Part shown: positions 1-64,000 of the stretch, piece by piece
Numbering within the stretch: the first letter of the stretch is position 1
Layout: each line of letters opens with the position of its first letter
Source of the DNA: an uncultured Phocaeicola sp.
GTDB lineage: Bacteria > Bacteroidota > Bacteroidia > Bacteroidales > Bacteroidaceae
Direction: 5' to 3'
Assembly: GCA_944321015.1 (NCBI GenBank)
Contig: CALUJS010000007.1
Span: 1 to 64,000, forward strand
DNA length: 64,000 bases
Translations under genes and position numbers: made by a program
The notes under the pieces: model-generated
The model's database searches: none
The model's input: the letters and a program-made list of their open reading frames with translations, nothing else
What the model was told of the DNA's origin: nothing

Positions 1-74
1 CGGGGTCGAACCGGGATGGATTTTACTCCACTGGTGTTTGAGACCAGCGCGTCTACCGATTCCGCCATCTGGGC
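1..74 (-). tRNA. tRNA-Leu (anticodon CAA), 3' end cut by window start
   Basis: Read on the minus strand, the sequence begins GCCCAGA at position 74. It shows a D-arm (GGCGGAATCGGTAGACGC), an anticodon stem CTGGT/ACCAG with the loop CTCAAAC, a long class II variable arm and the start of a T-arm (GGTTCGA). The loop gives anticodon CAA, which reads TTG leucine codons, and the long variable arm fits leucine. The acceptor 3' strand lies outside the window. A well-formed promoter lies just upstream (93-123). Confidence 0.93.
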
Positions 75-92
75 ATTATTTCAAATGCGTTG

Positions 93-123
93 CAAAGGTA
101 GTGCTTATTTTTGATTGTGCAAA
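93..123 (-). promoter_or_regulatory. Bacteroidales-type promoter for tRNA-Leu
   Basis: On the minus strand there is TTTG (123-120), a 19-bp spacer and TACCTTTG (100-93). This matches the known Bacteroidales sigma-ABfr consensus TTTG/N19-21/TAnnTTTG. It sits about 20 bp upstream of the tRNA 5' end. Confidence 0.75.
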
Positions 124-194
124 CTATCGGAACGCTTTTTTTCATGAAACTGTGCCAAAGGCATATGAAACGGGTGGAATCGTATGAAATCGGT

Positions 195-626
195 TTAATC
201 TTTGCTTTGTTTCTTGAGCAAGTCGCGGATTTCGGTCAGCAGAATTTCCTCTTTGGTAGGTTGTGGTTGGGGAGCGGGAGCCGGAGCTTCCTTTTTCCTG
301 CTCAGTTTCCCGACGGCGCGTATCATGACGAAGATGGACAGGGCGATGATTAAGAAGTCGACAATGTTTTGAATAAACATGCCGTAGTTCAGCATGACGG
401 CTGCTGCCACTTCGTTTCCGTTTTCCACCACGGCGGGTTTCAGTTCCAAAGCCAAATCTTTGAAGTTTACTCCACCCAGCAGGATGCCGAGCGGAGGCAT
501 GATGATGTCGGCCACCAACGAACTGACAATCTTGCCGAATGCGCCGCCGATGATAACACCGACTGCCATGTCAACCACGTTGCCCTTCAGAGCAAATGCT
601 TTAAAGTCTTTCAGAAAACCATTCAT
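195..626 (-). CDS. mscL: Large-conductance mechanosensitive channel MscL
   Basis: MscL is an inner-membrane pore that opens under high membrane tension and releases solutes during hypo-osmotic shock. The 143-aa product has the conserved amphipathic start ([20 protein letters not shown]), a first membrane helix with the [23 protein letters not shown] gate region split across residues 22-45, a periplasmic loop, and a second helix ([20 protein letters not shown]). A Pro/Ala/Gln-rich linker leads to the C-terminal bundle helix ([12 protein letters not shown]). Length is normal for the family. It is a single gene with a possible promoter at 729-760. Confidence 0.97.
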
Positions 627-728
627 GTTGCGTGTTGTTTTGAAGTTAGTATATAATATGATGTTTAGCCTTTGACGAAATCGGTCGGGATGGTCCTGCT
701 GCAGCGGGCGGATACATTGCTCTTGTTA

Positions 729-760
729 CAAAGGAAACGAAATTTGACGAAAGTCGCAAA
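729..760 (-). promoter_or_regulatory. Possible promoter for mscL
   Basis: On the minus strand, TTTG (760-757), a 20-bp spacer and TTCCTTTG (736-729) differ from the Bacteroidales consensus only in the second base of TAnnTTTG. It lies about 100 bp upstream of the mscL start. Confidence 0.4.
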
Positions 761-851
761 CATGCGTTAGAAAAAAATTGCAAAACCTAACACTTGCGGC
801 GTCGAGCCCGTTTTTTTCATGGCTCCCCCTAACTTTGTTTTGCAGAAAAAC

Positions 852-883
852 TTTGTGAGAGGAATCGATTACCGTTATCTTTG
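852..883 (+). promoter_or_regulatory. Bacteroidales-type promoter for manC
   Basis: TTTG at 852-855, a 20-bp spacer and TATCTTTG at 876-883 form a perfect match to the Bacteroidales consensus. Transcription would start near 890, giving manC a leader of about 25 nt. Confidence 0.75.
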
Positions 884-914
884 CCCTGATGATAATCTTA
901 AATAAAGAGCAGCT

Positions 915-2006
915 ATGACACCGAACAGCAAAAACAACTATTGTGTGATTATGGCAGGTGGCATCGGCAGCCGGTTCTGGCCGCGTAGCTGTCAAAAACT
1001 GCCCAAGCAATTCCTCGACTTTCTCGGCACCGGACGCACGCTGTTGCAAAACACGTATGACCGCTTTGCAAAAATTGTCCCTCCCGAACATATTTTCGTG
1101 ATTACCCATACCGACTATGGCGACATCGTGGCCCGGCAATTGCCTGCGCTTCCGCAGGAAAACATCCTGAAGGAGCCGGCCAACCGCAATACCGCGCCGG
1201 CTGTGGCATGGGCGGCCTATCATTTGCGCGCGCTCAATCCCGACGCATGCATGGTGGTGACGCCCACCGACCAATATATCATGAAAGAAGGCGTGTTTGC
1301 CGAGGCCATCCTGCGCGGACTGGACTACGTGGCGCGTGTGCCCCATCTGCTCACCGTGGGCATTCCGGCCATTTATCCCGACACGAATTTCGGTTACATC
1401 CAAGTGGACGAAAAGCTCGACTGCGACATCTATCGGGTGAAGAGCTTTACCGAAAAACCGGAGCTGGAATTTGCCAAGTTCTTCGTGGAAAGCGGTGAGT
1501 TCTATTGGAATTCGGGCCTTTTCCTCTGGCATGTGGACGCCATCCTGGAGGCCATGAAGCGTCTTGTGCCGGATATAGGTCAGCTGATAGCCGAGGCCGA
1601 CAACGCGCCTTCGTTTCTGAAGTACGAACAACAATATGTCAATCAGGTTTACGGCTCGTCGCCCAACATTTCGTTGGACTATGGCGTACTGGAAAAGTCG
1701 GAACACGTGGATGTGCTTATCGGCGATTTCGGATGGCGCGACATTGGCGGATGGAACACGCTCTATGAGATGGCTCCCAAGGATCGTGACCAAAACGTGG
1801 TGCTTGGCACGCGTGCCCTGATGTATAATTGCAAGGACAATCTTGTGTCGCTGCCGGGCAATCGCGTGGTGGTGATGAAGGATTTGGACGGCTATCTCGT
1901 GACCGAGGAAAACGGCGTGCTGATGATATGCCGGCGTGACGACGCGGCAGCCGTGCGCCAGTTCCGCAACGACGTGCAGATGAAAATGGGTGAGGAATAC
2001 CTCTGA
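915..2006 (+). CDS. manC: Mannose-1-phosphate guanylyltransferase
   Basis: This enzyme makes GDP-mannose from mannose-1-phosphate and GTP, supplying mannose and fucose for surface polysaccharides. The N-terminus has the nucleotidyltransferase signature MAGGIGSRFWPRS (residues about 13-25) followed by the conserved PKQFLDF motif. NRNTAPAVAWAA, VTPTDQYI and FTEKPELE are also typical. At 363 aa it is the short monofunctional form without the C-terminal phosphomannose isomerase domain. It has its own promoter (852-883) and a terminator (2045-2090), so it is probably monocistronic. Confidence 0.95.
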   Translation: MTPNSKNNYCVIMAGGIGSRFWPRSCQKLPKQFLDFLGTGRTLLQNTYDRFAKIVPPEHIFVITHTDYGDIVARQLPALPQENILKEPANRNTAPAVAWAAYHLRALNPDACMVVTPTDQYIMKEGVFAEAILRGLDYVARVPHLLTVGIPAIYPDTNFGYIQVDEKLDCDIYRVKSFTEKPELEFAKFFVESGEFYWNSGLFLWHVDAILEAMKRLVPDIGQLIAEADNAPSFLKYEQQYVNQVYGSSPNISLDYGVLEKSEHVDVLIGDFGWRDIGGWNTLYEMAPKDRDQNVVLGTRALMYNCKDNLVSLPGNRVVVMKDLDGYLVTEENGVLMICRRDDAAAVRQFRNDVQMKMGEEYL

Positions 2007-2044
2007 TTGCAGACATGTGTGCGGAGCAACCCAAAGGTGTTTGA

Positions 2045-2090
2045 AGAAACGGACTAATGCGATTGGAATTTGGTCCGTTTCTTTTGTTTT
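2045..2090 (+). terminator. Rho-independent terminator after manC
   Basis: Stem GAAACGGAC (2046-2054) pairs with GTCCGTTTC (2073-2081), followed by a T-rich tail. Confidence 0.7.
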
Positions 2091-2193
2091 CTGTTTTTTT
2101 ACTATGCTTGTGCCGTTTTTACGATATTCCGATACAGTTTAACAGCAAAACGCGTTATTTTGGCTTCAAAATGACGCGATGTAAAGAATTACT

Positions 2194-4518
2194 ATGAAAC
2201 GATATATAACCCTGTGCCGGGCAGCTTGCCTGGTGGTTCTGTTTTGCGCGTCGTTTCCGGCCGCCGCGCAAACGTTGTCAGGACGACTGACCGATGAGCA
2301 AAATCAACCATTGCCTTATGCCAACGTGGCTCTGCTCTCTCTGCCCGATTCCACGTTCGTGGCAGGTGCCATCACCGACGAGCAGGGACATTTCACGCTG
2401 ACGAGCGATATGCAGTCCGGGTTGGTCCGCATCTCTTCGGTGGGCTATGCCACGGTTTACAAAGAGGCACGTGCCGACATGGGCGTCATTGTGATGCAAC
2501 CCGATGCGCGCATGTTGCAGGAAGTCGTGGTGAAAAGCCGCCTGCCCGTGACCCGCATTTCGGGCGATGCGCTGGTCACCACCGTGCAGGGTAGCGTGTT
2601 GGCGGATGCCGGTTCGGCTGCCGACGTGTTGGCGCGCGTTCCCGCCGTTATCCGCAAGGACGATTCTTTTGAAGTGTTTGGCAAAGGCGCGCCGCTCATC
2701 TACATCAACGGTCGCAAAGTGCGCAGCGCGGACGAACTGGAACAACTCAACTCGTCCGACATCCGGCAGGTGGAGGTGGTGACCAATCCCGGCGCGCGCT
2801 ACGACGCGTCGGTGAAGTCCGTTGTCCGCATCCGCACGGTGAAGCGCAAGGGCGACGGCTTCGGTTTCGATGTGCGCTCCACCTATAGTTATGCAGAGAA
2901 AAGCCAATGGCACGAGCAGGCCAATCTGAACTACCGACATAACGACCTGGACCTCTTCGGCTCGCTCACGTATCGCCGGAACACCCGCTTGCAGGATTCC
3001 CGCATCAGCCAGGAAACGCAGGCCGATGCACTATGGCAACAGGAGAACACGATGGACACCGAGTCGCTGCGCGAGCGCGTGGAAGCCGTGGCGGGGTGGA
3101 ACTATGCTTTTGGGCGGGAACATTCGCTCGGTATGCGTTACAGCCTGCTGGCCACGCCGAAAGACCGTGTGGCGTCGGCGATAGCAAGCGAAGTGTGGAA
3201 GGACGGAGCGTTCTACGACACGTGGACATCGCAAAGCCGGAACGAGGGCGACCATCGCCCCACCCATCAGCTGAACGCCTATTACAGCGGCAAGGCGGGC
3301 CGCCTCTCGATTGACTGGGATGCCGATTACTACGGCGGCAAGAGCGACACGCGCAATTTCACCCACGAGGACAGCCGGGAGCAGGAAAGCCGCGACGTGA
3401 ACTCCGTCAACCGCATCGACAACCGTCTGTTTGCCACCAAGCTGGCCCTCTCGCATCCGCTGGGAGGCGGCACGCTGGCTTTCGGCGGAGAATATTCTCT
3501 GACGCACCGACGCGACGACTATCTGAGCGCGAACGCCATCCTTCCCACGTCGCGCAGCAAAATCAGGGAGCAGAACACGGCGGCCTACGTGGAATACAGC
3601 CGCACGTTCGCCCTCGGCGCGCTCACAGCGGGCTTGCGCTACGAGCATGTCACCTTCGATTTCTATGAAAACGGGCAACGCAGCGACGACCGGAGCCGAC
3701 GCTACGACGATGTGTTTCCCAATGTATCCTACGCCACGCAGTTGGGCGACCTTCAGCTGCAAGCCTCCTATACGGCAAAGATTGAGCGTCCTTCCTATCA
3801 ATACCTGAGCAACAACGTGAACTATGTCAACCGCTTCACATTGCAGACCGGCAATCCCGCATTGAAACCTACCGTCATCCACGACGTGTCGCTCAATGCC
3901 GCCTGGCGGTTCTTGGTCGCCATGGTGAGCTACCAGCGCCGCACGGACGACATCATCTATTGGGGCGAACAGACGGCCGACGACGAGGCGGTGACGATGG
4001 TGGGCAACAAAAACATAGGCTGCATCCCGATGCTGACGGCCTACGTCGGGGCCACGCCCACCGTCGGATGTTGGTCGCCCAACGTGGGCGTGGGGCTGAG
4101 CAAGCAGTGGCTCACGCTGGAGACCGCCGTGGGAAACAAACCGATGGACAAGCCGATGTGGACGGTCGAGTGGGGCAACACGTTCTCCTTTCCCCGCAGG
4201 TGGCGGGTGGGTATCGACCTTTCCTATCAAGGGAAGGGATATTATCAGAACGTCTACATGTCGCGCGACATGCTCGCCTGCAACGTGTCGGTCAGGAAGT
4301 CGTGGCTGGACGATGCGCTGAGCGTGGAATTGCGTGGCAACGACCTGTTCCACAGCCGAAAGGACGGCAACGTCGTCCAAGTAGACCGCCTGCGGGTGGA
4401 CCAGCGCAACACCATCAACAGCCGTGAGTACGTCCTTACACTGCGCTATAAGTTCAATTCTGCCAAGAATAAATACAAAGGCAAGGGCGCAGGGCGGGAA
4501 GAAATCAAACGCTTCTGA
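2194..4518 (+). CDS. Outer-membrane beta-barrel protein (TonB-dependent-receptor-like)
   Basis: The 774-aa product has a signal peptide (residues 1-25, ending FPAAAQ) and a carboxypeptidase-regulatory-like beta-sandwich (about 27-105: LSGRLTDEQNQPLPYANV). A plug-like region follows (about 110-215, with PLIYINGRKV and NPGARYDASVKSVV), then a long C-terminal barrel rich in aromatic strands ending ELRYKF-like (LTLRYKFNSAK). This fits the Bacteroidota outer-membrane beta-barrel family related to TonB receptors but shorter than SusC. No SusD partner is nearby and the substrate is unknown. No G-tract is present near its start, unlike the two SusC genes. Confidence 0.85.
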   Translation: MKRYITLCRAACLVVLFCASFPAAAQTLSGRLTDEQNQPLPYANVALLSLPDSTFVAGAITDEQGHFTLTSDMQSGLVRISSVGYATVYKEARADMGVIVMQPDARMLQEVVVKSRLPVTRISGDALVTTVQGSVLADAGSAADVLARVPAVIRKDDSFEVFGKGAPLIYINGRKVRSADELEQLNSSDIRQVEVVTNPGARYDASVKSVVRIRTVKRKGDGFGFDVRSTYSYAEKSQWHEQANLNYRHNDLDLFGSLTYRRNTRLQDSRISQETQADALWQQENTMDTESLRERVEAVAGWNYAFGREHSLGMRYSLLATPKDRVASAIASEVWKDGAFYDTWTSQSRNEGDHRPTHQLNAYYSGKAGRLSIDWDADYYGGKSDTRNFTHEDSREQESRDVNSVNRIDNRLFATKLALSHPLGGGTLAFGGEYSLTHRRDDYLSANAILPTSRSKIREQNTAAYVEYSRTFALGALTAGLRYEHVTFDFYENGQRSDDRSRRYDDVFPNVSYATQLGDLQLQASYTAKIERPSYQYLSNNVNYVNRFTLQTGNPALKPTVIHDVSLNAAWRFLVAMVSYQRRTDDIIYWGEQTADDEAVTMVGNKNIGCIPMLTAYVGATPTVGCWSPNVGVGLSKQWLTLETAVGNKPMDKPMWTVEWGNTFSFPRRWRVGIDLSYQGKGYYQNVYMSRDMLACNVSVRKSWLDDALSVELRGNDLFHSRKDGNVVQVDRLRVDQRNTINSREYVLTLRYKFNSAKNKYKGKGAGREEIKRF

Positions 4519-4565
4519 AAGTATTCTCCGGCTCGTTGCCCCGAAATACGTCCCGTTTTAGCCCT

Positions 4566-4672
4566 GATATTCCGGCTCGTGAGCGTGCATATCCCCGCTC
4601 GTGAGCGCACATATGGATGCTCGTTTCTGTCCATATGCACGCTCGCGGGCGGGAATATCAAGGCGTGCCGGA
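4566..4672. repeat. 22-bp palindromic repeat array A (about 4.5 units)
   Basis: ATAT boxes recur at exact 22-bp intervals, with units starting at 4566, 4588, 4610, 4632 and 4654. Each unit has the form NATATnnn followed by a CGCTCGTGAGCG-like palindrome. It fills the gap between the barrel protein gene and the LysO pair. It belongs to the same family as arrays B to H. Confidence 0.9.
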
Positions 4673-4744
4673 GGGTTTTATCCCAAGCTCTCTCCTGCGC
4701 GGAAGGAAAAAATGTCGTAATTTTGCGGCTCGCAAAACAATGAT

Positions 4745-5035
4745 ATGCCTATGTTCATCGTCATCGGATTCATGTTGGCCGGCATTGCGGCCGGTTATCT
4801 GTTGCGCCGTTGCAGGGTGCGCGGCCTGTCGCAGGCCGTCACGGCGCTCATCTGGCTGTTGCTCTTCCTGCTGGGCTGGGAGGTGGGAAGCAACCGGCAG
4901 CTCATGGCCGCCCTCCCGCGGCTGGGAGGCGAGGCCCTGCTTCTGTCGACCGCAGGCACGCTGGGGAGCGTGCTGGCCGCATGGGCGTTGTGGACAGTGA
5001 TGCGGCGCAAGGCCGGGAAAGGGGGCGGACGATGA
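4745..5035 (+). CDS. LysO-type transporter, N-terminal half
   Basis: This 96-aa membrane protein resembles the N-terminal part of the lysine exporter LysO (DUF340). It has three hydrophobic helices (residues about 2-18, 29-46 and 60-83), including the LLFLLGWEVGSN segment. In Escherichia coli, LysO is a single chain of about 300 aa. Here the N-terminal and C-terminal halves are separate genes that overlap by ATGA at 5032-5035, so they are probably co-translated and assemble together. Function as a lysine exporter is inferred from family membership. Confidence 0.8.
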   Translation: MPMFIVIGFMLAGIAAGYLLRRCRVRGLSQAVTALIWLLLFLLGWEVGSNRQLMAALPRLGGEALLLSTAGTLGSVLAAWALWTVMRRKAGKGGGR

Positions 5036-5631
5036 AGGGAAGTCTGATTATCGTGGGATTCTTCCTGCTCGGCATGGGAGCCGGACGCTGGTGTGGGCTT
5101 CCGTCCGACTGGCCGCTGGCCGATGTCAGTTTCATCACGCTCTGTGCGCTGATGGCGTGCGTGGGTTTCAGCGTGGGGCACGACCCGGATACGCTGGCCC
5201 GTTTCCGCGCGCTGAATCCGGGCTTGGCTTTGCTCCCCCTGTGCACCATCGTCGGCACGTTGGCCGGATGTGCGGCCGCCAGCCTGCTCACTCCCCACTC
5301 GGCCGCCGAGGGAATGGCCGTTGGCGCGGGCTTTGGCTATTATTCCCTTTCCAGCATCCTCATTACCGGAAGCAAGGGGGCGGCGCTGGGCACGGTGGCC
5401 CTCATATCAAACATCATCCGTGAAATCATCACCCTGCTTTGCGCTCCGTTGCTGGCCCGATGGTTCGGCACGTTGGCTCCGATTGCGGCGGGCGGGGCCA
5501 CTACGGCCGACACCACGCTGCCCGTCATTATCCGTTCTTCGGGAAACGACATGGCCGTGGTGTCCATCTATCATGGTTTTGTGGTGGATTTCAGCGTTCC
5601 CTTTCTGGTCACGTTTCTGTGCAGCCTGTAA
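5032..5631 (+). CDS. LysO family lysine exporter, C-terminal half
   Basis: The 199-aa hydrophobic protein contains the conserved LysO core (VGAGFGYYSLSSILIT and GTVALISNIIREIITL) and a polar segment SSGNDMAVVSIYHGFVVDFSVP near the C-terminus (split for length: SSGNDMAVV, then SIYHGFVVDFSVP). The start at 5032 is chosen because it overlaps the stop of the preceding half gene (ATGA) and begins directly with a membrane helix. The expected role is export of L-lysine or its toxic analogues across the inner membrane. A strong bidirectional hairpin follows. Confidence 0.88.
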   Translation: MKGSLIIVGFFLLGMGAGRWCGLPSDWPLADVSFITLCALMACVGFSVGHDPDTLARFRALNPGLALLPLCTIVGTLAGCAAASLLTPHSAAEGMAVGAGFGYYSLSSILITGSKGAALGTVALISNIIREIITLLCAPLLARWFGTLAPIAAGGATTADTTLPVIIRSSGNDMAVVSIYHGFVVDFSVPFLVTFLCSL

Positions 5632-5650
5632 CCGGCAGGGACAAAATAAA

Positions 5651-5705
5651 GCGGGAAGTCCGCATCGGTTTGCTGTACGCGATGCAGGCTTCCCGCCGTT
5701 TTTAT
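5651..5705. terminator. Bidirectional terminator between lysO and FKBP genes
   Basis: GCGGGAAG (5651-5658) pairs with CTTCCCGC (5689-5696), with further pairing of GCATCG and CGATGC inside and a T-run after. It lies between convergent genes. Confidence 0.8.
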
Positions 5706-5723
5706 TGCCGGATGTCCCGGTTG

Positions 5724-6602
5724 TTATTTCTTCTTGTTCGTGTCTTCGATTTCAATCAGTTCCACCTCGAACACCAAGGTCGAGAACGGTTTGATTTTAC
5801 CCGTTTCGCGGGCGCCGTATGCCAGTTCCTGCGGAATGAAGAGTTGCCACTTGGAACCTACGGGCATCAGCTGCAATGCCTCGCCCCAACCTTTGATGAC
5901 CTGGCCTACGCCGAAGGTGATGGGGTTCTTGCGTTTGTAGGAGCTGTCGAACTCGGTGCCGTCAATCAGCGTGCCTTTGTAGTGTACCTTCACGCGTGAG
6001 GTGGCCGTCGGTTTCTCGCCGGTTCCCTCTACCAGCACTTTATATTGCAGGCCGCTCGGCGTGGTCTGCACGCCTTCCTTGGTCTTGTTCTCGGCCAGGA
6101 ACTTCTCGTTCTCGGCTTTATAGTCGGCATATTGCTCGGCCAGATATTCGGCGCGGATGCGCTCCATGTTGCCTTGCAGGTAAGTCACGGCGCTGTCGAG
6201 CGACATCGAGGTGTTCTCTTCCAACGCTGCGGCAATGAAGCCCGACAGGAAGTTGTCGTCATTAACCACGCGCAGGGAGTCGCTGCCGCCGAGGTCGTAG
6301 TTGAAACGGTCCAGCATGCCCTTCACCTGTTGGCCGATTTGCACGCCGGTATAGTAGGCACGTTGTTGCTCGTTGTCGGCGGCCTTTACGCCGGCCTTCA
6401 GTCCGCGGATGAAGTCTTTCATCTGTGCGGAGTCGAGTCCCACTTGTTGTTCCAGATAGGGACGCAGACCTCTCGTCTGTGCCACGCCGGCGGCATATGA
6501 CAACGTGTCAACGCCCGATTTGAAAGTAGCCTGAGGTGCGCTCCCCGTACATGAAGCGAGCGCGGCCGAGGCAATCACCAATGCAATACCTAGTTTTTTC
6601 AT
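5724..6602 (-). CDS. FKBP-type peptidyl-prolyl cis-trans isomerase, lipoprotein
   Basis: The product speeds proline isomerisation during protein folding outside the cytoplasm. It is 292 aa, with a lipoprotein signal (LASC around residue 17), an N-terminal helical dimerisation region with FKBP-N features (residues about 25-170), and a C-terminal FKBP domain. The FKBP domain is marked by VKVHYKGTLIDGTEFDSSY, the VIKGWGEAL loop and the final LVFEVELIEI strand. It lies 61 bp downstream of a second FKBP gene on the same strand, so the two probably form an operon resembling Mip/FkpA-type periplasmic chaperones. Confidence 0.95.
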   Translation of the reverse strand: MKKLGIALVIASAALASCTGSAPQATFKSGVDTLSYAAGVAQTRGLRPYLEQQVGLDSAQMKDFIRGLKAGVKAADNEQQRAYYTGVQIGQQVKGMLDRFNYDLGGSDSLRVVNDDNFLSGFIAAALEENTSMSLDSAVTYLQGNMERIRAEYLAEQYADYKAENEKFLAENKTKEGVQTTPSGLQYKVLVEGTGEKPTATSRVKVHYKGTLIDGTEFDSSYKRKNPITFGVGQVIKGWGEALQLMPVGSKWQLFIPQELAYGARETGKIKPFSTLVFEVELIEIEDTNKKK

Positions 6603-6663
6603 TTGCTTTATTGTTTTGTTATGGATTATGTTTTGTTATGTTGCTTGTCGGCGGGAACAGGCG

Positions 6664-7248
6664 TCAGAGCACCTCCAACAGCTCGACTTCAAAAATCAGC
6701 GTGCTGTGCGGCGGAATCATTTCGCCTGCTCCGGCGGCTCCGTAAGCCAGTTCCGAAGGGATGTAGAGTTTCCATTTGGCTCCTTCGCTCATGAGCTGGA
6801 GTGCCTCGACCCATCCCTTGATGACTTGGTTCACACCGAAAACGGCCGGTTGTCCGCGACGGACGGAGCTGTCAAACAGCGTGCCGTCGATGAGCGTACC
6901 CTCGTAGTGGCAACGCACCTGGTCGGTGGCTTTCGGCTGCTTGCCGTTGCCTTCGCGGATGACTTCATACTGCAATCCGCTGGGAAGGACTTTCACGTTG
7001 GGGTTCTTCTTGTTTTCCTCCAGAAAGGCTTTCCCTTTCTCGATGTTCTCTGCGTTGATGCGAGCTTCCAGCTGCTCGAAGTATTCATTGACTATCTGGC
7101 GGGCTTCGGTGTGCGAAATGGCCGGTGTGGCTCCGGTGAGCACATCTTTCACGGCCTGAGCAAAATCTTCCACGTTGAGGTCATTGGTGCCCATGCCTTT
7201 CAGGTTCTGCCCGATGCCCAGCCCGATGGAGTAACTGAATTTGTCCAT
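6664..7248 (-). CDS. FKBP-type peptidyl-prolyl cis-trans isomerase
   Basis: The 194-aa product has the same layout as its neighbour, an FKBP-N helical part then an FKBP catalytic domain (VRCHYEGTLIDGTLFDSS, VIKGWVEALQ, PHSTLIFEVELL). It lacks an obvious signal peptide: the N-terminus MDKFSYSIGLGIGQNLKG begins directly in the FKBP-N domain. It may therefore be cytoplasmic, unlike the lipoprotein copy. A TACCTTTG -7 element lies on the minus strand at 7302-7295, about 50 bp upstream, though I could not place a -33 element. It is the first gene of the pair. Confidence 0.93.
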   Translation of the reverse strand: MDKFSYSIGLGIGQNLKGMGTNDLNVEDFAQAVKDVLTGATPAISHTEARQIVNEYFEQLEARINAENIEKGKAFLEENKKNPNVKVLPSGLQYEVIREGNGKQPKATDQVRCHYEGTLIDGTLFDSSVRRGQPAVFGVNQVIKGWVEALQLMSEGAKWKLYIPSELAYGAAGAGEMIPPHSTLIFEVELLEVL

Positions 7249-7390
7249 GTCTGCAATTTAAAAGGTTGATAATGTATTTCTTTTTGAAACGGTGCAAAGG
7301 TAGCTGAATATTTGCATGAAACGTGGCGCGCATAGCCGTTTTTTTCATAAATTTGCCTTAAAGTCTTAAAAATAAAAGGAGGGAAAGACC

Positions 7391-8098
7391 ATGAAAAAGA
7401 AGAAAATCGTGATTCTGACCGGAGCCGGCATGAGCGCGGAGAGCGGCATCAAGACATTCCGCGACTCTGACGGCCTGTGGGAGAACTATCCCGTACAGCA
7501 AGTGGCAAGCATCGAAGGCTATGAGGAAAACCCGCGCCTGGTGCTCGACTTCTACAATGCGCGACGCAAGGAACTGCTCCGCACGGTGCCCAACCACGGG
7601 CACCTCAAGGTGGCCGAACTGGAGAATTACTACGATGTCGCCGTCGTCACCCAAAACGTGGACAACCTGCACGAGCGTGCCGGAAGCTCGCACGTCATCC
7701 ACCTGCACGGCGAGCTGATGAAAGCCACGTCCAGCCGCAATCCCAACGACCCCGCTTGCATCTGCGACATCTCGCCGGAGCATCCGGAAATCCGTTTGGG
7801 CGACAAGGCGGCCGACGGCTCGCAGCTGCGCCCTTACATCGTGTGGTTCGGCGAAGCGGTTCCGCGCTTTGAGGACGCCATCCGCGAAGCCGAAACAGCC
7901 GACATCTTCATCATCATCGGCACATCCATGCAGGTCTATCCTGCCGCCGGACTCATACGCTACATCCGGCGCGGAATCCCCGTGTATGTCATTGACCCGA
8001 AAGTCGTGCCCGTGAGTTGCGCCTCGCCGGTGCACACCATCGCCAAAGGAGCTTCCGAGGGCATGGACGAACTTTTCAAAATCTTGTTAAAGGAATAA
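7391..8098 (+). CDS. cobB: Sir2-family NAD-dependent protein deacylase
   Basis: The product removes acyl groups from protein lysines using NAD. The 235 aa carry the sirtuin motifs GAGMSAESGI (about residues 11-20), TQNVDNLH and the catalytic HLHGE, followed by VWFGEAVP and IIGTSMQVYPAAG. The usual zinc site of four cysteines is incomplete: there is only one CxC (in PACICD), and the second cysteine pair normally just before the VWFGE motif is missing. It is 77 bp upstream of rubredoxin on the same strand. The protein substrate is unknown. Confidence 0.93.
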   Translation: MKKKKIVILTGAGMSAESGIKTFRDSDGLWENYPVQQVASIEGYEENPRLVLDFYNARRKELLRTVPNHGHLKVAELENYYDVAVVTQNVDNLHERAGSSHVIHLHGELMKATSSRNPNDPACICDISPEHPEIRLGDKAADGSQLRPYIVWFGEAVPRFEDAIREAETADIFIIIGTSMQVYPAAGLIRYIRRGIPVYVIDPKVVPVSCASPVHTIAKGASEGMDELFKILLKE

Positions 8099-8175
8099 AG
8101 GCGATTGCGAAATATTCGCTTCCTTTGTTCTACATAGTGATAACAAGCTAATTATTAACTTTAATCGACAAGCTT

Positions 8176-8340
8176 ATGAAGAAGTACATTTGTACCGTAT
8201 GTGATTGGGTGTACGACCCTGCAGTTGGCGACCCTGAGAGCGGCATTGCCGCAGGCACCGCATTTGAAGATCTTCCTGACGACTGGGTTTGTCCGGTCTG
8301 TGGCGTAGGTAAAGACGACTTCCAACCGGTGGAAGAATAA
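8176..8340 (+). CDS. Rubredoxin
   Basis: Rubredoxin is a small iron-only electron carrier used in oxygen and peroxide defence of anaerobes. The 54-aa product has the two CxxC knuckles ([10 protein letters not shown] near residue 6 and [11 protein letters not shown] near residue 39) and the [17 protein letters not shown] signature. The gene starts at ATG 8176 and ends at 8340; its length is typical. A hairpin terminator follows at 8357. The closeness of cytochrome bd genes (8.8 kb) fits a microaerobic stress theme, but they form a separate unit. Confidence 0.97.
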
Positions 8341-8356
8341 ATACTCACTTGCAAGA

Positions 8357-8393
8357 AGGCTGTGTCCAACTTCGTTTGGGCGCAGCTTTTTTT
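8357..8393 (+). terminator. Terminator after rubredoxin
   Basis: GGCTGTGTCCAA pairs (with G-U pairs) with TTTGGGCGCAGC, followed by seven T residues. Confidence 0.7.
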
Positions 8394-8396
8394 CAA

Positions 8397-8528
8397 TCAT
8401 GCGAGGGGCTTTTGCTCATGTTGCGTATTATACAGAAAACCATATTCTCTTTGACATTCAGCATACCACTCTTTGACACGGGTTATTTGCTCCTGTATCT
8501 TTTGCGAGATTGGAAATCCTGACGGCAT
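8397..8528 (-). CDS. Possible small hypothetical protein or gene remnant
   Basis: The minus strand encodes 43 aa (MPSGFPISQKIQEQITRVKE then WYAECQREYGFLYNTQ and a short tail). The composition looks more protein-like than random, and the open frame extends further upstream, into array B, where the translation turns into repeat-derived sequence. I do not recognise a family. It could be the surviving C-terminus of a decayed gene or a chance frame. Confidence 0.22.
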   Translation of the reverse strand: MPSGFPISQKIQEQITRVKEWYAECQREYGFLYNTQHEQKPLA

Positions 8529-8595
8529 CACCTTGATGCTTTGCGTCTCCCGCTTTTTTGTTTCAAAAGCCGGAATAAGGGCCGGTTTGAGCGCG

Positions 8596-8675
8596 GATAT
8601 GGACACGTTCGGGCCGCAATATGCGCGCTCGCGAGCGGGGATATGTTCGCTCGCGGGCGGCAATATGGAACGGAA
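8596..8675. repeat. 22-bp palindromic repeat array B (3-4 units)
   Basis: Units start at 8596, 8618, 8640 and 8662, exactly 22 bp apart. The second unit carries the perfect palindrome CGCTCGCGAGCG. It lies in the gap between rubredoxin and cydA. The remainder of the gap up to 8830 holds a TACATTTG -7 element (8792-8799) likely serving cydA. Confidence 0.9.
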
Positions 8676-8830
8676 TTGCGGGCCGTGGCGGGACGCGCCG
8701 CATTCACATGCTCGGCGTGCGGATTGTCTCGTATTTGCATGTCGGGATGCTGTTTTTCGTCTTTTGACGATGCAGTTTACGGATTAATCCCTACATTTGT
8801 TCAATTCAACGTTTAAATAAGATTACAGCT

Positions 8831-10402
8831 ATGTTAGAACAAATCAACACATCACTCATCGACTGGTCGCGGGCGCAGTTTGCCCTGACGGCGATGTACC
8901 ATTGGCTGTTCGTGCCGCTCACGTTGGGGCTGGCCTTGCTGATGGGCATCATGGAGACACTCTATGTCGCTACGGGCAAAGAGTGTTGGAAGCATTACAC
9001 GAAGTTCTGGATGAAGATATTCGGCATCAACTTCGTCATCGGCGTGGCCACGGGGCTGATTCTGGAGTTCGAGTTCGGCACGAACTGGAGCAACTATTCC
9101 TGGTTCGTTGGCGACATCTTCGGCGCGCCGCTGGCCATCGAGGGCATCCTGGCCTTCTTTCTCGAAGCGACGTTCGTGGCCGTCATGTTTTTCGGCTGGG
9201 GGCGCGTGGGCAAGCGGTTCCACCTCGTGTCTACCTGGCTCACGGGCGTGGGCGCCGCCATTTCGGCCTGGTGGATTCTGGTGGCCAACTCGTGGATGCA
9301 GCATCCCGTGGGCATGACGTTCAATCCCGACACGATGCGCAACGAGATGCAGGCGGCGGGAAGCTTCTGGGAAGTGGCCTTTTCCGATGTGGCCGTCGTC
9401 AAGTTCTTCCACACCGTGTTGAGCTGCTGGGTGTTGGGAGCCGCGTTCGTGGTGGGCGTTGCCTGCTGGTATCTGCTCAAGAAGCGGCATGAACGCATGG
9501 CGCTGGCAAGCATCAAGATTGCCGCCGCCTTCGGACTGTTCTCCTCGTTGGTCGTTGCCATGACGGGCGACACTTCGGCCTATCAGGTGGCCCGGACGCA
9601 GCCCATGAAGCTGGCTGCCATCGAAGGCCTCTACGACGGCGGCACCCGTCAGGGGCTGACGGCCATCGGTGTGCTCAATCCTTCGAAAGAGCGCCATGAC
9701 GACGGCGTGGAGCCTTTCCTCTTCGAGTGGAAGATGCCCTATGCCCTTTCGTTTCTCGCCACGCGCGATGCGGACGGCTACGTGCCGGGCATCAACGACA
9801 TCATTGCCGGAGGCTATACGCAGCCCGACGGCACCACGGCCCTTTCGGCTGCCGAAAAGATGGACAGGGGCCGCGAAGCGCTTGCCGCTCTCGGAGCTTA
9901 TCGCGAAGCCCGGCAGAACGGCGACCGGCAAGCTGCCGACGAGATATTGCCCCGGCTGGAAGACAACGTGAAATATCTGGGCTACGGTTACATTGAGGAC
10001 ACTGCACAACTGGTGCCCGACGTGCCGCTCAATTTCTACGCATTCCGCGTGATGGTGGGGCTGGGATGCTACTTCATCCTGTTCTTTGCCGTGGTGCTGT
10101 TTCTGGCATGCAAGCGGCGTCTGGCCGGTGTGCGCTGGATGCAGTGGGTGGGCCTGTGGACGATACCTCTGGCCTACATTGCCGGGCAGGCGGGATGGAT
10201 TGTGGCCGAGGTGGGCCGTCAGCCGTGGGCCATCCAGGACTTGCTGCCGGTGAATGCGGCCATATCGGCCGTCTCCACGGGCTCGGTGCGGACCACGTTC
10301 TTCCTTTTCCTGGCCGTGTTCACCTTCGTGCTGGCCGCAGGCATCTGCATCGTGGTGCGCATCATCAGGAAGGGGCCTGAGCAATCGACAAGCAATGCCT
10401 GA
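8831..10402 (+). CDS. cydA: Cytochrome bd ubiquinol/menaquinol oxidase subunit I
   Basis: CydA is the quinol-oxidising, haem-bearing subunit of cytochrome bd, a high-affinity terminal oxidase in the inner membrane. The 523-aa product has the N-terminal haem-ligand helix (FALTAMYHWLFVPLTLGLAL), the GTNWSNYSWFVGDIFGAPLA segment, the GDTSAYQVARTQPMKLAA quinol-site region, a long Q-loop and the GRQPWAIQDLLP motif near the C-terminus. A -7 element TACATTTG (8792-8799) precedes it. cydB follows after 83 bp. In Bacteroides, cytochrome bd allows growth in nanomolar oxygen. Confidence 0.97.
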   Translation: MLEQINTSLIDWSRAQFALTAMYHWLFVPLTLGLALLMGIMETLYVATGKECWKHYTKFWMKIFGINFVIGVATGLILEFEFGTNWSNYSWFVGDIFGAPLAIEGILAFFLEATFVAVMFFGWGRVGKRFHLVSTWLTGVGAAISAWWILVANSWMQHPVGMTFNPDTMRNEMQAAGSFWEVAFSDVAVVKFFHTVLSCWVLGAAFVVGVACWYLLKKRHERMALASIKIAAAFGLFSSLVVAMTGDTSAYQVARTQPMKLAAIEGLYDGGTRQGLTAIGVLNPSKERHDDGVEPFLFEWKMPYALSFLATRDADGYVPGINDIIAGGYTQPDGTTALSAAEKMDRGREALAALGAYREARQNGDRQAADEILPRLEDNVKYLGYGYIEDTAQLVPDVPLNFYAFRVMVGLGCYFILFFAVVLFLACKRRLAGVRWMQWVGLWTIPLAYIAGQAGWIVAEVGRQPWAIQDLLPVNAAISAVSTGSVRTTFFLFLAVFTFVLAAGICIVVRIIRKGPEQSTSNA

Positions 10403-10485
10403 CAATCTTCTGCATGTTACTACATTATGTTGAACCCGATTGCCGACCGTCTGTTGCCGGGAGGCAGTCATAATCAGAAAGACAC

Positions 10486-11634
10486 ATGGAAACATATAGC
10501 TGCTTACAACATTATTGGTGGTTCCTCATCTCGTTGCTGGGGGGACTGCTGGTGTTCCTGCTTTTCGTGCAGGGCGGAAACTCGTTGCTCTTCCAGCTGG
10601 GCAAGACTCCCGAAGAGCGTTCGTTGCTCATCAATGCCACCGGGCGCAAGTGGGAGTTCACGTTCACTACGCTGGTAACCTTTGGCGGAGCCTTCTTCGC
10701 TTCCTTCCCGCTGTTCTACAGCACCAGCTTCGGCGGTGCCTATTGGGCCTGGATGCTCATTCTGTTCTCGTTCGTGCTTCAGGCCGTGGCCTACGAGTTT
10801 CAGGCCGGCGTGAACAGCCCGAAGGGGAAGGCGGTATGGCAAAGCTTCCTGGTGTTCAACGGCATTCTCGGCCCGCTGTTGCTGGGCGCGGCCGTGGCCA
10901 CCTTCTTCACCGGGTCGAACTTTGTGGTTGACAAGGGCAACATGAGCGACCTCTCGATGCCCGTCATCAGCCGCTGGGCCAACTCGTGGCACGGCATCGA
11001 CATCCTGTTCAACATCTGGAACTGGGTGCTCGGCATCGCCGTCTACTATCTGTCGCGCGTTCTGGGCGGGCTGTACTTCCTGAACCGCATCGGCGATGAC
11101 ACGCTTGTCATGCGCTGCCGCCGCCGGCTGTTTGGCGACGCGTTCGCCTTCCTGCTGTTTTTCCTGGCTTTCCTTGTCCGCACGTTGGTGAGCGACGGTT
11201 TTGCCGTCGACCCCGCGACGCAGGAAATCTACATGGAACCCCTCAAATACCTGAACAACCTGCTTGCCATGCCGGCCGTGCTGGCTGCGTTTCTGATTGG
11301 CGTCGTGCTTGTGTTGTGGGGCATCGTGCGCGGCGTGTTCTCGGCCGTCCCGCGCCGGGGCATCTGGTTTGCCGGCACGGGAACGGTGCTCACGGTGACG
11401 GCCCTGCTGCTCTGTGCGGGCTGGAACAACACGGCCTACTATCCGTCGCTCGCCGACCTGCAAAGCTCGCTCACCATAGCCAACAGCTCGTCGAGTCCCT
11501 TCACGCTCGAGGTGATGGCTTACGTCTCCATTCTCATCCCCTTCGTGCTCGCCTACATCATCTACGCTTGGCGTGCCCTGGAGCGCAAGCAGATTACCCG
11601 CGAGGAACTGCGTGACGACGACCACGCCTACTAA
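10486..11634 (+). CDS. cydB: Cytochrome bd oxidase subunit II
   Basis: This is the 382-aa multi-helix partner of CydA. It opens with a short lead (METYSCLQHYWW) into the first membrane helix (LISLLGGLLVFLLFVQGG), then GRKWEFTFTTLVTFGGAFFA and FSFVLQAVAYEFQAG, which are typical of CydB. No small CydX or CydCD genes are evident beside it. It ends before a long bidirectional terminator shared with rnhB. Confidence 0.96.
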   Translation: METYSCLQHYWWFLISLLGGLLVFLLFVQGGNSLLFQLGKTPEERSLLINATGRKWEFTFTTLVTFGGAFFASFPLFYSTSFGGAYWAWMLILFSFVLQAVAYEFQAGVNSPKGKAVWQSFLVFNGILGPLLLGAAVATFFTGSNFVVDKGNMSDLSMPVISRWANSWHGIDILFNIWNWVLGIAVYYLSRVLGGLYFLNRIGDDTLVMRCRRRLFGDAFAFLLFFLAFLVRTLVSDGFAVDPATQEIYMEPLKYLNNLLAMPAVLAAFLIGVVLVLWGIVRGVFSAVPRRGIWFAGTGTVLTVTALLLCAGWNNTAYYPSLADLQSSLTIANSSSSPFTLEVMAYVSILIPFVLAYIIYAWRALERKQITREELRDDDHAY

Positions 11635-11655
11635 CCGGGTCCGTGTCATGACGTG

Positions 11656-11706
11656 CAAGGCGCGAAAGTGCCGGGAACAAGTGTCTTCCCGCACTTCCGC
11701 GCCTTG
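11656..11706. terminator. Bidirectional terminator between cydB and rnhB
   Basis: A long imperfect hairpin: CAAGGCGCG with CGCGCCTTG at the ends, AAGTGC with GCACTT and GGGAA with TTCCC inside. It separates convergent genes. Confidence 0.85.
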
Positions 11707-11728
11707 TTCTTTCCTCATCCCGCGCGGT

Positions 11729-12331
11729 TCAGAAATCGAGCGCGAGCTGGGCGTCGCCCAACAGATTGAATGTGCGGCGGTGGTAAGGCGTGATGCCGTG
11801 CCGGCGGATGGCCTCGCGGTGCGCTTTCGTGGGATATCCCTTGTTGCCGTCCCATCCGTAGGCGGGATATTCGGCATGGAGACGCTTCATGTAGTCGTCG
11901 CGGTAGGTCTTGGCCAGGACGGAAGCCGCCGCTATGGACATGTATTTGCCGTCGCCCTTCACCACCGTGGTGTGAGGCGTGTCGCCATAGGGCGTGAAGC
12001 GGTTGCCGTCGATGAGCAGATGTTGCGGACGCACGCGCAGTCCGTCGATGGCGCGGTGCATGGCCAGGATGGAGGCGCGCAGGATGTTTATCTCGTCAAT
12101 TTCGGCGGGTGTCACCACGCCCACGGCCCAGGCCACGGCCTCGCGCTCGATGACCTCGCGCAGGGCGTAGCGCCGGTGCTCGCTGAGCTGCTTGGAGTCG
12201 TTGAGCAACTCGTTGCGGAAGTCCGGCGGCAGGATGACGGCTGCGGCATAGACCGCCCCGGCCAGACAGCCTCGCCCGGCCTCGTCGCATCCGGCTTCAA
12301 TCACGCCTTCGTGTAAACAGGGTAATAACAT
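11729..12331 (-). CDS. rnhB: Ribonuclease HII
   Basis: RNase HII cleaves RNA in RNA-DNA hybrids and starts removal of single ribonucleotides from DNA. The 200-aa product has the catalytic [12 protein letters not shown] motif near residue 14, [11 protein letters not shown], and later LLIDGN and the [14 protein letters not shown] helix. I chose ATG 12331 ([19 protein letters not shown]) over the longer upstream frame because a promoter at 12348-12378 would place the transcription start only about 10 nt before this ATG. Confidence 0.95.
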
Positions 12332-12347
12332 AGCGTTTTGTTTCCCG

Positions 12348-12378
12348 CAAAGATACGCACAATGGAGCGACGGAGCAA
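12348..12378 (-). promoter_or_regulatory. Bacteroidales-type promoter for rnhB
   Basis: On the minus strand, TTG (12378-12376), a 20-bp spacer and TATCTTTG (12355-12348). It supports the short rnhB start. Confidence 0.7.
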
Positions 12379-12427
12379 GGAGGAGAAGGCACATTCTTCA
12401 CTCCCCGCATCCCGGCCTTTCATGCTC

Positions 12428-12506
12428 CATATTCCCGCTCGTGAGCGGCCATATCCTCGCTCGCGGGCGTTCATATTTCCGCTTGCGAGCCGTCATATGG
12501 AGGCTC
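12428..12506. repeat. 22-bp palindromic repeat array C (3.5 units)
   Basis: Units start at 12428, 12450, 12472 and 12494, each CATATnnn plus a CGCTCGTGAGCG- or CGCTTGCGAGC-like palindrome. This array lies between two divergent promoters (rnhB and the SusC operon), so it is not a terminator. Confidence 0.9.
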
Positions 12507-12607
12507 AACCCCGGTGCATATGAGGGTGGCGACGCCCCGTTTTGCAATCTCGACATTTCAATTTATAAAGCAAAAAAAGGATTTGTTGATAAAATAAAGG
12601 CAAACTA

Positions 12608-12637
12608 TTGCTTGGCATTGCAAAATTTGTACCTTTG
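12608..12637 (+). promoter_or_regulatory. Candidate promoter of the SusC/SusD operon
   Basis: TTG at 12608-12610, a 19-bp spacer and TACCTTTG at 12630-12637. Transcription would start near 12644, leaving a leader of roughly 240 nt before the SusC ATG at 12888. The leader contains a short hairpin (TTGTCC/GGGACAA around 12828-12845) and a 42-codon open frame from 12664 (start MKACCLFCRN). Confidence 0.6.
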
Positions 12638-12887
12638 TGGGCGAGAGAAGTTTTAAAAATTAGCATGAAAGCCTGCTGTTTGTTCTGTCGGAACAAGGAG
12701 ATTCGGGCTGACGAGTTGACGAAGCTTTCCCTTTGCGCGGGGGATACAATAGCGTGGAGAAGCATACCTGAACCTTCCGTCTGTTGCCTTTGAGAAAGGA
12801 GACTTTCCGACTTGTTTGCAGAACCCCTTGTCCGGTGCGGGACAACGCGGCGGCGACTTTCAGATAACACAAAAAGCAAAACTAATC

Positions 12888-15800
12888 ATGAAGAAAATCA
12901 CCTCAGAAGCTCATTCGTCAAGAAGCTTCTTTTCTCAATGTTGGTCACAGGCGGTGAAGCCCGGATGCTTCGCGGTGGCCATGTTGATGGCTTCTTCTCT
13001 CCCCGTATTGGGCCAAAGTCCCGTGGGGGGGGTAAAAGTGTAACAACGGAGGACAAAGTCCCGGAAAGGAAAGTCACCTACAAGGGTGTGGTAGTCGACG
13101 ACATGGATGCGCCGCTGCCCGGCGTGAGCGTGACGTTGCCCCATGCCAAGGGGACGGGCGTGACGACCGACCTCAACGGACGGTTTGAGATCACGGTCTC
13201 CGAAGACGTAAACAACCTGGTGTTCTCCTACATCGGCATGAAGACACAGACCGTGCGCGTGAAGGGGACGACCAAAGACCTGACGGTTCGCCTGCAATCG
13301 GACGCAGTGGCGTTGAAAGAGGCGGTGGTGACCGGCATCTATACCCGTAACGCCGAAAGCTTCACGGGTTCGATGGCCACTTACACTGAAAAGGAATTAA
13401 AACAAGTGGGCAATATGAATGTGCTCCAGAGTTTGAAAGTGCTCGACCCGGCATTTGTGGTGTTGGAGAACAATCTGGCCGGTTCGGACCCGAATGCCAC
13501 GATGAATCTGAATGTGCGCGGCGCCACGAACATTGTTGGTCTGGAGACAGAATACGAGACTAATCCCAATCAGCCGCTCTTCATCTTGGATGGTTTTGAA
13601 AGCGACCTGAATACCATTACCGACTTGAGCATGGACCGTATTCAGAGCATTACCATCCTGAAGGATGCCGCCTCCACCGCCATCTACGGTTCGAAGGCTG
13701 CCAACGGCGTTGTCGTAGTGGAAACGAAGAAGCCGGAACCGGGCAAGCTCCGCTTTAACTATAATGGCAACTTCACTGTGGAATGGGCCGATCTGTCGGA
13801 TTATAATCTGATGAATTCCAAAGAGAAATTGCAGTATGAGCTTTTGGCCGGAGAATACGGCTCGTTGGATGAGAATGGGGTGATTATAGATGAGACCCAA
13901 CGTGCTTTGTATAATTCTCGTCTGCTTCGTGCGGCTCGCGGCATTGATTCTTATTGGATGAACGAGCCTTTGCGCACCGGCTTCACTCAAAGCCACAACA
14001 TATTTGCAGAAGGTGGCGATTCGGCTTTCCGTTATGGCATCGGCCTGACTTATACGCAGACTGACGGTGTGATGAAGAACTCCGACCGCGACGTGCTTAA
14101 CGGCAACATTCAGTTGACATACCGTGTGAACAAGTTTGCCTTTTCCAATCAGACTACCATTGCCAACACGGATGTTAGCAATCCTACGGTGTCGTTCAGC
14201 AGTTTTGCACAAGCCAATCCGTTCTATGACAAGCGCAATGAATTTGGCGAAGTGCAACAAGTGCTGGAAACCGTATCGGGGATAGGCGGAAACACTTATA
14301 TCACCAACCCGCTTTGGGACTTGGAGCAACGCAGTTTCGACAAGAGCAACCTGCTTCAGTTCACTAATAACTTCCAAGTCGAATATCGCCCGATTGAGGA
14401 GCTGCGCATCCGTGCCAAGCTGGGTATCATCGTTGGGCGTCAAGTCGCTGAGGCCTTCAGTTCTCCCGAAGAGAGTCGATATATAACAACCGACCAGATG
14501 AAGCGGGGCAGCTATAGCGACACGAATACACGTACTTCGTCTTATGACGGCAGCCTGGACATTTCTTATGGTAAGACTTTCGGCGACCACACGGTCAATG
14601 CCATTGCCGGTATGCAGATTAGCGAGAACGAGTCTAAAATGACCATGTTCTCAGCCGAAGGTTACATGAGCGACCAGTTCTCCAACCCGAACTTCTCCAA
14701 TGGTTATCCCGATGGCGGAAGTCCTACGTCGTCCATCTCGAAGAGCCGTTCGGCCAGCTACTATGCCAACTTCAACTATGGCTATAAACTCCGCTATTTG
14801 CTAGACTTCAACCTGCGTACCGACGGCTCGTCTGTTTATGGTGTCGATAATCCGTTCTCTACCACGTGGTCGTTGGGTTTGGGTTGGAATGTGCATAATG
14901 AAGCGTTCTTCCAACAGTCGGACTTGTTGAACTACTTAAAGCTGCGTTACTCCATTGGTAATCCGGGAAATGAGAACATCAATGCCAAACTGGCCAACAG
15001 CATCTATACTTACAGCACGGCTTATCCCAACATGTTTGGTCTGGCTGCAATGGTAAGTTCCTGGGGAAATACCGGATTGGAATGGCAACGTACGAACGAC
15101 CAGAACTGGGGTATCGATTTGGAAATGTTCAAGAACCGTTTGCGCCTGAATGTGGATTACTTCATCAAGCGTACTGACCCCTTGTTGCTTACTATTCCGT
15201 TCCCGCCTTCGACCGGTATGTCGAGTGTGCCAATGAATGTGGGCGCCATGAAGAATAAAGGTATTACCTTCACAGCCAATTATTACATCTTGCGCGACCA
15301 AGATTTGAACTGGAGCGTCAATGCAACCTTGCGTCACATCAAGACCACCTATTATAATATAGGTGACATGTTGGAAGAATTCAATGTGGAAGGACGCACC
15401 AATCAGACTCTGACCCGCTACTACGACGGCGCCAGCTCCACGGCATTGTGGGCTGTGCGTTCGGCCGGCATTGACCCCATGACAGGTAATGAATTGTTTA
15501 TCCGTAAGGATGGTTCCTATACTTATGAATGGGACACTGCCGACGAGGTGGTATGTGGCGACAGCACACCGGACATTGAAGGTTCGTTCGGTTCCTATGC
15601 TTATTGGAAAGGATTTTCGTTTAATATCATCTTCAGTTATCGTTATGGCGGACAAGCCCAACTGTCTACCTTGTTCAATAAAGTAGAGAACATCAGCGAG
15701 ACGGAACGGAAGTACAATCAGGATAAACGTGCCTTGTACGACCGTTGGCAGAAACCGGGAGACATTGCCAAATTCAAACGTATTGATGATACGAGTGCGA

Positions 15801-16030
15801 CGAACATGTCTTCACGCTTTATTGCAGACGATAATACTCTTGAATGCACCTCCATTTCTTTGGGATATGAAACGACGGCAGGCAAGTGGCTTCAGGCAAT
15901 AGGCGCCTCTTCATTCAATGTCCGCCTCTATGGAAACAATCTGTTCCGCTTCTCAACCATCAAAGAAGAGCGCGGTATTGATTATCCGTTCTCGCGCAAC
16001 ATATCCGCTTCTGTAGGTATCCGCTTCTAA
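12888..16030 (+). CDS. SusC-family TonB-dependent receptor, frameshifted at a G8 tract (candidate phase-OFF)
   Basis: The expected product is a barrel of about 1,045 aa importing oligomers through the outer membrane with its SusD partner. The signal peptide (MKKITSEAHSSRSFF..., hydrophobic core AVAMLMASSLPVLG) starts at ATG 12888. It reaches PVGGVKV and stops at 13041-13043. The mature part (TYKGVVVDDMDAPLPGVSV carboxypeptidase-like domain, then plug NMNVLQSLKVLDP, then barrel ending GIRF) is in another frame. The frames meet at eight G residues (13025-13032). Nine Gs would join them as PVGGGKSVTTED. The alternative of starting the downstream frame at 12812 gives no signal peptide. There is no STN signalling domain. 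It is followed 20 bp later by SusD. Confidence 0.85.
13025..13032 (+). repeat. G8 homopolymer tract in SusC gene 1
   Basis: Eight consecutive Gs just after the signal peptide. As read (G8) the frame stops after VKV. With G7 the next codon would be TAA at once. With G9 the receptor is open. A second SusC has the same tract in the same place (53082-53089). Confidence 0.9.
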
Positions 16031-16050
16031 CGACTAAAAATTTAAAGATT

Positions 16051-17574
16051 ATGAGACTAAAGAATTTAGTAACAAACATAGCATTGTCTGCCTTATGTGT
16101 TGCTCCTATGTCTTCGTGTGCCGACTGGTTGGAGGTCGACATGGAAGACGGTATCATGGAGAACTCATTGTTTGAGGACAACGAAGGATTCCTTGTTGCG
16201 CTCAATGGCATATATACCAATCTGAACAATGTTTACTCTTCGTTCCTCAGTATGGGAGCGATCGACGTAATGGCACAGTATTATAATGTGCAACAGAATT
16301 CTCAGCATCCTTATTATGTGTATGCCAACTACAATTATACCGATGATACTTTTGATCAGGCTTCCGGTTCGCTGTGGACGAATATGTACACGCTTATTGC
16401 CAATACCAATTTATTATTGGACCATTGCGATGAGGAAGGCAGTGCGATTTCTCCCCGTTACTACGATATGGTGAAAGGTGAGGCTTTGGCATTGCGTGCC
16501 ATGATGCACTTTGACATGCTCCGCCTTTACGGTCCTATTTATAGTGAAGCCACGGCATCTCAATCGGCTATTCCTTATTTGGAAGCTGCCAATAACCGAG
16601 ATATGCTTCCTATTCTGTCTGCCGGTGAAGTAGCGCAAAAAGTGATGCGTGACTTGAACGAGGCGTCTTCGCTTCTGCAAAACGATTCTATTCGTACCGC
16701 CGGAGTCAACTCGTCCGAATCGGAAGATATCAATGAGAACAATGATTTCCGTTATCGTCAGTATCGTTTAAACTACTTTGCCGTGCAGACTTTGCTTGCC
16801 CGCCTTCACCTCTGGATGGGTAATAAGTCGGATGCATACAAGGTAGCCAAAGCCGTGATTGACGAAGTGGAAGAGAAAGAGACCTTCCCTTGGGTGACAT
16901 CGGACATGGCAACCAATGCATCTTATCCCGATCGGGTGTTCTCCACGGAGGTCATCTTCGGATTATACAACACGAGTCGCCCGAATTTGTATGATAATCT
17001 GTTCAATAGTGATCTGGAAGGTGATGCATTGACTTTCTATGGGAATATATCCGGTACGGATTCTAAGGTAGTGAACTTCTACGGGGAAGGCAGTGATATG
17101 GATTACCGTCGTCGGATGTGGGAGAGTGTGGTTTCTGAAGGCTCTTCGGATGAAGGGGGAACAGTTACATCCGTTGCTTCATCTTATTTCTTAAAATATG
17201 ATGATATCACGCCGAGTTCAAGTAACAGTATTGACTATAGTTATCGTTACCTTATTCCGCTTATGCGTATGAGCGAGGTTTATCTCATTGCGGCCGAGTG
17301 TACCGATGACTTAACTGAGGCTACGGAATACATTAATGGCATTCGTCTGCATCGTAATGTGGCTAATGTAACTCCCACAGAAACCGACTTGCAGGATTAT
17401 ATTACACGTGAGTTTGCTCGTGAGGTCATTGGTGAAGGGCAGTTGTTCTTCTATTATAAACGGCATGCTATGGAGGTTGTTCAATCAGGTACGGCTGCAA
17501 ACACTACGGTGAATATTGCTTTGGATAATTATGTGGTGCCATTGCCCACAACAGAAACTGATAACCGTCAATAA
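16051..17574 (+). CDS. SusD/RagB-family surface lipoprotein
   Basis: The 507-aa product caps the SusC barrel and captures the substrate at the cell surface. It has a lipoprotein signal (SALCVAPMSSC, cysteine near residue 24), then DWLEVDMEDGIMENSLFED and VALNGIYTNL, which are typical of SusD N-termini. TPR-like helices follow (EALALRAMMHFDMLRLYG) and the C-terminal signature is MSEVYLIAAEC. It lies 20 bp after SusC and 13 bp before the DUF4843 gene, forming one operon. Confidence 0.95.
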   Translation: MRLKNLVTNIALSALCVAPMSSCADWLEVDMEDGIMENSLFEDNEGFLVALNGIYTNLNNVYSSFLSMGAIDVMAQYYNVQQNSQHPYYVYANYNYTDDTFDQASGSLWTNMYTLIANTNLLLDHCDEEGSAISPRYYDMVKGEALALRAMMHFDMLRLYGPIYSEATASQSAIPYLEAANNRDMLPILSAGEVAQKVMRDLNEASSLLQNDSIRTAGVNSSESEDINENNDFRYRQYRLNYFAVQTLLARLHLWMGNKSDAYKVAKAVIDEVEEKETFPWVTSDMATNASYPDRVFSTEVIFGLYNTSRPNLYDNLFNSDLEGDALTFYGNISGTDSKVVNFYGEGSDMDYRRRMWESVVSEGSSDEGGTVTSVASSYFLKYDDITPSSSNSIDYSYRYLIPLMRMSEVYLIAAECTDDLTEATEYINGIRLHRNVANVTPTETDLQDYITREFAREVIGEGQLFFYYKRHAMEVVQSGTAANTTVNIALDNYVVPLPTTETDNRQ

Positions 17575-17587
17575 ATTAATTGGATTT

Positions 17588-18475
17588 ATGAAAACATTTC
17601 GATATATCATAGGATTAATTGTCTTGTCTGCATTCGCTTCATGCGAAAAGGAGACAATGACATTTGAAGGTACGGATACGCTCTATTTTGATGTCCGTTG
17701 GGCGATCAATGATTGGGGAGATCCGGAGAAACAATGGGCGCATCAATATTACAGTCCTGTGGAGTTTGGTTTAATAAACGAAACGGATAGTACACTTCAG
17801 TTACGCGTACGTTGTACTGGTACTATTAAAGATTACGATCGTCCTTTTATAGTAACTGTTAATGCGGATAGTACTAACGCCATAGCGGGCGAGGATTACA
17901 CAGGATTTGAAGAACAACATGTTATTAAGGCAGGTGAACAATATACTTATGTGACGCTAACTATGCATAGAACAGAGCGTATGGCTAGTGAGAATGTGTA
18001 TCTTCAACTTCAACTTCATTCCAATGAATATTTTACGTTGAATTTTCCAGATTATGGAGACCATCCAGATAATTGGGATCCTGAGACTACTTATGGTTCA
18101 AACCAAGATGCTAGTGTTCATAAGGTAGTTGCTAATGATTATTTGGTACGTCCTGGTGGTTGGTATGGACTTGATACTGGGTATGGATTGTTTGGAAAGT
18201 TTTCGCCAACAAAATTTCGTTTGATGATGGAGATTACCAATACAGAAGTTGCCGATTATGAAAGTTCGCAAGGAGCGGGGGCAACAATGCCTTCGGGGCG
18301 TGCTAATGCCATTAGTGATGCTTTTGCGCGTTATTTGTTGGAACAAGCAGCAAAGGGACGTGAATATGCTGTTCTTGATGAAGATGGGACTATGATGTTT
18401 TGTTCATATGTAACGATTTTAGGAGGAAGCCAAGCATGGGCGCCATTTACTACTCTTGATGAATATTACAGATAA
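17588..18475 (+). CDS. DUF4843-type lipoprotein
   Basis: The 295-aa product starts at ATG 17588 (MKTFRYIIGLIVLSAFASC), a lipoprotein signal with cysteine at residue 19. This start is preferred over an upstream in-frame ATG inside susD. The body is beta-rich and resembles DUF4843 proteins that accompany SusC/SusD pairs; they are probably surface-exposed accessory lipoproteins of unknown substrate. From here the DNA turns AT-rich, unlike the preceding SusC start and the following thioredoxin gene. It is followed 15 bp later by the PKD-like lipoprotein. Confidence 0.8.
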   Translation: MKTFRYIIGLIVLSAFASCEKETMTFEGTDTLYFDVRWAINDWGDPEKQWAHQYYSPVEFGLINETDSTLQLRVRCTGTIKDYDRPFIVTVNADSTNAIAGEDYTGFEEQHVIKAGEQYTYVTLTMHRTERMASENVYLQLQLHSNEYFTLNFPDYGDHPDNWDPETTYGSNQDASVHKVVANDYLVRPGGWYGLDTGYGLFGKFSPTKFRLMMEITNTEVADYESSQGAGATMPSGRANAISDAFARYLLEQAAKGREYAVLDEDGTMMFCSYVTILGGSQAWAPFTTLDEYYR

Positions 18476-18490
18476 AATAAACTGCAAATT

Positions 18491-20068
18491 ATGAAAACTT
18501 TAAAATTATATACTACCTTAATCGTCTTGGGTATTGTTTTATTGGGGCTTGTATCTTGTGTGGATGATGAAGGCTCATATGAAAACCTACCTGTAAATGA
18601 AGTGACGGTTTCGGGATTGGAAGATGAATATAATGTGATTGCTGGTGTAACAGAGCTTGTCATTGAGCCGGAGATAGAAGGCTCACTTAAAGGTACGGAC
18701 GACAGCAATTATGAGTACACATGGTATGTATGTTATGCTGAAATTGGGGCGGAGCATGAACATACTGTGCTTTCGAATGAAAAGGATTTGGATATAGTTT
18801 TGACTTTGCCTCCAAGAAGTTATGCTCTTTATTTGTCTATTAGAGATAAAGAGTCAGGTCTGGAATGGTTGTTTGATACAGATTTATATGTGCAGACTAT
18901 GCTTACGAGGGGATTTTATGTATTTGGTGATAAAGAAGACGGAACAGTTGGTATGGATTTTTTAAGTATGCCAAGTGGTTCTGATTCTATTATTATTAAA
19001 GATATTTTTATAAATTCACATGGCTTACATGGGGCGGAAGAGCTAATGTTTTCTGGTGCTTCCTATTCTGCGGATGGACAGACTTTGTGGGCTGTGACTT
19101 CAGATGGAACGTATAAGATTACCAATAACATTTCTGGTGAGAATGCAAGTTCTGTGTTTGATGTGGATGAAACGTATTCTCCAGATAATATGTTTTTCCC
19201 ACAGTTTGATGTGAAAAGGCCTATTAAGATTATAGACATGGCTCCTAAACAGAGTCAGAATGGGCGTGCTCCTAGTTCTACGAATCGTGTTTATGTTACA
19301 GAGGATGGAGTGTATGGATGTAGTCCAATGAGTGGAGAAGCTTATGGAAATCCATTTAATAGGTATAGTAATACATCCTCAGAGTTATTCCTTCCCTATA
19401 AAACAGCGTTTTTTAGGCGTTCTTATATGAGTGGTGTTATGGTTTATGATTTGGATAATGAACGTTTTACTACTTCCTCTTCATCTATGATGATGAGTGT
19501 AACTAATTGTCGTGTTCTGAAAGACTCCCCTGATGATCCTTTCCCATGGAATCAGACTAATCGCACTATTGTGTATGGCGACAATTGTGTGGATGATAAT
19601 TGTTATGTGGTAATGAAGGATACGGAGAATACTAATTTATATTATGTTTATAAATTCTCTGTGACTAGTGTTTCCTCTCCTTCTAAAGATGTTGGATATA
19701 CTATAGATATATCGCGTGCTCCAGGCTTTGATGTAGCTTCATATTATGCTTTCTTTACTGATCAACCATATATCCTTTATACGGTAGGTTCACAGTTGTA
19801 TGGACTTAATTATTCATTACCAAATAGTCAAGCAGTCATGTTGCATGATTTTGGTAGTGAAATCACTTATATGACTTTTGATTGGATATCTCGCAGCATG
19901 GAAACTGACATAGCTATCTGTACTTATGATGAAACCAATAAAGGAACCATCTACAAGTATGAGATAAACAATGACCCCAACGTTATTGAAATTCGTCCCA
20001 TTGAAAACTGCGAGTGGAAGACTGACTTGAAAGTGAAGAAACTCGAATTCCGTAATAGTTCATTCTAA
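18491..20068 (+). CDS. PKD-like family lipoprotein
   Basis: The 525-aa product has a lipoprotein signal (IVLLGLVSC, cysteine near residue 24), an Ig/PKD-like N-terminal part (VTVSGLEDEYNVIAGVTELV, YEYTWYVCYAEIG), then a long beta-rich region with repeated YVFGDKEDG- and LYYVYKFSV-like strands, possibly a propeller. This fits PKD-like lipoproteins found in SusC/SusD/DUF4843 operons. Its role is probably binding on the cell surface, but no substrate can be read from sequence. The gene is very AT-rich (13 of 60 bases are G or C at 18961-19020). Confidence 0.75.
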   Translation: MKTLKLYTTLIVLGIVLLGLVSCVDDEGSYENLPVNEVTVSGLEDEYNVIAGVTELVIEPEIEGSLKGTDDSNYEYTWYVCYAEIGAEHEHTVLSNEKDLDIVLTLPPRSYALYLSIRDKESGLEWLFDTDLYVQTMLTRGFYVFGDKEDGTVGMDFLSMPSGSDSIIIKDIFINSHGLHGAEELMFSGASYSADGQTLWAVTSDGTYKITNNISGENASSVFDVDETYSPDNMFFPQFDVKRPIKIIDMAPKQSQNGRAPSSTNRVYVTEDGVYGCSPMSGEAYGNPFNRYSNTSSELFLPYKTAFFRRSYMSGVMVYDLDNERFTTSSSSMMMSVTNCRVLKDSPDDPFPWNQTNRTIVYGDNCVDDNCYVVMKDTENTNLYYVYKFSVTSVSSPSKDVGYTIDISRAPGFDVASYYAFFTDQPYILYTVGSQLYGLNYSLPNSQAVMLHDFGSEITYMTFDWISRSMETDIAICTYDETNKGTIYKYEINNDPNVIEIRPIENCEWKTDLKVKKLEFRNSSF

Positions 20069-20092
20069 CCTAATCCTCTAAACCTCATCCCA

Positions 20093-21178
20093 ATGAAAAA
20101 ACTAATCCTATCTTTACTGTCTGCGCTGTTCCTGCTTCCTGCAGCGGCACAGACCAACTTCCGCCACTTGACGCTCGACCAAGCCATCGAGCAGGCCAAG
20201 AAGGAAAACAAGCTGGTGTTCGTGGACTTTTATACCGACTGGTGCGGTCCTTGCCGCGTGATGGCCAACACCGTGTTCCCGCAGAAGAAAGTGGGCGACT
20301 ACTTCAATGCCCGCTTCGTCTGCATCAAGCTCAATGCCGAGAAAGAAGGCCAGGCGGATGCCAAGACCTTCCAAGTGAAGGCATATCCGACTTTCCTCGT
20401 GCTCGACACGGACAAGAAGGTGTTGCTTGACATCAAAGGCTCCATGACGGCCGAGAACTTCCTTTCGAAGATTGAGAGCGAACTGAACCCCGAGCTGTCG
20501 CCCGAAGCCATGAAGAAACGTTATGACGCCGGCGAGCGTACGCCCGACCTGGTCAATGCATACGCGTTCCATTTCATGGAGGAAGGCAAGGAGAGCGAAG
20601 GCTACCGCATTGTGAACGAATACTTTGACTCGCTCACCGACGCGCAACGCCTCGCCCCGGAGAACTATTTCCTTTTCCAGCGTTACACGCTTTCGCTGCA
20701 AGACCCGAAGGCCGATTTTCTGGTGTCTCACCGCGACGAATTCGACCCGGCCGTGCGTGACAAGGCCCGGGAACATGCCAACAAGCTCCATCACATGGGC
20801 TTGGTGAGCTACTTGTCAGGCTTTCAGTTTGCAAGCGGAAAGTATGACGCCGCCGCTTACGGCAAGTTGAAGCAGGAAATCATCGACCGTGGCCTGGACA
20901 AGACCTATCCTTACGCTCCGCTCTTCGACCTGATAGAGTGCTATGCCAAGGGTGACAAGGCTGCTTACTTCGCGCTGCTGAAGGAGAAGCAACCGCAGAT
21001 GGAGCCCGGCGATTTCAATCTGGTGTTGCTCAACTTCTCGCGCCTGTTCCCGTTGGACACGACCGACAAGGCGCTTCTGAAGGAAGCGGCCCGGTATATC
21101 CGCTCGCTTCTTCCCGGCCTGAAGCCGTCCACCATCATGATGATGGGGCAGCTCCTGCAAAGTCTGGAACAATCCTGA
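20093..21178 (+). CDS. Secreted thioredoxin-fold protein
   Basis: The 361-aa product has a signal peptide (residues 1-20, ending LPAAAQ) and a thioredoxin domain with the active site WCGPC (C51 and C54) and a cis-proline motif (VKAYPTFLVLD). A C-terminal helical region of about 210 aa follows, of unknown function. It probably acts as a periplasmic disulfide oxidoreductase serving products of the operon. It is the last gene, 24 bp after the PKD-like lipoprotein. Its GC content is markedly higher (34 of 60 at 20161-20220), so it seems to have a different history from the two genes before it. Confidence 0.93.
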   Translation: MKKLILSLLSALFLLPAAAQTNFRHLTLDQAIEQAKKENKLVFVDFYTDWCGPCRVMANTVFPQKKVGDYFNARFVCIKLNAEKEGQADAKTFQVKAYPTFLVLDTDKKVLLDIKGSMTAENFLSKIESELNPELSPEAMKKRYDAGERTPDLVNAYAFHFMEEGKESEGYRIVNEYFDSLTDAQRLAPENYFLFQRYTLSLQDPKADFLVSHRDEFDPAVRDKAREHANKLHHMGLVSYLSGFQFASGKYDAAAYGKLKQEIIDRGLDKTYPYAPLFDLIECYAKGDKAAYFALLKEKQPQMEPGDFNLVLLNFSRLFPLDTTDKALLKEAARYIRSLLPGLKPSTIMMMGQLLQSLEQS

Positions 21179-21203
21179 CACGGACACTGACATAATACGC
21201 CCG

Positions 21204-21261
21204 GAGGGGGTGTGTCGTACCTGCTGCATGCAAGGGCGATGCACCCCTTTCGCCTTTTTGT
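21204..21261 (+). terminator. Probable terminator after the thioredoxin gene
   Basis: AGGGGGTGTGTCG pairs imperfectly with CGATGCACCCCTT, followed by a short T-run. Confidence 0.5.
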
Positions 21262-21413
21262 CCCTCCCAACCGGTGGTCAGACCTTTTGAAGCTCTCTAG
21301 GTATATTGTTCCCCGCCCCGCCTTCGACGACGCAAAAAAAACGGTCAGCAAGACACCGGCGGACAAATCCGCCCGAAACCTGATGGTTGATTGGTGAAGG
21401 AGGTTGATGGGGA

Positions 21414-21501
21414 GATATGGCCGCTCCCAAGCGGGCATATGTCGGCACGTGAGCGGGAATATGTACGCTCGCGAGCGCTCATATCTCCGCTCAGATACCG
21501 G
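21414..21501. repeat. 22-bp palindromic repeat array D (4 units)
   Basis: Units start at 21414, 21436, 21458 and 21480. The third has the full palindrome CGCTCGCGAGCG. It lies between the thioredoxin terminator and the tandem repeats next to the transposase. Confidence 0.9.
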
Positions 21502-21596
21502 AATAACCGGGAGTGAATCCTCATGCCTACCATTACGTACGCGGCTGATTTTCAATAAGTCTGTTCGATGCGTGAGCGGGCAAAGTCACTATTTTA

Positions 21597-22500
21597 GGAC
21601 GGTGAAGCCGTCCCACAATGCGTAACCGCTGTGTGGCGCGTGATGCGCCACCTGCGGATAGTCCCGCCTGTATGGTCGACCTTAAGGAGGTCGAACCCAA
21701 TCCGGCATTGCTACACGAAATCATTTGCAAGCCTGTCTTGATTCGACCTCTTCAAGGTCGTTTTCTCTTTCATCGCATTCCCGCAGGTGTCACTTGCCGT
21801 GCCACACAGCGGTTATCATAGTCAGACAGCTTCGCCGTCTTATCTCTCTTGATCGTTGCTTGAGAGCGACAGAAGGAAATCACGATTTGGTGTATGAAAG
21901 ATATCTTGTCCTGCCGTTGTTTGAAGGGACAGTGAAACTGTCCGACAAAGCTAACCGCTGTGTGGCGCGTGATGCGCCACCTGCGGATAGTCCCGCCTGT
22001 ATGGTCGACCTTAAGGAGGTCGAACCCAATCCGGCATTGCTACACGAAATCATTTGCAAGCCTGTCTTGATTCGACCTCTTCAAGGTCGTTTTCTCTTTC
22101 ATCGCATTCCCGCAGGTGTCACTTGCCGTGCCACACAGCGGTTATCATAGTCAGACAGCTTCGCCGTCTTATCTCTCTTGATCGTTGCTTGGGAGAGACA
22201 GAGGGAAATCACGATTTGGTTTATGAAGGATATCTTGTCCTGCCGTCGTTTGAAGGGACAGTGAAACTGTCCGACAAAGCTAACCGCTGTGTGGCGCGGA
22301 ATGCGCCACCTGCGGATAGTCCCGCCTGTATGGTCGACCTTAAGGAGGTCGAACCCAATCCGGCATTGCTACGCGGAATCATTTGCAAGCCTGTCTTGAT
22401 TCGACCTCTTCAAGGTCGTTCTCTCTTTCATCACATTCCCGCAGGTGTCACTTGTCGTGACACACAGCGGTTATTCGGTGTAAGGACGGTTTCACCGTCC
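21597..22500 (+). repeat. Three tandem 329-bp repeats bounded by REP-like palindromes
   Basis: A 191-bp core begins AACCGCTGTGTGGC and ends with its inverse (GCCACACAGCGGTT). It occurs at 21624-21814, 21953-22143 and 22282-22472, exactly 329 bp apart. The first two cores read as identical; the third has a few changes, some of which keep stems paired. Each core holds hairpins TGGCGC/GCGCCA, TCGACCT/AGGTCGA and CGACCT/AGGTCG. Linkers hold GGACAGTGAAACTGTCC. The whole block is flanked by GGACGGTGAAGCCGTCC (21597-21613) and GGACGGTTTCACCGTCC (22484-22500). Open frames across it follow the repeat and are not credible genes. Confidence 0.9.
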
Positions 22501-22637
22501 GCTTTAAGCGGAGAACCCTGCTTGTTCCGGCAGGAAGAGAAAGTGTTGCCGGACACCGATAAAAGAAAATATAATCATCCGCAACATTTTACCGGCGTTA
22601 ATAATTTCTTATATTTACCATCTCAAATGTTCTATTC

Positions 22638-23093
22638 ATGAGTTACACACGTTTATTGTATCACATTGTATTCCGTCCGCGAAGTAGCAGACCTGTAATA
22701 ACCATAGCATATGAGGAAATGTTATACCGTTACCTGTGGGGTTTTGTAAAAAACAAAGGAGGCGTTCTGTATCGCATAGGAGGAATGCCGGATCATGTAC
22801 ATATGTTGGTGCAGATACCACCCACTTTGGCCTTGTCTGATTTCATGCACGACCTTAAGTTGTCGGTAAACAAGTTCATGAGCGAACATACGGCAGAGTT
22901 CCCCGATTTTGAAGGATGGGGAAAATCCTATTGTGCCTTGACGTGTTCGGAGAGTGTGAAGGACTCCATAATAGAGTATATAAGGAATCAGAAAGACCAT
23001 CACAAACGAACCAGCTTTAGGGATGAATATTTGAAGCTGCTTCAGGAAAATGGCATAGCGGGTGTGGAGAGCAAATATTTGTTTGGAGAATAG
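22638..23093 (+). CDS. REP-associated (Y1, HUH) tyrosine transposase, IS200/IS605 TnpA-like
   Basis: The enzyme class nicks and joins single-stranded DNA at hairpins. The 151-aa product has the HUH motif in GGMPDHVHMLVQIPP (H53, H55) and a catalytic tyrosine Y114 in IIEYIRNQ, with the conserved Q118. Single-domain proteins of this size without a TnpB partner and beside palindromic repeats are typical of RAYTs, which spread REP sequences rather than themselves. The start at 22638 gives the family N-terminus (MSYTRLLYHIVFRPRSS). Another REP-like palindrome half follows the gene (23192-23206). No TnpB or typical IS ends are visible. It appears intact. Confidence 0.9.
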   Translation: MSYTRLLYHIVFRPRSSRPVITIAYEEMLYRYLWGFVKNKGGVLYRIGGMPDHVHMLVQIPPTLALSDFMHDLKLSVNKFMSEHTAEFPDFEGWGKSYCALTCSESVKDSIIEYIRNQKDHHKRTSFRDEYLKLLQENGIAGVESKYLFGE

Positions 23094-23191
23094 TCGGCAC
23101 TGTTCGACCTTTTTGAGGGCGTCCATCCGATTGGATTATCCGCACGCAGGTGATGCTTTCGTCTCATCTGCGTGCGGATATTGATTATGAT

Positions 23192-23206
23192 TCGGTTTCA
23201 CCGTCC
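23192..23206. repeat. REP-like palindrome downstream of the transposase
   Basis: CGGTTTCACCG with flanking bases matching GGACGGTTTCACCGTCC at 22484-22500. It is the same palindrome that borders the tandem repeats. Confidence 0.65.
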
Positions 23207-23237
23207 GTTTCAGGCATCGCGCATTTCCCCCGGACTT

Positions 23238-24044
23238 TCAGTCTGCCAGGCGTGAGGTGACGGGATGGCGGTTGCCGTGTATGCCGGTGAGGAAGGCTTT
23301 CGCGCTGCCGAAGTTGAGGTACATGTCCAGGCGGACGGGCAGGTGGTTGAGGTCGTCGGTGATGAAGAAGGTGATGACTTCCTCTTCGCGCCCGTCCTTG
23401 TATTCCACGAACGAGAGTTTGAGGCAGCGGTATTTGTTCTTGTCGTTGCCTTCTATCACCTCGCGTCCGCGGAAGATGAGGGTCTGTTCCTCCACCTTGG
23501 TGCCGGTGGCCATGGGGAAATGTATCTTTTGTCCCGGCTTGTAGTCGGTGGGGTCGAAGGAGCGCGCCCGGGCCAGGATGCTGAGCATGTCATAGACGGG
23601 ATAGTCGCTCACGTCGTGTGCCGTGCGGGTTTCGCCGCCGCGGCGCGAGCGCGACTGGTCGACGTGGCATTTTCCGTCCTTGTACGTGTAGCGCACTTCG
23701 TCCACGGTGTAGCGTTTGCCTTCTTCGGCTCCCTTGCGGAAGTAGTAGGGCACGAGTTTCTGCGATATGACGCTTTCCAGCGTGTCGCGCATGACGAAGA
23801 AGAAGTCGGCCCGCTTGTTTCCCTTCGTCTGCAGATAGGTGCGGTAGGCCGGCGTGCCTTGATGGGTGGTTTCCGTGATGGCCATTTCGGCTGTCCCGGC
23901 TTTTATCCAGATGAACTTCCAGTTGAAGTAGAGGTCGTAGGTCACTCGTTCGCCGGCCTTGAACGCTTTGTTCTCGGCTTCGAACTGGGCCCGGGCGCCC
24001 CAGGCCAGCATCATGCAGATGCACAGTAGGACTACACGTTTCAT
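23238..24044 (-). CDS. DUF3108 domain-containing secreted protein
   Basis: The 268-aa product has a signal peptide (MKRVVLLCICMMLAWGARAQ) and a beta-rich body typical of DUF3108 (AFKAGERVTYDLYFNWKFIW, AEMAITETTHQGTPAYRT, FFVMRDTLESVIS). Proteins of this family are thought to sit in the periplasm or outer membrane; no activity is established. It is the last gene of a three-gene operon with an Ig-like lipoprotein (4 bp upstream) and a GH3-like adenylating enzyme. Confidence 0.87.
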   Translation of the reverse strand: MKRVVLLCICMMLAWGARAQFEAENKAFKAGERVTYDLYFNWKFIWIKAGTAEMAITETTHQGTPAYRTYLQTKGNKRADFFFVMRDTLESVISQKLVPYYFRKGAEEGKRYTVDEVRYTYKDGKCHVDQSRSRRGGETRTAHDVSDYPVYDMLSILARARSFDPTDYKPGQKIHFPMATGTKVEEQTLIFRGREVIEGNDKNKYRCLKLSFVEYKDGREEEVITFFITDDLNHLPVRLDMYLNFGSAKAFLTGIHGNRHPVTSRLAD

Positions 24045-24048
24045 AGGT

Positions 24049-26001
24049 CTATTGTCGTTTCTTTCGTTCGCGTTCGGCGTTGCGGCCTTTCACGCTTTTC
24101 TTTTCGTCGGGTTTCTGCTTGGTGATGTCGAGCGGCTTCTGTTTGGCCACGGGGGTGGCGCGCAGGTCCCAATCCTGCTCGACGTCCCACTGGGCTTTCA
24201 GTTCCAGCGCCTGAGGGTAGTAATATACTTCTTCGGCCTGGCGGTGGTCTTCATACAAGCCGGTGTCCCACACGCCGTTGCCGTTGCGGTCGAAGAAGAG
24301 GCGCACGTAGTATTTGCCGGGATTGATGAAGAAGAAGTCGGCCCGTCCTTCGCTCCATCGGGCTTCGCGCACCACGGCATCCTGTCCGTCGAGCAGCTGG
24401 ACTACGGCCGTGGTGTCGGCCTGGGGAATCATCATGAACAGCGCGGCATATTCCTCGAGGGTGCGGACCTTGATGCTCTGTTCCAGCCGGTCGGTGTAGA
24501 GCCCGTACCATCCGGTGAAGGTCATCGAGTCCACGCTGAGGCGGTATTCCGAGCCGGGATGCCATTCGGCCAGCAGCTCGTAGCTGCGCAACCGGCCTTC
24601 TTTGCGTCGCAACACGAAGGGGGCTTCCACTTCCACCGAGTCGACCATTTCCGTCAGGCGGATGCCGGCCGTGTCGATGGAAGCCAGCGGTTCGTCGAAG
24701 GTGAAGTTGACGTTTTGATAGAGTTCCAGCGTGGAGGGTATTTCGGAGTTGATTTTGAGGAACTCGATGGGCGGCATGGTGTCGATGGGGATGGTGTCGT
24801 TTTTGCGGCGTCGGCGCAGTTTGCGGTCCAGCTCCTTGCGCCATTCCTCCATCTTGTCGGCTTTCTGTTTGGCTATCTGTTGGCGCGTGGTGCGCGGAGC
24901 CAGTTCCAGCGTGTCGGTTTGCGGGACGAGGCGGTTCAGCGTGTCGGACGCAAGATAGGCCACGCGCATCCGCAGGGTGTCGATGTTGTACACGAGCGAG
25001 TCCTTGATCCAGTAGTGTATGGTGTCGTTTTTGGCCGTGTGTTCAATGATGAAGGCATCCGTGGCGTCGAAGTTCATGCCTTCCACGGTGGGCAGGGTGT
25101 CGGCCGGGGCCGAGAAGTAGAAGGAGAATTTGTGGGGCACGGTGCGTTCGTTCTTGACCATGTATTGCGTGGTGGGCGTCTCGGTGAAGGCGCGCAGCAC
25201 GATGTCGTCGGGCATGAAGTGGGTGTATTCCACCGTCTTGATGGTGTCGATGGCTATGCTGTCGGCTCCCAGCCACAGGGTGTCCTGGCGTGTCCGGAAG
25301 TCGAACGACGGGCGTATGGTGTCGTCGGAGAAGGCAATCATTTCGCTCTTCTGGCTGAAGATGAAGTTCTGGTCGACGTCCTGCAGGGCGTAGGCGTGAT
25401 AGGTTCCCGGCGCGATGCCCCGTATGGTGAAGCGTCCGCGGCTGTCGGTGCGTGCCACGCGGACGAAGGGTTGCGTCACGAAAGCCGAGTCGGCCAGGTC
25501 GGAATGGAGTCCTACGAGGATGCCTTTTATCGGTTCCAGATTGGAGGCGTCGAGCACCGTGCCCGATACCTGCAGTGTGTCTATCTTCTCGCCCGTGGAA
25601 AAGGCAAAGGCGAAATCGCCCAGGGGGTTGCCCTCGTTGTTGTCCACGATGGCATCGGAGAAGTCGATGGTGTAGGTCGTGTTCGGGCGGAGTGTGTCGA
25701 GCAGTTCCACCACCACCCGTTTGCCGTTGGTTTTAATCTCCGGCGTTTCAATCTGCGGAGGCGACACGACGACTTTCTCGCTGGCATTTTCCAGCTGGAT
25801 GAATTCGTCGAACGTAAGGGTAATCTTCTTTTCCTTGTTGTTCGTGGCATAAAGCTGGGGAGAGCACTTCAGCAACACGGGCGGGTCTTCGTCGTATGGG
25901 CCGCCGTCGGGGGTGCCGGTGCTGGCACAGGCGTAAGCCGCCACGGCCAGCACGAAGCATAGCGGGGCTTTGAGTCGTTTTATGGCAGTTTTCAGATTCA
26001 T
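24049..26001 (-). CDS. Ig-like domain lipoprotein
   Basis: The 650-aa product has a lipoprotein signal (AAYACAS, C25) followed by a bacterial Ig-like domain of the Big_5 type (about residues 38-135: DEDPPVLLKCSP, KITLTFDEFIQLENAS, NTTYTIDFSDAIVDNNEGN). A carboxypeptidase-regulatory-like beta domain comes next (LQVSGTVLDASNLEPIKG, SRGRFTIRGIAPGTYHAYAL). The C-terminus is basic (VKGRNAERERKKRQ). Such proteins are widespread in Bacteroidota and their role is unclear. It overlaps the GH3-like gene start-to-stop by 4 bp (ATGA) and is 4 bp from the DUF3108 gene, so all three are probably co-translated. Confidence 0.83.
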   Translation of the reverse strand: MNLKTAIKRLKAPLCFVLAVAAYACASTGTPDGGPYDEDPPVLLKCSPQLYATNNKEKKITLTFDEFIQLENASEKVVVSPPQIETPEIKTNGKRVVVELLDTLRPNTTYTIDFSDAIVDNNEGNPLGDFAFAFSTGEKIDTLQVSGTVLDASNLEPIKGILVGLHSDLADSAFVTQPFVRVARTDSRGRFTIRGIAPGTYHAYALQDVDQNFIFSQKSEMIAFSDDTIRPSFDFRTRQDTLWLGADSIAIDTIKTVEYTHFMPDDIVLRAFTETPTTQYMVKNERTVPHKFSFYFSAPADTLPTVEGMNFDATDAFIIEHTAKNDTIHYWIKDSLVYNIDTLRMRVAYLASDTLNRLVPQTDTLELAPRTTRQQIAKQKADKMEEWRKELDRKLRRRRKNDTIPIDTMPPIEFLKINSEIPSTLELYQNVNFTFDEPLASIDTAGIRLTEMVDSVEVEAPFVLRRKEGRLRSYELLAEWHPGSEYRLSVDSMTFTGWYGLYTDRLEQSIKVRTLEEYAALFMMIPQADTTAVVQLLDGQDAVVREARWSEGRADFFFINPGKYYVRLFFDRNGNGVWDTGLYEDHRQAEEVYYYPQALELKAQWDVEQDWDLRATPVAKQKPLDITKQKPDEKKSVKGRNAERERKKRQ

Positions 26002-27524
26002 GCTTCTTGGGGGATTATTTGGTTCAGTCGGAGCAGTTCGTCCATGTATTCGCGGGTGTTGCTCAGGCGCGGCACTTTGTGTTGTCCGCCCAACTTGCCT
26101 TTCAGCTTGAGCCAGTCATGGAACAGTCCGTTGCGGGCTACGACCAGCTCCAGCGGCTGCAGGGTGATGTCTTTGTGGCGTTTGGCCTCATAGTCGGAGT
26201 TGACGCGCTGCAGGGCCTCGTCCAACACGCGGGCGAAGTGTTCCGTCGAGTCGGGCATCACGGCAAATTCCACCAGCCACTGGTGACGGCATTTGGCCCG
26301 GGCGTCCATGAATACGGGCGCGGCGGTATATTCCGACACTTGGGCGCCTGTTGCCTCACAGGCAGCCTTGAGTCCTTGTTCGGCATTGTCTACGATGAGT
26401 TCTTCGCCGAAAGCATTGATGAAGTGCTTGGTGCGTCCAGTGATGACGAAGCGGTACGGATGCTTGCGGGTGAAGCGCACGGTGTCGCCCAGCACGTAAC
26501 GCCACAGGCCGCAGCTGGTGCTGATGAGCATGGCGTAGTTGCGCCCCGTCTCCACGCCTTCGAGCGGAACCACCGTGGCGTCGGGCCGTCCGAACTCGTC
26601 CATGGGGATGAACTCATAGAACACGCCGTAGTCCACCATGAGTGTCATGGAGGCGTCGTCCGGGTCGGTCTGTATGCCGAAGAATCCTTCGCTGGCGTTA
26701 TAAGTCTCCACGTAGTGCATGCGGTCGCTGCGTATGAGCCGGAGGTATTGCTCGCGGTAGGGGGCAAAGGCCACGCCGCCGTGGAAGAACACTTCCAGGT
26801 CGGGCCATACCTGCTCCAGCGATTCCTTGCCGGAGAGTTCCAGTACGCGGTGGAGCACCGAAAGCATCCACGAGGGCACGCCCGACAGGTTGGTCACGTG
26901 GGCATGGAGAGTGCTGCGGGCAATGCGGTCGCGCTTTTCTTCAAAGTCGGACAGCAGGGCAATCTCTTTGCTCGGCACGCGGATGAGGTTCACCAGCGGG
27001 CTGATGTTTTCGATGAGGATGGCCGAGAGGTCGCCCACCAGGCTGCCTTTCACGTTGTAGTTGGGCGCGTGGCTTCCGCCCAGAATGAGGCCTTTGCCGG
27101 AGAAGAATCGGCTTTCGGGGTTGTTTTTCAGATAGGAAGCCACACAGTCGCGACCGCCGGCATAATGGGTATCTTTGAGTCCGTCGGGGCTGACGGGGAT
27201 GAATTTGCTCTTGTCGTTCGTTGTGCCCGACGATTTGGCATACCAGCGCACCTTTCCGGGCCACAGCACGTCGCTCTCGCCGTGGCGCATGCGTTCGATG
27301 TAGGGTTTCACGTCGTCGTAGGTCTGCACGGGCACTCTGCCGGCAAAGTCTTCATAGGTGTGTATGGTGTCGTAGCGGTGTTGCGTGCCCCATGCCGTGT
27401 CGGCAGCCCTCGAAACAAGGCGCTTGAGTGTTTCCTGCTGCAGGCGCTCCGAGCAGGATGCGTAGGTGTCCAACGCTTTCTGGCGTGGGGTGAACAGCTT
27501 TCCGATGAGTTTTGTTGTGTTCAT
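25998..27524 (-). CDS. GH3-family acyl-adenylating enzyme (GH3 auxin-responsive promoter family)
   Basis: Plant GH3 enzymes join amino acids to hormones by adenylation. Bacterial relatives are common in Bacteroidota but their substrates are unknown. The 508-aa product has the nucleotide-binding motif SSGTTNDKSKFIP (residues 98-110), YVETYNASEGFFGIQ in the centre and the C-terminal YRFVITGRTKHFINAFGEEL motif of the ANL superfamily. It is the first gene in the operon with the Ig-like lipoprotein and DUF3108 protein, which points to modification of an envelope component. Confidence 0.92.
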   Translation of the reverse strand: MNTTKLIGKLFTPRQKALDTYASCSERLQQETLKRLVSRAADTAWGTQHRYDTIHTYEDFAGRVPVQTYDDVKPYIERMRHGESDVLWPGKVRWYAKSSGTTNDKSKFIPVSPDGLKDTHYAGGRDCVASYLKNNPESRFFSGKGLILGGSHAPNYNVKGSLVGDLSAILIENISPLVNLIRVPSKEIALLSDFEEKRDRIARSTLHAHVTNLSGVPSWMLSVLHRVLELSGKESLEQVWPDLEVFFHGGVAFAPYREQYLRLIRSDRMHYVETYNASEGFFGIQTDPDDASMTLMVDYGVFYEFIPMDEFGRPDATVVPLEGVETGRNYAMLISTSCGLWRYVLGDTVRFTRKHPYRFVITGRTKHFINAFGEELIVDNAEQGLKAACEATGAQVSEYTAAPVFMDARAKCRHQWLVEFAVMPDSTEHFARVLDEALQRVNSDYEAKRHKDITLQPLELVVARNGLFHDWLKLKGKLGGQHKVPRLSNTREYMDELLRLNQIIPQEA

Positions 27525-27621
27525 TGGGATAATGTGTTCTTTTTATCGGGCAAAAGTAGCATAAAGATTCTAAAAGCCCTATCTTTACACTTAAGTTTTA
27601 ACGTATAGATACACGGTAGTC

Positions 27622-28638
27622 ATGAGAATAGGAATTTTAACCTCCGGAGGGGATTGTCCGGGCATTAATGCCACGATACGCGGCGTTTGTAAAACTGCCA
27701 TAAACCATTATGGCATGGAGGTGATAGGTATACACAGCGGCTTTCAGGGCTTGTTGGATAATGACATGGAGGCTTTCGATGCCGAACACCTGTCCGGGCT
27801 GTTGGGCATGGGAGGCACGGTGTTGGGCACTTCGCGCGTGAAGCTCTTTCCTCGTCGGGGGTCGGATAATCATACCGAGAAGGCCATGCGCGCGATACAG
27901 ACAATGGAACAGCAACGGCTGGATTGCCTGGTGTGCATCGGGGGAAGCGGCACGCAGGCTACGGCTGCGCGCATTGCCGAGATGGGAGTCAATGTGGTCA
28001 CCATCCCGCAGACCATTGACAATGATGTATGGGGGACTGACTCGTCTATCGGATTTGATTCGGCAGTCGAAGTCGCTACTGAGGCCATCGACCGTCTGCA
28101 TTCCACGGCCACTTCCCACAAGCGTGTGATGGTCATCGAGGTTATGGGACATGAGGCCGGATGGCTGGCGCTGAACAGCGGCATGGCCGGCGGCGGTGAC
28201 ATCATCCTGCTGCCTGAGCTTTCTTACAAGATGCGCAATCTGGGTAACGTCATCATTGACCGCCTGAAGCACGGCAAGCCTTACAGCATCGTGGTCGTGG
28301 CCGAAGGCATACAGATTGACGGGGGAAACCGCAAACGCGCAGCCGAGTACATCGCCCAGGAGATAGAGTACGAGACGGGCTTTGAAACGCGCGAGACCGT
28401 GTTGGGCTATCTGCAGCGTGGCGGCACGCCTACTTCGTTCGACCGCAATCTGGCCACGCTCATGGGCGGACATGCCACCGACCTGATTGTGGCACGGCAG
28501 TTTGGCCGCATGGTGGCTTTGCATGGCGAACGGATAACTTCCGTGCCTTTGGCTGACGTGGCCGGCAGGCTGAAGTTGGTCACGCCTGAGGAAGACCTCA
28601 TCGTGCAAGGCAAGAAAATGGGGGTGTGCTTTGGCTGA
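27622..28638 (+). CDS. pfkA: 6-phosphofructokinase with non-canonical donor-site residues
   Basis: The enzyme makes fructose-1,6-bisphosphate in glycolysis. The 338-aa product has LTSGGDCPGINATIRGV at the N-terminus and VIEVMGHEAGWLAL and GYLQRGGTPTSFDR later. The residues that usually separate ATP- from pyrophosphate-dependent enzymes are unusual: GGSGT (residues 107-111) in place of GGDGS or GGDD, and PQTIDND (129-135) in place of PGTIDND or PKTIDND. By the known rule the Gly at position 110 favours ATP. The phosphoryl donor should be regarded as unproven. The rlmL-like gene follows 61 bp later. Confidence 0.92.
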   Translation: MRIGILTSGGDCPGINATIRGVCKTAINHYGMEVIGIHSGFQGLLDNDMEAFDAEHLSGLLGMGGTVLGTSRVKLFPRRGSDNHTEKAMRAIQTMEQQRLDCLVCIGGSGTQATAARIAEMGVNVVTIPQTIDNDVWGTDSSIGFDSAVEVATEAIDRLHSTATSHKRVMVIEVMGHEAGWLALNSGMAGGGDIILLPELSYKMRNLGNVIIDRLKHGKPYSIVVVAEGIQIDGGNRKRAAEYIAQEIEYETGFETRETVLGYLQRGGTPTSFDRNLATLMGGHATDLIVARQFGRMVALHGERITSVPLADVAGRLKLVTPEEDLIVQGKKMGVCFG

Positions 28639-28699
28639 ACGGCGTCTTTTCCGTTACTTTGCACTTTCATAACGTGTAAATATACCTTGGATATATATT

Positions 28700-30034
28700 A
28701 TGCAAGAATTCGAGCTGATAGCTAAAACATTTCAGGGGCTGGAGGAGGTTCTGGCCGGAGAGTTGACCCGGCTGGGGGCCAACAACGTGGAGATAGGAAG
28801 ACGAATGGTGTCGTTTACCGGTGACAAGGAGATGATGTATAGGGCCAACTTCGCATTGCGCACGGCCATACGCATCCTGAAGCCCATCAAGCACTTTCAG
28901 GCGACAACGGCCGACGAGGTGTATGAAGCCGTCAAGGGCATACCTTGGGAAGAATACCTCACACCGGAACAGAGCTTTGCCGTGGATGCCGTGGTGTTCT
29001 CCGATGAGTTCCGCCACTCCAAATTCGTGGCCTACCGCGTGAAGGATGCCGTGGCCGATTACTTCCGTGAAAAGACGGGCAAACGTCCGTCGGTGCGCAT
29101 AAACAATCCCGACCTTTCGCTTAATATTCATATCGCACAGAGCCGCTGCACGCTGTCGCTCGACAGTTCGGGCGAGTCGCTCCACCGTCGCGGCTACCGG
29201 CAGGAAGCCGTCGAAGCGCCGCTCAACGAGGTGCTGGCCGCCGGCATGATACTTCTCACCGGATGGCATGGCGAGTGCGACCTCATCGACCCCATGTGCG
29301 GTTCGGGCACCATCCCCATCGAAGCCGCCCTCATCGCCTGCAATATCGCTCCGGGCGTGTTCCGCAAAGAATATGCCTTTGAGAAATGGCGCGACTTCGA
29401 CCGCGAGCTCTTCGACAAGGTCTACAACGACGATTCCCAGGAACGCGAGTTCACCCACAAGATTTATGGTTACGACATCAACCGGCATGCCAACGAGATT
29501 GCCACCCGCAACGTGAAGGCTGCCGGAGTGGGACGCTACGTGGAACTGGCCGTGCGCCCCATGGAAGAGTTCCAGCAGCCGCAGGACAAGGCCATCATGA
29601 TAACTAACCCGCCTTATGGTGAGCGCATCTCGACCAATGACCTGCTTGGACTGTATCGCACCATAGGCGAACGGCTGAAACACGCTTTTACGGGCAATGT
29701 GGCCTGGGTGCTCAGTTACCATGACGAGTGTTTCGACCAGATAGGGCTTAAGGCATCGGAAAAGATCGAGCTGTTTAACGGCTCGCTGGCCTGCCAGTTC
29801 CGCAAGTATCAGCTCTTCAGCGGCAGTTTCAAGAGCTACATGGAGGACAACGCCGACGGCTTCAAGACCTTGCGTCGCGAGAAAACCGAACGGAAACCCC
29901 GTCGCGAAGAACGCGGCCGTTCCCCTCGTCGCGAGTTCGCTCCGCGCGATGGCCGAGAAAAACCCGGACAACGTTATGAAAACAAGTATAAACGTCAAGA
30001 GAAAAAGTCTAAACCTTATGAAAACAAAGATTAA
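28700..30034 (+). CDS. THUMP-domain class I RNA methyltransferase (RlmL/RlmK N-terminal-like)
   Basis: The 444-aa product has an N-terminal ferredoxin-like and THUMP region (residues about 1-160: FELIAKTFQGLEEVLAGEL, RINNPDLSLNIHIAQ), then an SAM-dependent methyltransferase with DPMCGSGTIPIEAALIA (near residue 197) and the catalytic NPPYGER (near 302). This matches enzymes making m2G in 23S rRNA, such as RlmL. The last about 55 residues form a very basic tail rich in Arg, Lys and Glu (KPRREERGRSPRREF and beyond), likely disordered and RNA-binding. The end overlaps the next gene's start by 17 bp. Confidence 0.92.
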   Translation: MQEFELIAKTFQGLEEVLAGELTRLGANNVEIGRRMVSFTGDKEMMYRANFALRTAIRILKPIKHFQATTADEVYEAVKGIPWEEYLTPEQSFAVDAVVFSDEFRHSKFVAYRVKDAVADYFREKTGKRPSVRINNPDLSLNIHIAQSRCTLSLDSSGESLHRRGYRQEAVEAPLNEVLAAGMILLTGWHGECDLIDPMCGSGTIPIEAALIACNIAPGVFRKEYAFEKWRDFDRELFDKVYNDDSQEREFTHKIYGYDINRHANEIATRNVKAAGVGRYVELAVRPMEEFQQPQDKAIMITNPPYGERISTNDLLGLYRTIGERLKHAFTGNVAWVLSYHDECFDQIGLKASEKIELFNGSLACQFRKYQLFSGSFKSYMEDNADGFKTLRREKTERKPRREERGRSPRREFAPRDGREKPGQRYENKYKRQEKKSKPYENKD

Positions 30035-32273
30035 CCTGACGCTGGCAGTGTTTCTGCTGTCGGCCCTTACCACCATGGCACAAAACCTGAAAAGCTTCAC
30101 GCTGGAGGACCTCATTCCCGGCGGAAACAATTACTTCAACTGCTCCATCAAGAACCTGTACGACGTGCAGTGGTGGGGCGACCGCTGCATTGTGCCCGAT
30201 GCCGAGGAAATCAAGGCGGTCAATCCGCGCAACGGCAAGGAGAACCTGCTCTTCACCGTGGGCGAGGCCAACCGCGACTTTGCCGCCTACACGGCAGTGA
30301 AGCTTCCTCGTGTGTTCAATCTCTACGGTACCACATTCCCTGACCCCGACCGGCCCATTGCCGTGATACGTTTTCCCGAATATGTGGTATACTACAACTT
30401 CGAGTTCCGCCACGTGGACCACGTCATCGCCTTGGGCAAGGGCGCGGCCAACATCGACCTTGCTCCCGGAGGAGGCGCGGCCGCTTACACCGTGGGCGAC
30501 TGCCTCTACGTGAGCCGCACGGCCAAGGCTGCCGACATCCGCTCGCTCAGTCCGGAGTTTGCCAATCCGGCCACGGCTCCGCAAGACCATGACCTGGTGT
30601 ACGGACAGGCTGTGCACCGCAACGAGTTCGGCATCATGAAAGGCACCTTCTGGAGCCCCAAGGGCAACCGTCTGGCCTATTACCGCATGAACCAGAGCAT
30701 GGTGACCGACTATCCGCAGGTGAACATCGAGACACGCATCGCCACCATGGAGCCGGACAAGTATCCCATGGCGGGCATGACCAGCCACAAGGTCACTGTC
30801 GGCGTGTATGACCTCGCCACGGGCAAAAGCGTGGACCTCGAAGCCGGAGACCCCACCGACCGCTACTTCACCAACGTGAGCTGGAGCCCCGACGAGCAGA
30901 AAGTGTACGTCATCGAGCTGAACCGCGACCAGAACTATGCCCAACTGGTGCGCTACGATGCTGCCACGGGCCATCGCGAAGCCGTCATCTACGAAGAGAT
31001 GCATCCCAAGTACGTGGAGCCGCAGCAGCCTCTCACCTTCCTGCCGTGGGACGACTCGAAATTCATCTACCAGAGCCAGCGCGACGGATATAACCACCTC
31101 TACCTTTTTGACCTCGACACGCCCGTCACCCCCGAAGTGAAGCAGGCCGACGGCGGAGGCACCTGCAAGGAGACGGTGAAAGTGACCCCGCTCACCGAGG
31201 GCGAATGGTTGGTGCAAAGCATTCTGGGCTTCAATGAGAAGAAAAAGGAAGTCTACATAGCCAGCACCGAAGTGTCGCCCATGCAGACCAACGTCTACGC
31301 CGTGAACGTGAAGAACGGACAACGCCGCGCCATAGGCAACAGCGAAGGCGTGCATGCAGCCCGGCTTTCGGCCTCGGGCAATTACCTCATTGACAACTAC
31401 TCCACGCCCGACGTGCCCCGCCGCATAGATCTCATCGCCACAGCCGGAAACAAGGTGACCAAGACCCTCTTCACCGCCGACGACCCTTGGAAGGGATTCA
31501 ACGTGCCCGAGATAGAGACCGGCACCATCAAGGCTGCCGACGGCGAGACCGACCTCTACTACCGTCTCATCAAGCCTGTGAACTTCGACCCTGCCAAAAA
31601 ATATCCCGCCATCATCTACGTTTACGGAGGTCCGCACGCACAGATGTTGCAGAACAACTTCCGCTACGCCGCACGCGGGTGGGACATCTACATGGCCCAG
31701 CTGGGCTACGTGATGCTCACCATCGACAACCGTGGCAGCTCCAACCGCGGACTGGCGTTTGAGAACTGCACCTTCCGCCAGCTGGGCACCGAGGAGATGA
31801 AAGACCAGATGAAAGGCGTGGAGCTGCTCAAGAGCCTGTCCTACGTGGATGCCGACCGTCTGGGCGTGCATGGCTGGAGCTTCGGCGGCTTCATGACCAC
31901 CAACCTGATGCTCACGCACCCCGACGTGTTCAAGGTGGCCGTGGCCGGAGGCCCCGTCATCGACTGGAAATATTATGAGGTGATGTACGGCGAGCGCTAC
32001 ATGGACACCCCCGAAGCCAACCCCGAAGGCTACAAGAATGCCGACCTGAAGCAGAAGGCGGGCAACCTGAAAGGCCGTCTGGAGCTGATTATCGGCGGCA
32101 ACGACCCCACCTGCGTGCCGCAACACACGCTGTCGTTCATCCGCGCCTGCATCGACGCGGGCACGCACCCCGACCTCTTCATCTATCCCGGACAGGGACA
32201 CAACATGGTGGGACGCGACCGTGTGCACCTGCATGAACACATCACCCGCTACTTCGAGGATCATTTGAAGTAA
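30018..32273 (+). CDS. Dipeptidyl peptidase IV-like serine peptidase (S9)
   Basis: The enzyme removes Xaa-Pro dipeptides from peptides in the periplasm. I chose ATG 30018 because it opens a clear signal peptide (MKTKINLTLAVFLLSALTTMAQ); the frame extends upstream into rlmL without a better start. The 751 aa comprise a beta-propeller (DPPIV N-terminal region) and an alpha/beta hydrolase domain with catalytic Ser621 (GWSFGG), Asp696 (GGNDPTC) and His728 (GQGHNM). It overlaps the preceding gene by 17 bp. Asaccharolytic and gut Bacteroidota use such enzymes for dipeptide uptake. Confidence 0.95.
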   Translation: MKTKINLTLAVFLLSALTTMAQNLKSFTLEDLIPGGNNYFNCSIKNLYDVQWWGDRCIVPDAEEIKAVNPRNGKENLLFTVGEANRDFAAYTAVKLPRVFNLYGTTFPDPDRPIAVIRFPEYVVYYNFEFRHVDHVIALGKGAANIDLAPGGGAAAYTVGDCLYVSRTAKAADIRSLSPEFANPATAPQDHDLVYGQAVHRNEFGIMKGTFWSPKGNRLAYYRMNQSMVTDYPQVNIETRIATMEPDKYPMAGMTSHKVTVGVYDLATGKSVDLEAGDPTDRYFTNVSWSPDEQKVYVIELNRDQNYAQLVRYDAATGHREAVIYEEMHPKYVEPQQPLTFLPWDDSKFIYQSQRDGYNHLYLFDLDTPVTPEVKQADGGGTCKETVKVTPLTEGEWLVQSILGFNEKKKEVYIASTEVSPMQTNVYAVNVKNGQRRAIGNSEGVHAARLSASGNYLIDNYSTPDVPRRIDLIATAGNKVTKTLFTADDPWKGFNVPEIETGTIKAADGETDLYYRLIKPVNFDPAKKYPAIIYVYGGPHAQMLQNNFRYAARGWDIYMAQLGYVMLTIDNRGSSNRGLAFENCTFRQLGTEEMKDQMKGVELLKSLSYVDADRLGVHGWSFGGFMTTNLMLTHPDVFKVAVAGGPVIDWKYYEVMYGERYMDTPEANPEGYKNADLKQKAGNLKGRLELIIGGNDPTCVPQHTLSFIRACIDAGTHPDLFIYPGQGHNMVGRDRVHLHEHITRYFEDHLK

Positions 32274-32355
32274 GTGGACGAGTCAACAAGGGACTAGCAT
32301 ACCCCGTGACGGACAACCATACACAATATAAAAACAGACAAAGAACCTATACATT

Positions 32356-33624
32356 ATGAAACTTCTATTACTTGGTTCGGGCGGACGCGAGCACGCGCTG
32401 GCTTGGAAGATAGCCCAAAGCCCGAAAGTGGAACAGCTTTACATAGCGCCCGGCAATGCCGGAACAGCCCTCGTGGGCGAGAATGTGCCCATCAAGGCCG
32501 ACGATTTTGACGCCATAGGCCGCTTCGTGCTGGAGCAGGGCGTGGGCATGGTGGTGGTCGGCCCTGAAGACCCGCTGGTGAAAGGCATTTACGACTACTT
32601 CAAGGCCGACCCGCGGTTGGCCGCCATCCCCGTCATCGGCCCGTCAAAAGCCGGAGCGGTGCTCGAAGGCAGCAAGGAGTTTGCCAAGGGCTTCATGGAA
32701 CGCCACGGCATCCCCACGGCACGTTACCGCAGCTTCACGGCCGACCGCGTGGATGAAGGCTGCGCTTTCCTTGAGACCCTGCAGGCCCCCTATGTGCTCA
32801 AGGCCGACGGACTCTGCGCCGGCAAGGGCGTGCTCATCGTGCCCACGCTCGACGAGGCCAAGCGCGAGCTGCACCAGATGCTCGACGGCATGTTCGGCCA
32901 GGCATCGGCCAAAGTAGTCATCGAGGAGTTCCTCAGCGGCATAGAGTGCTCGGTGTTCGTGCTCACCGACGGCAAGAATTACAAGATACTGCCCGAAGCG
33001 AAGGACTACAAGCGCATAGGCGAGGGCGACAAAGGACTGAATACCGGCGGCATGGGTTCCGTGTCGCCCGTCCCCTTTGCCGACGAGACATGGATGCGGA
33101 AGGTGGAAGACCGCATCATCCGTCCCACCGTGGAGGGACTGGCCGCCGAGGGTATCGACTACAAAGGCTTTATCTTCTTCGGCCTGATTAACGTGGGCGG
33201 CGACCCGATGGTCATCGAATACAACGTCCGCATGGGCGACCCCGAGACCGAAAGTGTGATGTTGCGTGTCAAGAGCGACCTAGTGGACCTCTTCGAAGGC
33301 GTGGCTGCGGGCGACCTCGACCGTCGCACGCTGGAGATTGACCCCCGCTCGGCGGTGTGCGTCATGCTCGTGTCCGGCGGATATCCCGAGGCATACGACA
33401 AGGGTTATCCCATCACAGGCATAGGCGACGTGGACGACAGCATCGTGTTCCATGCCGGTACGGCTTTGAAGGACGGCCGGGTGGTGACGGCCGGCGGACG
33501 TGTCATCGCCGTCAGCTCCTACGGCACGGACAAGGCCGACGCTTTGGCGCGCTCGTTCCGCAACGCGCAGAAAATCGACTTCGAGAAGCGTTACTTCCGT
33601 TCCGACATAGGATTTGACCTTTAA
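32356..33624 (+). CDS. purD: Phosphoribosylamine-glycine ligase
   Basis: PurD performs the second step of purine synthesis, joining glycine to 5-phosphoribosylamine with ATP. The 422-aa product begins [20 protein letters not shown] and contains the ATP-grasp elements [30 protein letters not shown] and [20 protein letters not shown] lies near the metal site. The length is standard. The gap upstream (32274-32355) holds one half of a GACGAG/TCAACAAG repeat. Confidence 0.97.
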
Positions 33625-33645
33625 TGTTTGGGGGACGAGATTTCA

Positions 33646-33713
33646 GTTGACGAGGGGACAAGGAGACTAGCCTTCCTTGTCTGCTTGTCTCCTCGTCGAC
33701 TTGTCTGCTTGTT
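33646..33713. repeat. GACGAG...GACAAG inverted repeat after purD
   Basis: GACGAGGGGACAAG near 33650 faces CTTGTCTCCTCGTC near 33684-33697 (13 of 14 bases pair), with further copies of CTTGTCTGCTTGT and GTTGACTCGTTCC. It is probably the purD terminator. The same heptamer family forms a perfect hairpin at 57972-58022. Confidence 0.6.
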
Positions 33714-33769
33714 GACTCGTTCCCTGAATTCTCCTCTTCTGAACCCTCGTCAACTCATCACCTGAAAAA

Positions 33770-34765
33770 GTGACTCAGAAACACTACTTGGACAGACTGG
33801 CCACGGGAAAACTTCCGTTGCTTGTGTGCGTCGTGGCGGCATCGGCCTATTGGTGGCTGGTGCCCGTGGAAGCGTCTGCGCCCGAGTCCGGCAGCTTGTG
33901 GGGACGTCTGCTGGCCTTTCTTCCGGCGGGCGTCTGTGCGGCGGCGGGTTACGTGTTGTCGGCCCTGGGGATAATCCTGCTGGCTGTTCTCACCGTGAGC
34001 CATGCGCTCATCCGGGTGCAGTCCACGTTCTACATGGGGCTGTATGCCTTGCTGTCGGCCTGCCTGTTGCCTCATGTGGTTCAGGCCGGGCAGGTGTGGG
34101 CGTGTTGTCTGGCGCTCATGTTTCTGTCGCTGTTTCACACCTATCAGCGTGTGGAGCCGGTGGATGACGTGTTTCGCGGGTTCTTCTTCTATGGCGTGGG
34201 CGTGTTGTTTTTTCCGCAAGGCGTTTGGTTGTTGCCTTTTCTGCTGGGCATGCAGGCGTGGTTTCACAACGTTACGCTGCGCACCTTCTTTGCTGCGCTG
34301 TTGGGGGCATGCCTTCCGGCCTGGTTCCTGTTGGCCTATGCTTACGGGCTGGATGACATGGAGCTGCTTCGGCGCACGTTGGGCCGGGCCGTCGATTTCA
34401 AGGCGATCGACTATGCCGGTGTCGGGCCGACGCGCTGGGTTGGACTGGGCGTTGTCGTGGCGCTGACCTTGTGGTGCTGCGTGTGTTATGCGGGTCGCAG
34501 CTATCAGGATAAGATACGCACGCGCCTGTTCCTTTATTATGTCATGACCGTAGAGGCGATTTGCCTGTTGTTTTTCTTTCTGCAGCCGCAGCATTACGAC
34601 ATGCTGGTCGGCGGGGGCGTGGTGCCTTGCAGCAGCCTGCTCGCGGGACAATATTTCGCCGTCAACCGCGACCGCCGCGCTTTCGTGGCGTCCGTCGTGA
34701 CGCTTGTTTTGCTGGCGGCTCTTTATGCGTTCAACCTATGGATACGGCTCTTCAGTTTCTCCTAG
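33770..34765 (+). CDS. Multi-pass membrane protein of unknown function
   Basis: The 331-aa product starts at a GTG (33770) and contains about eight hydrophobic segments, for example LLVCVVAASAYWWLVP, ALGIILLAVLTVSHALI, FYMGLYALLSACLLPHVV, GFFFYGVGVLFFPQGVWLLPF and SVVTLVLLAALYAFNLWI. I recognise no family motif. The gene overlaps the next one by 28 bp, so the two membrane proteins are probably made together. A later start is possible. Confidence 0.7.
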   Translation: MTQKHYLDRLATGKLPLLVCVVAASAYWWLVPVEASAPESGSLWGRLLAFLPAGVCAAAGYVLSALGIILLAVLTVSHALIRVQSTFYMGLYALLSACLLPHVVQAGQVWACCLALMFLSLFHTYQRVEPVDDVFRGFFFYGVGVLFFPQGVWLLPFLLGMQAWFHNVTLRTFFAALLGACLPAWFLLAYAYGLDDMELLRRTLGRAVDFKAIDYAGVGPTRWVGLGVVVALTLWCCVCYAGRSYQDKIRTRLFLYYVMTVEAICLLFFFLQPQHYDMLVGGGVVPCSSLLAGQYFAVNRDRRAFVASVVTLVLLAALYAFNLWIRLFSFS

Positions 34766-35202
34766 ATTACGGCTATGCGGGCATGTTTCTGGCCGCCTTT
34801 CTGGCGGGCAGCATCCTGCCGTTCAGCTCCGAGGCTTTGCTCGTGGCTTTTGTGCGCATGGGGCTCGACCCCGTGCTTACCGTTGTCTGTGCCACGGCCG
34901 GCAATACGGCCGGCTCCATGACATGCTACTGGATTGGCCATTTGGGCAAGATGGATTACGTCGAACGCTGGCTGAAGGTGAAGCCCGAGAAGCTGGCCCG
35001 TGCCGAACGGTTCATCCGGGGGCGCGGGGCGTGGATGGCGTTCTTCTCTTTCCTGCCCGTCATTGGCGACGGCATCGCCATCGTGCTGGGCCTGATGCGC
35101 GCCAACCTGCCCGTCACGGTGTTGTCCATGACGTTGGGCAAGCTCTTGCGCTATGTCTTGTTGGTGCTGGCCGCCGAGGGCGTCGTGCGGCTGGTCTTCT
35201 AA
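34738..35202 (+). CDS. YqaA/DedA-like small membrane protein
   Basis: The 154-aa product has a VTT/SNARE-associated-like core: GYAGMFLAAFLAGSILPFSSEALLVAF split around the re-entrant loop, CATAGNTAGSMTCYWIGHLGK, and FIRGRGAWMAFFSFLPVIGDGIAIVLGLMR read in two parts (FIRGRGAWMAFFSFLPVIGD; GIAIVLGLMR). This fits YqaA proteins, relatives of DedA lipid flippases. ATG 34738 is internal to the preceding gene, and the product starts neatly at the first helix. A lipid or ion transport role is inferred from relatives. Confidence 0.87.
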   Translation: MDTALQFLLDYGYAGMFLAAFLAGSILPFSSEALLVAFVRMGLDPVLTVVCATAGNTAGSMTCYWIGHLGKMDYVERWLKVKPEKLARAERFIRGRGAWMAFFSFLPVIGDGIAIVLGLMRANLPVTVLSMTLGKLLRYVLLVLAAEGVVRLVF

Positions 35203-35213
35203 TTTTAACGGGG

Positions 35214-35300
35214 CATATGGAGGCTCGTGAGCGTGCATATGGCCGCTCGCGTCTGCGCATATGGACGCTTACGCCCGGGCATATGAAGGCGTAAGCGTCG
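35214..35300. repeat. 22-bp palindromic repeat array E (about 4 units)
   Basis: Units start at 35214, 35236, 35258 and 35280, each opening CATATG. It fills the gap between two convergent genes. Confidence 0.9.
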
Positions 35301-35326
35301 TCAATCGTAGTATGGTCGGCTTGGTC

Positions 35327-37525
35327 TTATTCGGATTCTTTTGCCGTTTGTGTGAAGGTTGTGTACACCACGGAGTAGTCCAGCCTTTTGAGTTCTTCCG
35401 ACAGGTTTTTCCAGTCGGTCAGGCATTTGTGCTTTTTGTTTTTCTCGTCGCACGACGTGTCGGGCGGGAGCGCGCGTTGTTCTTCTTCCGTCATGCCTGT
35501 GTATCCCAGCATGTAGTGCGAGGCGTTCCATCGCAGATGTTCTCCGATGGAGAGGTTGACCAGGCAGGCGTGGCGCGCGTCTTGCGAGGGGGCGAACGAA
35601 AACTCTTCCGGGCGGGGAAGAGGTTCTTTCAGATAGGCCTCGTCGGTCAGCATGCGCTTGGTGTAGCGGTGCAGGCTGTTTTCCATGTCCTGGAACTCTT
35701 TCCGATACAGGCTTTGCCGGCGCAGGGCGGCTGTGGCGGCGTCGGTCGCTTCCAGGCTTTGCGCGCGGCGTTCCTCCCAGGTGCATCCGTTCGTCAGGCC
35801 GAGCGTGCGGTTGTAGTTCGTGTAGAACAGTCGTGCCATCGCGCGCAGTTCGTTGTCCACGATTGTCCGTTTGGAATAAAGTTCGGCCGTGGTTCCGAAC
35901 GGGGTGATTACTCCCTTGCTGTGTTTGGCTATCTGCATCAGCTGCGTTTCGTTTTCGGCGTCATACGAGCGGACGAATATGCCCAGCCGGTTTGTCCCGT
36001 CTTTGCGGTGGCGGACGGCATATTGCCAGATGTCGACGGCCAGTGCGAGGCCGCTTTCATCGTCGCCCGGAGCGATGACGACATAGTTGAGCGAGTCGAT
36101 GAGGCTGCCCAGCCTGTCCCAGAAGGCTTGCGTGTGTATGTCCTCCTGAATGAACGTGACGTCTTTGCCGGCCGCCGTGCGCAGGGCCGGTGTCCGTCGG
36201 CAGAAGGAGGCTCCGAGCTCGTTCATGCGGCGGTCTACGATGAAATGGCGCGCGGGGCTTTGTTGCCCGTCGGCACCGGCGAACGCGCTGAACTCGTAGA
36301 GGAAACGGAATGCGTTCTGTCCTGTTTCTCCGAAGCCGATTGTCAGAGAGGTGAAAGTCGATGTCACGCATCCCAGCCGTTTGTTGGTCTCCACAAAGCG
36401 GATGGGATGAGCCTTGTAGGCGTGTGGGTCGTTGTCGTCGCGCATCAGTTTCAAGGCATTGGCGGCCAGTTGTCCTTCGTGCACCAGATGGACTTCGGCG
36501 CAAGTCACTGCGTAGACCGAACGATTGACCGGAGTAGATTGCGCCTGGCAATAGACCACCGGGCGGATGTTGACGAAAACTCTGTCCTGCAAGACGTTGA
36601 GCACGGCCTTGACGTTGTCTTTCCCGTTGCGCGACAAGAAGAAGAGCCGCACGCACGACGCGTGGCGCATGATGGGGCGCAGGGCCTGCAGTTCGAGGCT
36701 GTCCAGCGCGTTGCGGTTTGCATGTTCCATCCTGTGCGGGAGCGACGCGCTGTGCATCAGGATGGATTTCAGTCCTGTCATGCGTTGCACCTGTTCGGTC
36801 TTGTAGGAGAACAGTCCGAAGATGTGGCTGAAACTCATGCGTTGCGCTTCGTGGTGTTCTTCGCCGGGCATGTCGATGAAGACGATGCGTTCCTTGGCGT
36901 TGCCGACGGAGTGCTCGTAAAGGTCGCGGGCGGTCATCAGGCTGCGCTCGTCGACGCCGAAAAAGATGTTGACCGTTCGCGACGAAGGGAACAGCGTCCA
37001 CATCTTCCGCCGTATCCAGAATATGATGCGCCGCCAGAAACAGTTGATGGCAAACGATGCGCTGACGGCCACGGCCGAGAAGTGGGTCAGGGCGAAGAGC
37101 GCCATGTAGATGGGATTGTCCTTGCAATGCTCGTCCACCTCGAGCAGGTCGGAATGTGACACAAACATCTCCAACGACGAAAGGAACGGTCGGAACAGCA
37201 GTGCCGTCAGCGACCGGCTCGTCCCTTCCCAGAAGAAGCCGACGAGATAGAGCAGGTAGCCTGCTACAAAGGTCGTCGCGGCCCACCATTTGAACGCTTT
37301 CCTGCCGTGGCTGCGCCGACGGTAAGATTCGTGCCGGCACGCATACTGCGCGACGTGTGCGAGCAAGGCGACAAGCGAAACGACACAGACAATCGTGCCG
37401 ATGCAGAGGATGAACCATGCCACGTGTTGCATCCAAGGGAAGCCGTGGGCGATATCCGGCGATGGTTGGAAGAGTTGTTCCAGATTTCGGCCGATGTCCT
37501 GAAAGAGTTCGTTCTCGTGTTTCAT
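35327..37525 (-). CDS. Membrane protein with Rossmann-like region and C-terminal RyR-like domain
   Basis: The 732-aa product has three hydrophobic segments (about residues 35-60, 79-98 and 139-165) with an intervening FRPFLSSLEMFVSH stretch that could be re-entrant. A first Rossmann-like segment follows (VNIFFGVDERSLMTARDLYE, near 185), then a second with a TrkA-like glycine loop (SLTIGFGETGQNAFRFLYEF, near 395). YVVIAPGDDESGLALAVDIW fits a further strand-helix unit. The C-terminus (EHLRWNASHYMLGYTGMT, then KKHKCLTDWKNLSEELKRLD) resembles the ryanodine-receptor (RyR) domain. The layout recalls ligand-gated ion channels with RCK domains, but channel function is inference. The stand-alone RyR protein is encoded 12 bp upstream. 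Confidence 0.6.
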   Translation of the reverse strand: MKHENELFQDIGRNLEQLFQPSPDIAHGFPWMQHVAWFILCIGTIVCVVSLVALLAHVAQYACRHESYRRRSHGRKAFKWWAATTFVAGYLLYLVGFFWEGTSRSLTALLFRPFLSSLEMFVSHSDLLEVDEHCKDNPIYMALFALTHFSAVAVSASFAINCFWRRIIFWIRRKMWTLFPSSRTVNIFFGVDERSLMTARDLYEHSVGNAKERIVFIDMPGEEHHEAQRMSFSHIFGLFSYKTEQVQRMTGLKSILMHSASLPHRMEHANRNALDSLELQALRPIMRHASCVRLFFLSRNGKDNVKAVLNVLQDRVFVNIRPVVYCQAQSTPVNRSVYAVTCAEVHLVHEGQLAANALKLMRDDNDPHAYKAHPIRFVETNKRLGCVTSTFTSLTIGFGETGQNAFRFLYEFSAFAGADGQQSPARHFIVDRRMNELGASFCRRTPALRTAAGKDVTFIQEDIHTQAFWDRLGSLIDSLNYVVIAPGDDESGLALAVDIWQYAVRHRKDGTNRLGIFVRSYDAENETQLMQIAKHSKGVITPFGTTAELYSKRTIVDNELRAMARLFYTNYNRTLGLTNGCTWEERRAQSLEATDAATAALRRQSLYRKEFQDMENSLHRYTKRMLTDEAYLKEPLPRPEEFSFAPSQDARHACLVNLSIGEHLRWNASHYMLGYTGMTEEEQRALPPDTSCDEKNKKHKCLTDWKNLSEELKRLDYSVVYTTFTQTAKESE

Positions 37526-37537
37526 ATCTTTGGTGAT

Positions 37538-37837
37538 TTAGCGTTTTTTCTTGATTTCATATCCCATCTTGATGGCCATCTTCAATGTCGTGGCCGCAGT
37601 GTTGCGGTCGTATTCCTTTTCGCTTTCGGGCAGTTCTTCATAAGGCATCAGGCAGGGATGGGTCTTGCTTGCGTCGTTCCGTTCGCGGCCGTATGTCCAT
37701 CCTTCGTCGAGGCGGGCCTGCGCCCATGTGTCGTGTACGTTTCTGGCTATTTGTTCCAGCAGGTCGTTGAGCTCGTCGGGCAGGCGGATGTCGCTCAGGT
37801 CTTGAGCTTCGGGCGTGTAGCCGTTGTTCTTGTCCAT
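37538..37837 (-). CDS. Stand-alone RyR-domain protein
   Basis: The 99-aa product is almost entirely one RyR domain: YTPEAQDLSDIRLPDELNDL, then IARNVHDTWAQARLDEGWTYG, RNDASKTHPCLMPYEELPE and SEKEYDRNTAATTLKMAIKMGYEI. These match the bacterial RyR (PF02026) consensus closely. I chose ATG 37837 (MDKNNGYTPEA); an upstream in-frame ATG at 37870 adds only 11 residues. It lies between a glycoside hydrolase-like gene (34 bp upstream) and the large membrane RyR-like protein (12 bp downstream), all on the minus strand. Ligand and role are unknown. Confidence 0.87.
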   Translation of the reverse strand: MDKNNGYTPEAQDLSDIRLPDELNDLLEQIARNVHDTWAQARLDEGWTYGRERNDASKTHPCLMPYEELPESEKEYDRNTAATTLKMAIKMGYEIKKKR

Positions 37838-37870
37838 GTGTGTGTTGTTATGTCGTATATGTCGGGTCAA

Positions 37871-39475
37871 TCATTCTGCGGCGGTGATGCGCAACAGCAG
37901 GTAGGGTTGTGAGGGCAGGGGCACGCTGCGGTGCAGGCGGTCGAAGATGCGGTCGCGCACGGGCGCGCCGGTCTCGAACGTGACGGGGCATGGCGTCACC
38001 GTCATGTTCCACGTGTCGATGACCTCCACGCGGAAGCGCATGCCTTCGCGCAGACGGCCGTAACCGGCATTCTTCACGGGCAGTTCAAACGTCCAGGCGT
38101 CGGGCACTTCTTTTCCTAAATAAATCAGGTAATAGCCGTCGCCCGCTGTGCTGGTTTGTGTGTCCCAGCTGCTGTCGGCCAGCTGAAGCGAGTGGGGCAG
38201 GGCGTTGAGTATGTCGAGCGTAAAACCGATGCGCCGCCATGCCTCGCCCTGAAATGTGCCGCCCACGGCCAGAAAGTCGTGCGAATAATCGTTCGGCCCC
38301 TCTACCATGTAGCATTCGCCGTGGCCCACGTAGGTGCCGGCTATCAGGCCCTGCCACATGCGATAGACAAACTCCTCTCCGCTGAGGCTTCCCCAACGGT
38401 TGTCCATGTTGCCCTCGTAGCACACCTCGTCGAACACAACGGGTTTGCGGTAGATGTTGCGCACGGTGGCCGCCCGTCCGAACCCTTCGACGGGAGCCTG
38501 GTCTTGCACGCTGGCATGGGTGAACTCCGGCAGCCAGTAGGCATAATATTTGGCCGTATGGCTGTGGATGGAGCACAGGTGGCGGTAAGGGTCGTTCTGC
38601 ACCACGGTGCGGGCAAAGCCGTTCCAGTCGTCCACCGTCAGGGTACGCATAAAGTCGTATTCGTTGGCCAACGACCACCATACGTTGCGAAACGCGGCCA
38701 GGCGCGCCGTGGCATAGCGCAGGAAGCGGTGGCGGGCTTCCACCGGCATACGGTCGAATCCCCATCGGCCCTCGTCGTAGGGGTGGAAGAGGATGAGGTC
38801 GGCTTCAACGCCGATGGCGGCCAGGCGGTCGATGCATTCCTCCACATGGGTGAAGTAGTCGGGGTTGAAGCGGGTGTAATCCCACTCATACACGCGCTTT
38901 CCGTTGGCGTCGGTGGTGATTTTTTTGATTTCGTAGGGGAAACGGGCCGGTTCGGGATGTGCCGGGTCGAAGTTTTGCACGAAGAAGAGCATACGCAGCT
39001 TATTGAAGCGGGCTTGTGCCATGCTCTGCACCGTGCGGGCAACGAGGGAGTCGGGCTCGTGCATCCAGTTGTAGGCTGTGGTTCCCATGGGATAATAGCG
39101 TGTTCCGTCCGCATAGCGGAAGGCATACAGTCCGTCGGTGCCGACCGGACCGTGATTGCCCGCTGTGGGGGGAGTGCAGGTGAAGTGTCCTTTCTTGTCG
39201 TTCAGTGCCGGCAGAGGGCTGTGTGTGGCATAGCGCCATTCTCCTTCGCTCGTCGGCATGAAGCGCACACGGAAGGTGTTGCCGCCATCGTAGAAGCCGC
39301 GCACGGTGTAGGTGGTGTTCGGGCCGGTGAAAGTGGCGGTCAGTTCGGTGTCGAATGGGTTGTTTCCCGGCGTGGCATGCAGGGTGAGTTCGAATCGTCC
39401 CCAACGTTCCACCCGTTCTTGGGCCGCGCAGTTGAGGCTCAGCAGTAAGGCGGCCAGGAGGAGATGCAGTTTCAT
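37871..39475 (-). CDS. DUF5060/DUF4038-type glycoside hydrolase-like protein
   Basis: The 534-aa product has a signal peptide (MKLHLLLAALLLSLNCAAQ), an N-terminal beta-sandwich of the DUF5060 type (residues about 20-105: ERWGRFELTLHATPGNNPFD, RGFYDGGNTFRVRFMPT) and a TIM-barrel (about 115-440) that opens RYYPMGTTAYNWMHE. Candidate acid/base E272 lies in WWSLANEYD and a candidate nucleophile E350 (or E354) in KPVVFDEVCYEGN. A C-terminal DUF5605-like beta domain closes it. The relatives include apiosidase-like enzymes, but the substrate cannot be read. It may be co-transcribed with the RyR genes. Confidence 0.85.
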   Translation of the reverse strand: MKLHLLLAALLLSLNCAAQERVERWGRFELTLHATPGNNPFDTELTATFTGPNTTYTVRGFYDGGNTFRVRFMPTSEGEWRYATHSPLPALNDKKGHFTCTPPTAGNHGPVGTDGLYAFRYADGTRYYPMGTTAYNWMHEPDSLVARTVQSMAQARFNKLRMLFFVQNFDPAHPEPARFPYEIKKITTDANGKRVYEWDYTRFNPDYFTHVEECIDRLAAIGVEADLILFHPYDEGRWGFDRMPVEARHRFLRYATARLAAFRNVWWSLANEYDFMRTLTVDDWNGFARTVVQNDPYRHLCSIHSHTAKYYAYWLPEFTHASVQDQAPVEGFGRAATVRNIYRKPVVFDEVCYEGNMDNRWGSLSGEEFVYRMWQGLIAGTYVGHGECYMVEGPNDYSHDFLAVGGTFQGEAWRRIGFTLDILNALPHSLQLADSSWDTQTSTAGDGYYLIYLGKEVPDAWTFELPVKNAGYGRLREGMRFRVEVIDTWNMTVTPCPVTFETGAPVRDRIFDRLHRSVPLPSQPYLLLRITAAE

Positions 39476-39568
39476 AAGCTGTGAGATTAAGGTTGATGCG
39501 CAGATGGCGCCGACAACACGGCCGGAGCCATGCTGTGGGCGCCATCATGTGCATACGAAGAATGTTTC

Positions 39569-40225
39569 TTATCCGTTTACGCGTTTGTAGTCGGCCAGGA
39601 AAGTAGCCAGTCCGGAGTCGGTCAACGGGTGCTTCAGCAAGCCTTTGATGGCAGACAGAGGACAAGTCACCACGTCGGCGCCCACTTCGGCACAGGCAAT
39701 GATGTGCTGTGTGTGGCGGATGGAGGCGGCCAGAACCTGAGTCTTGAAGCCATAGGTGCGATAGATGTCCACAATCTGGGAGATGAGGGCCACGCCGTCA
39801 CTGCTGATGTCGTCCAAGCGGCCGACGAAAGGCGATACGTAGGTGGCTCCTGCCTTGGCGGCCAACAAAGCTTGTCCGGCAGAGAACACCAGCGTGCAGT
39901 TGGTACGGATGCCTTTGTCGGTGAAATATTTGATGGCTTTGATGCCGTCGGCAATGCAAGGAACCTTCACCACGATGTGGGGATTGAGCGCGGCGAGTTC
40001 CTCGCCTTCGCGTATCATGCCCTCGTAGTCGGTGGCAATCACTTCGGCGCTCACGTCGCCGTTGACAATGTTACAGATATCCACATAGTGTTTGCGTTGG
40101 TTCTCCACGCCTTTGATGCCTTCTTTGGCCATCAGTGAGGGGTTGGTCGTCACGCCGTCGAGCACGCCCATGGCGTTGGCCTCGCGAATCTGCTCCAGGT
40201 TGGCAGTGTCAATAAAGAATTTCAT
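39569..40225 (-). CDS. fsa: Fructose-6-phosphate aldolase / transaldolase-like protein
   Basis: This class I aldolase interconverts fructose-6-phosphate with dihydroxyacetone and glyceraldehyde-3-phosphate, or acts as a short transaldolase (TalC). The 218-aa product starts [20 protein letters not shown], has [14 protein letters not shown], the Schiff-base lysine in [30 protein letters not shown] split at the barrel strand, and [10 protein letters not shown]. The size fits the small Fsa/TalC group. Which activity dominates is not decidable here. Confidence 0.93.
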
Positions 40226-40277
40226 ACGTAATAGATTTTATATGTTAGATTGATAGTTCGCCCGTGGTTCGATATAA

Positions 40278-40318
40278 CTTAGGCACGGAGTCTGCGTGTA
40301 CGTCAGTCCGTGCCTAAG
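40278..40318 (-). terminator. Hairpin downstream of HU gene
   Basis: A perfect 12-bp stem CTTAGGCACGGA (40278-40289) with TCCGTGCCTAAG (40307-40318). It sits after the minus-strand HU gene; pairing alone does not prove direction. Confidence 0.65.
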
Positions 40319-40354
40319 CTTATGTCCTAAAAAAGCTTCACTGTCGTGGCAGGA

Positions 40355-40627
40355 TTATTGCACGGCGCTTTCCAGTTCGTTTCCGGCTTTGAACTTCACC
40401 ACCTTCTTGGCGGGGATGGTGATGGTTTGTTTGGTCGAGGGGTTGATGCCGGTGCGTTCGCCGCGTTCTGCAACCAAGAGTGTGCCGAAGCCTACCAAGG
40501 CCACTTTGTCGCCTTCTTTGAGCGCTGCCGATACGGCAGAGATAAATGCATCCAGCGCTTTCTTCGAATCGGCTTTGCTCAATCCCGATTCAGCAGCCAT
40601 TGCATTGATGAGTTCTGACTTGTTCAT
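40355..40627 (-). CDS. HU-family DNA-binding protein
   Basis: HU is a nucleoid protein that bends DNA. The 90-aa product begins MNKSELINAMAAESGLSKAD, carries the GDKVALVGFGTLLVAER beta-arm and the DNA-contacting arm GINPSTKQTITIPAKKVVKF. It has a good promoter (40684-40714) and a strong hairpin behind it, so it is likely an abundant single-gene transcript. Confidence 0.96.
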   Translation of the reverse strand: MNKSELINAMAAESGLSKADSKKALDAFISAVSAALKEGDKVALVGFGTLLVAERGERTGINPSTKQTITIPAKKVVKFKAGNELESAVQ

Positions 40628-40683
40628 AATAGTATTTTTGATTAGTGTATGTAAGATGCAAGTTTACGATTACAAATGCCTGA

Positions 40684-40714
40684 CAAAGATAGGGCTTCGC
40701 GGGTTAGAAACAAA
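40684..40714 (-). promoter_or_regulatory. Bacteroidales-type promoter for HU
   Basis: On the minus strand, TTTG (40714-40711), a 19-bp spacer and TATCTTTG (40691-40684): a perfect consensus match, about 57 bp before the HU start. Confidence 0.75.
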
Positions 40715-40838
40715 TAATATGAGCGAAAAATCATGCTTCGGATGCAAAAAAAATCAAAGATAAAAGGCTTCGCTGCCCGTGAACAGAATATTTTCGTACT
40801 TTCGCACCCATATTGATAACTTCTCCATACCGAATGAT

Positions 40839-41513
40839 ATGAATCAGATACCTCCTGTCACCAAGAATTTGCTTATCATCAACGTGCTGTTTTTTCTGGC
40901 CGCGATCGTGGCGCCCAAGTATGGCCTTGACCTGACCGAAGTGCTGGGACTGCACTTCTTTATGGCTTCGGACTTTCACGTCTATCAGTTTCTCACCTAC
41001 ATGTTCATGCACGGCGGTTTTGCCCATCTGTTCTTCAACATGTTTGCCTTGTGGATGTTCGGATGCACGCTGGAGCGCGTGTTCGGCCCGCGGCGTTTCC
41101 TGCTGTTCTACATGGTGTGCGGACTGGGCGCCGGACTGGTGCAGGAGGTGGTGCAATATCTTGAATACGTCTTTGTGTTTTCCAATTACGACAGCGTGAA
41201 CACCGGGGTGGCCATCATCCCCATGAGCGAATATCTGAACCTGATGACGACCGTGGGCGCGTCGGGCGCCATCTACGGCATCCTGCTGGGATTCGGCCTG
41301 CTGTTCCCCAACCAGCCCATGTTCATCTTCCCGCTGCCCATGCCCATCAAGGCGAAATGGTTTGTCATCGGCTACGTGGTCATCGAGTTGCTGCTCGGCC
41401 TGCAGGGGAGCGACGGCGTGGCACACTTCGCGCACCTGGGCGGCATGCTCTTCGGATTCCTGCTAATCGTTTACTGGCGTAAAAAGTACCGCAATGGGCA
41501 ATATCGTTACTGA
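40839..41513 (+). CDS. Rhomboid-family intramembrane serine protease (first of two)
   Basis: The enzyme cleaves transmembrane substrates inside the membrane. I chose ATG 40839 (MNQIPPVTKNLLIINVLFFL), which starts just before the first helix. The 224 aa show HGGFAHLFFNMFALWMFG (the HxxxN oxyanion region), catalytic Ser142 in TTVGASGAIYGI and His199 in VAHFAHLGGMLFG. The helices number about six. The end overlaps the second rhomboid gene by 20 bp. Confidence 0.95.
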   Translation: MNQIPPVTKNLLIINVLFFLAAIVAPKYGLDLTEVLGLHFFMASDFHVYQFLTYMFMHGGFAHLFFNMFALWMFGCTLERVFGPRRFLLFYMVCGLGAGLVQEVVQYLEYVFVFSNYDSVNTGVAIIPMSEYLNLMTTVGASGAIYGILLGFGLLFPNQPMFIFPLPMPIKAKWFVIGYVVIELLLGLQGSDGVAHFAHLGGMLFGFLLIVYWRKKYRNGQYRY

Positions 41514-42381
41514 GCTGCGCGGCCGCTTCCGCAGGGGCGACATCGTGACGCGCCTATTATATATTAATGTGGGCATCTTTCTGCTGACCACGTTGCTCGA
41601 CGTGTTTCTCCGGCTCATGGACGTGCATTATCCCTTCCTGCGCTGGGGAGAGTGTCCGGCCGGCTTCGCGCAGCTGTTGCGGCAGCCGTGGTCGCTGGTG
41701 ACTTACATGTTCGTCCATGCCGACGTGTGGCATATTCTCTTCAACATGTTGTGGCTTTACTGGTTCGGGCAGATGTTCCGCTATTTCTTTTCCGACCGTC
41801 ATCTCTGCGGGCTGTACATCCTGGGCGGGTTGTGCGGAGGATTGCTCTACATGGCGGCCTACAACGTTTTTCCTTACTTCCGGCCCTTCGTAGGCTCCTC
41901 CTACCTGCTGGGCGCGTCGGCTTCGGTGCTGGCCATTGCGGTGGCCACGGCGGTGCGCGAGCCGGACTATCGCGTGAATCTGCTCTTTCTGGGCAGTGTG
42001 CGCCTGAAATATCTGACGCTCGTGCTGGTGTTGCTGGATGTGATGCTGGCCGCTTCGGGCAATGCCGGGGGGCATATCGCCCACTTGGGCGGCGCGTTGG
42101 CCGGATATTGGTTTGCCGTCGCCTTCCGTCGCGGATACGACCCCACGGCGTGGATTAACAGGGTGATAGACTTCTTTGCCGGCAGATGCGTTCCCCGCCG
42201 GAGGAAGCCGAAGATGAAGGTGCACTATGGCAAGCACGCCGCCGATTACGACTACAACGCCCGCCGGCGCGAGCGCGAAGAGGAGATTGACCGCATCTTG
42301 GACAAGCTCAAGAAGTCGGGCTACGGCAGCCTCACGGCCGAGGAGAAGCAGGCCCTTTTCGACGAAAGCAAACGATTGTAA
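41494..42381 (+). CDS. Rhomboid-family intramembrane serine protease (second), with charged C-terminal tail
   Basis: The 295-aa product has HADVWHILFNMLWLYWFG, catalytic Ser142 (LLGASASVLAIAV) and His197 (HIAHLGGALAGY). After the membrane part, residues about 215-295 form a charged cytoplasmic tail (KVHYGKHAADYDYNARRRER then EEIDRILDKLKKSGYGSLTA) resembling the DUF6576-type tail seen in Bacteroidota rhomboids. It overlaps the first rhomboid gene and is 5 bp from the next gene, so the three are one operon. Substrates are unknown. Confidence 0.94.
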   Translation: MGNIVTELRGRFRRGDIVTRLLYINVGIFLLTTLLDVFLRLMDVHYPFLRWGECPAGFAQLLRQPWSLVTYMFVHADVWHILFNMLWLYWFGQMFRYFFSDRHLCGLYILGGLCGGLLYMAAYNVFPYFRPFVGSSYLLGASASVLAIAVATAVREPDYRVNLLFLGSVRLKYLTLVLVLLDVMLAASGNAGGHIAHLGGALAGYWFAVAFRRGYDPTAWINRVIDFFAGRCVPRRRKPKMKVHYGKHAADYDYNARRREREEEIDRILDKLKKSGYGSLTAEEKQALFDESKRL

Positions 42382-42386
42382 TCCGG

Positions 42387-43469
42387 ATGAACTGCCTGGG
42401 AAAGTTGGTGCGATGGCTTCTGCTGGCCGCCAATCTGGCGGTGGTGGGCGGCATGGTGTTCTGTGCCTACAGCCCCCATATCGACCCTGTGCGCCATCCG
42501 GTGCAGGCGTGCGCGGGGCTGGCCTTTCCCGTGTTCTTGTGTGCCGACGTGCTGTTTCTGGCCTTCTGGCTGTTGGCGCATTGGCGTTACGCCCTGGTGC
42601 CGCTGGCCGGGATTGCGTGCTGCTGGGGAGCGACGAACACCTTCTGTCCGCTCAACCCCGGTCGCGACGAGGCGCCCGACGGCGCCGTCAAGGTGTTGTC
42701 GTACAACGTCATGTCGTTTGAGGCCGACCATCCCGACACGCCCGGCAATCCCAACCGCATCCTGGCTTATCTGCGCGACAGCGGGGCCGACATCATCTGC
42801 CTGCAGGAATACATCACCGGCGGACGCCTCAAGCAGGCGCACATCGAGCGGGTGTTGAAGGACTATCCCTATCACGACGTGCATCGCGTGGGGAAGGGGC
42901 CGAACGCCTTGGCCTGCTATTCGCGTTTCCCCATCATCGGGGCCGAGCGCGTGGATTACGACAGTCCGTTCAACGGCAGCATGAAATACACCCTGCTGGT
43001 GGAAGGCGACACGCTCACGGTGGTGAACAATCATTTGGAGTCGAACAAGCTCACGGCCGATGACCGCGAGACATATGTCAACATGCTGACCTCGCCCGAG
43101 ACCACCGACGTGAAACAAGGCTCGCGCCTGCTGCTGGGCAAGCTGGCCCGCGCCGCCTCCATCCGTTCGCGCCAGGCCGACGCCATAGCCCGTGCCATCG
43201 ACGAAACGGGGCGTCGCCGGCTCGTGGTGTGCGGCGACTTCAACACTTCGGCCATCTCCTACACTTACCGCGTGATAGGTCGCGGACTCGATGATGCCTT
43301 TGTCCGTTCGGGCCGGGGTCCCGGCATTTCCTACCACCGTAACGGCTTCTACTTCCGCATCGACCACATCCTTGTCAGTCCCGACCTGCGCGCTTACCGT
43401 TGCACGGTCGACAACAGCATCTCCAATTCCGATCATTACCCCATCTGGTGCTATCTGGCGCCTCGCTGA
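42387..43469 (+). CDS. Membrane-anchored endonuclease/exonuclease/phosphatase-family protein
   Basis: The 360-aa product has three N-terminal hydrophobic helices (residues about 5-25, 35-60 and 62-78), then an EEP domain with VKVLSYNVMSFEADH, IICLQEYI, TVVNNHLESNKL, LVVCGDFNTSAISYTYRV and FRIDHILVSPDL, which supply the metal and catalytic residues. The family includes nucleases, sphingomyelinases and inositol phosphatases; the substrate cannot be assigned. It follows the rhomboid pair by 5 bp. Confidence 0.92.
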   Translation: MNCLGKLVRWLLLAANLAVVGGMVFCAYSPHIDPVRHPVQACAGLAFPVFLCADVLFLAFWLLAHWRYALVPLAGIACCWGATNTFCPLNPGRDEAPDGAVKVLSYNVMSFEADHPDTPGNPNRILAYLRDSGADIICLQEYITGGRLKQAHIERVLKDYPYHDVHRVGKGPNALACYSRFPIIGAERVDYDSPFNGSMKYTLLVEGDTLTVVNNHLESNKLTADDRETYVNMLTSPETTDVKQGSRLLLGKLARAASIRSRQADAIARAIDETGRRRLVVCGDFNTSAISYTYRVIGRGLDDAFVRSGRGPGISYHRNGFYFRIDHILVSPDLRAYRCTVDNSISNSDHYPIWCYLAPR

Positions 43470-43559
43470 ACGCCGCCCGGGGATGTTCCCCCGTTGATGC
43501 CCGGGAAGTCCGTTGTTTACTATTTTCTTCCTTTCCGTTTCCCGTCGTGACGCTTCCCG

Positions 43560-43660
43560 TTGACGGGCGCGAGCGTCCATATGGCGGGACGTGAGCGGAC
43601 ATATCCGCAGTCGCGGGCGGACATATGGACGCTCGCACGGGAACATATCGGCAGAGCGGA
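43560..43660. repeat. 22-bp palindromic repeat array F (about 4 units)
   Basis: Units start at 43578, 43600, 43622 and 43644, preceded by a partial unit GGGCGCGAGCGTC. It lies between the EEP gene and secDF. The rest of the 43470-44036 gap holds only a TATATTTG -7 element at 43972-43979, likely for secDF. Confidence 0.9.
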
Positions 43661-44036
43661 GGACAAATGTCATGTCTGAAACACAATGACTTAACGGCTG
43701 TCGGTCGCAGGCCGTCTTCTCAACCTGCCGCCTTGTCCCCACGTGCTCCGGCGGACTGATTTGTCCGACTTTTTCCATACGTCGGGCCTTCCGCCGTTCT
43801 CTTCAGGAGGCCGGCGGCGTCATGCCGGGGCTTCCGGACACGGCTTCTCGCGGGTTTGTCCTTCCGCGTTGTGCCTCCTTGCGCGGGAGGTGCGGAATGC
43901 TCCGGATGTCTGTTTCGGCCTAAAAAACCAAATAATTACCGTCATTTTAATTCCCTTGATTGAAAAAAAGCTATATTTGCAACCTTGAAAAGAAGCATAT
44001 TAACAAAAGAAAACAAAATAAATAACGTAAAGTAAC

Positions 44037-47000
44037 ATGCAGAACAAAGGATTTGTAAAAGTATTTGCGGTATTGCTCACAATCGTCTGTGCGTTCTACC
44101 TCTCCTTCTCGTTCGTCACGCGTCACTACATGAAGCTGGCCGAGGCCGACCCGAAGGGCGAAGCACACTACCTCGATTCGATGCAGAACGAGCGCGTGTA
44201 TCTGGGGAATTACACACTCAAGCAGTGTCGCGAGATGGAAATCGGATTGGGTCTGGATTTGAAGGGCGGCATGAACGTCATCCTGGAAGTCTCTGTGCCC
44301 GACGTAGTGAGAATGCTGGCCGACCACAAGACGGACGAAGTTTTCAACCAAGCCGTGGACAACGCCGCCAAGGCCCAGATGAGCAGCCAAAGCGACTTCA
44401 TCACCCTTTTCGTGGAGGAGTATCACAAGCTGGCTCCGGGCAAGCGCCTGGCAGAAATCTTCGCCACCCAGCAACTTCGTGACAAGGTGACCGCGCAGAG
44501 CACCGATGCCGAGGTGGAAAGAGTGTTGCGCAGCGAAGTGAAGTCGGCCGTGTCCAACGCATACAACGTGCTCCGCACCCGTATCGACCGCTTCGGTGTG
44601 GTACAGCCCAACATACAGGAACTGGAAGGCAGCATGGGCCGCATCATGGTAGAGCTCCCCGGAATCAAGGAGCCGGAACGCGTGCGTAAGTTGCTGCAAG
44701 GTTCGGCCAACCTGGAGTTCTGGGAGACTTTCAATGCCGAAGAGGTAGCTCCCTATCTGATGGAAGCCGATGCCAAGGCCGCTTTGGCCTTGGCCGCTAC
44801 CGATACCGTCACGGCGAAAGCCGAACCGGAAGCAGCCGAAGCCAAGGCAGCGACCGAGGATGCCGCCGCCAACCTGGCCGACAGCCTGGCCAACGTCCTG
44901 AAGGGCGGACAAGCCCAGACGGCCGATAACCAGGCCATGGAGGACATGAAGAAGCAACATCCGTTGTTGTCCGTCCTCCAGCCCGCGCAACGTGGCGGAG
45001 GCATTGCCGGATATGCGCTGGGTCGCGACACCGCTGCCGTGAACGCCATCCTGGCCCTGCCCGAAGTGAAGGCCGTGCTCCCCGGCGAACTGCGCCTGAT
45101 GTGGGGCGTGAAGCCGGTAGACCCGAAGACTTCCACCTATGAGCTTTATGCCATCCGCGTGACCGAGCGCGACGGCCGTGCTCCCCTCGAAGGCAACGTG
45201 GTGACTTCGGCCAGCGACGGTTACGACCAGTTTGGCAAGCCCTGCGTTCACATGAACATGAATACCGAGGGCGCGCGTCGTTGGGCACAGCTCACCAAGC
45301 AGAACATCAACCGCGCCATCGCCATCGTGCTCGACGGTTACGTGTATAGCGCGCCGAACGTAATGAATGAAATTACCGGCGGACAGTCGCAGATTACCGG
45401 CAACTTCTCGCTGGAGGACACCAAGGACTTGGCCAACGTGCTCAACTCCGGTAAGATGCCCGCCCCGGCACACATCGTGCAGGAAGACATCGTGGGCCCG
45501 TCGCTCGGACAGGAGTCCATCAATCAAGGCTTCGTGTCGTTCATTGTGGCCCTCGTGCTGCTGATGGCCTATCTGTGCCTCATGTACGGCTTCATCCCCG
45601 GCATGGTGGCTAACATGGCTTTGGTGTTCAACTTCTTCTTCACGCTGGGTATCCTGTCGTCCTTCCAGGCCGCGCTTACGATGAGCGGTATCGCCGGTAT
45701 GGTGCTCTCGCTCGGTATGGCGGTCGATGCCAACGTGCTTATCTACGAACGTGCCAAGGAGGAACTCCGCGGAGGCAAGACGGTGAAGGGAGCGTTGCAG
45801 GGTGGTTACAAGAATGCTTTCTCGGCAATCTTTGACTCCAACCTGACCTCCATCATCACGGGTGTCATCCTGTTCTTCTTCGGAACCGGACCCATCCGCG
45901 GTTTTGCCACGACGCTTATCATCGGTATTGCCTGCTCGTTCTTCACGGCAGTGTTCATGACCCGTCTGGTTTACGAACATTATATGAATAAGAACAAGTG
46001 GCTCGACCTGACGTTCACCACACGTCTTTCGAAGAACCTGATGGTCAATCCGAAATATAACTTCATGGGCCACGTGAAACGTTACTTCACCATCTTCGGC
46101 ATTGTGATTGCCGTGTGCGTGGCATCGTTTGCCACACGCGGACTGAGCCAGAGCATCGACTTCACCGGAGGCCGCAACTTCGTGGTGGTGTTCGACAAGG
46201 ATGTTCAGCCCGAGACCGTGCGCGAGGCCCTGTCGGAGCGTTTCGGCGACAGCAACGTGCAAGTCATTGCCTTGGGTACCGACAACCGTAAGGTGCGCAT
46301 CTCCACGAACTATCGCATCGAGGAGAACGACCCCAATGTGGACAGCGAGATAGAGGCAGTGCTCTATGACGCCCTCAACGATGCCGACTTGCTGACCAAG
46401 GGCACCACGCTGGCACAGTTTATCGACCGCGACAACCATGCGGGCGGTTCCATCATCAGTTCGCAGAAGGTGGGTCCGAGCATAGCCGAGGATATGAAAG
46501 TGGCTGCCGTATGGGCCGTGGTACTGGCCTTGATAGCCATCTTCCTCTACATCTTGTTGCGCTTCCGCAACGTGGCCTACAGTGTGGGTTCCGTATTGGC
46601 TCTGGCTGTCGACACGGTGCTTGTCATCGGCGCCTATTCGTTGTGCTACGGCTGGATGCCCTTCTCGCTGGAGGTCGACCAGACATTCATCGGCGCCGTG
46701 CTGACGGTTATCGGTTACTCCATCAACGATAAGGTGGTCATCTTCGACCGTGTGCGCGAGTACTTCGGTCTGTATCCGAAGCGCGATCACTTCCGTCTGT
46801 TCAACGACTCTCTGAATACCACGCTGGCCCGTACGTTGAATACCGGCCAGAGTACGCTCATCGTGCTCATCTGCATCTTCATCCTGGGTGGCGACAGCAT
46901 CCGCAGCTTCTCGTTCGCCATGATACTGGGTGTGGTATTCGGCACGTTCTCGTCGCTCTTCGTGGCAGCGCCTGTGGCTTACGTCGTGATGGGCAACAAG

Positions 47001-47054
47001 CTGAAAAACGCGAAACCTTCGGAAGACGAGGCTGCTCCCTCGACGCAGGAATAA
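44037..47054 (+). CDS. secDF: Fused protein translocase subunit SecDF
   Basis: SecDF uses the proton gradient to help pull proteins through the SecYEG channel. The 1,005-aa product joins SecD (first about 630 residues: GLGLDLKGGMNVILEVSVPD, RIDRFGVVQPNIQ, then SLGMAVDANVLIYERAKEEL) and SecF (later: DFTGGRNFVVVF, YSINDKVVIFDRVREYF). Residues about 242-305 form an Ala/Glu/Asp-rich low-complexity insert (for example KAATEDAAANLADSL) between periplasmic parts. A terminator follows at 47082. Confidence 0.97.
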   Translation: MQNKGFVKVFAVLLTIVCAFYLSFSFVTRHYMKLAEADPKGEAHYLDSMQNERVYLGNYTLKQCREMEIGLGLDLKGGMNVILEVSVPDVVRMLADHKTDEVFNQAVDNAAKAQMSSQSDFITLFVEEYHKLAPGKRLAEIFATQQLRDKVTAQSTDAEVERVLRSEVKSAVSNAYNVLRTRIDRFGVVQPNIQELEGSMGRIMVELPGIKEPERVRKLLQGSANLEFWETFNAEEVAPYLMEADAKAALALAATDTVTAKAEPEAAEAKAATEDAAANLADSLANVLKGGQAQTADNQAMEDMKKQHPLLSVLQPAQRGGGIAGYALGRDTAAVNAILALPEVKAVLPGELRLMWGVKPVDPKTSTYELYAIRVTERDGRAPLEGNVVTSASDGYDQFGKPCVHMNMNTEGARRWAQLTKQNINRAIAIVLDGYVYSAPNVMNEITGGQSQITGNFSLEDTKDLANVLNSGKMPAPAHIVQEDIVGPSLGQESINQGFVSFIVALVLLMAYLCLMYGFIPGMVANMALVFNFFFTLGILSSFQAALTMSGIAGMVLSLGMAVDANVLIYERAKEELRGGKTVKGALQGGYKNAFSAIFDSNLTSIITGVILFFFGTGPIRGFATTLIIGIACSFFTAVFMTRLVYEHYMNKNKWLDLTFTTRLSKNLMVNPKYNFMGHVKRYFTIFGIVIAVCVASFATRGLSQSIDFTGGRNFVVVFDKDVQPETVREALSERFGDSNVQVIALGTDNRKVRISTNYRIEENDPNVDSEIEAVLYDALNDADLLTKGTTLAQFIDRDNHAGGSIISSQKVGPSIAEDMKVAAVWAVVLALIAIFLYILLRFRNVAYSVGSVLALAVDTVLVIGAYSLCYGWMPFSLEVDQTFIGAVLTVIGYSINDKVVIFDRVREYFGLYPKRDHFRLFNDSLNTTLARTLNTGQSTLIVLICIFILGGDSIRSFSFAMILGVVFGTFSSLFVAAPVAYVVMGNKLKNAKPSEDEAAPSTQE

Positions 47055-47081
47055 GGCTTGTCTTTAGCAAGATATGACATG

Positions 47082-47119
47082 ACTGCCGCACGGTCGGAAA
47101 CGACTGTTGCGGCAGTTTT
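47082..47119 (+). terminator. Terminator after secDF
   Basis: ACTGCCGCA (47082-47090) pairs with TGCGGCAGT (47108-47116), followed by TTTT. Confidence 0.75.
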
Positions 47120-47228
47120 GCGTTCGGGGGTGGCGGTTGTGTCCGGCTGCGGGGCGTGCTCCGCGTATATGGAGCGGGGCGAAAAGAAAACGGGATGCCT
47201 CCCTTTGTGGAAAGCATCCCGTGCGGCG

Positions 47229-47300
47229 TACCCTCGTCGAGAATCGAACTCGAATCAAAAGTTTAGGAAACTTCTATTCTATCCATTGAACTACAAGGGC
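47229..47300 (-). tRNA. tRNA-Arg (anticodon CCT)
   Basis: On the minus strand a complete 72-nt cloverleaf runs from 47300: acceptor GCCCTTG with CGAGGGT (two wobble pairs), D-arm TAGTTCAATGGATAGAATA, anticodon stem GAAGT/ACTTT with loop TTCCTAA giving anticodon CCT (codon AGG), and T-arm CGAGTTCGATTCTCG. The CCA end is not encoded. A promoter lies upstream (47317-47347). Confidence 0.95.
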
Positions 47301-47316
47301 CTACATTAAACCGACG

Positions 47317-47347
47317 CAAAGATACGGCTTTTTGTTTAATCTCCCAA
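47317..47347 (-). promoter_or_regulatory. Bacteroidales-type promoter for tRNA-Arg
   Basis: On the minus strand, TTG (47347-47345), a 20-bp spacer and TATCTTTG (47324-47317). Confidence 0.7.
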
Positions 47348-47386
47348 GACTTCTCTCCTTTCTTCCTTTTATTCGCTTTCTCCGTC

Positions 47387-47474
47387 CATATTCCCGCTCG
47401 TGAGCGCAGATATGGACGCTCGCGAGCCTGGATATGGGCGCGTTCGGGCGGGAATATGCCGGCTCATCCCCCGG
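47387..47474. repeat. 22-bp palindromic repeat array G (4 units)
   Basis: Units start at 47387, 47409, 47431 and 47453. The second has a nearly full CGCTCGCGAGC palindrome. It lies between the divergent tRNA-Arg and korAB units. I see nothing further in the rest of the gap to about 47820. Confidence 0.9.
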
Positions 47475-47821
47475 TTATATTGCCTGCGGAACGGACGGAG
47501 ATAGGCGATGGGAGGGCGGCATATCTGCCACCGGTTCCGGAGGTCGCATCCTGTTGTTTCTGTCGTGTTGCGGGGGTGTTCCGCCATGGCTTTCCGGTGG
47601 CTTCCCGACGGTGGTCCGGCAGCGTTTTTCATGCATGTCCGACGGGCCTGGGTGCTGTGTCATTCTGCTAGGTAAATGTCGGATTTTTCGCAGAAGTATT
47701 CGGAATGGTCTTACAGATATTCTTTATATGGGTATTTTGTCTGTCAAAAGCACAAAAACGGGCCTTTGCGGGGGAATGGAGAAAAAAAGCGGGCGCGGAG
47801 CGTAAAAATAGCCCGAAATAG

Positions 47822-47853
47822 TTTGTTTTATTCATGAACATTACAGACCTTTG
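47822..47853 (+). promoter_or_regulatory. Candidate promoter for korAB
   Basis: TTTG (47822-47825), a 20-bp spacer and GACCTTTG (47846-47853), one base off TAnnTTTG. It lies about 40 bp before korA. Confidence 0.55.
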
Positions 47854-47893
47854 CCCGTCAGACAGATAAACATACTTATAAGCATACACAAAT

Positions 47894-49741
47894 ATGGCAG
47901 AAAACATGGAAGTAAAAGAGCTCGACGAAGTGGTAGTGCGCTTCTCGGGCGATTCCGGCGATGGAATGCAGCTGGCAGGAAACATCTTTTCAAACGTGTC
48001 AGCAACGGTCGGCAACGACATTTGTACTTTCCCCGATTATCCCGCAGACATCCGCGCCCCGCAAGGCAGCTTGACCGGCGTGTCAGGATTTCAGGTACAC
48101 GTGGGAGCCGACAAAGTGTTCACCCCGGGCGACTTGTGCGACGTGCTGGTGGCCATGAACCCGGCTGCGCTCAAAACCCAATATAAGTTCGCCAAGAAGA
48201 CGGCCTGCATCATCATTGATACTGACTGCTTCAAGCAGGCCGATCTCGACAAGGCCGAATTCAAGACCAACGACCCCATTGCGGAGATGGGCATCAAGCA
48301 AGACGTCATCGCAGCCCCCATCTCGCAGATGGTGAAGGACTGTCTGGCCGACAGCGGCATGGACAACAAGTCGATGCTCAAATGCCGCAACATGTTTGCC
48401 GTGGGCCTCGTGTGCTGGCTCTTCGGCCGCGACCTTCATGCAGCCGAGACTTTCCTGCGCGAGAAGTTTGCCAAGAAACCCGCCGTGGCCGAGTCGAACA
48501 TCAAGGTGCTCCATGCCGGATATGACTACGGGCACAACACACACTCTTCCGTGAACCACACTTACCGCATCGAGTCGCATGCCAAGACTCCGGGACGCTA
48601 TATGGACATTTCCGGCAACAAGGCCACGGCCTACGGTTTCATTGCCGCTGCCGAGAAAGCCGGGCTGAAGCTCTTCCTGGGCTCTTACCCCATCACTCCC
48701 GCCACCGATGTGCTTCATGAACTGTCCAAGCACAAGTCGCTGGGCGTGACCACCATGCAGTGCGAGGACGAGATATCGGGCTGCGCTTCGTCCATCGGTG
48801 CCGCCTTTGCAGGCGCATTGGCCGTGACCTCCACTTCAGGCCCCGGCATCTGCCTCAAGTCCGAAGCCATGAACCTGGCCGTCATCACCGAGCTTCCCCT
48901 CGTGGTGCTCGACGTGCAACGCGGCGGCCCCTCCACCGGACTTCCCACCAAGTCCGAGCAGACCGACCTGCTGCAGGCCCTCTTCGGCCGCAACGGCGAG
49001 TCGCCCATGCCCGTCATAGCCGCCACTTCGCCCACCAACTGCTTCGATGCCGCCTATGCCGCCTGCAAGATGGCGCTGGAGCACATGACCCCCGTGGTGC
49101 TTATGACCGATGCCTTCATAGCCAACGGTTCTGCCGCATGGCGTTTGCCCAATCTGGACGAGTATCCCGAAATCCGTCCGCCTTACGTCACTCCCGAAAT
49201 GAAGGAAGGCTATGCCCCCTACCACCGCAATCCCGACACGGGTGTGCGCTATTGGGCACGCCCCGGACAGGAAGGCTTTACCCACATCCTGGGCGGACTG
49301 GAGAAGGACAGCGACACGGGCGCCATCTCTACCGACCCTGAGAACCACAACTTGATGTGCCGTCTGCGTGCCGAGAAGGTGGCCAAGATTCCCGTTCCCG
49401 ACGTGAACGTGCTGGGACGCGCCGATGACGCCGACCTGCTCATCGTGGGCTTCGGAGGTACTTACGGACACCTCTACACCGCCATGGACGAAATGAACAA
49501 GGCCGGACACAAAGTGGCCCTTGCCCACTTCTCCTACATCAACCCGCTGCCGAAGAACACCGCCGAAGTGCTCCGCCGCTACAAGAAAGTGGTCGTGGCC
49601 GAACAGAACATGGGCCAGTTTGCCGCTTATCTGCGCATGAAGGTCGATGGCTTCGTGCCTTACCAGTTCAACCAAGTCAAGGGACAGCCTTTCGTGGTGA
49701 GCGAACTGGTGGCAGCCTTCGAAGAGATTCTCAACAAATAA
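47894..49741 (+). CDS. korA: 2-oxoacid:ferredoxin oxidoreductase, fused gamma-alpha subunit
   Basis: With KorB the enzyme converts 2-oxoacids (probably 2-oxoglutarate) and CoA to acyl-CoA, CO2 and reduced ferredoxin, or the reverse. The 615-aa product has an N-terminal gamma domain (VVRFSGDSGDGMQLAGNIFS) and then the alpha pyrimidine-binding domain (GSYPITPATDVLHELSKHKS, QCEDEISGCASSIGAAFAGA, TSTSGPGICLKSEAM). The 2-oxoglutarate preference is inferred from family layout. It is 30 bp from korB. Confidence 0.93.
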   Translation: MAENMEVKELDEVVVRFSGDSGDGMQLAGNIFSNVSATVGNDICTFPDYPADIRAPQGSLTGVSGFQVHVGADKVFTPGDLCDVLVAMNPAALKTQYKFAKKTACIIIDTDCFKQADLDKAEFKTNDPIAEMGIKQDVIAAPISQMVKDCLADSGMDNKSMLKCRNMFAVGLVCWLFGRDLHAAETFLREKFAKKPAVAESNIKVLHAGYDYGHNTHSSVNHTYRIESHAKTPGRYMDISGNKATAYGFIAAAEKAGLKLFLGSYPITPATDVLHELSKHKSLGVTTMQCEDEISGCASSIGAAFAGALAVTSTSGPGICLKSEAMNLAVITELPLVVLDVQRGGPSTGLPTKSEQTDLLQALFGRNGESPMPVIAATSPTNCFDAAYAACKMALEHMTPVVLMTDAFIANGSAAWRLPNLDEYPEIRPPYVTPEMKEGYAPYHRNPDTGVRYWARPGQEGFTHILGGLEKDSDTGAISTDPENHNLMCRLRAEKVAKIPVPDVNVLGRADDADLLIVGFGGTYGHLYTAMDEMNKAGHKVALAHFSYINPLPKNTAEVLRRYKKVVVAEQNMGQFAAYLRMKVDGFVPYQFNQVKGQPFVVSELVAAFEEILNK

Positions 49742-49771
49742 ACCGTATCACCAATTAAAGGAAAACATATC

Positions 49772-50776
49772 ATGACACAATATACCGCTAAAGACTTCAA
49801 GAAAGGACAACCGCGTTGGTGTCCGGGCTGTGGCGACCACTTCTTCCTGGCATCGCTGCACAAGGCCATGGCCGAAATAGGCATACCTCCCTATGAGACG
49901 GCCGTCATCTCCGGCATCGGCTGCTCCAGCCGTCTGCCTTACTACATGAACACTTATGCCATGCAGACCATCCATGGCCGTGCGGCTGCCATTGCCACAG
50001 GCTGCAAGGTGGCCAATCCGGACATCACCGTGTGGCAGATTTCAGGCGACGGCGACGGACTCGCCATCGGCGGCAACCACTACATACACGCCATACGCCG
50101 CAACATCGACCTGAACATGATTTTGCTCAACAACCGCATCTACGGCCTCACCAAGGGACAATACTCGCCTACGTCGCCGCGCGGCTTCGTCAGCAAGTCG
50201 TCGCCCTATGGCACGGTGGAGGACCCCTTCCATCCCGCCGAGCTTTGCTTCGGTGCGCGCGGACGCTTCTTTGCCCGCTGCGTGGCCACCGACGCTGAAG
50301 GCACGGTCGACGTGCTCAAGGCTGCTGCCGCCCACAAGGGCGCATCGGTGGTGGAGGTGCTGCAAAACTGCGTCATCTTCAACAACGGCACGCACGACTA
50401 TGTATATAATAAGGAAGGACGCGCCAAGCACGCCATCTACGTGGAGCACGGCAAACCGCTCATCTTCGGCGAAAACCGCGAATACGGACTCGTGCAGGAA
50501 GGCTTCGGCCTGAAGGTGGTGAAGATTGGCGAGAACGGCATCACCGAGAAAGACATCCTCGTGCACGACGCACACTGCGAGGACAACACCCTGCAACTGA
50601 AGCTCGCCCTCATGGAAGGGCCGGACTTCCCCGTTGCCCTCGGTGTCATCCGCGATGTGGAGGCTCCCACCTACGAGACCGCCGTGGCCGACCAGATAGA
50701 AGAAATCAAAGGCAAGAAGCCCTACCACAACTTCCAGGAGCTGCTCATGACCAACGATACGTGGGAAGTGAAGTGA
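49772..50776 (+). CDS. korB: 2-oxoacid:ferredoxin oxidoreductase, beta subunit
   Basis: The 334-aa product is the thiamine-diphosphate-binding partner of KorA. It shows RWCPGCGDHFFLASLHKAMA, the iron-sulfur and TPP motifs GIGCSSRLPYYMNTYAMQTI, and GDGDGLAIGGNHYIHAIRRN followed by NNRIYGLTKGQYSPTS. No ferredoxin-like delta subunit follows, as is usual for the KorAB type. A strong terminator ends the operon at 50813. Confidence 0.94.
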   Translation: MTQYTAKDFKKGQPRWCPGCGDHFFLASLHKAMAEIGIPPYETAVISGIGCSSRLPYYMNTYAMQTIHGRAAAIATGCKVANPDITVWQISGDGDGLAIGGNHYIHAIRRNIDLNMILLNNRIYGLTKGQYSPTSPRGFVSKSSPYGTVEDPFHPAELCFGARGRFFARCVATDAEGTVDVLKAAAAHKGASVVEVLQNCVIFNNGTHDYVYNKEGRAKHAIYVEHGKPLIFGENREYGLVQEGFGLKVVKIGENGITEKDILVHDAHCEDNTLQLKLALMEGPDFPVALGVIRDVEAPTYETAVADQIEEIKGKKPYHNFQELLMTNDTWEVK

Positions 50777-50812
50777 CGCTCTTGAGGGAAAATACTCTTT
50801 TGGAGTAGACCT

Positions 50813-50873
50813 GTTGCGCAGGATGCAGGCAGTGGATATAATCCGGATGCTTGCAGCCTGCGCAACTTTTTTT
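50813..50873 (+). terminator. Terminator after korB
   Basis: GTTGCGCAGG (50813-50822) pairs with CCTGCGCAAC (50857-50866), followed by seven T residues. Confidence 0.85.
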
Positions 50874-50987
50874 GCTCCCTTCGGGGGAAATTTGGCCGTC
50901 CCCGTGGAGCATCCTGTCGGGAGAATGTTATATATTTGCCACGAATCAAGCGATTTGGCAAGGCCGAATCCCGGAACACAGCGTACA

Positions 50988-51482
50988 ATGACAGAGAAAG
51001 AAAAAGACTTTGAGCGTATCTTCAAGGAGAATTATGCACGGCTTTATCACTACGCCCTGACGTTCGTCGACAATGGCGAGACGTGCAGGGACGTCGTGAG
51101 TGACGTCTTTGAGATGCTCTGGGCAGAGTACGAAACCCTGTTGCCCGACAGTCGGTTGGCCTATCTTTTCACCTGTGTGAGGAACCGCTGCATCGACATC
51201 CTGCGACACAGGCAGGTGAAAGGACGCTATGCAGCCTTCTATTCGCTTGACCTCAAAAACGGCATTTTGGCATCCGACCGCGACGAGGAAGAGCGGCTGG
51301 CGCGGGTGGAGAAAGTCATCGACCGCATGCCGCCGCAACGGCGCTTCGTGCTGGAGCAGTGTTTCTTCCACAAGAAGACCTACAAGGAGGTGGCCGCCGT
51401 GCTCGGCATCACCACCGACGGGGTGAAGAAACACATCACGACGGCGTTGCGCAACCTGCGCGATGAATTTCCCGACAAATGA
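50988..51482 (+). CDS. ECF RNA polymerase sigma factor
   Basis: The 164-aa product directs RNA polymerase to a small set of promoters. Region 2 spans about residues 11-76 (FKENYARLYHYALTFV, VVSDVFEMLWAEYETLL, YLFTCVRNRCIDILRH) and region 4 about 107-158 (MPPQRRFVLEQCFFHKKTYK, VLGITTDGVKKHITTALRNL). ATG 50988 gives the family start; the frame extends upstream into the korB terminator and is not used. A TATATTTG -7 element lies at 50931-50938. It is followed by a FecR anti-sigma gene and a SusC/SusD pair. Confidence 0.94.
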   Translation: MTEKEKDFERIFKENYARLYHYALTFVDNGETCRDVVSDVFEMLWAEYETLLPDSRLAYLFTCVRNRCIDILRHRQVKGRYAAFYSLDLKNGILASDRDEEERLARVEKVIDRMPPQRRFVLEQCFFHKKTYKEVAAVLGITTDGVKKHITTALRNLRDEFPDK

Positions 51483-51523
51483 GTACCCGAAACGAACGGC
51501 AGAACGTATTTTACATATAGCAT

Positions 51524-52663
51524 ATGATGCGGATGGATAAAGAAGACAAACCGATAAACGACTGGCTCGACTGGCTGCACGACCCCGACGGGCAGCCCGA
51601 AGGCGATGTGCCGCAGGATGACGAGGCGCGCCGCGAACTGCGCAGGCAGATGGAGGACTGCAACCTCGTCTTTGCCCGCCGGTCAAACCCCGTGCCCGAT
51701 GTCGACCAGGCTTGGAACGCTTTCCGCGAGAAACACGTGCCGCAGCGTCCGCGCCGCCGGTTGCGCGCATGGGCGATGTGGGGCGGATGGGTCGGCATGG
51801 CCGCCTGCGTTGCTTTGCTGGTATGGCTCCAAGTGTTGCGTCCCGAGAGTGCGCCGGAGCCGGTGATGATGTTCACGGCCATGCAGGAAAGTCGCGGAGT
51901 GACCCTCTCGGCTGGCGACGGAGCCGTGTGGGAACTCGACGACCATCAGGCCGGACAGGCATTGCAACAGCAGGGCATCCGGGCCGACGCCCGTGTGGCC
52001 GACTATCGCCGGGTGGAGCAGGTCGAGACGCAGACGCTCACCGTCCCCCGCGGAAAGGATTACCATCTGGTGCTCTCCGACGGCACCGAGGTGTGGATAA
52101 ATGCCGAGAGCCGCCTGAGCTATCCTTCACGTTTCACGGGCAACGAGCGCACGGTGAAGCTGGAGGGCGAAGCCTACTTCAAGGTGGCACGCGACGCCGG
52201 GCGGCCTTTCACGGTGCAGACCGGCGCCCTCAGCACGCGCGTGCTGGGCACGGAGTTCAATCTCTGCGCCTATGCCGATGCGGCCGCCAGCGTCACCCTC
52301 GTGTCGGGACGTGTGGCCGTGAAGGCGGGCGGCTCGCCGGAAGAATACAGCCTTTCGCCCGGTCAGGAACTCACCGTGGAGCCCGATGGCAAGGCCACGT
52401 TGGAAAACGTGGACACCTATGCCCGCACGCAATGGAAGGAAGGCTTCTTCTACTTCGACCACGCTTCGTTGAAGGAAATACTGTGCGGGCTGGGACGTTG
52501 GTACAACGTCGACATCGAACTGGATTGCGACCCCGCACTCCTTGATTATCATCTGCATTACGTGGCCGACCGTCGCGGCACCCTCTCCGAGGCGTTGGAG
52601 AAACTCAACGGTCTGAAGCGCGTCAGCCTGAAACTCGAAGGAAACCGCATCGTGCTGGAGTGA
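51524..52663 (+). CDS. FecR-family anti-sigma factor
   Basis: The 379-aa product normally holds the ECF factor inactive until an outer-membrane receptor signals. It has a cytoplasmic N-terminus (residues 1-80), one membrane helix (about 84-104: WGGWVGMAACVALLVWLQVL), the periplasmic FecR domain (VPRGKDYHLVLSDGTEVWIN, NERTVKLEGEAYFKVARDAG, VLGTEFNLCAY) and a C-terminal DUF4974-type domain (FDHASLKEILCGLGRWYNVD to the end). It lies 41 bp after the sigma gene. The SusC gene that follows lacks the usual STN signalling domain. Confidence 0.94.
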   Translation: MMRMDKEDKPINDWLDWLHDPDGQPEGDVPQDDEARRELRRQMEDCNLVFARRSNPVPDVDQAWNAFREKHVPQRPRRRLRAWAMWGGWVGMAACVALLVWLQVLRPESAPEPVMMFTAMQESRGVTLSAGDGAVWELDDHQAGQALQQQGIRADARVADYRRVEQVETQTLTVPRGKDYHLVLSDGTEVWINAESRLSYPSRFTGNERTVKLEGEAYFKVARDAGRPFTVQTGALSTRVLGTEFNLCAYADAAASVTLVSGRVAVKAGGSPEEYSLSPGQELTVEPDGKATLENVDTYARTQWKEGFFYFDHASLKEILCGLGRWYNVDIELDCDPALLDYHLHYVADRRGTLSEALEKLNGLKRVSLKLEGNRIVLE

Positions 52664-52670
52664 GCGCGTC

Positions 52671-52771
52671 TGTATTTGCGCCTTCGGGCGTCCATATGCC
52701 GGGACGTGAGCGGAGATATGGTCGCTTGCGAGCCGACATATGCACGCTCGCGAGCGGCAATATGGTGGCTG
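52671..52771. repeat. 22-bp palindromic repeat array H (about 4 units)
   Basis: Units start at 52693, 52715, 52737 and 52759, with a partial palindrome before them. The third unit has the full CGCTCGCGAGCG. It sits between the FecR and SusC genes. The rest of the gap to 52959 is AT-rich with GTTATTTG at 52865-52872, a weak -7 candidate. Confidence 0.9.
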
Positions 52772-52959
52772 AAAGACCCGGAAAAGGAGGGCGGACGGCC
52801 ACCTCTTTCGAGTCTGGCACGGAATGTGTTGTTCTTAAATTATGTTGTAACTTGTGCTAAAATCGTTATTTGTGTATTCTCTTATCGGTTTTCTGCTTAT
52901 CTTTACGTCCATATTGTACGTAGTACACACTGTAAACTATATATAAACCTTAAAAAATC

Positions 52960-55900
52960 ATGAACAAACGTCAACAACCCAAGCTGTACGCGACAGCCTT
53001 GCAGAGCCGCGGTCTCCTGATGGGAGGCTTGTGTGCCGCGATGGTTTCATTCGCGTTCCCCGCCTTGGCCGAAACGCCTATGGGGGGGGTAGAATCTGCT
53101 GACTTACAAGAGGTTAGGCAGTCAAAGAAAATCACGGGTACGGTAGTCGACGGGGCAGGTGAGCCTCTGATTGGCGTATCGGTACAACTAAAGGATTCCA
53201 AGGTCGGCGCCATCACCGATTTTGATGGAAAATTCTCAATTGATGCTCCGGCAAACGCCACGCTGGTGGTCTCCTATGTCGGATTCAAAACTCAGGAAGT
53301 CAACGTTGGCAATCAGTCGGTGCTCGTCATCCGCATGGAGGACGACAACCAGCTGCTCGACGAAGTGGTCGTCATCGGTTACGGCACGATGAAGAAGCGC
53401 GACCTGACCGGTTCCATCACCTCGGTCAAGGCCGACGACATCGTGCGCTCGCCGGCATCCAACGCCATGGAAGCCCTGCAGGGTCAGGTTCCGGGCCTGG
53501 ACATCACCCGTAACTCCGGTAGCGCCACTTCGGGCGTGACCATCAACATCCGCGGTCAGCGTTCGCTCTCCGACGTGGAGGATGAGTTCTCCAACAACAT
53601 TGCCAACCAGCCGCTCTTCATCATCGACGGCATGCAGGGCGCCAACTTCGCCGACATCGCACCGTCGGACATCGAGAGCATCGAAGTCCTGAAGGACGCT
53701 TCCTCGACCGCCATCTACGGTTCGCAGGGTGCCAACGGCGTAATCATCATCACCACCAAGAAAGGTCAGGCCGGAAAGACGCGTCTGTCCTACAACGGTT
53801 ATGTGGGCGTCAACGGATGGCCGCAATATCCCGACATGCTGATGGGCGAGGACTACATGAACGTGCGCCGCGAGTCCTATCGCACGGCGGGCCAATGGAA
53901 CTCCACGGCCGACGACGCCTCCATCTTCACGCCCAACGAGTGGGAAGCCATTCAGAACGGCGACTGGACGAACTGGGTGGACGAGGTGTTCCACAACGGC
54001 ATCGTGCAGAACCATCAGGTGACCGCTTCGGGCGGCACCGACCGCACCACGGCCCTGCTCTCCGCCGGATTCTATCAGGAACAAGGCTCGTTTGAGGGCG
54101 ACAACATGCGCAAATACAACCTGCGCCTGAACGTGGAGCACAAGATTAACAGCGTCTTTAAGATTGGTGCCAATTCGCAAATCACCCACTACAATCAGAA
54201 CGAGCGTGCCGACAACGTGTTGTGGCGTGCCGCCACCAACGCGCCGCTCGGCAAGCCTTACGACGAGAACGGCAACGTGAACCTCTACCCCTTGGGTCAG
54301 AGCGGTCAGGTGAACCCCTTGGCCGATGAGGAAGAAAACGCCGCCAAGCACCACGCGCTCCAGACCAACATCCTGGCCAACGGCTATCTGGACGTTACGC
54401 CCATCGAGGGGCTAAACTTCCGTTCCAGCCTGGGCATCAACTACACGTTCTATCGCAATCAGGACTTCGAGTCGGCCAACTCCATCGACCGCGCGGGTGC
54501 TTATGCCACTTCCACCGCTTCGGTGAACTCGTGGGAGAAGAGCTTTGTCAACTGGGATAACGTGCTCAACTACAACAAGACCTTTGGCGATCACACCGTG
54601 GGCGCCACGGCCCTGACCTCCTACACGCAGTCCGTCCTGACCGGCGTGACCGCATCGGGCTCGGGTCAGCTGTTGGATTCGTTCCTCTATCACAACTTGG
54701 GTGCCAATGAACAAAGCTCGTATGCCATCGGTTCGTCCTATAAGCGACACACCACGTTCTCCTATGCCCTCCGTGCCAACTACAGCTACAAGGGCCGCTA
54801 CATGATTACGGTGTCCAACCGTTGGGATGGCGACTCCCGTCTGGCCGAAGGCAACAAGTGGAAAGCCTTCCCCTCGGTGGCTTTGGCTTGGCGCGCAAGC
54901 GACGAGAAGTTCCTGCGCGACGTGGAATGGCTCAGCAACTTCAAGGTGCGTCTCAGCTGGGGTATGACCGGTAACTCCGGTATCTCGGAATACGGAACGC
55001 AGTCCGGCATGACGCCGAAGTATAATTCGGCCTTCCAGGACAGCCCCTATACCTATTATATGTATAACGAATATGTAGGTAACAAGAATGTGGGCTGGGA
55101 AATCTCCAAGACGTGGGACTTGGGCTTCGACATCGGCTTCCTGGACAATCGCATTTCTGCCGTCATCGACCTCTATAAGACCAACACGACCGACCTGCTT
55201 CTGCCGCGCGACCTGCCGCCTTCGCTGGGTGCCACCAACAACACGTCGTTTAAGATGTATCAGAACATCGGCGCCACGATGAACAAGGGTATCGAGGTGA
55301 GCATCAACACGGTGAACTTCGACAAGAAAGATTTCGGCTGGAACACCGCCATCACCTTTGCGGCCAATCATGAGGAAATCACCGACCTGATTGACGGCAC
55401 CGACATCATGCCGAGCACGAATCCCGAAACGGAGAGCTTGCTCATCGGCCGTCCGCTCCATTCGTTCTACAACTATGTGAAGCTGGGCATCTGGCAGGAG
55501 AGCGAGCGCGAAGAGGCTGCCACCTACTTCAAGGATGCGGAAAAGAAGCAACCGTTCGAACCGGGCGACTTCAAGCTGAAGGATTTGAACGGCGACCACA
55601 TCATCGACCCGACGAACGACCGCACGTACATCGGTTCCACGTCGCCGAAGTGGACTGCCGGCTTCAACAATAACTTCCGCTACAAGGACTTCGACCTGAA
55701 CGTCTACCTCATTGCCCGCTGGGGACAGTTCATCGACTATCAGATGGGTGGCGCTTACGACCCGCAGGGACGTTCCAACTTCCCGGCCCACTTCAACTAT
55801 TGGACGCCCGAGAACCCGAGCAACGACTTCCCGCGCCCCAACCAGACGGAGTATTACAACTACCTGGGTTATTACACCACCGAGTTTGTTGACGGCTCTT

Positions 55901-56115
55901 ACTGGAAGATTAAGACCATTTCGCTGGGTTACACCGTGCCCAAGGCGTTTGCCAACAAGTTCGGCATTAGCAACCTGCGCGTCTACGTGACGGCCAATAA
56001 CGTCTTCTCCAAGGCCCGCAACCACCTGATTAAGGACTACGATGCCGAGCGCGGAGGTTCGGCCACGGCTCCGCTGCAGCGCCAGTTTATCTTCGGTATC
56101 AACCTTGACTTTTAA
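52960..56115 (+). CDS. SusC-family TonB-dependent receptor with in-frame G8 tract (candidate phase-ON)
   Basis: The 1,051-aa product has a signal peptide (cleavage probably after ALA-37), a short TPMGGVESADLQEVRQSKK linker, a carboxypeptidase-regulatory-like domain (KITGTVVDGAGEPLIGVSVQ, FDGKFSIDAPANATLVVSYV), the plug (EVVVIGYGTMKKRDLTGSIT) and a long barrel (DYDAERGGSATAPLQRQFI, ending INLDF). The PMGGV codons contain eight Gs (53082-53089), here in frame. It makes a SusCD complex with the SusD gene 30 bp later. An STN domain is absent, so an upstream sigma/FecR pair may not be linked to it in the classical way. Confidence 0.96.
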   Translation: MNKRQQPKLYATALQSRGLLMGGLCAAMVSFAFPALAETPMGGVESADLQEVRQSKKITGTVVDGAGEPLIGVSVQLKDSKVGAITDFDGKFSIDAPANATLVVSYVGFKTQEVNVGNQSVLVIRMEDDNQLLDEVVVIGYGTMKKRDLTGSITSVKADDIVRSPASNAMEALQGQVPGLDITRNSGSATSGVTINIRGQRSLSDVEDEFSNNIANQPLFIIDGMQGANFADIAPSDIESIEVLKDASSTAIYGSQGANGVIIITTKKGQAGKTRLSYNGYVGVNGWPQYPDMLMGEDYMNVRRESYRTAGQWNSTADDASIFTPNEWEAIQNGDWTNWVDEVFHNGIVQNHQVTASGGTDRTTALLSAGFYQEQGSFEGDNMRKYNLRLNVEHKINSVFKIGANSQITHYNQNERADNVLWRAATNAPLGKPYDENGNVNLYPLGQSGQVNPLADEEENAAKHHALQTNILANGYLDVTPIEGLNFRSSLGINYTFYRNQDFESANSIDRAGAYATSTASVNSWEKSFVNWDNVLNYNKTFGDHTVGATALTSYTQSVLTGVTASGSGQLLDSFLYHNLGANEQSSYAIGSSYKRHTTFSYALRANYSYKGRYMITVSNRWDGDSRLAEGNKWKAFPSVALAWRASDEKFLRDVEWLSNFKVRLSWGMTGNSGISEYGTQSGMTPKYNSAFQDSPYTYYMYNEYVGNKNVGWEISKTWDLGFDIGFLDNRISAVIDLYKTNTTDLLLPRDLPPSLGATNNTSFKMYQNIGATMNKGIEVSINTVNFDKKDFGWNTAITFAANHEEITDLIDGTDIMPSTNPETESLLIGRPLHSFYNYVKLGIWQESEREEAATYFKDAEKKQPFEPGDFKLKDLNGDHIIDPTNDRTYIGSTSPKWTAGFNNNFRYKDFDLNVYLIARWGQFIDYQMGGAYDPQGRSNFPAHFNYWTPENPSNDFPRPNQTEYYNYLGYYTTEFVDGSYWKIKTISLGYTVPKAFANKFGISNLRVYVTANNVFSKARNHLIKDYDAERGGSATAPLQRQFIFGINLDF
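53082..53089 (+). repeat. G8 homopolymer tract in SusC gene 2
   Basis: Eight Gs encode part of PMGGV directly after the signal peptide. Loss of one G gives TAG at once; gain of one gives GRIC then TGA. The position matches the G8 tract in the other SusC (13025-13032). Confidence 0.9.
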
Positions 56116-56145
56116 CATGAACAACCTACAAACACACGAAACAAT

Positions 56146-57954
56146 ATGAAACCAATAAAGAAATATATTACGGCCGCCATGCTGGGCTCGCTGCTGTTCA
56201 CCGTCCAGTCGTGCGACCTCGATGAATACAATCCCGGCGGAACGACGGCCGATGAGGTATTCTCCTCGGAAGCCGGATTCGACGCGGTGTTGAACGGTGT
56301 CTACGGCTATTGGGGCGGACAGTTCTACGGACGCGAGGACATCGTGCTCTTGGTGAACGGCGGTGCCGACACCTGGATTAACATAGCCAATTGCGGTTAT
56401 GGCCGCCAGATGTCCAAGTACCAAGAGGGTAATTCTACCACAGGCCAGTTTCTCAACACGTGGCGTCGCCTCTATGAGATTATCAACGACTGCAACGCCT
56501 GCCTGAACCGCATTGATCAGGTGGATTGGAGCGATCCGGCGATGCGCAACAGCCGTTTCGGCGAAGCCAGCTTCATGCGCGCTTATGCCTACTGGATGTT
56601 GGTAGAAATGTATGGCAATGTGGAGCTGCGCACCACGGAAACCACCGAGCCGGTGTTTGAAGCTCATCGCAGCACGTATGCCGACCTCTACAACTGCATG
56701 TTGACCGATGTGCAGAATGCCATCGACAATGTGCCCGTGTCGCAAACCGATATAGGCCGCGTCACCAAGAAAGCCGCTTACGGCCTGAAGGCCCGTATCG
56801 CCCTGACCTACGCATCGCACTGCGAGAGCCAGGCCGAGAAGGACACCTACTATCAGATGGCGCAGGATGCGGCCGACTACGTCATCGAGCACCGAAGCGA
56901 GTTGGGCGTGCGCCTGTATGACACTCCGGGCGAAGTGTTCGACCCCGCCAACAACAAGACCAACGAAGAGGCCATGCTTATCGCCACACACTCCACAGTG
57001 CCCGAGTTGAACATGAACTCCAGCAACCCGAACCGTCTGCACATCTACTTCCATGCGAAGTATTCCGACTGGGTGGGCATAGCGATGAACTATGAGTATG
57101 GCAACGACCGTAACTCCAAGAGCGGTGGCATGTGTATGATGCCGACGAAGCACCTGCTGGAACTCTACAATGAGGATATTGACGCCCGTTATGGCGCATG
57201 GTTCCGTGAGAATTACTATCAGACGGCTACCGGTTATACTTGGACGGAAAACGACCTGAACCACTTTGAAAAGCCGCAAACCATGCTGGGCCGGTCGATG
57301 GCTCAGGGCGACTTAGCCATGTGCTTCACCAAGAAAGCTTGGGACGGCACAACGGAAGATAAGCGCGCGTTGCCTTATGCCATGGTGGATATCAACGATA
57401 CGTACGATCCTATTACAGGTGCTGTTACTACCAATGCGAACTTCAACCTTCACTTCCCCACGCTGCTGAAGTTCGAGGATGCTCACTTGGAAGAGCTTGG
57501 CCTGCCGACCAACTCGCAGGTAGGTTCCAACGACGTGTTCATGATGCGCTTGCCGGAGATGTACCTCATCGCTGCCGAGTGTGAGGTGATGAAGTCAAAT
57601 GGCAACCTCGACAATGCCGCCGACTATCTGAACGTCATCCGTCGTCGTGCCGCCGTGTCGGGCCATGAGACCGATATGGAAGTGACCGGTTCGCAGCTGG
57701 CAAGCCTCAGCGAAGGCGGCACCGCCCTCGACTTCATCCTCGACGAGCGTGCCCGCGAGCTTTGCGGCGAGTTCCTCCGCTGGTTCGACCTGAAGCGCAC
57801 GAACAACATCGTCCGCTACATCAAGGACCTGAACTACAATCCCGACGTAGCTCCGTATGTGAACGAGTATTGCAACCTCCGCCCGATACCCAACGGCTTC
57901 CTGACCACCATCTCCAACCCCGATGAGTTCGGTCAGAACCCCGGATGGAATTGA
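56146..57954 (+). CDS. SusD/RagB-family surface lipoprotein
   Basis: The 602-aa product has a lipoprotein signal (LLFTVQSCDLDEYNP, cysteine near residue 23), then GFDAVLNGVYGYWGGQF, NRIDQVDWSD, EASFMRAYAYWMLVEMYGNV (TPR-like), and the C-terminal RLPEMYLIAAECEVM and RARELCGEFLRWFDLKRTN signatures of the SusD family. It follows SusC by 30 bp and closes the sigma/FecR/SusC/SusD cluster. The substrate is unknown. Confidence 0.96.
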   Translation: MKPIKKYITAAMLGSLLFTVQSCDLDEYNPGGTTADEVFSSEAGFDAVLNGVYGYWGGQFYGREDIVLLVNGGADTWINIANCGYGRQMSKYQEGNSTTGQFLNTWRRLYEIINDCNACLNRIDQVDWSDPAMRNSRFGEASFMRAYAYWMLVEMYGNVELRTTETTEPVFEAHRSTYADLYNCMLTDVQNAIDNVPVSQTDIGRVTKKAAYGLKARIALTYASHCESQAEKDTYYQMAQDAADYVIEHRSELGVRLYDTPGEVFDPANNKTNEEAMLIATHSTVPELNMNSSNPNRLHIYFHAKYSDWVGIAMNYEYGNDRNSKSGGMCMMPTKHLLELYNEDIDARYGAWFRENYYQTATGYTWTENDLNHFEKPQTMLGRSMAQGDLAMCFTKKAWDGTTEDKRALPYAMVDINDTYDPITGAVTTNANFNLHFPTLLKFEDAHLEELGLPTNSQVGSNDVFMMRLPEMYLIAAECEVMKSNGNLDNAADYLNVIRRRAAVSGHETDMEVTGSQLASLSEGGTALDFILDERARELCGEFLRWFDLKRTNNIVRYIKDLNYNPDVAPYVNEYCNLRPIPNGFLTTISNPDEFGQNPGWN

Positions 57955-57971
57955 TGGGGAGCTAACAAGTT

Positions 57972-58022
57972 GACGAGTTGACAAGGAAAAAGGCTGATGC
58001 CTCGTTAACTTGTCAACTCGTC
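57972..58022 (+). repeat. GACGAGTTGACAAG inverted repeat after susD
   Basis: A perfect 14-bp inverted pair: GACGAGTTGACAAG at 57972-57985 and CTTGTCAACTCGTC at 58009-58022. It may act as terminator. It is of the same type as 33646-33713. Confidence 0.75.
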
Positions 58023-58081
58023 CCCTAAAACCTAAAAAAACTCCATGCCGTGAGGCATTAGATTGATTATAAGTTGTTGTT

Positions 58082-58124
58082 GTGCGCAGGCACGTGGCTG
58101 GTCCACGGAGTCTGCGCACTTTTA
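58082..58124. terminator. Terminator hairpin between susD and miaB
   Basis: GTGCGCAG (58082-58089) pairs with CTGCGCAC (58112-58119), followed by TTTT. It lies between convergent genes. Confidence 0.75.
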
Positions 58125-58126
58125 TG

Positions 58127-59494
58127 TTATTCCACCGTCTCGCCTTTGAGCGTAGCCGGACCGGCGTCGGTGATGCGCACCGTCACGAAGTCGCCTATGC
58201 GGTGCGTGCCACGGTCGAACACCACTACCTTGTTTTGTTCCGTGCGTCCGAAGAGCTGTTCCTTCGAGCGTTTCGATACGCCTTCCACCAGCACCTCATA
58301 AGTGCGGCCTATGCAGCGGCGGTTGCTTTCGGCCGACAGGCGGGTCTGCAGCTCGATGATTTCATTCAGGCGGCGAATTTTCACCTCCTCGGGCACGTCG
58401 TCGGGCAGATGTTTGGAGGCATATGTGCCGGGGCGTTCGGAGTATTTGAACATGAAGGCCGAGTCGTAGGCGCATTCCTCCATGAGCGAGAGCGACTGTT
58501 GGTGGTCCTCCTCCGTCTCCGAGTGGTAGCCCGAGAAGATGTCGGTGCTCAGTCCGCAGTCGGGGATGATGCGACGGATGGCGGCCACGCGGTCCAGATA
58601 CCACTCGCGGGTATATTTGCGGTTCATGAGCTTCAGGATGCGGTTGCTTCCGCTCTGCACGGGCAGGTGGATGTGCCGGCACACGTTGGGCACCTCGGCG
58701 ATGACGTGGAGCGTCTCGTCGCTCATGTCCTTGGGATGCGAGGTGGTGAATCGTATGCGCACGCCGGGAGCGGCCTCGGCCACACGGCGCAGCAGGGCGG
58801 GGAAGGTCACGGTCTCGCCCCCGTGTTCAAAGCGGTATGAGTTCACGTTCTGGCCCAGCAGGGTGATTTCCTTGTAGCCTTTCTGCACCAGGTCGTCCAC
58901 TTCGGCCAGAATGCTCTCCACGTCGCGGCTGCGTTCCCGTCCGCGCGTGTAGGGCACGATGCAGTAGTGGCAGAAGTTGTTGCATCCGCGCATGATGCTC
59001 ACGAAGCCCGACACGTGCGTGCCGCAGATGCGCGAGGGAATCACGTCGCGATAGGTTTCGGTGGTCGACAGTTCCACGTTGATAGCCTTCTCGCCCGCCT
59101 CTACCGAAGCGATGAGGTCCGGCAGGGTCAGGTAGGCATCCGGCCCGGCCACGAGGTCTACGTGGTGATGGGCGATGAGGTCGTCTTTCACCCGTTCGGC
59201 CATGCAGCCCAGCACGCCGATGATGAGCCCGTGTTTCTTTTTGGCGCGCAGGGCGTTGAGTGCTTCCAGCCGGTTCAGTATCTTCTGCTCGGCATTGTCG
59301 CGAATGGAGCAGGTGTTCAGGAACACGGCGTCGGCATCCTCCAGGTGTTCACACACCCGGTAGCCTGCCATCTGCATCACCGAGGCCACCACCTCACTGT
59401 CGGCCACGTTCATCTGGCAGCCGTACGTCTCGATAAACAAAAGCTTGTCCGCGGCAGCAGATTTTAAGTCTGCCCCTTGTTCTTTCTCTGTCAT
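58127..59494 (-). CDS. miaB: tRNA-2-methylthio-N6-dimethylallyladenosine synthase
   Basis: MiaB adds a methylthio group to i6A37 of tRNAs reading U-starting codons. The 455-aa product has the auxiliary cluster cysteines C26, C62 and C97, the radical-SAM CxxxCxxC (C171, C175, C178 in GCNNFCHYCIVPYTRG) and a C-terminal TRAM domain. ATG 59494 (MTEKEQGADLKSAA) is chosen; the frame further upstream is unlike any MiaB N-terminus. A TATCTTTG -7 element lies on the minus strand at 59539-59532. Confidence 0.96.
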   Translation of the reverse strand: MTEKEQGADLKSAAADKLLFIETYGCQMNVADSEVVASVMQMAGYRVCEHLEDADAVFLNTCSIRDNAEQKILNRLEALNALRAKKKHGLIIGVLGCMAERVKDDLIAHHHVDLVAGPDAYLTLPDLIASVEAGEKAINVELSTTETYRDVIPSRICGTHVSGFVSIMRGCNNFCHYCIVPYTRGRERSRDVESILAEVDDLVQKGYKEITLLGQNVNSYRFEHGGETVTFPALLRRVAEAAPGVRIRFTTSHPKDMSDETLHVIAEVPNVCRHIHLPVQSGSNRILKLMNRKYTREWYLDRVAAIRRIIPDCGLSTDIFSGYHSETEEDHQQSLSLMEECAYDSAFMFKYSERPGTYASKHLPDDVPEEVKIRRLNEIIELQTRLSAESNRRCIGRTYEVLVEGVSKRSKEQLFGRTEQNKVVVFDRGTHRIGDFVTVRITDAGPATLKGETVE

Positions 59495-59728
59495 AAAATA
59501 ATAGGTTAATAAGTTATTGATAATTTGTCGGCAAAGATAGTCACTCGCAGGCAAACAGCCGCAGGTTGCGGTCGATTTCCGTCGGCGGCGCCCGCAACCC
59601 TGCTTACGGACAGAAGCCCAGATAGTGGGTTTTGTTGATAAATCGTAACCCGAAGCGGGCATAAAACTTCGATTAAAAGCCCTTAAGTGCTAATTAATAT
59701 TAAAAGAGAAAAGAAAATTACCGAATTA

Positions 59729-59848
59729 TTTGATATAATGACTTCTGTTTTGCAATTTTGAGACGTGAAAAAACATTAGATTTTTTCATAGTTAAGGTTT
59801 AGGTTAAAGATTAAAGGGCAGGGAGCTGTGAAGTTCCCTGCTTTTTTT
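59729..59848 (+). ncRNA. Candidate small RNA with own promoter and terminator
   Basis: A candidate promoter has TTTG at 59729-59732, a 20-bp spacer and CAATTTTG at 59753-59760 (one base off consensus). Transcription from about 59767 would first form GAAAAAA/TTTTTTC (59767-59787) and end in the hairpin GCAGGGA/TCCCTGC (59818-59841) with seven Ts (59842-59848). No start codon or credible open frame fits. The element lies in the gap between miaB and the TonB receptor gene. I do not recognise an Rfam-type family. It could instead be a leader of the receptor gene. Confidence 0.4.
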
Positions 59849-59905
59849 GCGTCTTTCCGTGGTGTATAACAAAAGCACATGTCTGAAAAATAGCAATTTT
59901 TGGGT

Positions 59906-59938
59906 ATTGCATCCGGGTTGGCAAACACTCTATCTTTG
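59906..59938 (+). promoter_or_regulatory. Bacteroidales-type promoter for TonB receptor operon
   Basis: ATTG at 59906-59909, a 21-bp spacer and TATCTTTG at 59931-59938. The likely transcription start is near 59945. Confidence 0.7.
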
Positions 59939-59958
59939 CAACGCAAATGAAAAGAGGA

Positions 59959-62184
59959 ATGATGAAACGAATAGTAAATGCATTGGCCGTCTCATTGTTG
60001 GCTGTAGTTGGTTTGCAGGCGGCAGACAATCATGAAAAAGTAAAAGGGTATGTGTTGGACAAGGAAGGCTCTCCGTTGCCGGGGGCTTATGTGTATTGGA
60101 CGGACAAGAGTTCCCGTTGTGTGACCGATACGGAAGGATATTTTGAAATCGTCCGTTCTTTAAAAGCCGATTCATTGTGTTTTGATTATGTGGGTTTCCA
60201 GTCGCGCCGGATGAAGGTGGACAAACCCGGTGAAGTGCAGGTCGTAGTGCTGGAATCCAGTGCGGCTTTGCAGGAAGTAGTCGTCACATCGCGTACCATA
60301 GGGACATTGAAAAACCGTAAAAGCGTGTTTGGCACGGAAAGCATTTCGGCCGGTGAGCTTACTCGTGCGGCGTGTTGCAACTTGTCAGAAAGCTTTGAAA
60401 CCAATCCTTCGGTCGATGTGGCCTATAGCGATGCTGTAACCGGAGCCAAGCAGATACAACTTCTCGGCTTGGCGGGGACATACGTGCAGATGCTTACCGA
60501 AAACTTTCCCAATCAGCGTGGAGCGGCGGCTCTTTATGGGCTGGATTATATTCCCGGCCCGTGGATGCAGAGCATACAGGTGTCTAAAGGCGCGGCCTCG
60601 GTAAAGAACGGGTTTGAGTCGGTGACGGGCCAAATCAATGTGGAATATAAGAAACCTAAGATAGCCGACCCGCTGTTTGTGAATCTTTTCGCCAGTGATG
60701 CCGGACGTTATGAAGGCAATGCGGTGGGTGCCGTGGAGCTGAACGAACGTCTTTCCACAGCTCTTTTTCTGAACTATTATAATGAAGAGCAGTCGCACGA
60801 TAAGAATGGCGATTCTTTTCTTGATATGCCGAAGATGCAGTCATTCAGCGTCATGAACCGTTGGCATTACCAGACACCTCGCTTCGTGTCGCAGTCGGGT
60901 GTGAAGGTGCTTACGGACAAACGTACCAGTGGACAGACGATGCACACGCTTCCCGACGGTTATGCGTATGAACCTTATACCATAGGCCTGCGGGTCAATC
61001 GGGTAGAGCTGTTTTCCAAGAACGGCTTCATCCTCAATCCCGACAGGAATGAAAGCGTCGCAGTTATCGTTTCGGGTTCATATCATGACCAGGCTTCTAA
61101 TTATGCAACCGATGCGTATAATGTATACGAATCAAATGTATATGGTTCGTTGCTCTACGAGAGCGAGTTCGGCAGGCAGCATAAGCTTTGTGCCGGAATG
61201 AACTTTAATTGGGATAAGTATGCCCAGCGTGGTAATATTGTGGCACGTTACATGCCGGGTGTGCACAATGTGACTGAAAATACTACGGGTGCTTATGTGG
61301 AGTATACGTGGACGCCGATGGAACCGCTCACGGTGCTTGCCGGTCTGCGTGCCGATTATAGTTCGCTTTATGATTGGTTCGTTACGCCGCGCCTTCATGT
61401 GAAGTATGACATAGCCGAATGGTTTCACTTGCGTGCTTCCGTAGGTAAAGGTTATCGCAGCACGTTCGTGTTGCCGGATAACAGTTACCTGTTGGCTGGC
61501 AGCCGCACGTGGCATGTGGCCGATGAACTCACACAGGAGAGTGCCTGGAATTATGGAGTGAATGCATCGTTTTACATTCCGTTGGGAGATGAGGAGCTAA
61601 CGTTGTCGGCTGACTGGTATTACACCGATTTTCAAAATCAGATCGTCGTAGACTTGGACAGCGATGCTCATGCCGTGTCGTTCTATAATCTGCAGGGGCG
61701 TTCCACATCGAGCGTGTTTCAGGTAGAGGCAAGCTATCCGCTGTTTCGTGGCTTTACTCTGCTGGCGGCTTATCGCTGGATGGATGTGAAGTGTGATTAT
61801 AACGGACGACGTTTGCGCAAACCGTTGCAAAGCCGTTATAAAGCATTGGCGACGGCATCTTATGAGACACCGCTCAAAAAGTGGCAGTTTGACCTCACGG
61901 CACAGTTCAATGGCGGAGGGCGTATGCCGATGCCTGACGTTGCCAATCCCCTTTGGGCAAAGGATTTCGGAGCTTATACCGTGCTGAATGCTCAAATCAC
62001 GCGTCGCTTCCGTCATTGGAGCATTTATGCCGGAGGCGAGAATCTGACCGACTTTAAGCAAAAAAATCCGGTGGTGGGGGCTGACAATCCTTACGGGCCT
62101 GATTTTGATGCCACGATGGTGTGGGGACCTACGATGGGACGTAAGTTCTACATCGGTGTGCGTTTCAATATTCCGAAAGTATAA
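59959..62184 (+). CDS. TonB-dependent receptor, likely metal-related
   Basis: The 741-aa product spans an outer-membrane barrel fed by TonB. I chose ATG 59959 (MMKRIVNALAVSLLAVVGLQ) because the transcription start lies near 59945; an in-frame ATG at 59947 would leave almost no leader. It has a signal peptide, a carboxypeptidase-regulatory-like domain (VKGYVLDKEGSPLPGAYVYW), a plug (SFETNPSVDVAYSDAVTGAK, LTENFPNQRGAAALYGLDYI) and a barrel with a C-terminal aromatic strand (FYIGVRFNIPKV). There is no SusD gene beside it. The downstream HMA-domain proteins suggest copper or another metal as cargo, by context only. Confidence 0.92.
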   Translation: MMKRIVNALAVSLLAVVGLQAADNHEKVKGYVLDKEGSPLPGAYVYWTDKSSRCVTDTEGYFEIVRSLKADSLCFDYVGFQSRRMKVDKPGEVQVVVLESSAALQEVVVTSRTIGTLKNRKSVFGTESISAGELTRAACCNLSESFETNPSVDVAYSDAVTGAKQIQLLGLAGTYVQMLTENFPNQRGAAALYGLDYIPGPWMQSIQVSKGAASVKNGFESVTGQINVEYKKPKIADPLFVNLFASDAGRYEGNAVGAVELNERLSTALFLNYYNEEQSHDKNGDSFLDMPKMQSFSVMNRWHYQTPRFVSQSGVKVLTDKRTSGQTMHTLPDGYAYEPYTIGLRVNRVELFSKNGFILNPDRNESVAVIVSGSYHDQASNYATDAYNVYESNVYGSLLYESEFGRQHKLCAGMNFNWDKYAQRGNIVARYMPGVHNVTENTTGAYVEYTWTPMEPLTVLAGLRADYSSLYDWFVTPRLHVKYDIAEWFHLRASVGKGYRSTFVLPDNSYLLAGSRTWHVADELTQESAWNYGVNASFYIPLGDEELTLSADWYYTDFQNQIVVDLDSDAHAVSFYNLQGRSTSSVFQVEASYPLFRGFTLLAAYRWMDVKCDYNGRRLRKPLQSRYKALATASYETPLKKWQFDLTAQFNGGGRMPMPDVANPLWAKDFGAYTVLNAQITRRFRHWSIYAGGENLTDFKQKNPVVGADNPYGPDFDATMVWGPTMGRKFYIGVRFNIPKV

Positions 62185-62208
62185 ATGTGTTTAATCTGAT
62201 AATAACGT

Positions 62209-62535
62209 ATGAGGACAAGAATTTTTGCATTGTTAGCCATCCTTTTAGTGGCTTTTGCGACCTCTTCTTTAGCCGATGGCAAAAAGAAGGACAAAAAGAA
62301 AGAAACAGTGACTTACATTGTGTCAATGACGTGTGAGAACTGCAAGCAGCGCATTGAGGAGAACATACCTTTTGAAAAAGGTGTGACCGATTTGAAAGTC
62401 GATTTGCCGGCCAAGACGGTCACTATCGAATACCGTGCGGACAAGACCACGCCTGACAAACTGAAAGCTGCCATTCAGAAATTGGGCTATACGGCAATGC
62501 CTTTCCATCCGAAGAAGAAGGAGGATAAGAACTGA
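62209..62535 (+). CDS. Secreted heavy-metal-associated (HMA) domain protein
   Basis: The 108-aa product has a signal peptide (residues 1-22), a lysine-rich linker (GKKKDKKKE) and one HMA fold with the metal-binding motif MTCENC (C42 and C45). The C-terminus is basic (PKKKEDKN). HMA domains bind Cu(I) or similar ions. It is 24 bp after the TonB receptor and 40 bp before a triple-HMA protein, so the three are probably one operon handling metal in the periplasm. Confidence 0.9.
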   Translation: MRTRIFALLAILLVAFATSSLADGKKKDKKKETVTYIVSMTCENCKQRIEENIPFEKGVTDLKVDLPAKTVTIEYRADKTTPDKLKAAIQKLGYTAMPFHPKKKEDKN

Positions 62536-62575
62536 ATATAATCTTTTTTATTAACAAATAATCAAATAATAAGGT

Positions 62576-63292
62576 ATGAAAGCAAAATTTTTATTGGCCG
62601 TGTTGTTCACGGCTTTTGTAGGTGCAGCTTCTGCACAGAGCACAGTAGCCAAGTTTCGTATAGAAAGCATGCGTTGTGGCGGATGCCTGGGGCGTGTAAC
62701 CAAGGCGCTGAAAGCAACTGCGGGCGTGGAGTCCGTAAAAGGCGACATGGAGAAGAAAATGGTTATTGTCAGTTATGATGCGGGGAAGGTGACTCCTTCC
62801 GCCATGAAAGAAGCGCTTGCCGACATTAAGATGCCTGCTGCGGATTATGACCCGAATGAAGTCATCAGCCGTCAAGTCCTTTTTCATGCCGGACAGATGC
62901 GTTGTGGCGGATGTGCCGGGAAGGTAAAGAAGAACATTGGCGCAGAACCGGGCGTACAAAGTGTGGAGGTGGACTTGAATACTAAAAATGTGACCATCAC
63001 TTATGATGCCAACAAGGTAAGCTCGCAGGAATTGAAAGATGATTTCAAGAAGTTCAATTACACGGTATGCCGTGCTTATCCGAATGACATAGTGAAGTAT
63101 GCCACTTTCCGTGTGAAGGATGCCGCTAAGGCTTCCGGACAGTTGGAGAGTGTCAAAGGCGTGCTCGATGCCAATGTTGATGCCGCAAGTGGACTTGTGG
63201 CGTTGAGTTACAACACCCGTGTGCTGGCAGATGAAGCCGCCCTTATGGCACAGGTGAAAGCGGCAGGTTGTGAGGTGGAAACCAATAATTGA
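62576..63292 (+). CDS. Secreted triple-HMA-like metal-binding protein
   Basis: The 238-aa product has a signal peptide (residues 1-21, ending GAASAQ) and two HMA domains with MRCGGC motifs (C34/C37 and C110/C113). A third HMA-like fold follows (from about residue 173: ATFRVKDAAKASGQLESVKG), whose CxxC is replaced by DAAKA, so it cannot bind metal the same way. The first two repeats are alike (SMRCGGCLGRVTKAL and QMRCGGCAGKVKKNI). It probably buffers or passes on Cu(I) in the periplasm. Confidence 0.9.
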   Translation: MKAKFLLAVLFTAFVGAASAQSTVAKFRIESMRCGGCLGRVTKALKATAGVESVKGDMEKKMVIVSYDAGKVTPSAMKEALADIKMPAADYDPNEVISRQVLFHAGQMRCGGCAGKVKKNIGAEPGVQSVEVDLNTKNVTITYDANKVSSQELKDDFKKFNYTVCRAYPNDIVKYATFRVKDAAKASGQLESVKGVLDANVDAASGLVALSYNTRVLADEAALMAQVKAAGCEVETNN

Positions 63293-63318
63293 GAACTGTT
63301 ATAAGAACTAATTAAAGT

Positions 63319-63371
63319 CGAGCGCATGTCCTTGTCTCCCGACTGCCATTGGTCGATAAGGAATGCGCTCG
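63319..63371 (+). promoter_or_regulatory. Long intercistronic hairpin before the last SusC gene
   Basis: CGAGCGCAT (63319-63327) pairs with ATGCGCTCG (63363-63371), with CCTT and AAGG paired inside. There is no T-run. It may be an RNA processing or stability element, or part of a leader. Confidence 0.5.
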
Positions 63372-63387
63372 TATCAAATAATAAGGT

Positions 63388-64000
63388 ATGACAAAAGTAA
63401 TATACTTTGTCGGGTCGGCCGATAGCCGGCTCGTGAAAAAACGTGTATTGTTCAGCTTGTTAACATTCTTTTTCTTGTTTGCAGCAGTGCGGGCACAAGA
63501 TTTATCCCAAGTGACGGGAAAGGTGTTGGCAGCAGACGATACGCCGGTGATTGGCGCCTATGTCACCGTGAATGGAGAGAAAGGTGGAGCGGTGACTGAT
63601 GCAGATGGTCGTTTTACGCTTCGCGTAGAAAAGGAGAAATATCCACGCACGTTGGTTGTGAAGTATATTGGTTACAAAACTACACAGATTCCTTTGTATA
63701 GCAGACGGGATACGCACGGTCAGATTATAAGGCTGGAGGAAGATAATTATTCGCTTGACGATGTAGTGGTAGTCGGTTACGGCACTTCTTCCCGTAAGAA
63801 ACTGACAGGCGCGGTGTCTAAAGTGGATGGTTCCATTGTTGCTCAGGCCACACAAGATGCGCCCATCTTGGCATTGCAAGGACATGCGTCCGGTGTGTAT
63901 GTTACTCAATCGTCCGGTGTGCCGGGCGGGGGCAATACGAGCATCATCATTCGTGGACAAAACACACTGACCTCCCAGACCGAACCACTCTATGTGGTGG
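63388..64000 (+). CDS. SusC-family TonB-dependent receptor, 3' end outside window
   Basis: Only the first about 204 codons are present. Starting at ATG 63388 they show a signal-anchor region (MTKVIYFVGSADSRLVKKRV, then LFSLLTFFFLFAAVRAQ), a carboxypeptidase-regulatory-like domain (VTGKVLAADDTPVIGAYVTV, DGRFTLRVEKEK), and the plug start (DVVVVGYGTSSRKKLTGAVS, ALQGHASGVYVTQ). There is no G-tract after the signal peptide, in contrast to the other two SusC genes. It is 95 bp after the triple-HMA gene with a long hairpin between, so its link to the metal operon is uncertain. Confidence 0.9.
   Translation, partial: MTKVIYFVGSADSRLVKKRVLFSLLTFFFLFAAVRAQDLSQVTGKVLAADDTPVIGAYVTVNGEKGGAVTDADGRFTLRVEKEKYPRTLVVKYIGYKTTQIPLYSRRDTHGQIIRLEEDNYSLDDVVVVGYGTSSRKKLTGAVSKVDGSIVAQATQDAPILALQGHASGVYVTQSSGVPGGGNTSIIIRGQNTLTSQTEPLYVV

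Follow-up and report, generated by a model that had tools for sequence, protein, structure and literature searches.

What ties a small transposase gene to the palindrome-rich repeats in front of it is the question raised by this locus of an uncultured Phocaeicola sp., which lies in the 64,000-nucleotide stretch of DNA analysed here (the window). An earlier note had read the pair as a REP/RAYT-like unit, that is, a Y1 transposase beside three tandem repeats. Positions 21597-22500 of the window hold three tandem units upstream of tnpA whose starts are 329 and 329 bp apart, the exact spacing that had been claimed (TRF: period 329, matches 96%, score 1614). Each 329-bp unit contains a quasi-palindromic element of ~245 bp, which is nearly identical to its reverse complement and runs, from the outside inward, through hairpins A, B and C, a short centre, and C', B' and A' (A-B-C...C'-B'-A'; Table 1). 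Hairpin B consists of a TAA foot followed by CCGCTGTGTGGCGC-loop-GCGCCACCTGCGG. The closed core described for each repeat is present in all units with a length of 193 bp rather than 191 bp (21623-21815, 21952-22144, 22281-22473), and the 14-bp inverse that closes it (TAACCGCTGTGTGG/CCACACAGCGGTTA) matches exactly in the first two units and is a base shorter in the third. The palindromes said to flank the block were recovered as GGACGGTGAAGCCGTCC (21597-21613) and GGACGGTTTCACCGTCC (22484-22500). The one said to follow tnpA is there too (CGGTTTCACCGTCC, 23193-23206); its outer left arm is lost, and it closes a diverged half-element (C'-B'-A', 23102-23206). With the array before it and this half-element after it, tnpA is thus bracketed by inverted arms.

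Table 1. Features of the repeat array, the tnpA gene and neighbouring minisatellites, in window positions.
Feature	Position	Strand	Further positions	Remarks
Element copy 1, A-B-C...C'-B'-A' quasi-palindrome	21597-21842	+
Element copy 2	21927-22171	+		98% identity to copy 1
Element copy 3	22256-22500	+		~91-92% identity to copies 1 and 2
Hairpin A, GGACGGTGAAGCCGTCC	21597-21613	.	21824-21840, 21927-21943, 22153-22169, 22256-22272, 22484-22500
Hairpin B with TAA foot, TAACCGCTGTGTGGCGC..GCGCCACCTGCGG	21623-21657	+	21952-21986, 22281-22315
Inverted hairpin B'	21781-21815	-	22110-22144, 22439-22473
Hairpin C, CGACCTTAAGGAGGTCG	21677-21693	+		Inverted partner C' at 21744-21760
tnpA, 151-aa Y1/HUH transposase	22638-23093	+		H53, H55, Y114; Y...Q..HH signature
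Diverged C' motif, TTCGACCTTTTTGAGGGCGT	23102-23121	-
Diverged B'-type hairpin	23137-23180	-		Stem 17 bp, -17.6 kcal/mol
Remnant of palindrome A', CGGTTTCACCGTCC	23193-23206	-
22-bp-period minisatellites	4567-4614		8616-8667, 12427-12498, 21410-21492, 35213-35285, 43564-43628, 47395-47441, 52708-52770

Dispersal of the core and palindromes beyond the locus had been set beforehand as a test of the REP-like reading, and it was observed: a BLAST search with one unit against the own genome, a draft of 2.97 Mb in 105 contigs with repeat clusters at contig ends, gave 126 matches. These represent about 40 elements, spread over about 20 contigs; 30 of the elements are full length and can be aligned end to end. 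Palindrome A occurs at 53 sites in this genome, compared with 1 for a reversed-pattern control, and is therefore far above chance. The elements take the form either of doublets (about 210-250 bp) or of singlets (C'-B'-A', about 100 bp), and tandem clusters are also found on contigs C24, C40 and C36. In essence, the unit is a composite, REPIN-like element with a genome-wide distribution rather than the three repeats of the earlier note. Most elements are intergenic. Among overlapping ORFs, the majority are short and made of the repeat itself, and a few longer ones overlap at one end. tnpA is present in a single copy. The three locus copies are ~91-98% alike, yet share no more than 73% identity with any dispersed copy (median identity between element copies in the genome, 72%), so the repeat family is old or diversified and recent spread from the locus is not evident. 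Congener comparisons yielded no clean empty site, and the empty-site search found no congener in which the thioredoxin gene adjoins the DUF3108 gene. In the nearest congener (G036), the flanks of one element (L045, 1942-2155) lie 1.9 kb apart, compared with about 0.6 kb in the own genome, and those of two others (L047, 2029-2196 and 10220-10462) are non-syntenic; these elements perhaps sit at rearrangement points, or the draft contigs mislead.

TnpA matches Pfam Y1_Tnp with 83 bits and the NCBIfam IS200 equivalog NF033573 with 71.5 bits, above its cut-off of 55, and scores 19.7 bits against REP_Tyr_transpos (NF047646), far below the cut-off of 80. The residues previously singled out, H53, H55 and Y114, are present and invariant across 14 aligned proteins, as are Q118, H121 and H122. 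The protein carries the motifs DHVH and YIRNQKDHH, the latter fitting Y...Q..HH, which the parts of Quentin et al. 2018 (PMC6006769) drawn on here give as the signature of TnpA-Y1 subclass 1.2. These parts describe the subclass as proteins of about 148-150 aa in low copy number, mostly from Bacteroidetes and Cyanobacteria, generally without IS200 terminal structures and with the REP entry 'no'. With 151 aa, one gene copy and a Bacteroidota host, TnpA is, as judged by Y-motif signature, length and copy number, a member of subclass 1.2. Its AlphaFold model (pLDDT 87) is closest to the folds of ISDra2 and IS608 TnpA in the PDB, with the REP-bound TnpAREP structure 4ER8 at rank 30.

The score above the IS200 cut-off, the inverted arms around the gene and the half-element after it could all belong to an ordinary IS200-type insertion sequence, in which gene and arms would form the autonomous element and the dispersed repeats would be internally deleted, MITE- or PATE-like copies. 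HUH/Y1 fold, catalytic residues and, putatively, hairpin substrates are shared with IS200/IS605 elements such as IS608 and ISDra2. We nevertheless consider this explanation improbable. Genuine IS200 elements have subterminal hairpins at their ends rather than inverted multi-hairpin arrays, and here neither typical left and right ends nor an identical multicopy element was found, tnpA being single copy in its genome. pN/pS values of 0.08-0.29 between relatives, with synonymous sites saturated in more distant pairs, indicate strong purifying selection on tnpA, which sets this gene with its resident repeat population apart from IS200/IS605. Near-identical gene copies with conserved ends, as expected of such elements, were likewise missing where several tnpA genes share a genome: across seven such genomes most protein pairs are 22-57% identical (one pair in G650, 76%), and the flanks are mostly unrelated, with different palindromes.

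In two relatives searched with their own unit, the repeats are also largely private to the home genome. In a complete, one-contig genome (G082), the unit beside tnpA has 30 matches at more than 10 chromosomal places, often as inverted doublets; the same unit has no match in four of five other genomes and one 24-base match in the fifth (G262). The unit of another genome (G114) has 47 matches at home and 0 in five other genomes. Co-resident genes with their own palindromes are the RAYT-style pattern of one gene and one repeat family, unlike that of an insertion sequence.

Relatives of tnpA were detected in 29 of the 301 genomes of the family, with none in 14 congeneric species, and in 166 of 395 sampled Bacteroidota genomes (42%), at 1-9 copies per genome. 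The Y...Q..HH motif is present at 34 of 35 family loci and at all 29 phylum loci. For each gene, the 400 bases upstream were compared with the reverse-complemented 350 bases downstream and scored against 100 dinucleotide shuffles: the inverted repeats spanning the gene outdid every shuffle at 31 of the 35 family loci and, in an independent phylum-wide set, at 21 of 29, whereas none of 14 control loci did so; they were absent at the remaining 4 family and 8 phylum-wide loci. Given these counts, the 'no REPs' entry for subclass 1.2 looks wrong for Bacteroidota. The proteins agree with the subclass as characterised in the parts of PMC6006769 used here (Y...Q..HH, about 150 aa, low copy number, Bacteroidetes) and differ from that description in that most members examined here have inverted composite palindromes, dispersed where tested. 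In the literature searched, which included the main text of Quentin 2018, we found no earlier account of repeats belonging to this subclass.

Near relatives (at least 52% identity) mostly have the same hairpin B with a TAACCG foot in one or both flanks of the gene. Among the 301 genomes, the hairpin-B pattern is most frequent in the own genome (69), G206 (35), G184 (34) and G300 (11), all of which encode tnpA, and mostly occurs 0-5 times in the others; genomes without detected tnpA reach 9 (G083), 7 (G238) and 6 (G210). Since the flanks used to derive the pattern include genomes counted here, only the genome-wide counts, and not the flanks, are independent evidence. The own element itself was found in the own genome only, by a nucleotide search of the 301 genomes that is weak in that two candidates were scored per genome. 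G238 has a repeated B-like hairpin, TAACCGCTTGTGTTTTCGGACGAAACAGGGTTTGCGG (C13:65642-66124 and others), with no tnpA at E 1e-20, possibly an orphan repeat population.

A loop change in unit 3 that spares the stem had been offered as a sign of selection on structure. The change is real (GTGAT to GGAAT inside TGGCGC/GCGCCA), but as a lone event it carries little weight; much stronger evidence comes from covariation among 20 related hairpins. In these B hairpins, which come from different loci, were picked by eye as hairpins and were aligned at their ends, the four outer pairs are intact in 97.5% of cells, and three of the four have changed on both sides, that is, in a compensatory manner. The covariation score was reached by 0 of 500 shuffles and was lost when the register was slid. 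Choice by eye favours pairing as such, so it is the compensatory changes that carry the argument. Perfect stems of at least 7 bp are in about fivefold excess in the flanks relative to shuffled flanks, and the foot tally of the flanks has a modest excess of TAA/TAG; the automatic hairpin caller called many irrelevant hairpins. The foot is TAA in the own copies and TAA or TAG in those of relatives, and not GT[AG]G.

Stable, structurally constrained hairpins in mostly intergenic positions would also suit host regulation, as terminators, mRNA stabilisers or nucleoid sites, with the transposase as a bystander or using them as a landing site only. This we regard as very unlikely: the repeats follow tnpA and not the genus, the 14 congeners without tnpA being also without a detected element in the pattern counts and the same two-candidate nucleotide search; different tnpA genes go with different repeat families; and the repeats have no Rfam match at gathering thresholds. 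The reading as a canonical RAYT/REP unit (class 2 TnpAREP) that has reached a new host has next to no probability, even with the shared architecture of a single gene, flanking inverted palindromes and dispersed doublets, and the RAYT label was rejected on the REP_Tyr_transpos score, the class-1.2 rather than NP-type Y motif, the TAA/TAG foot and the best folds being those of IS608 and ISDra2.

What stands of the REP/RAYT-like reading is a single tnpA with dispersed, mostly intergenic repeats; what falls is the name RAYT. The locus is most probably a REPtron-like system in which a single-copy subclass 1.2 TnpA is paired with its own inverted composite repeats and a dispersed intergenic population. 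The features that mark RAYT systems, namely inverted flanking repeats, intergenic dispersal and one gene per repeat family, were all found. Shared with REPtrons and REPINs (E. coli TnpAREP, PMC8266576; REPINs, PMC3116915) are the single gene with its own flanking palindromes, the intergenic singlets and inverted doublets, the imperfect stem with a short conserved 5' foot, and one repeat family per gene; here, by contrast, the protein belongs to class 1.2 and not class 2, the foot is TAA/TAG and not GTAG, and the unit is made of two or three adjacent hairpins, with doublets of 210-250 bp. TIRYTs/TIRtrons, in the parts of Di Nocera et al. 2013 (PMC3733652) drawn on here, likewise combine a tyrosine transposase gene with long flanking inverted repeats, some of them doubly palindromic, and form moderately repeated families in dimers or clusters. 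TIRYTs are described there as RAYT-type proteins, with neither a class-1.2 protein nor a Bacteroidota example in those parts; at our locus the inverted arms are present and the RAYT model score is below the cut-off. The REP-like structures of subclass 2.6, according to the parts of Quentin et al. 2018 used here, also accompany Bacteroidetes genes and have atypical flanking hairpins copied elsewhere in the genome, but the proteins have NH[LIV]H and YIH[QN]NP where TnpA has DHVH and YIRNQKDHH.

Two adjoining hairpins, or three at our locus, make up the repeat unit, with a short palindrome (A or C) beside the longer imperfect B and its TAA foot (TAG elsewhere); such units are seen in REPIN-like manner as ~100-bp singlets or ~210-250-bp inverted doublets. 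As to mechanism, the substrate would be single-stranded DNA, probably exposed at replication forks. TnpAREP recognises a hairpin with a GTAG foot and cuts nearby (PMC8266576); by analogy, we infer binding, cleavage and mobilisation by TnpA. A TnpA dimer would bind hairpin B via foot and stem, with the TAA/TAG foot as guide, and Y114 would nick near hairpin B before rejoining or strand transfer. Such transfer could copy, move or tandemly expand units while the tnpA gene stays put, and A and C may act as a second recognition or stop element. This scheme would fit the inverted arms at tnpA together with the inverted doublets elsewhere.

We lean slightly towards the broader proposal that subclass 1.2 TnpA forms a REP-like partnership with composite two- or three-hairpin repeats. 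This partnership would have originated in class 1, the IS200 branch, separately from the class 2 RAYTs; it would be widespread in Bacteroidota and would use a TAA/TAG foot and a paired A+B unit for recognition. The pairing provides candidate substrates for a HUH transposase branch that had been described without repeats and whose relatives occur in the 166 Bacteroidota genomes noted above. Should it prove functional, Y1 transposases would have undergone REP-like domestication in class 1 as well as in class 2, and many unexplained intergenic palindromes of Bacteroidota would gain a likely maker. Why genomes keep RAYT-like enzymes becomes testable in a second lineage, with enzyme and cognate hairpin pairs at hand.

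Two further features were noticed. Minisatellites with a 22-bp period, a core of CGCTCGCGAGCG and ATAT/ATATG occur at eight places in the window (Table 1), one of them directly upstream of the REP-like array, and similar strings lie near elements on contigs L042, L045 and L055; judged by description and not by sequence, they are similar in type to the 'BrickBuilt' minisatellites known from Porphyromonas gingivalis (PMC4596501). Two similar thioredoxin-fold genes, at 20093-21178 of the window and at 827-1921 of L048, are both directly followed by REP-like elements and possibly arose by duplication through recombination between such elements.
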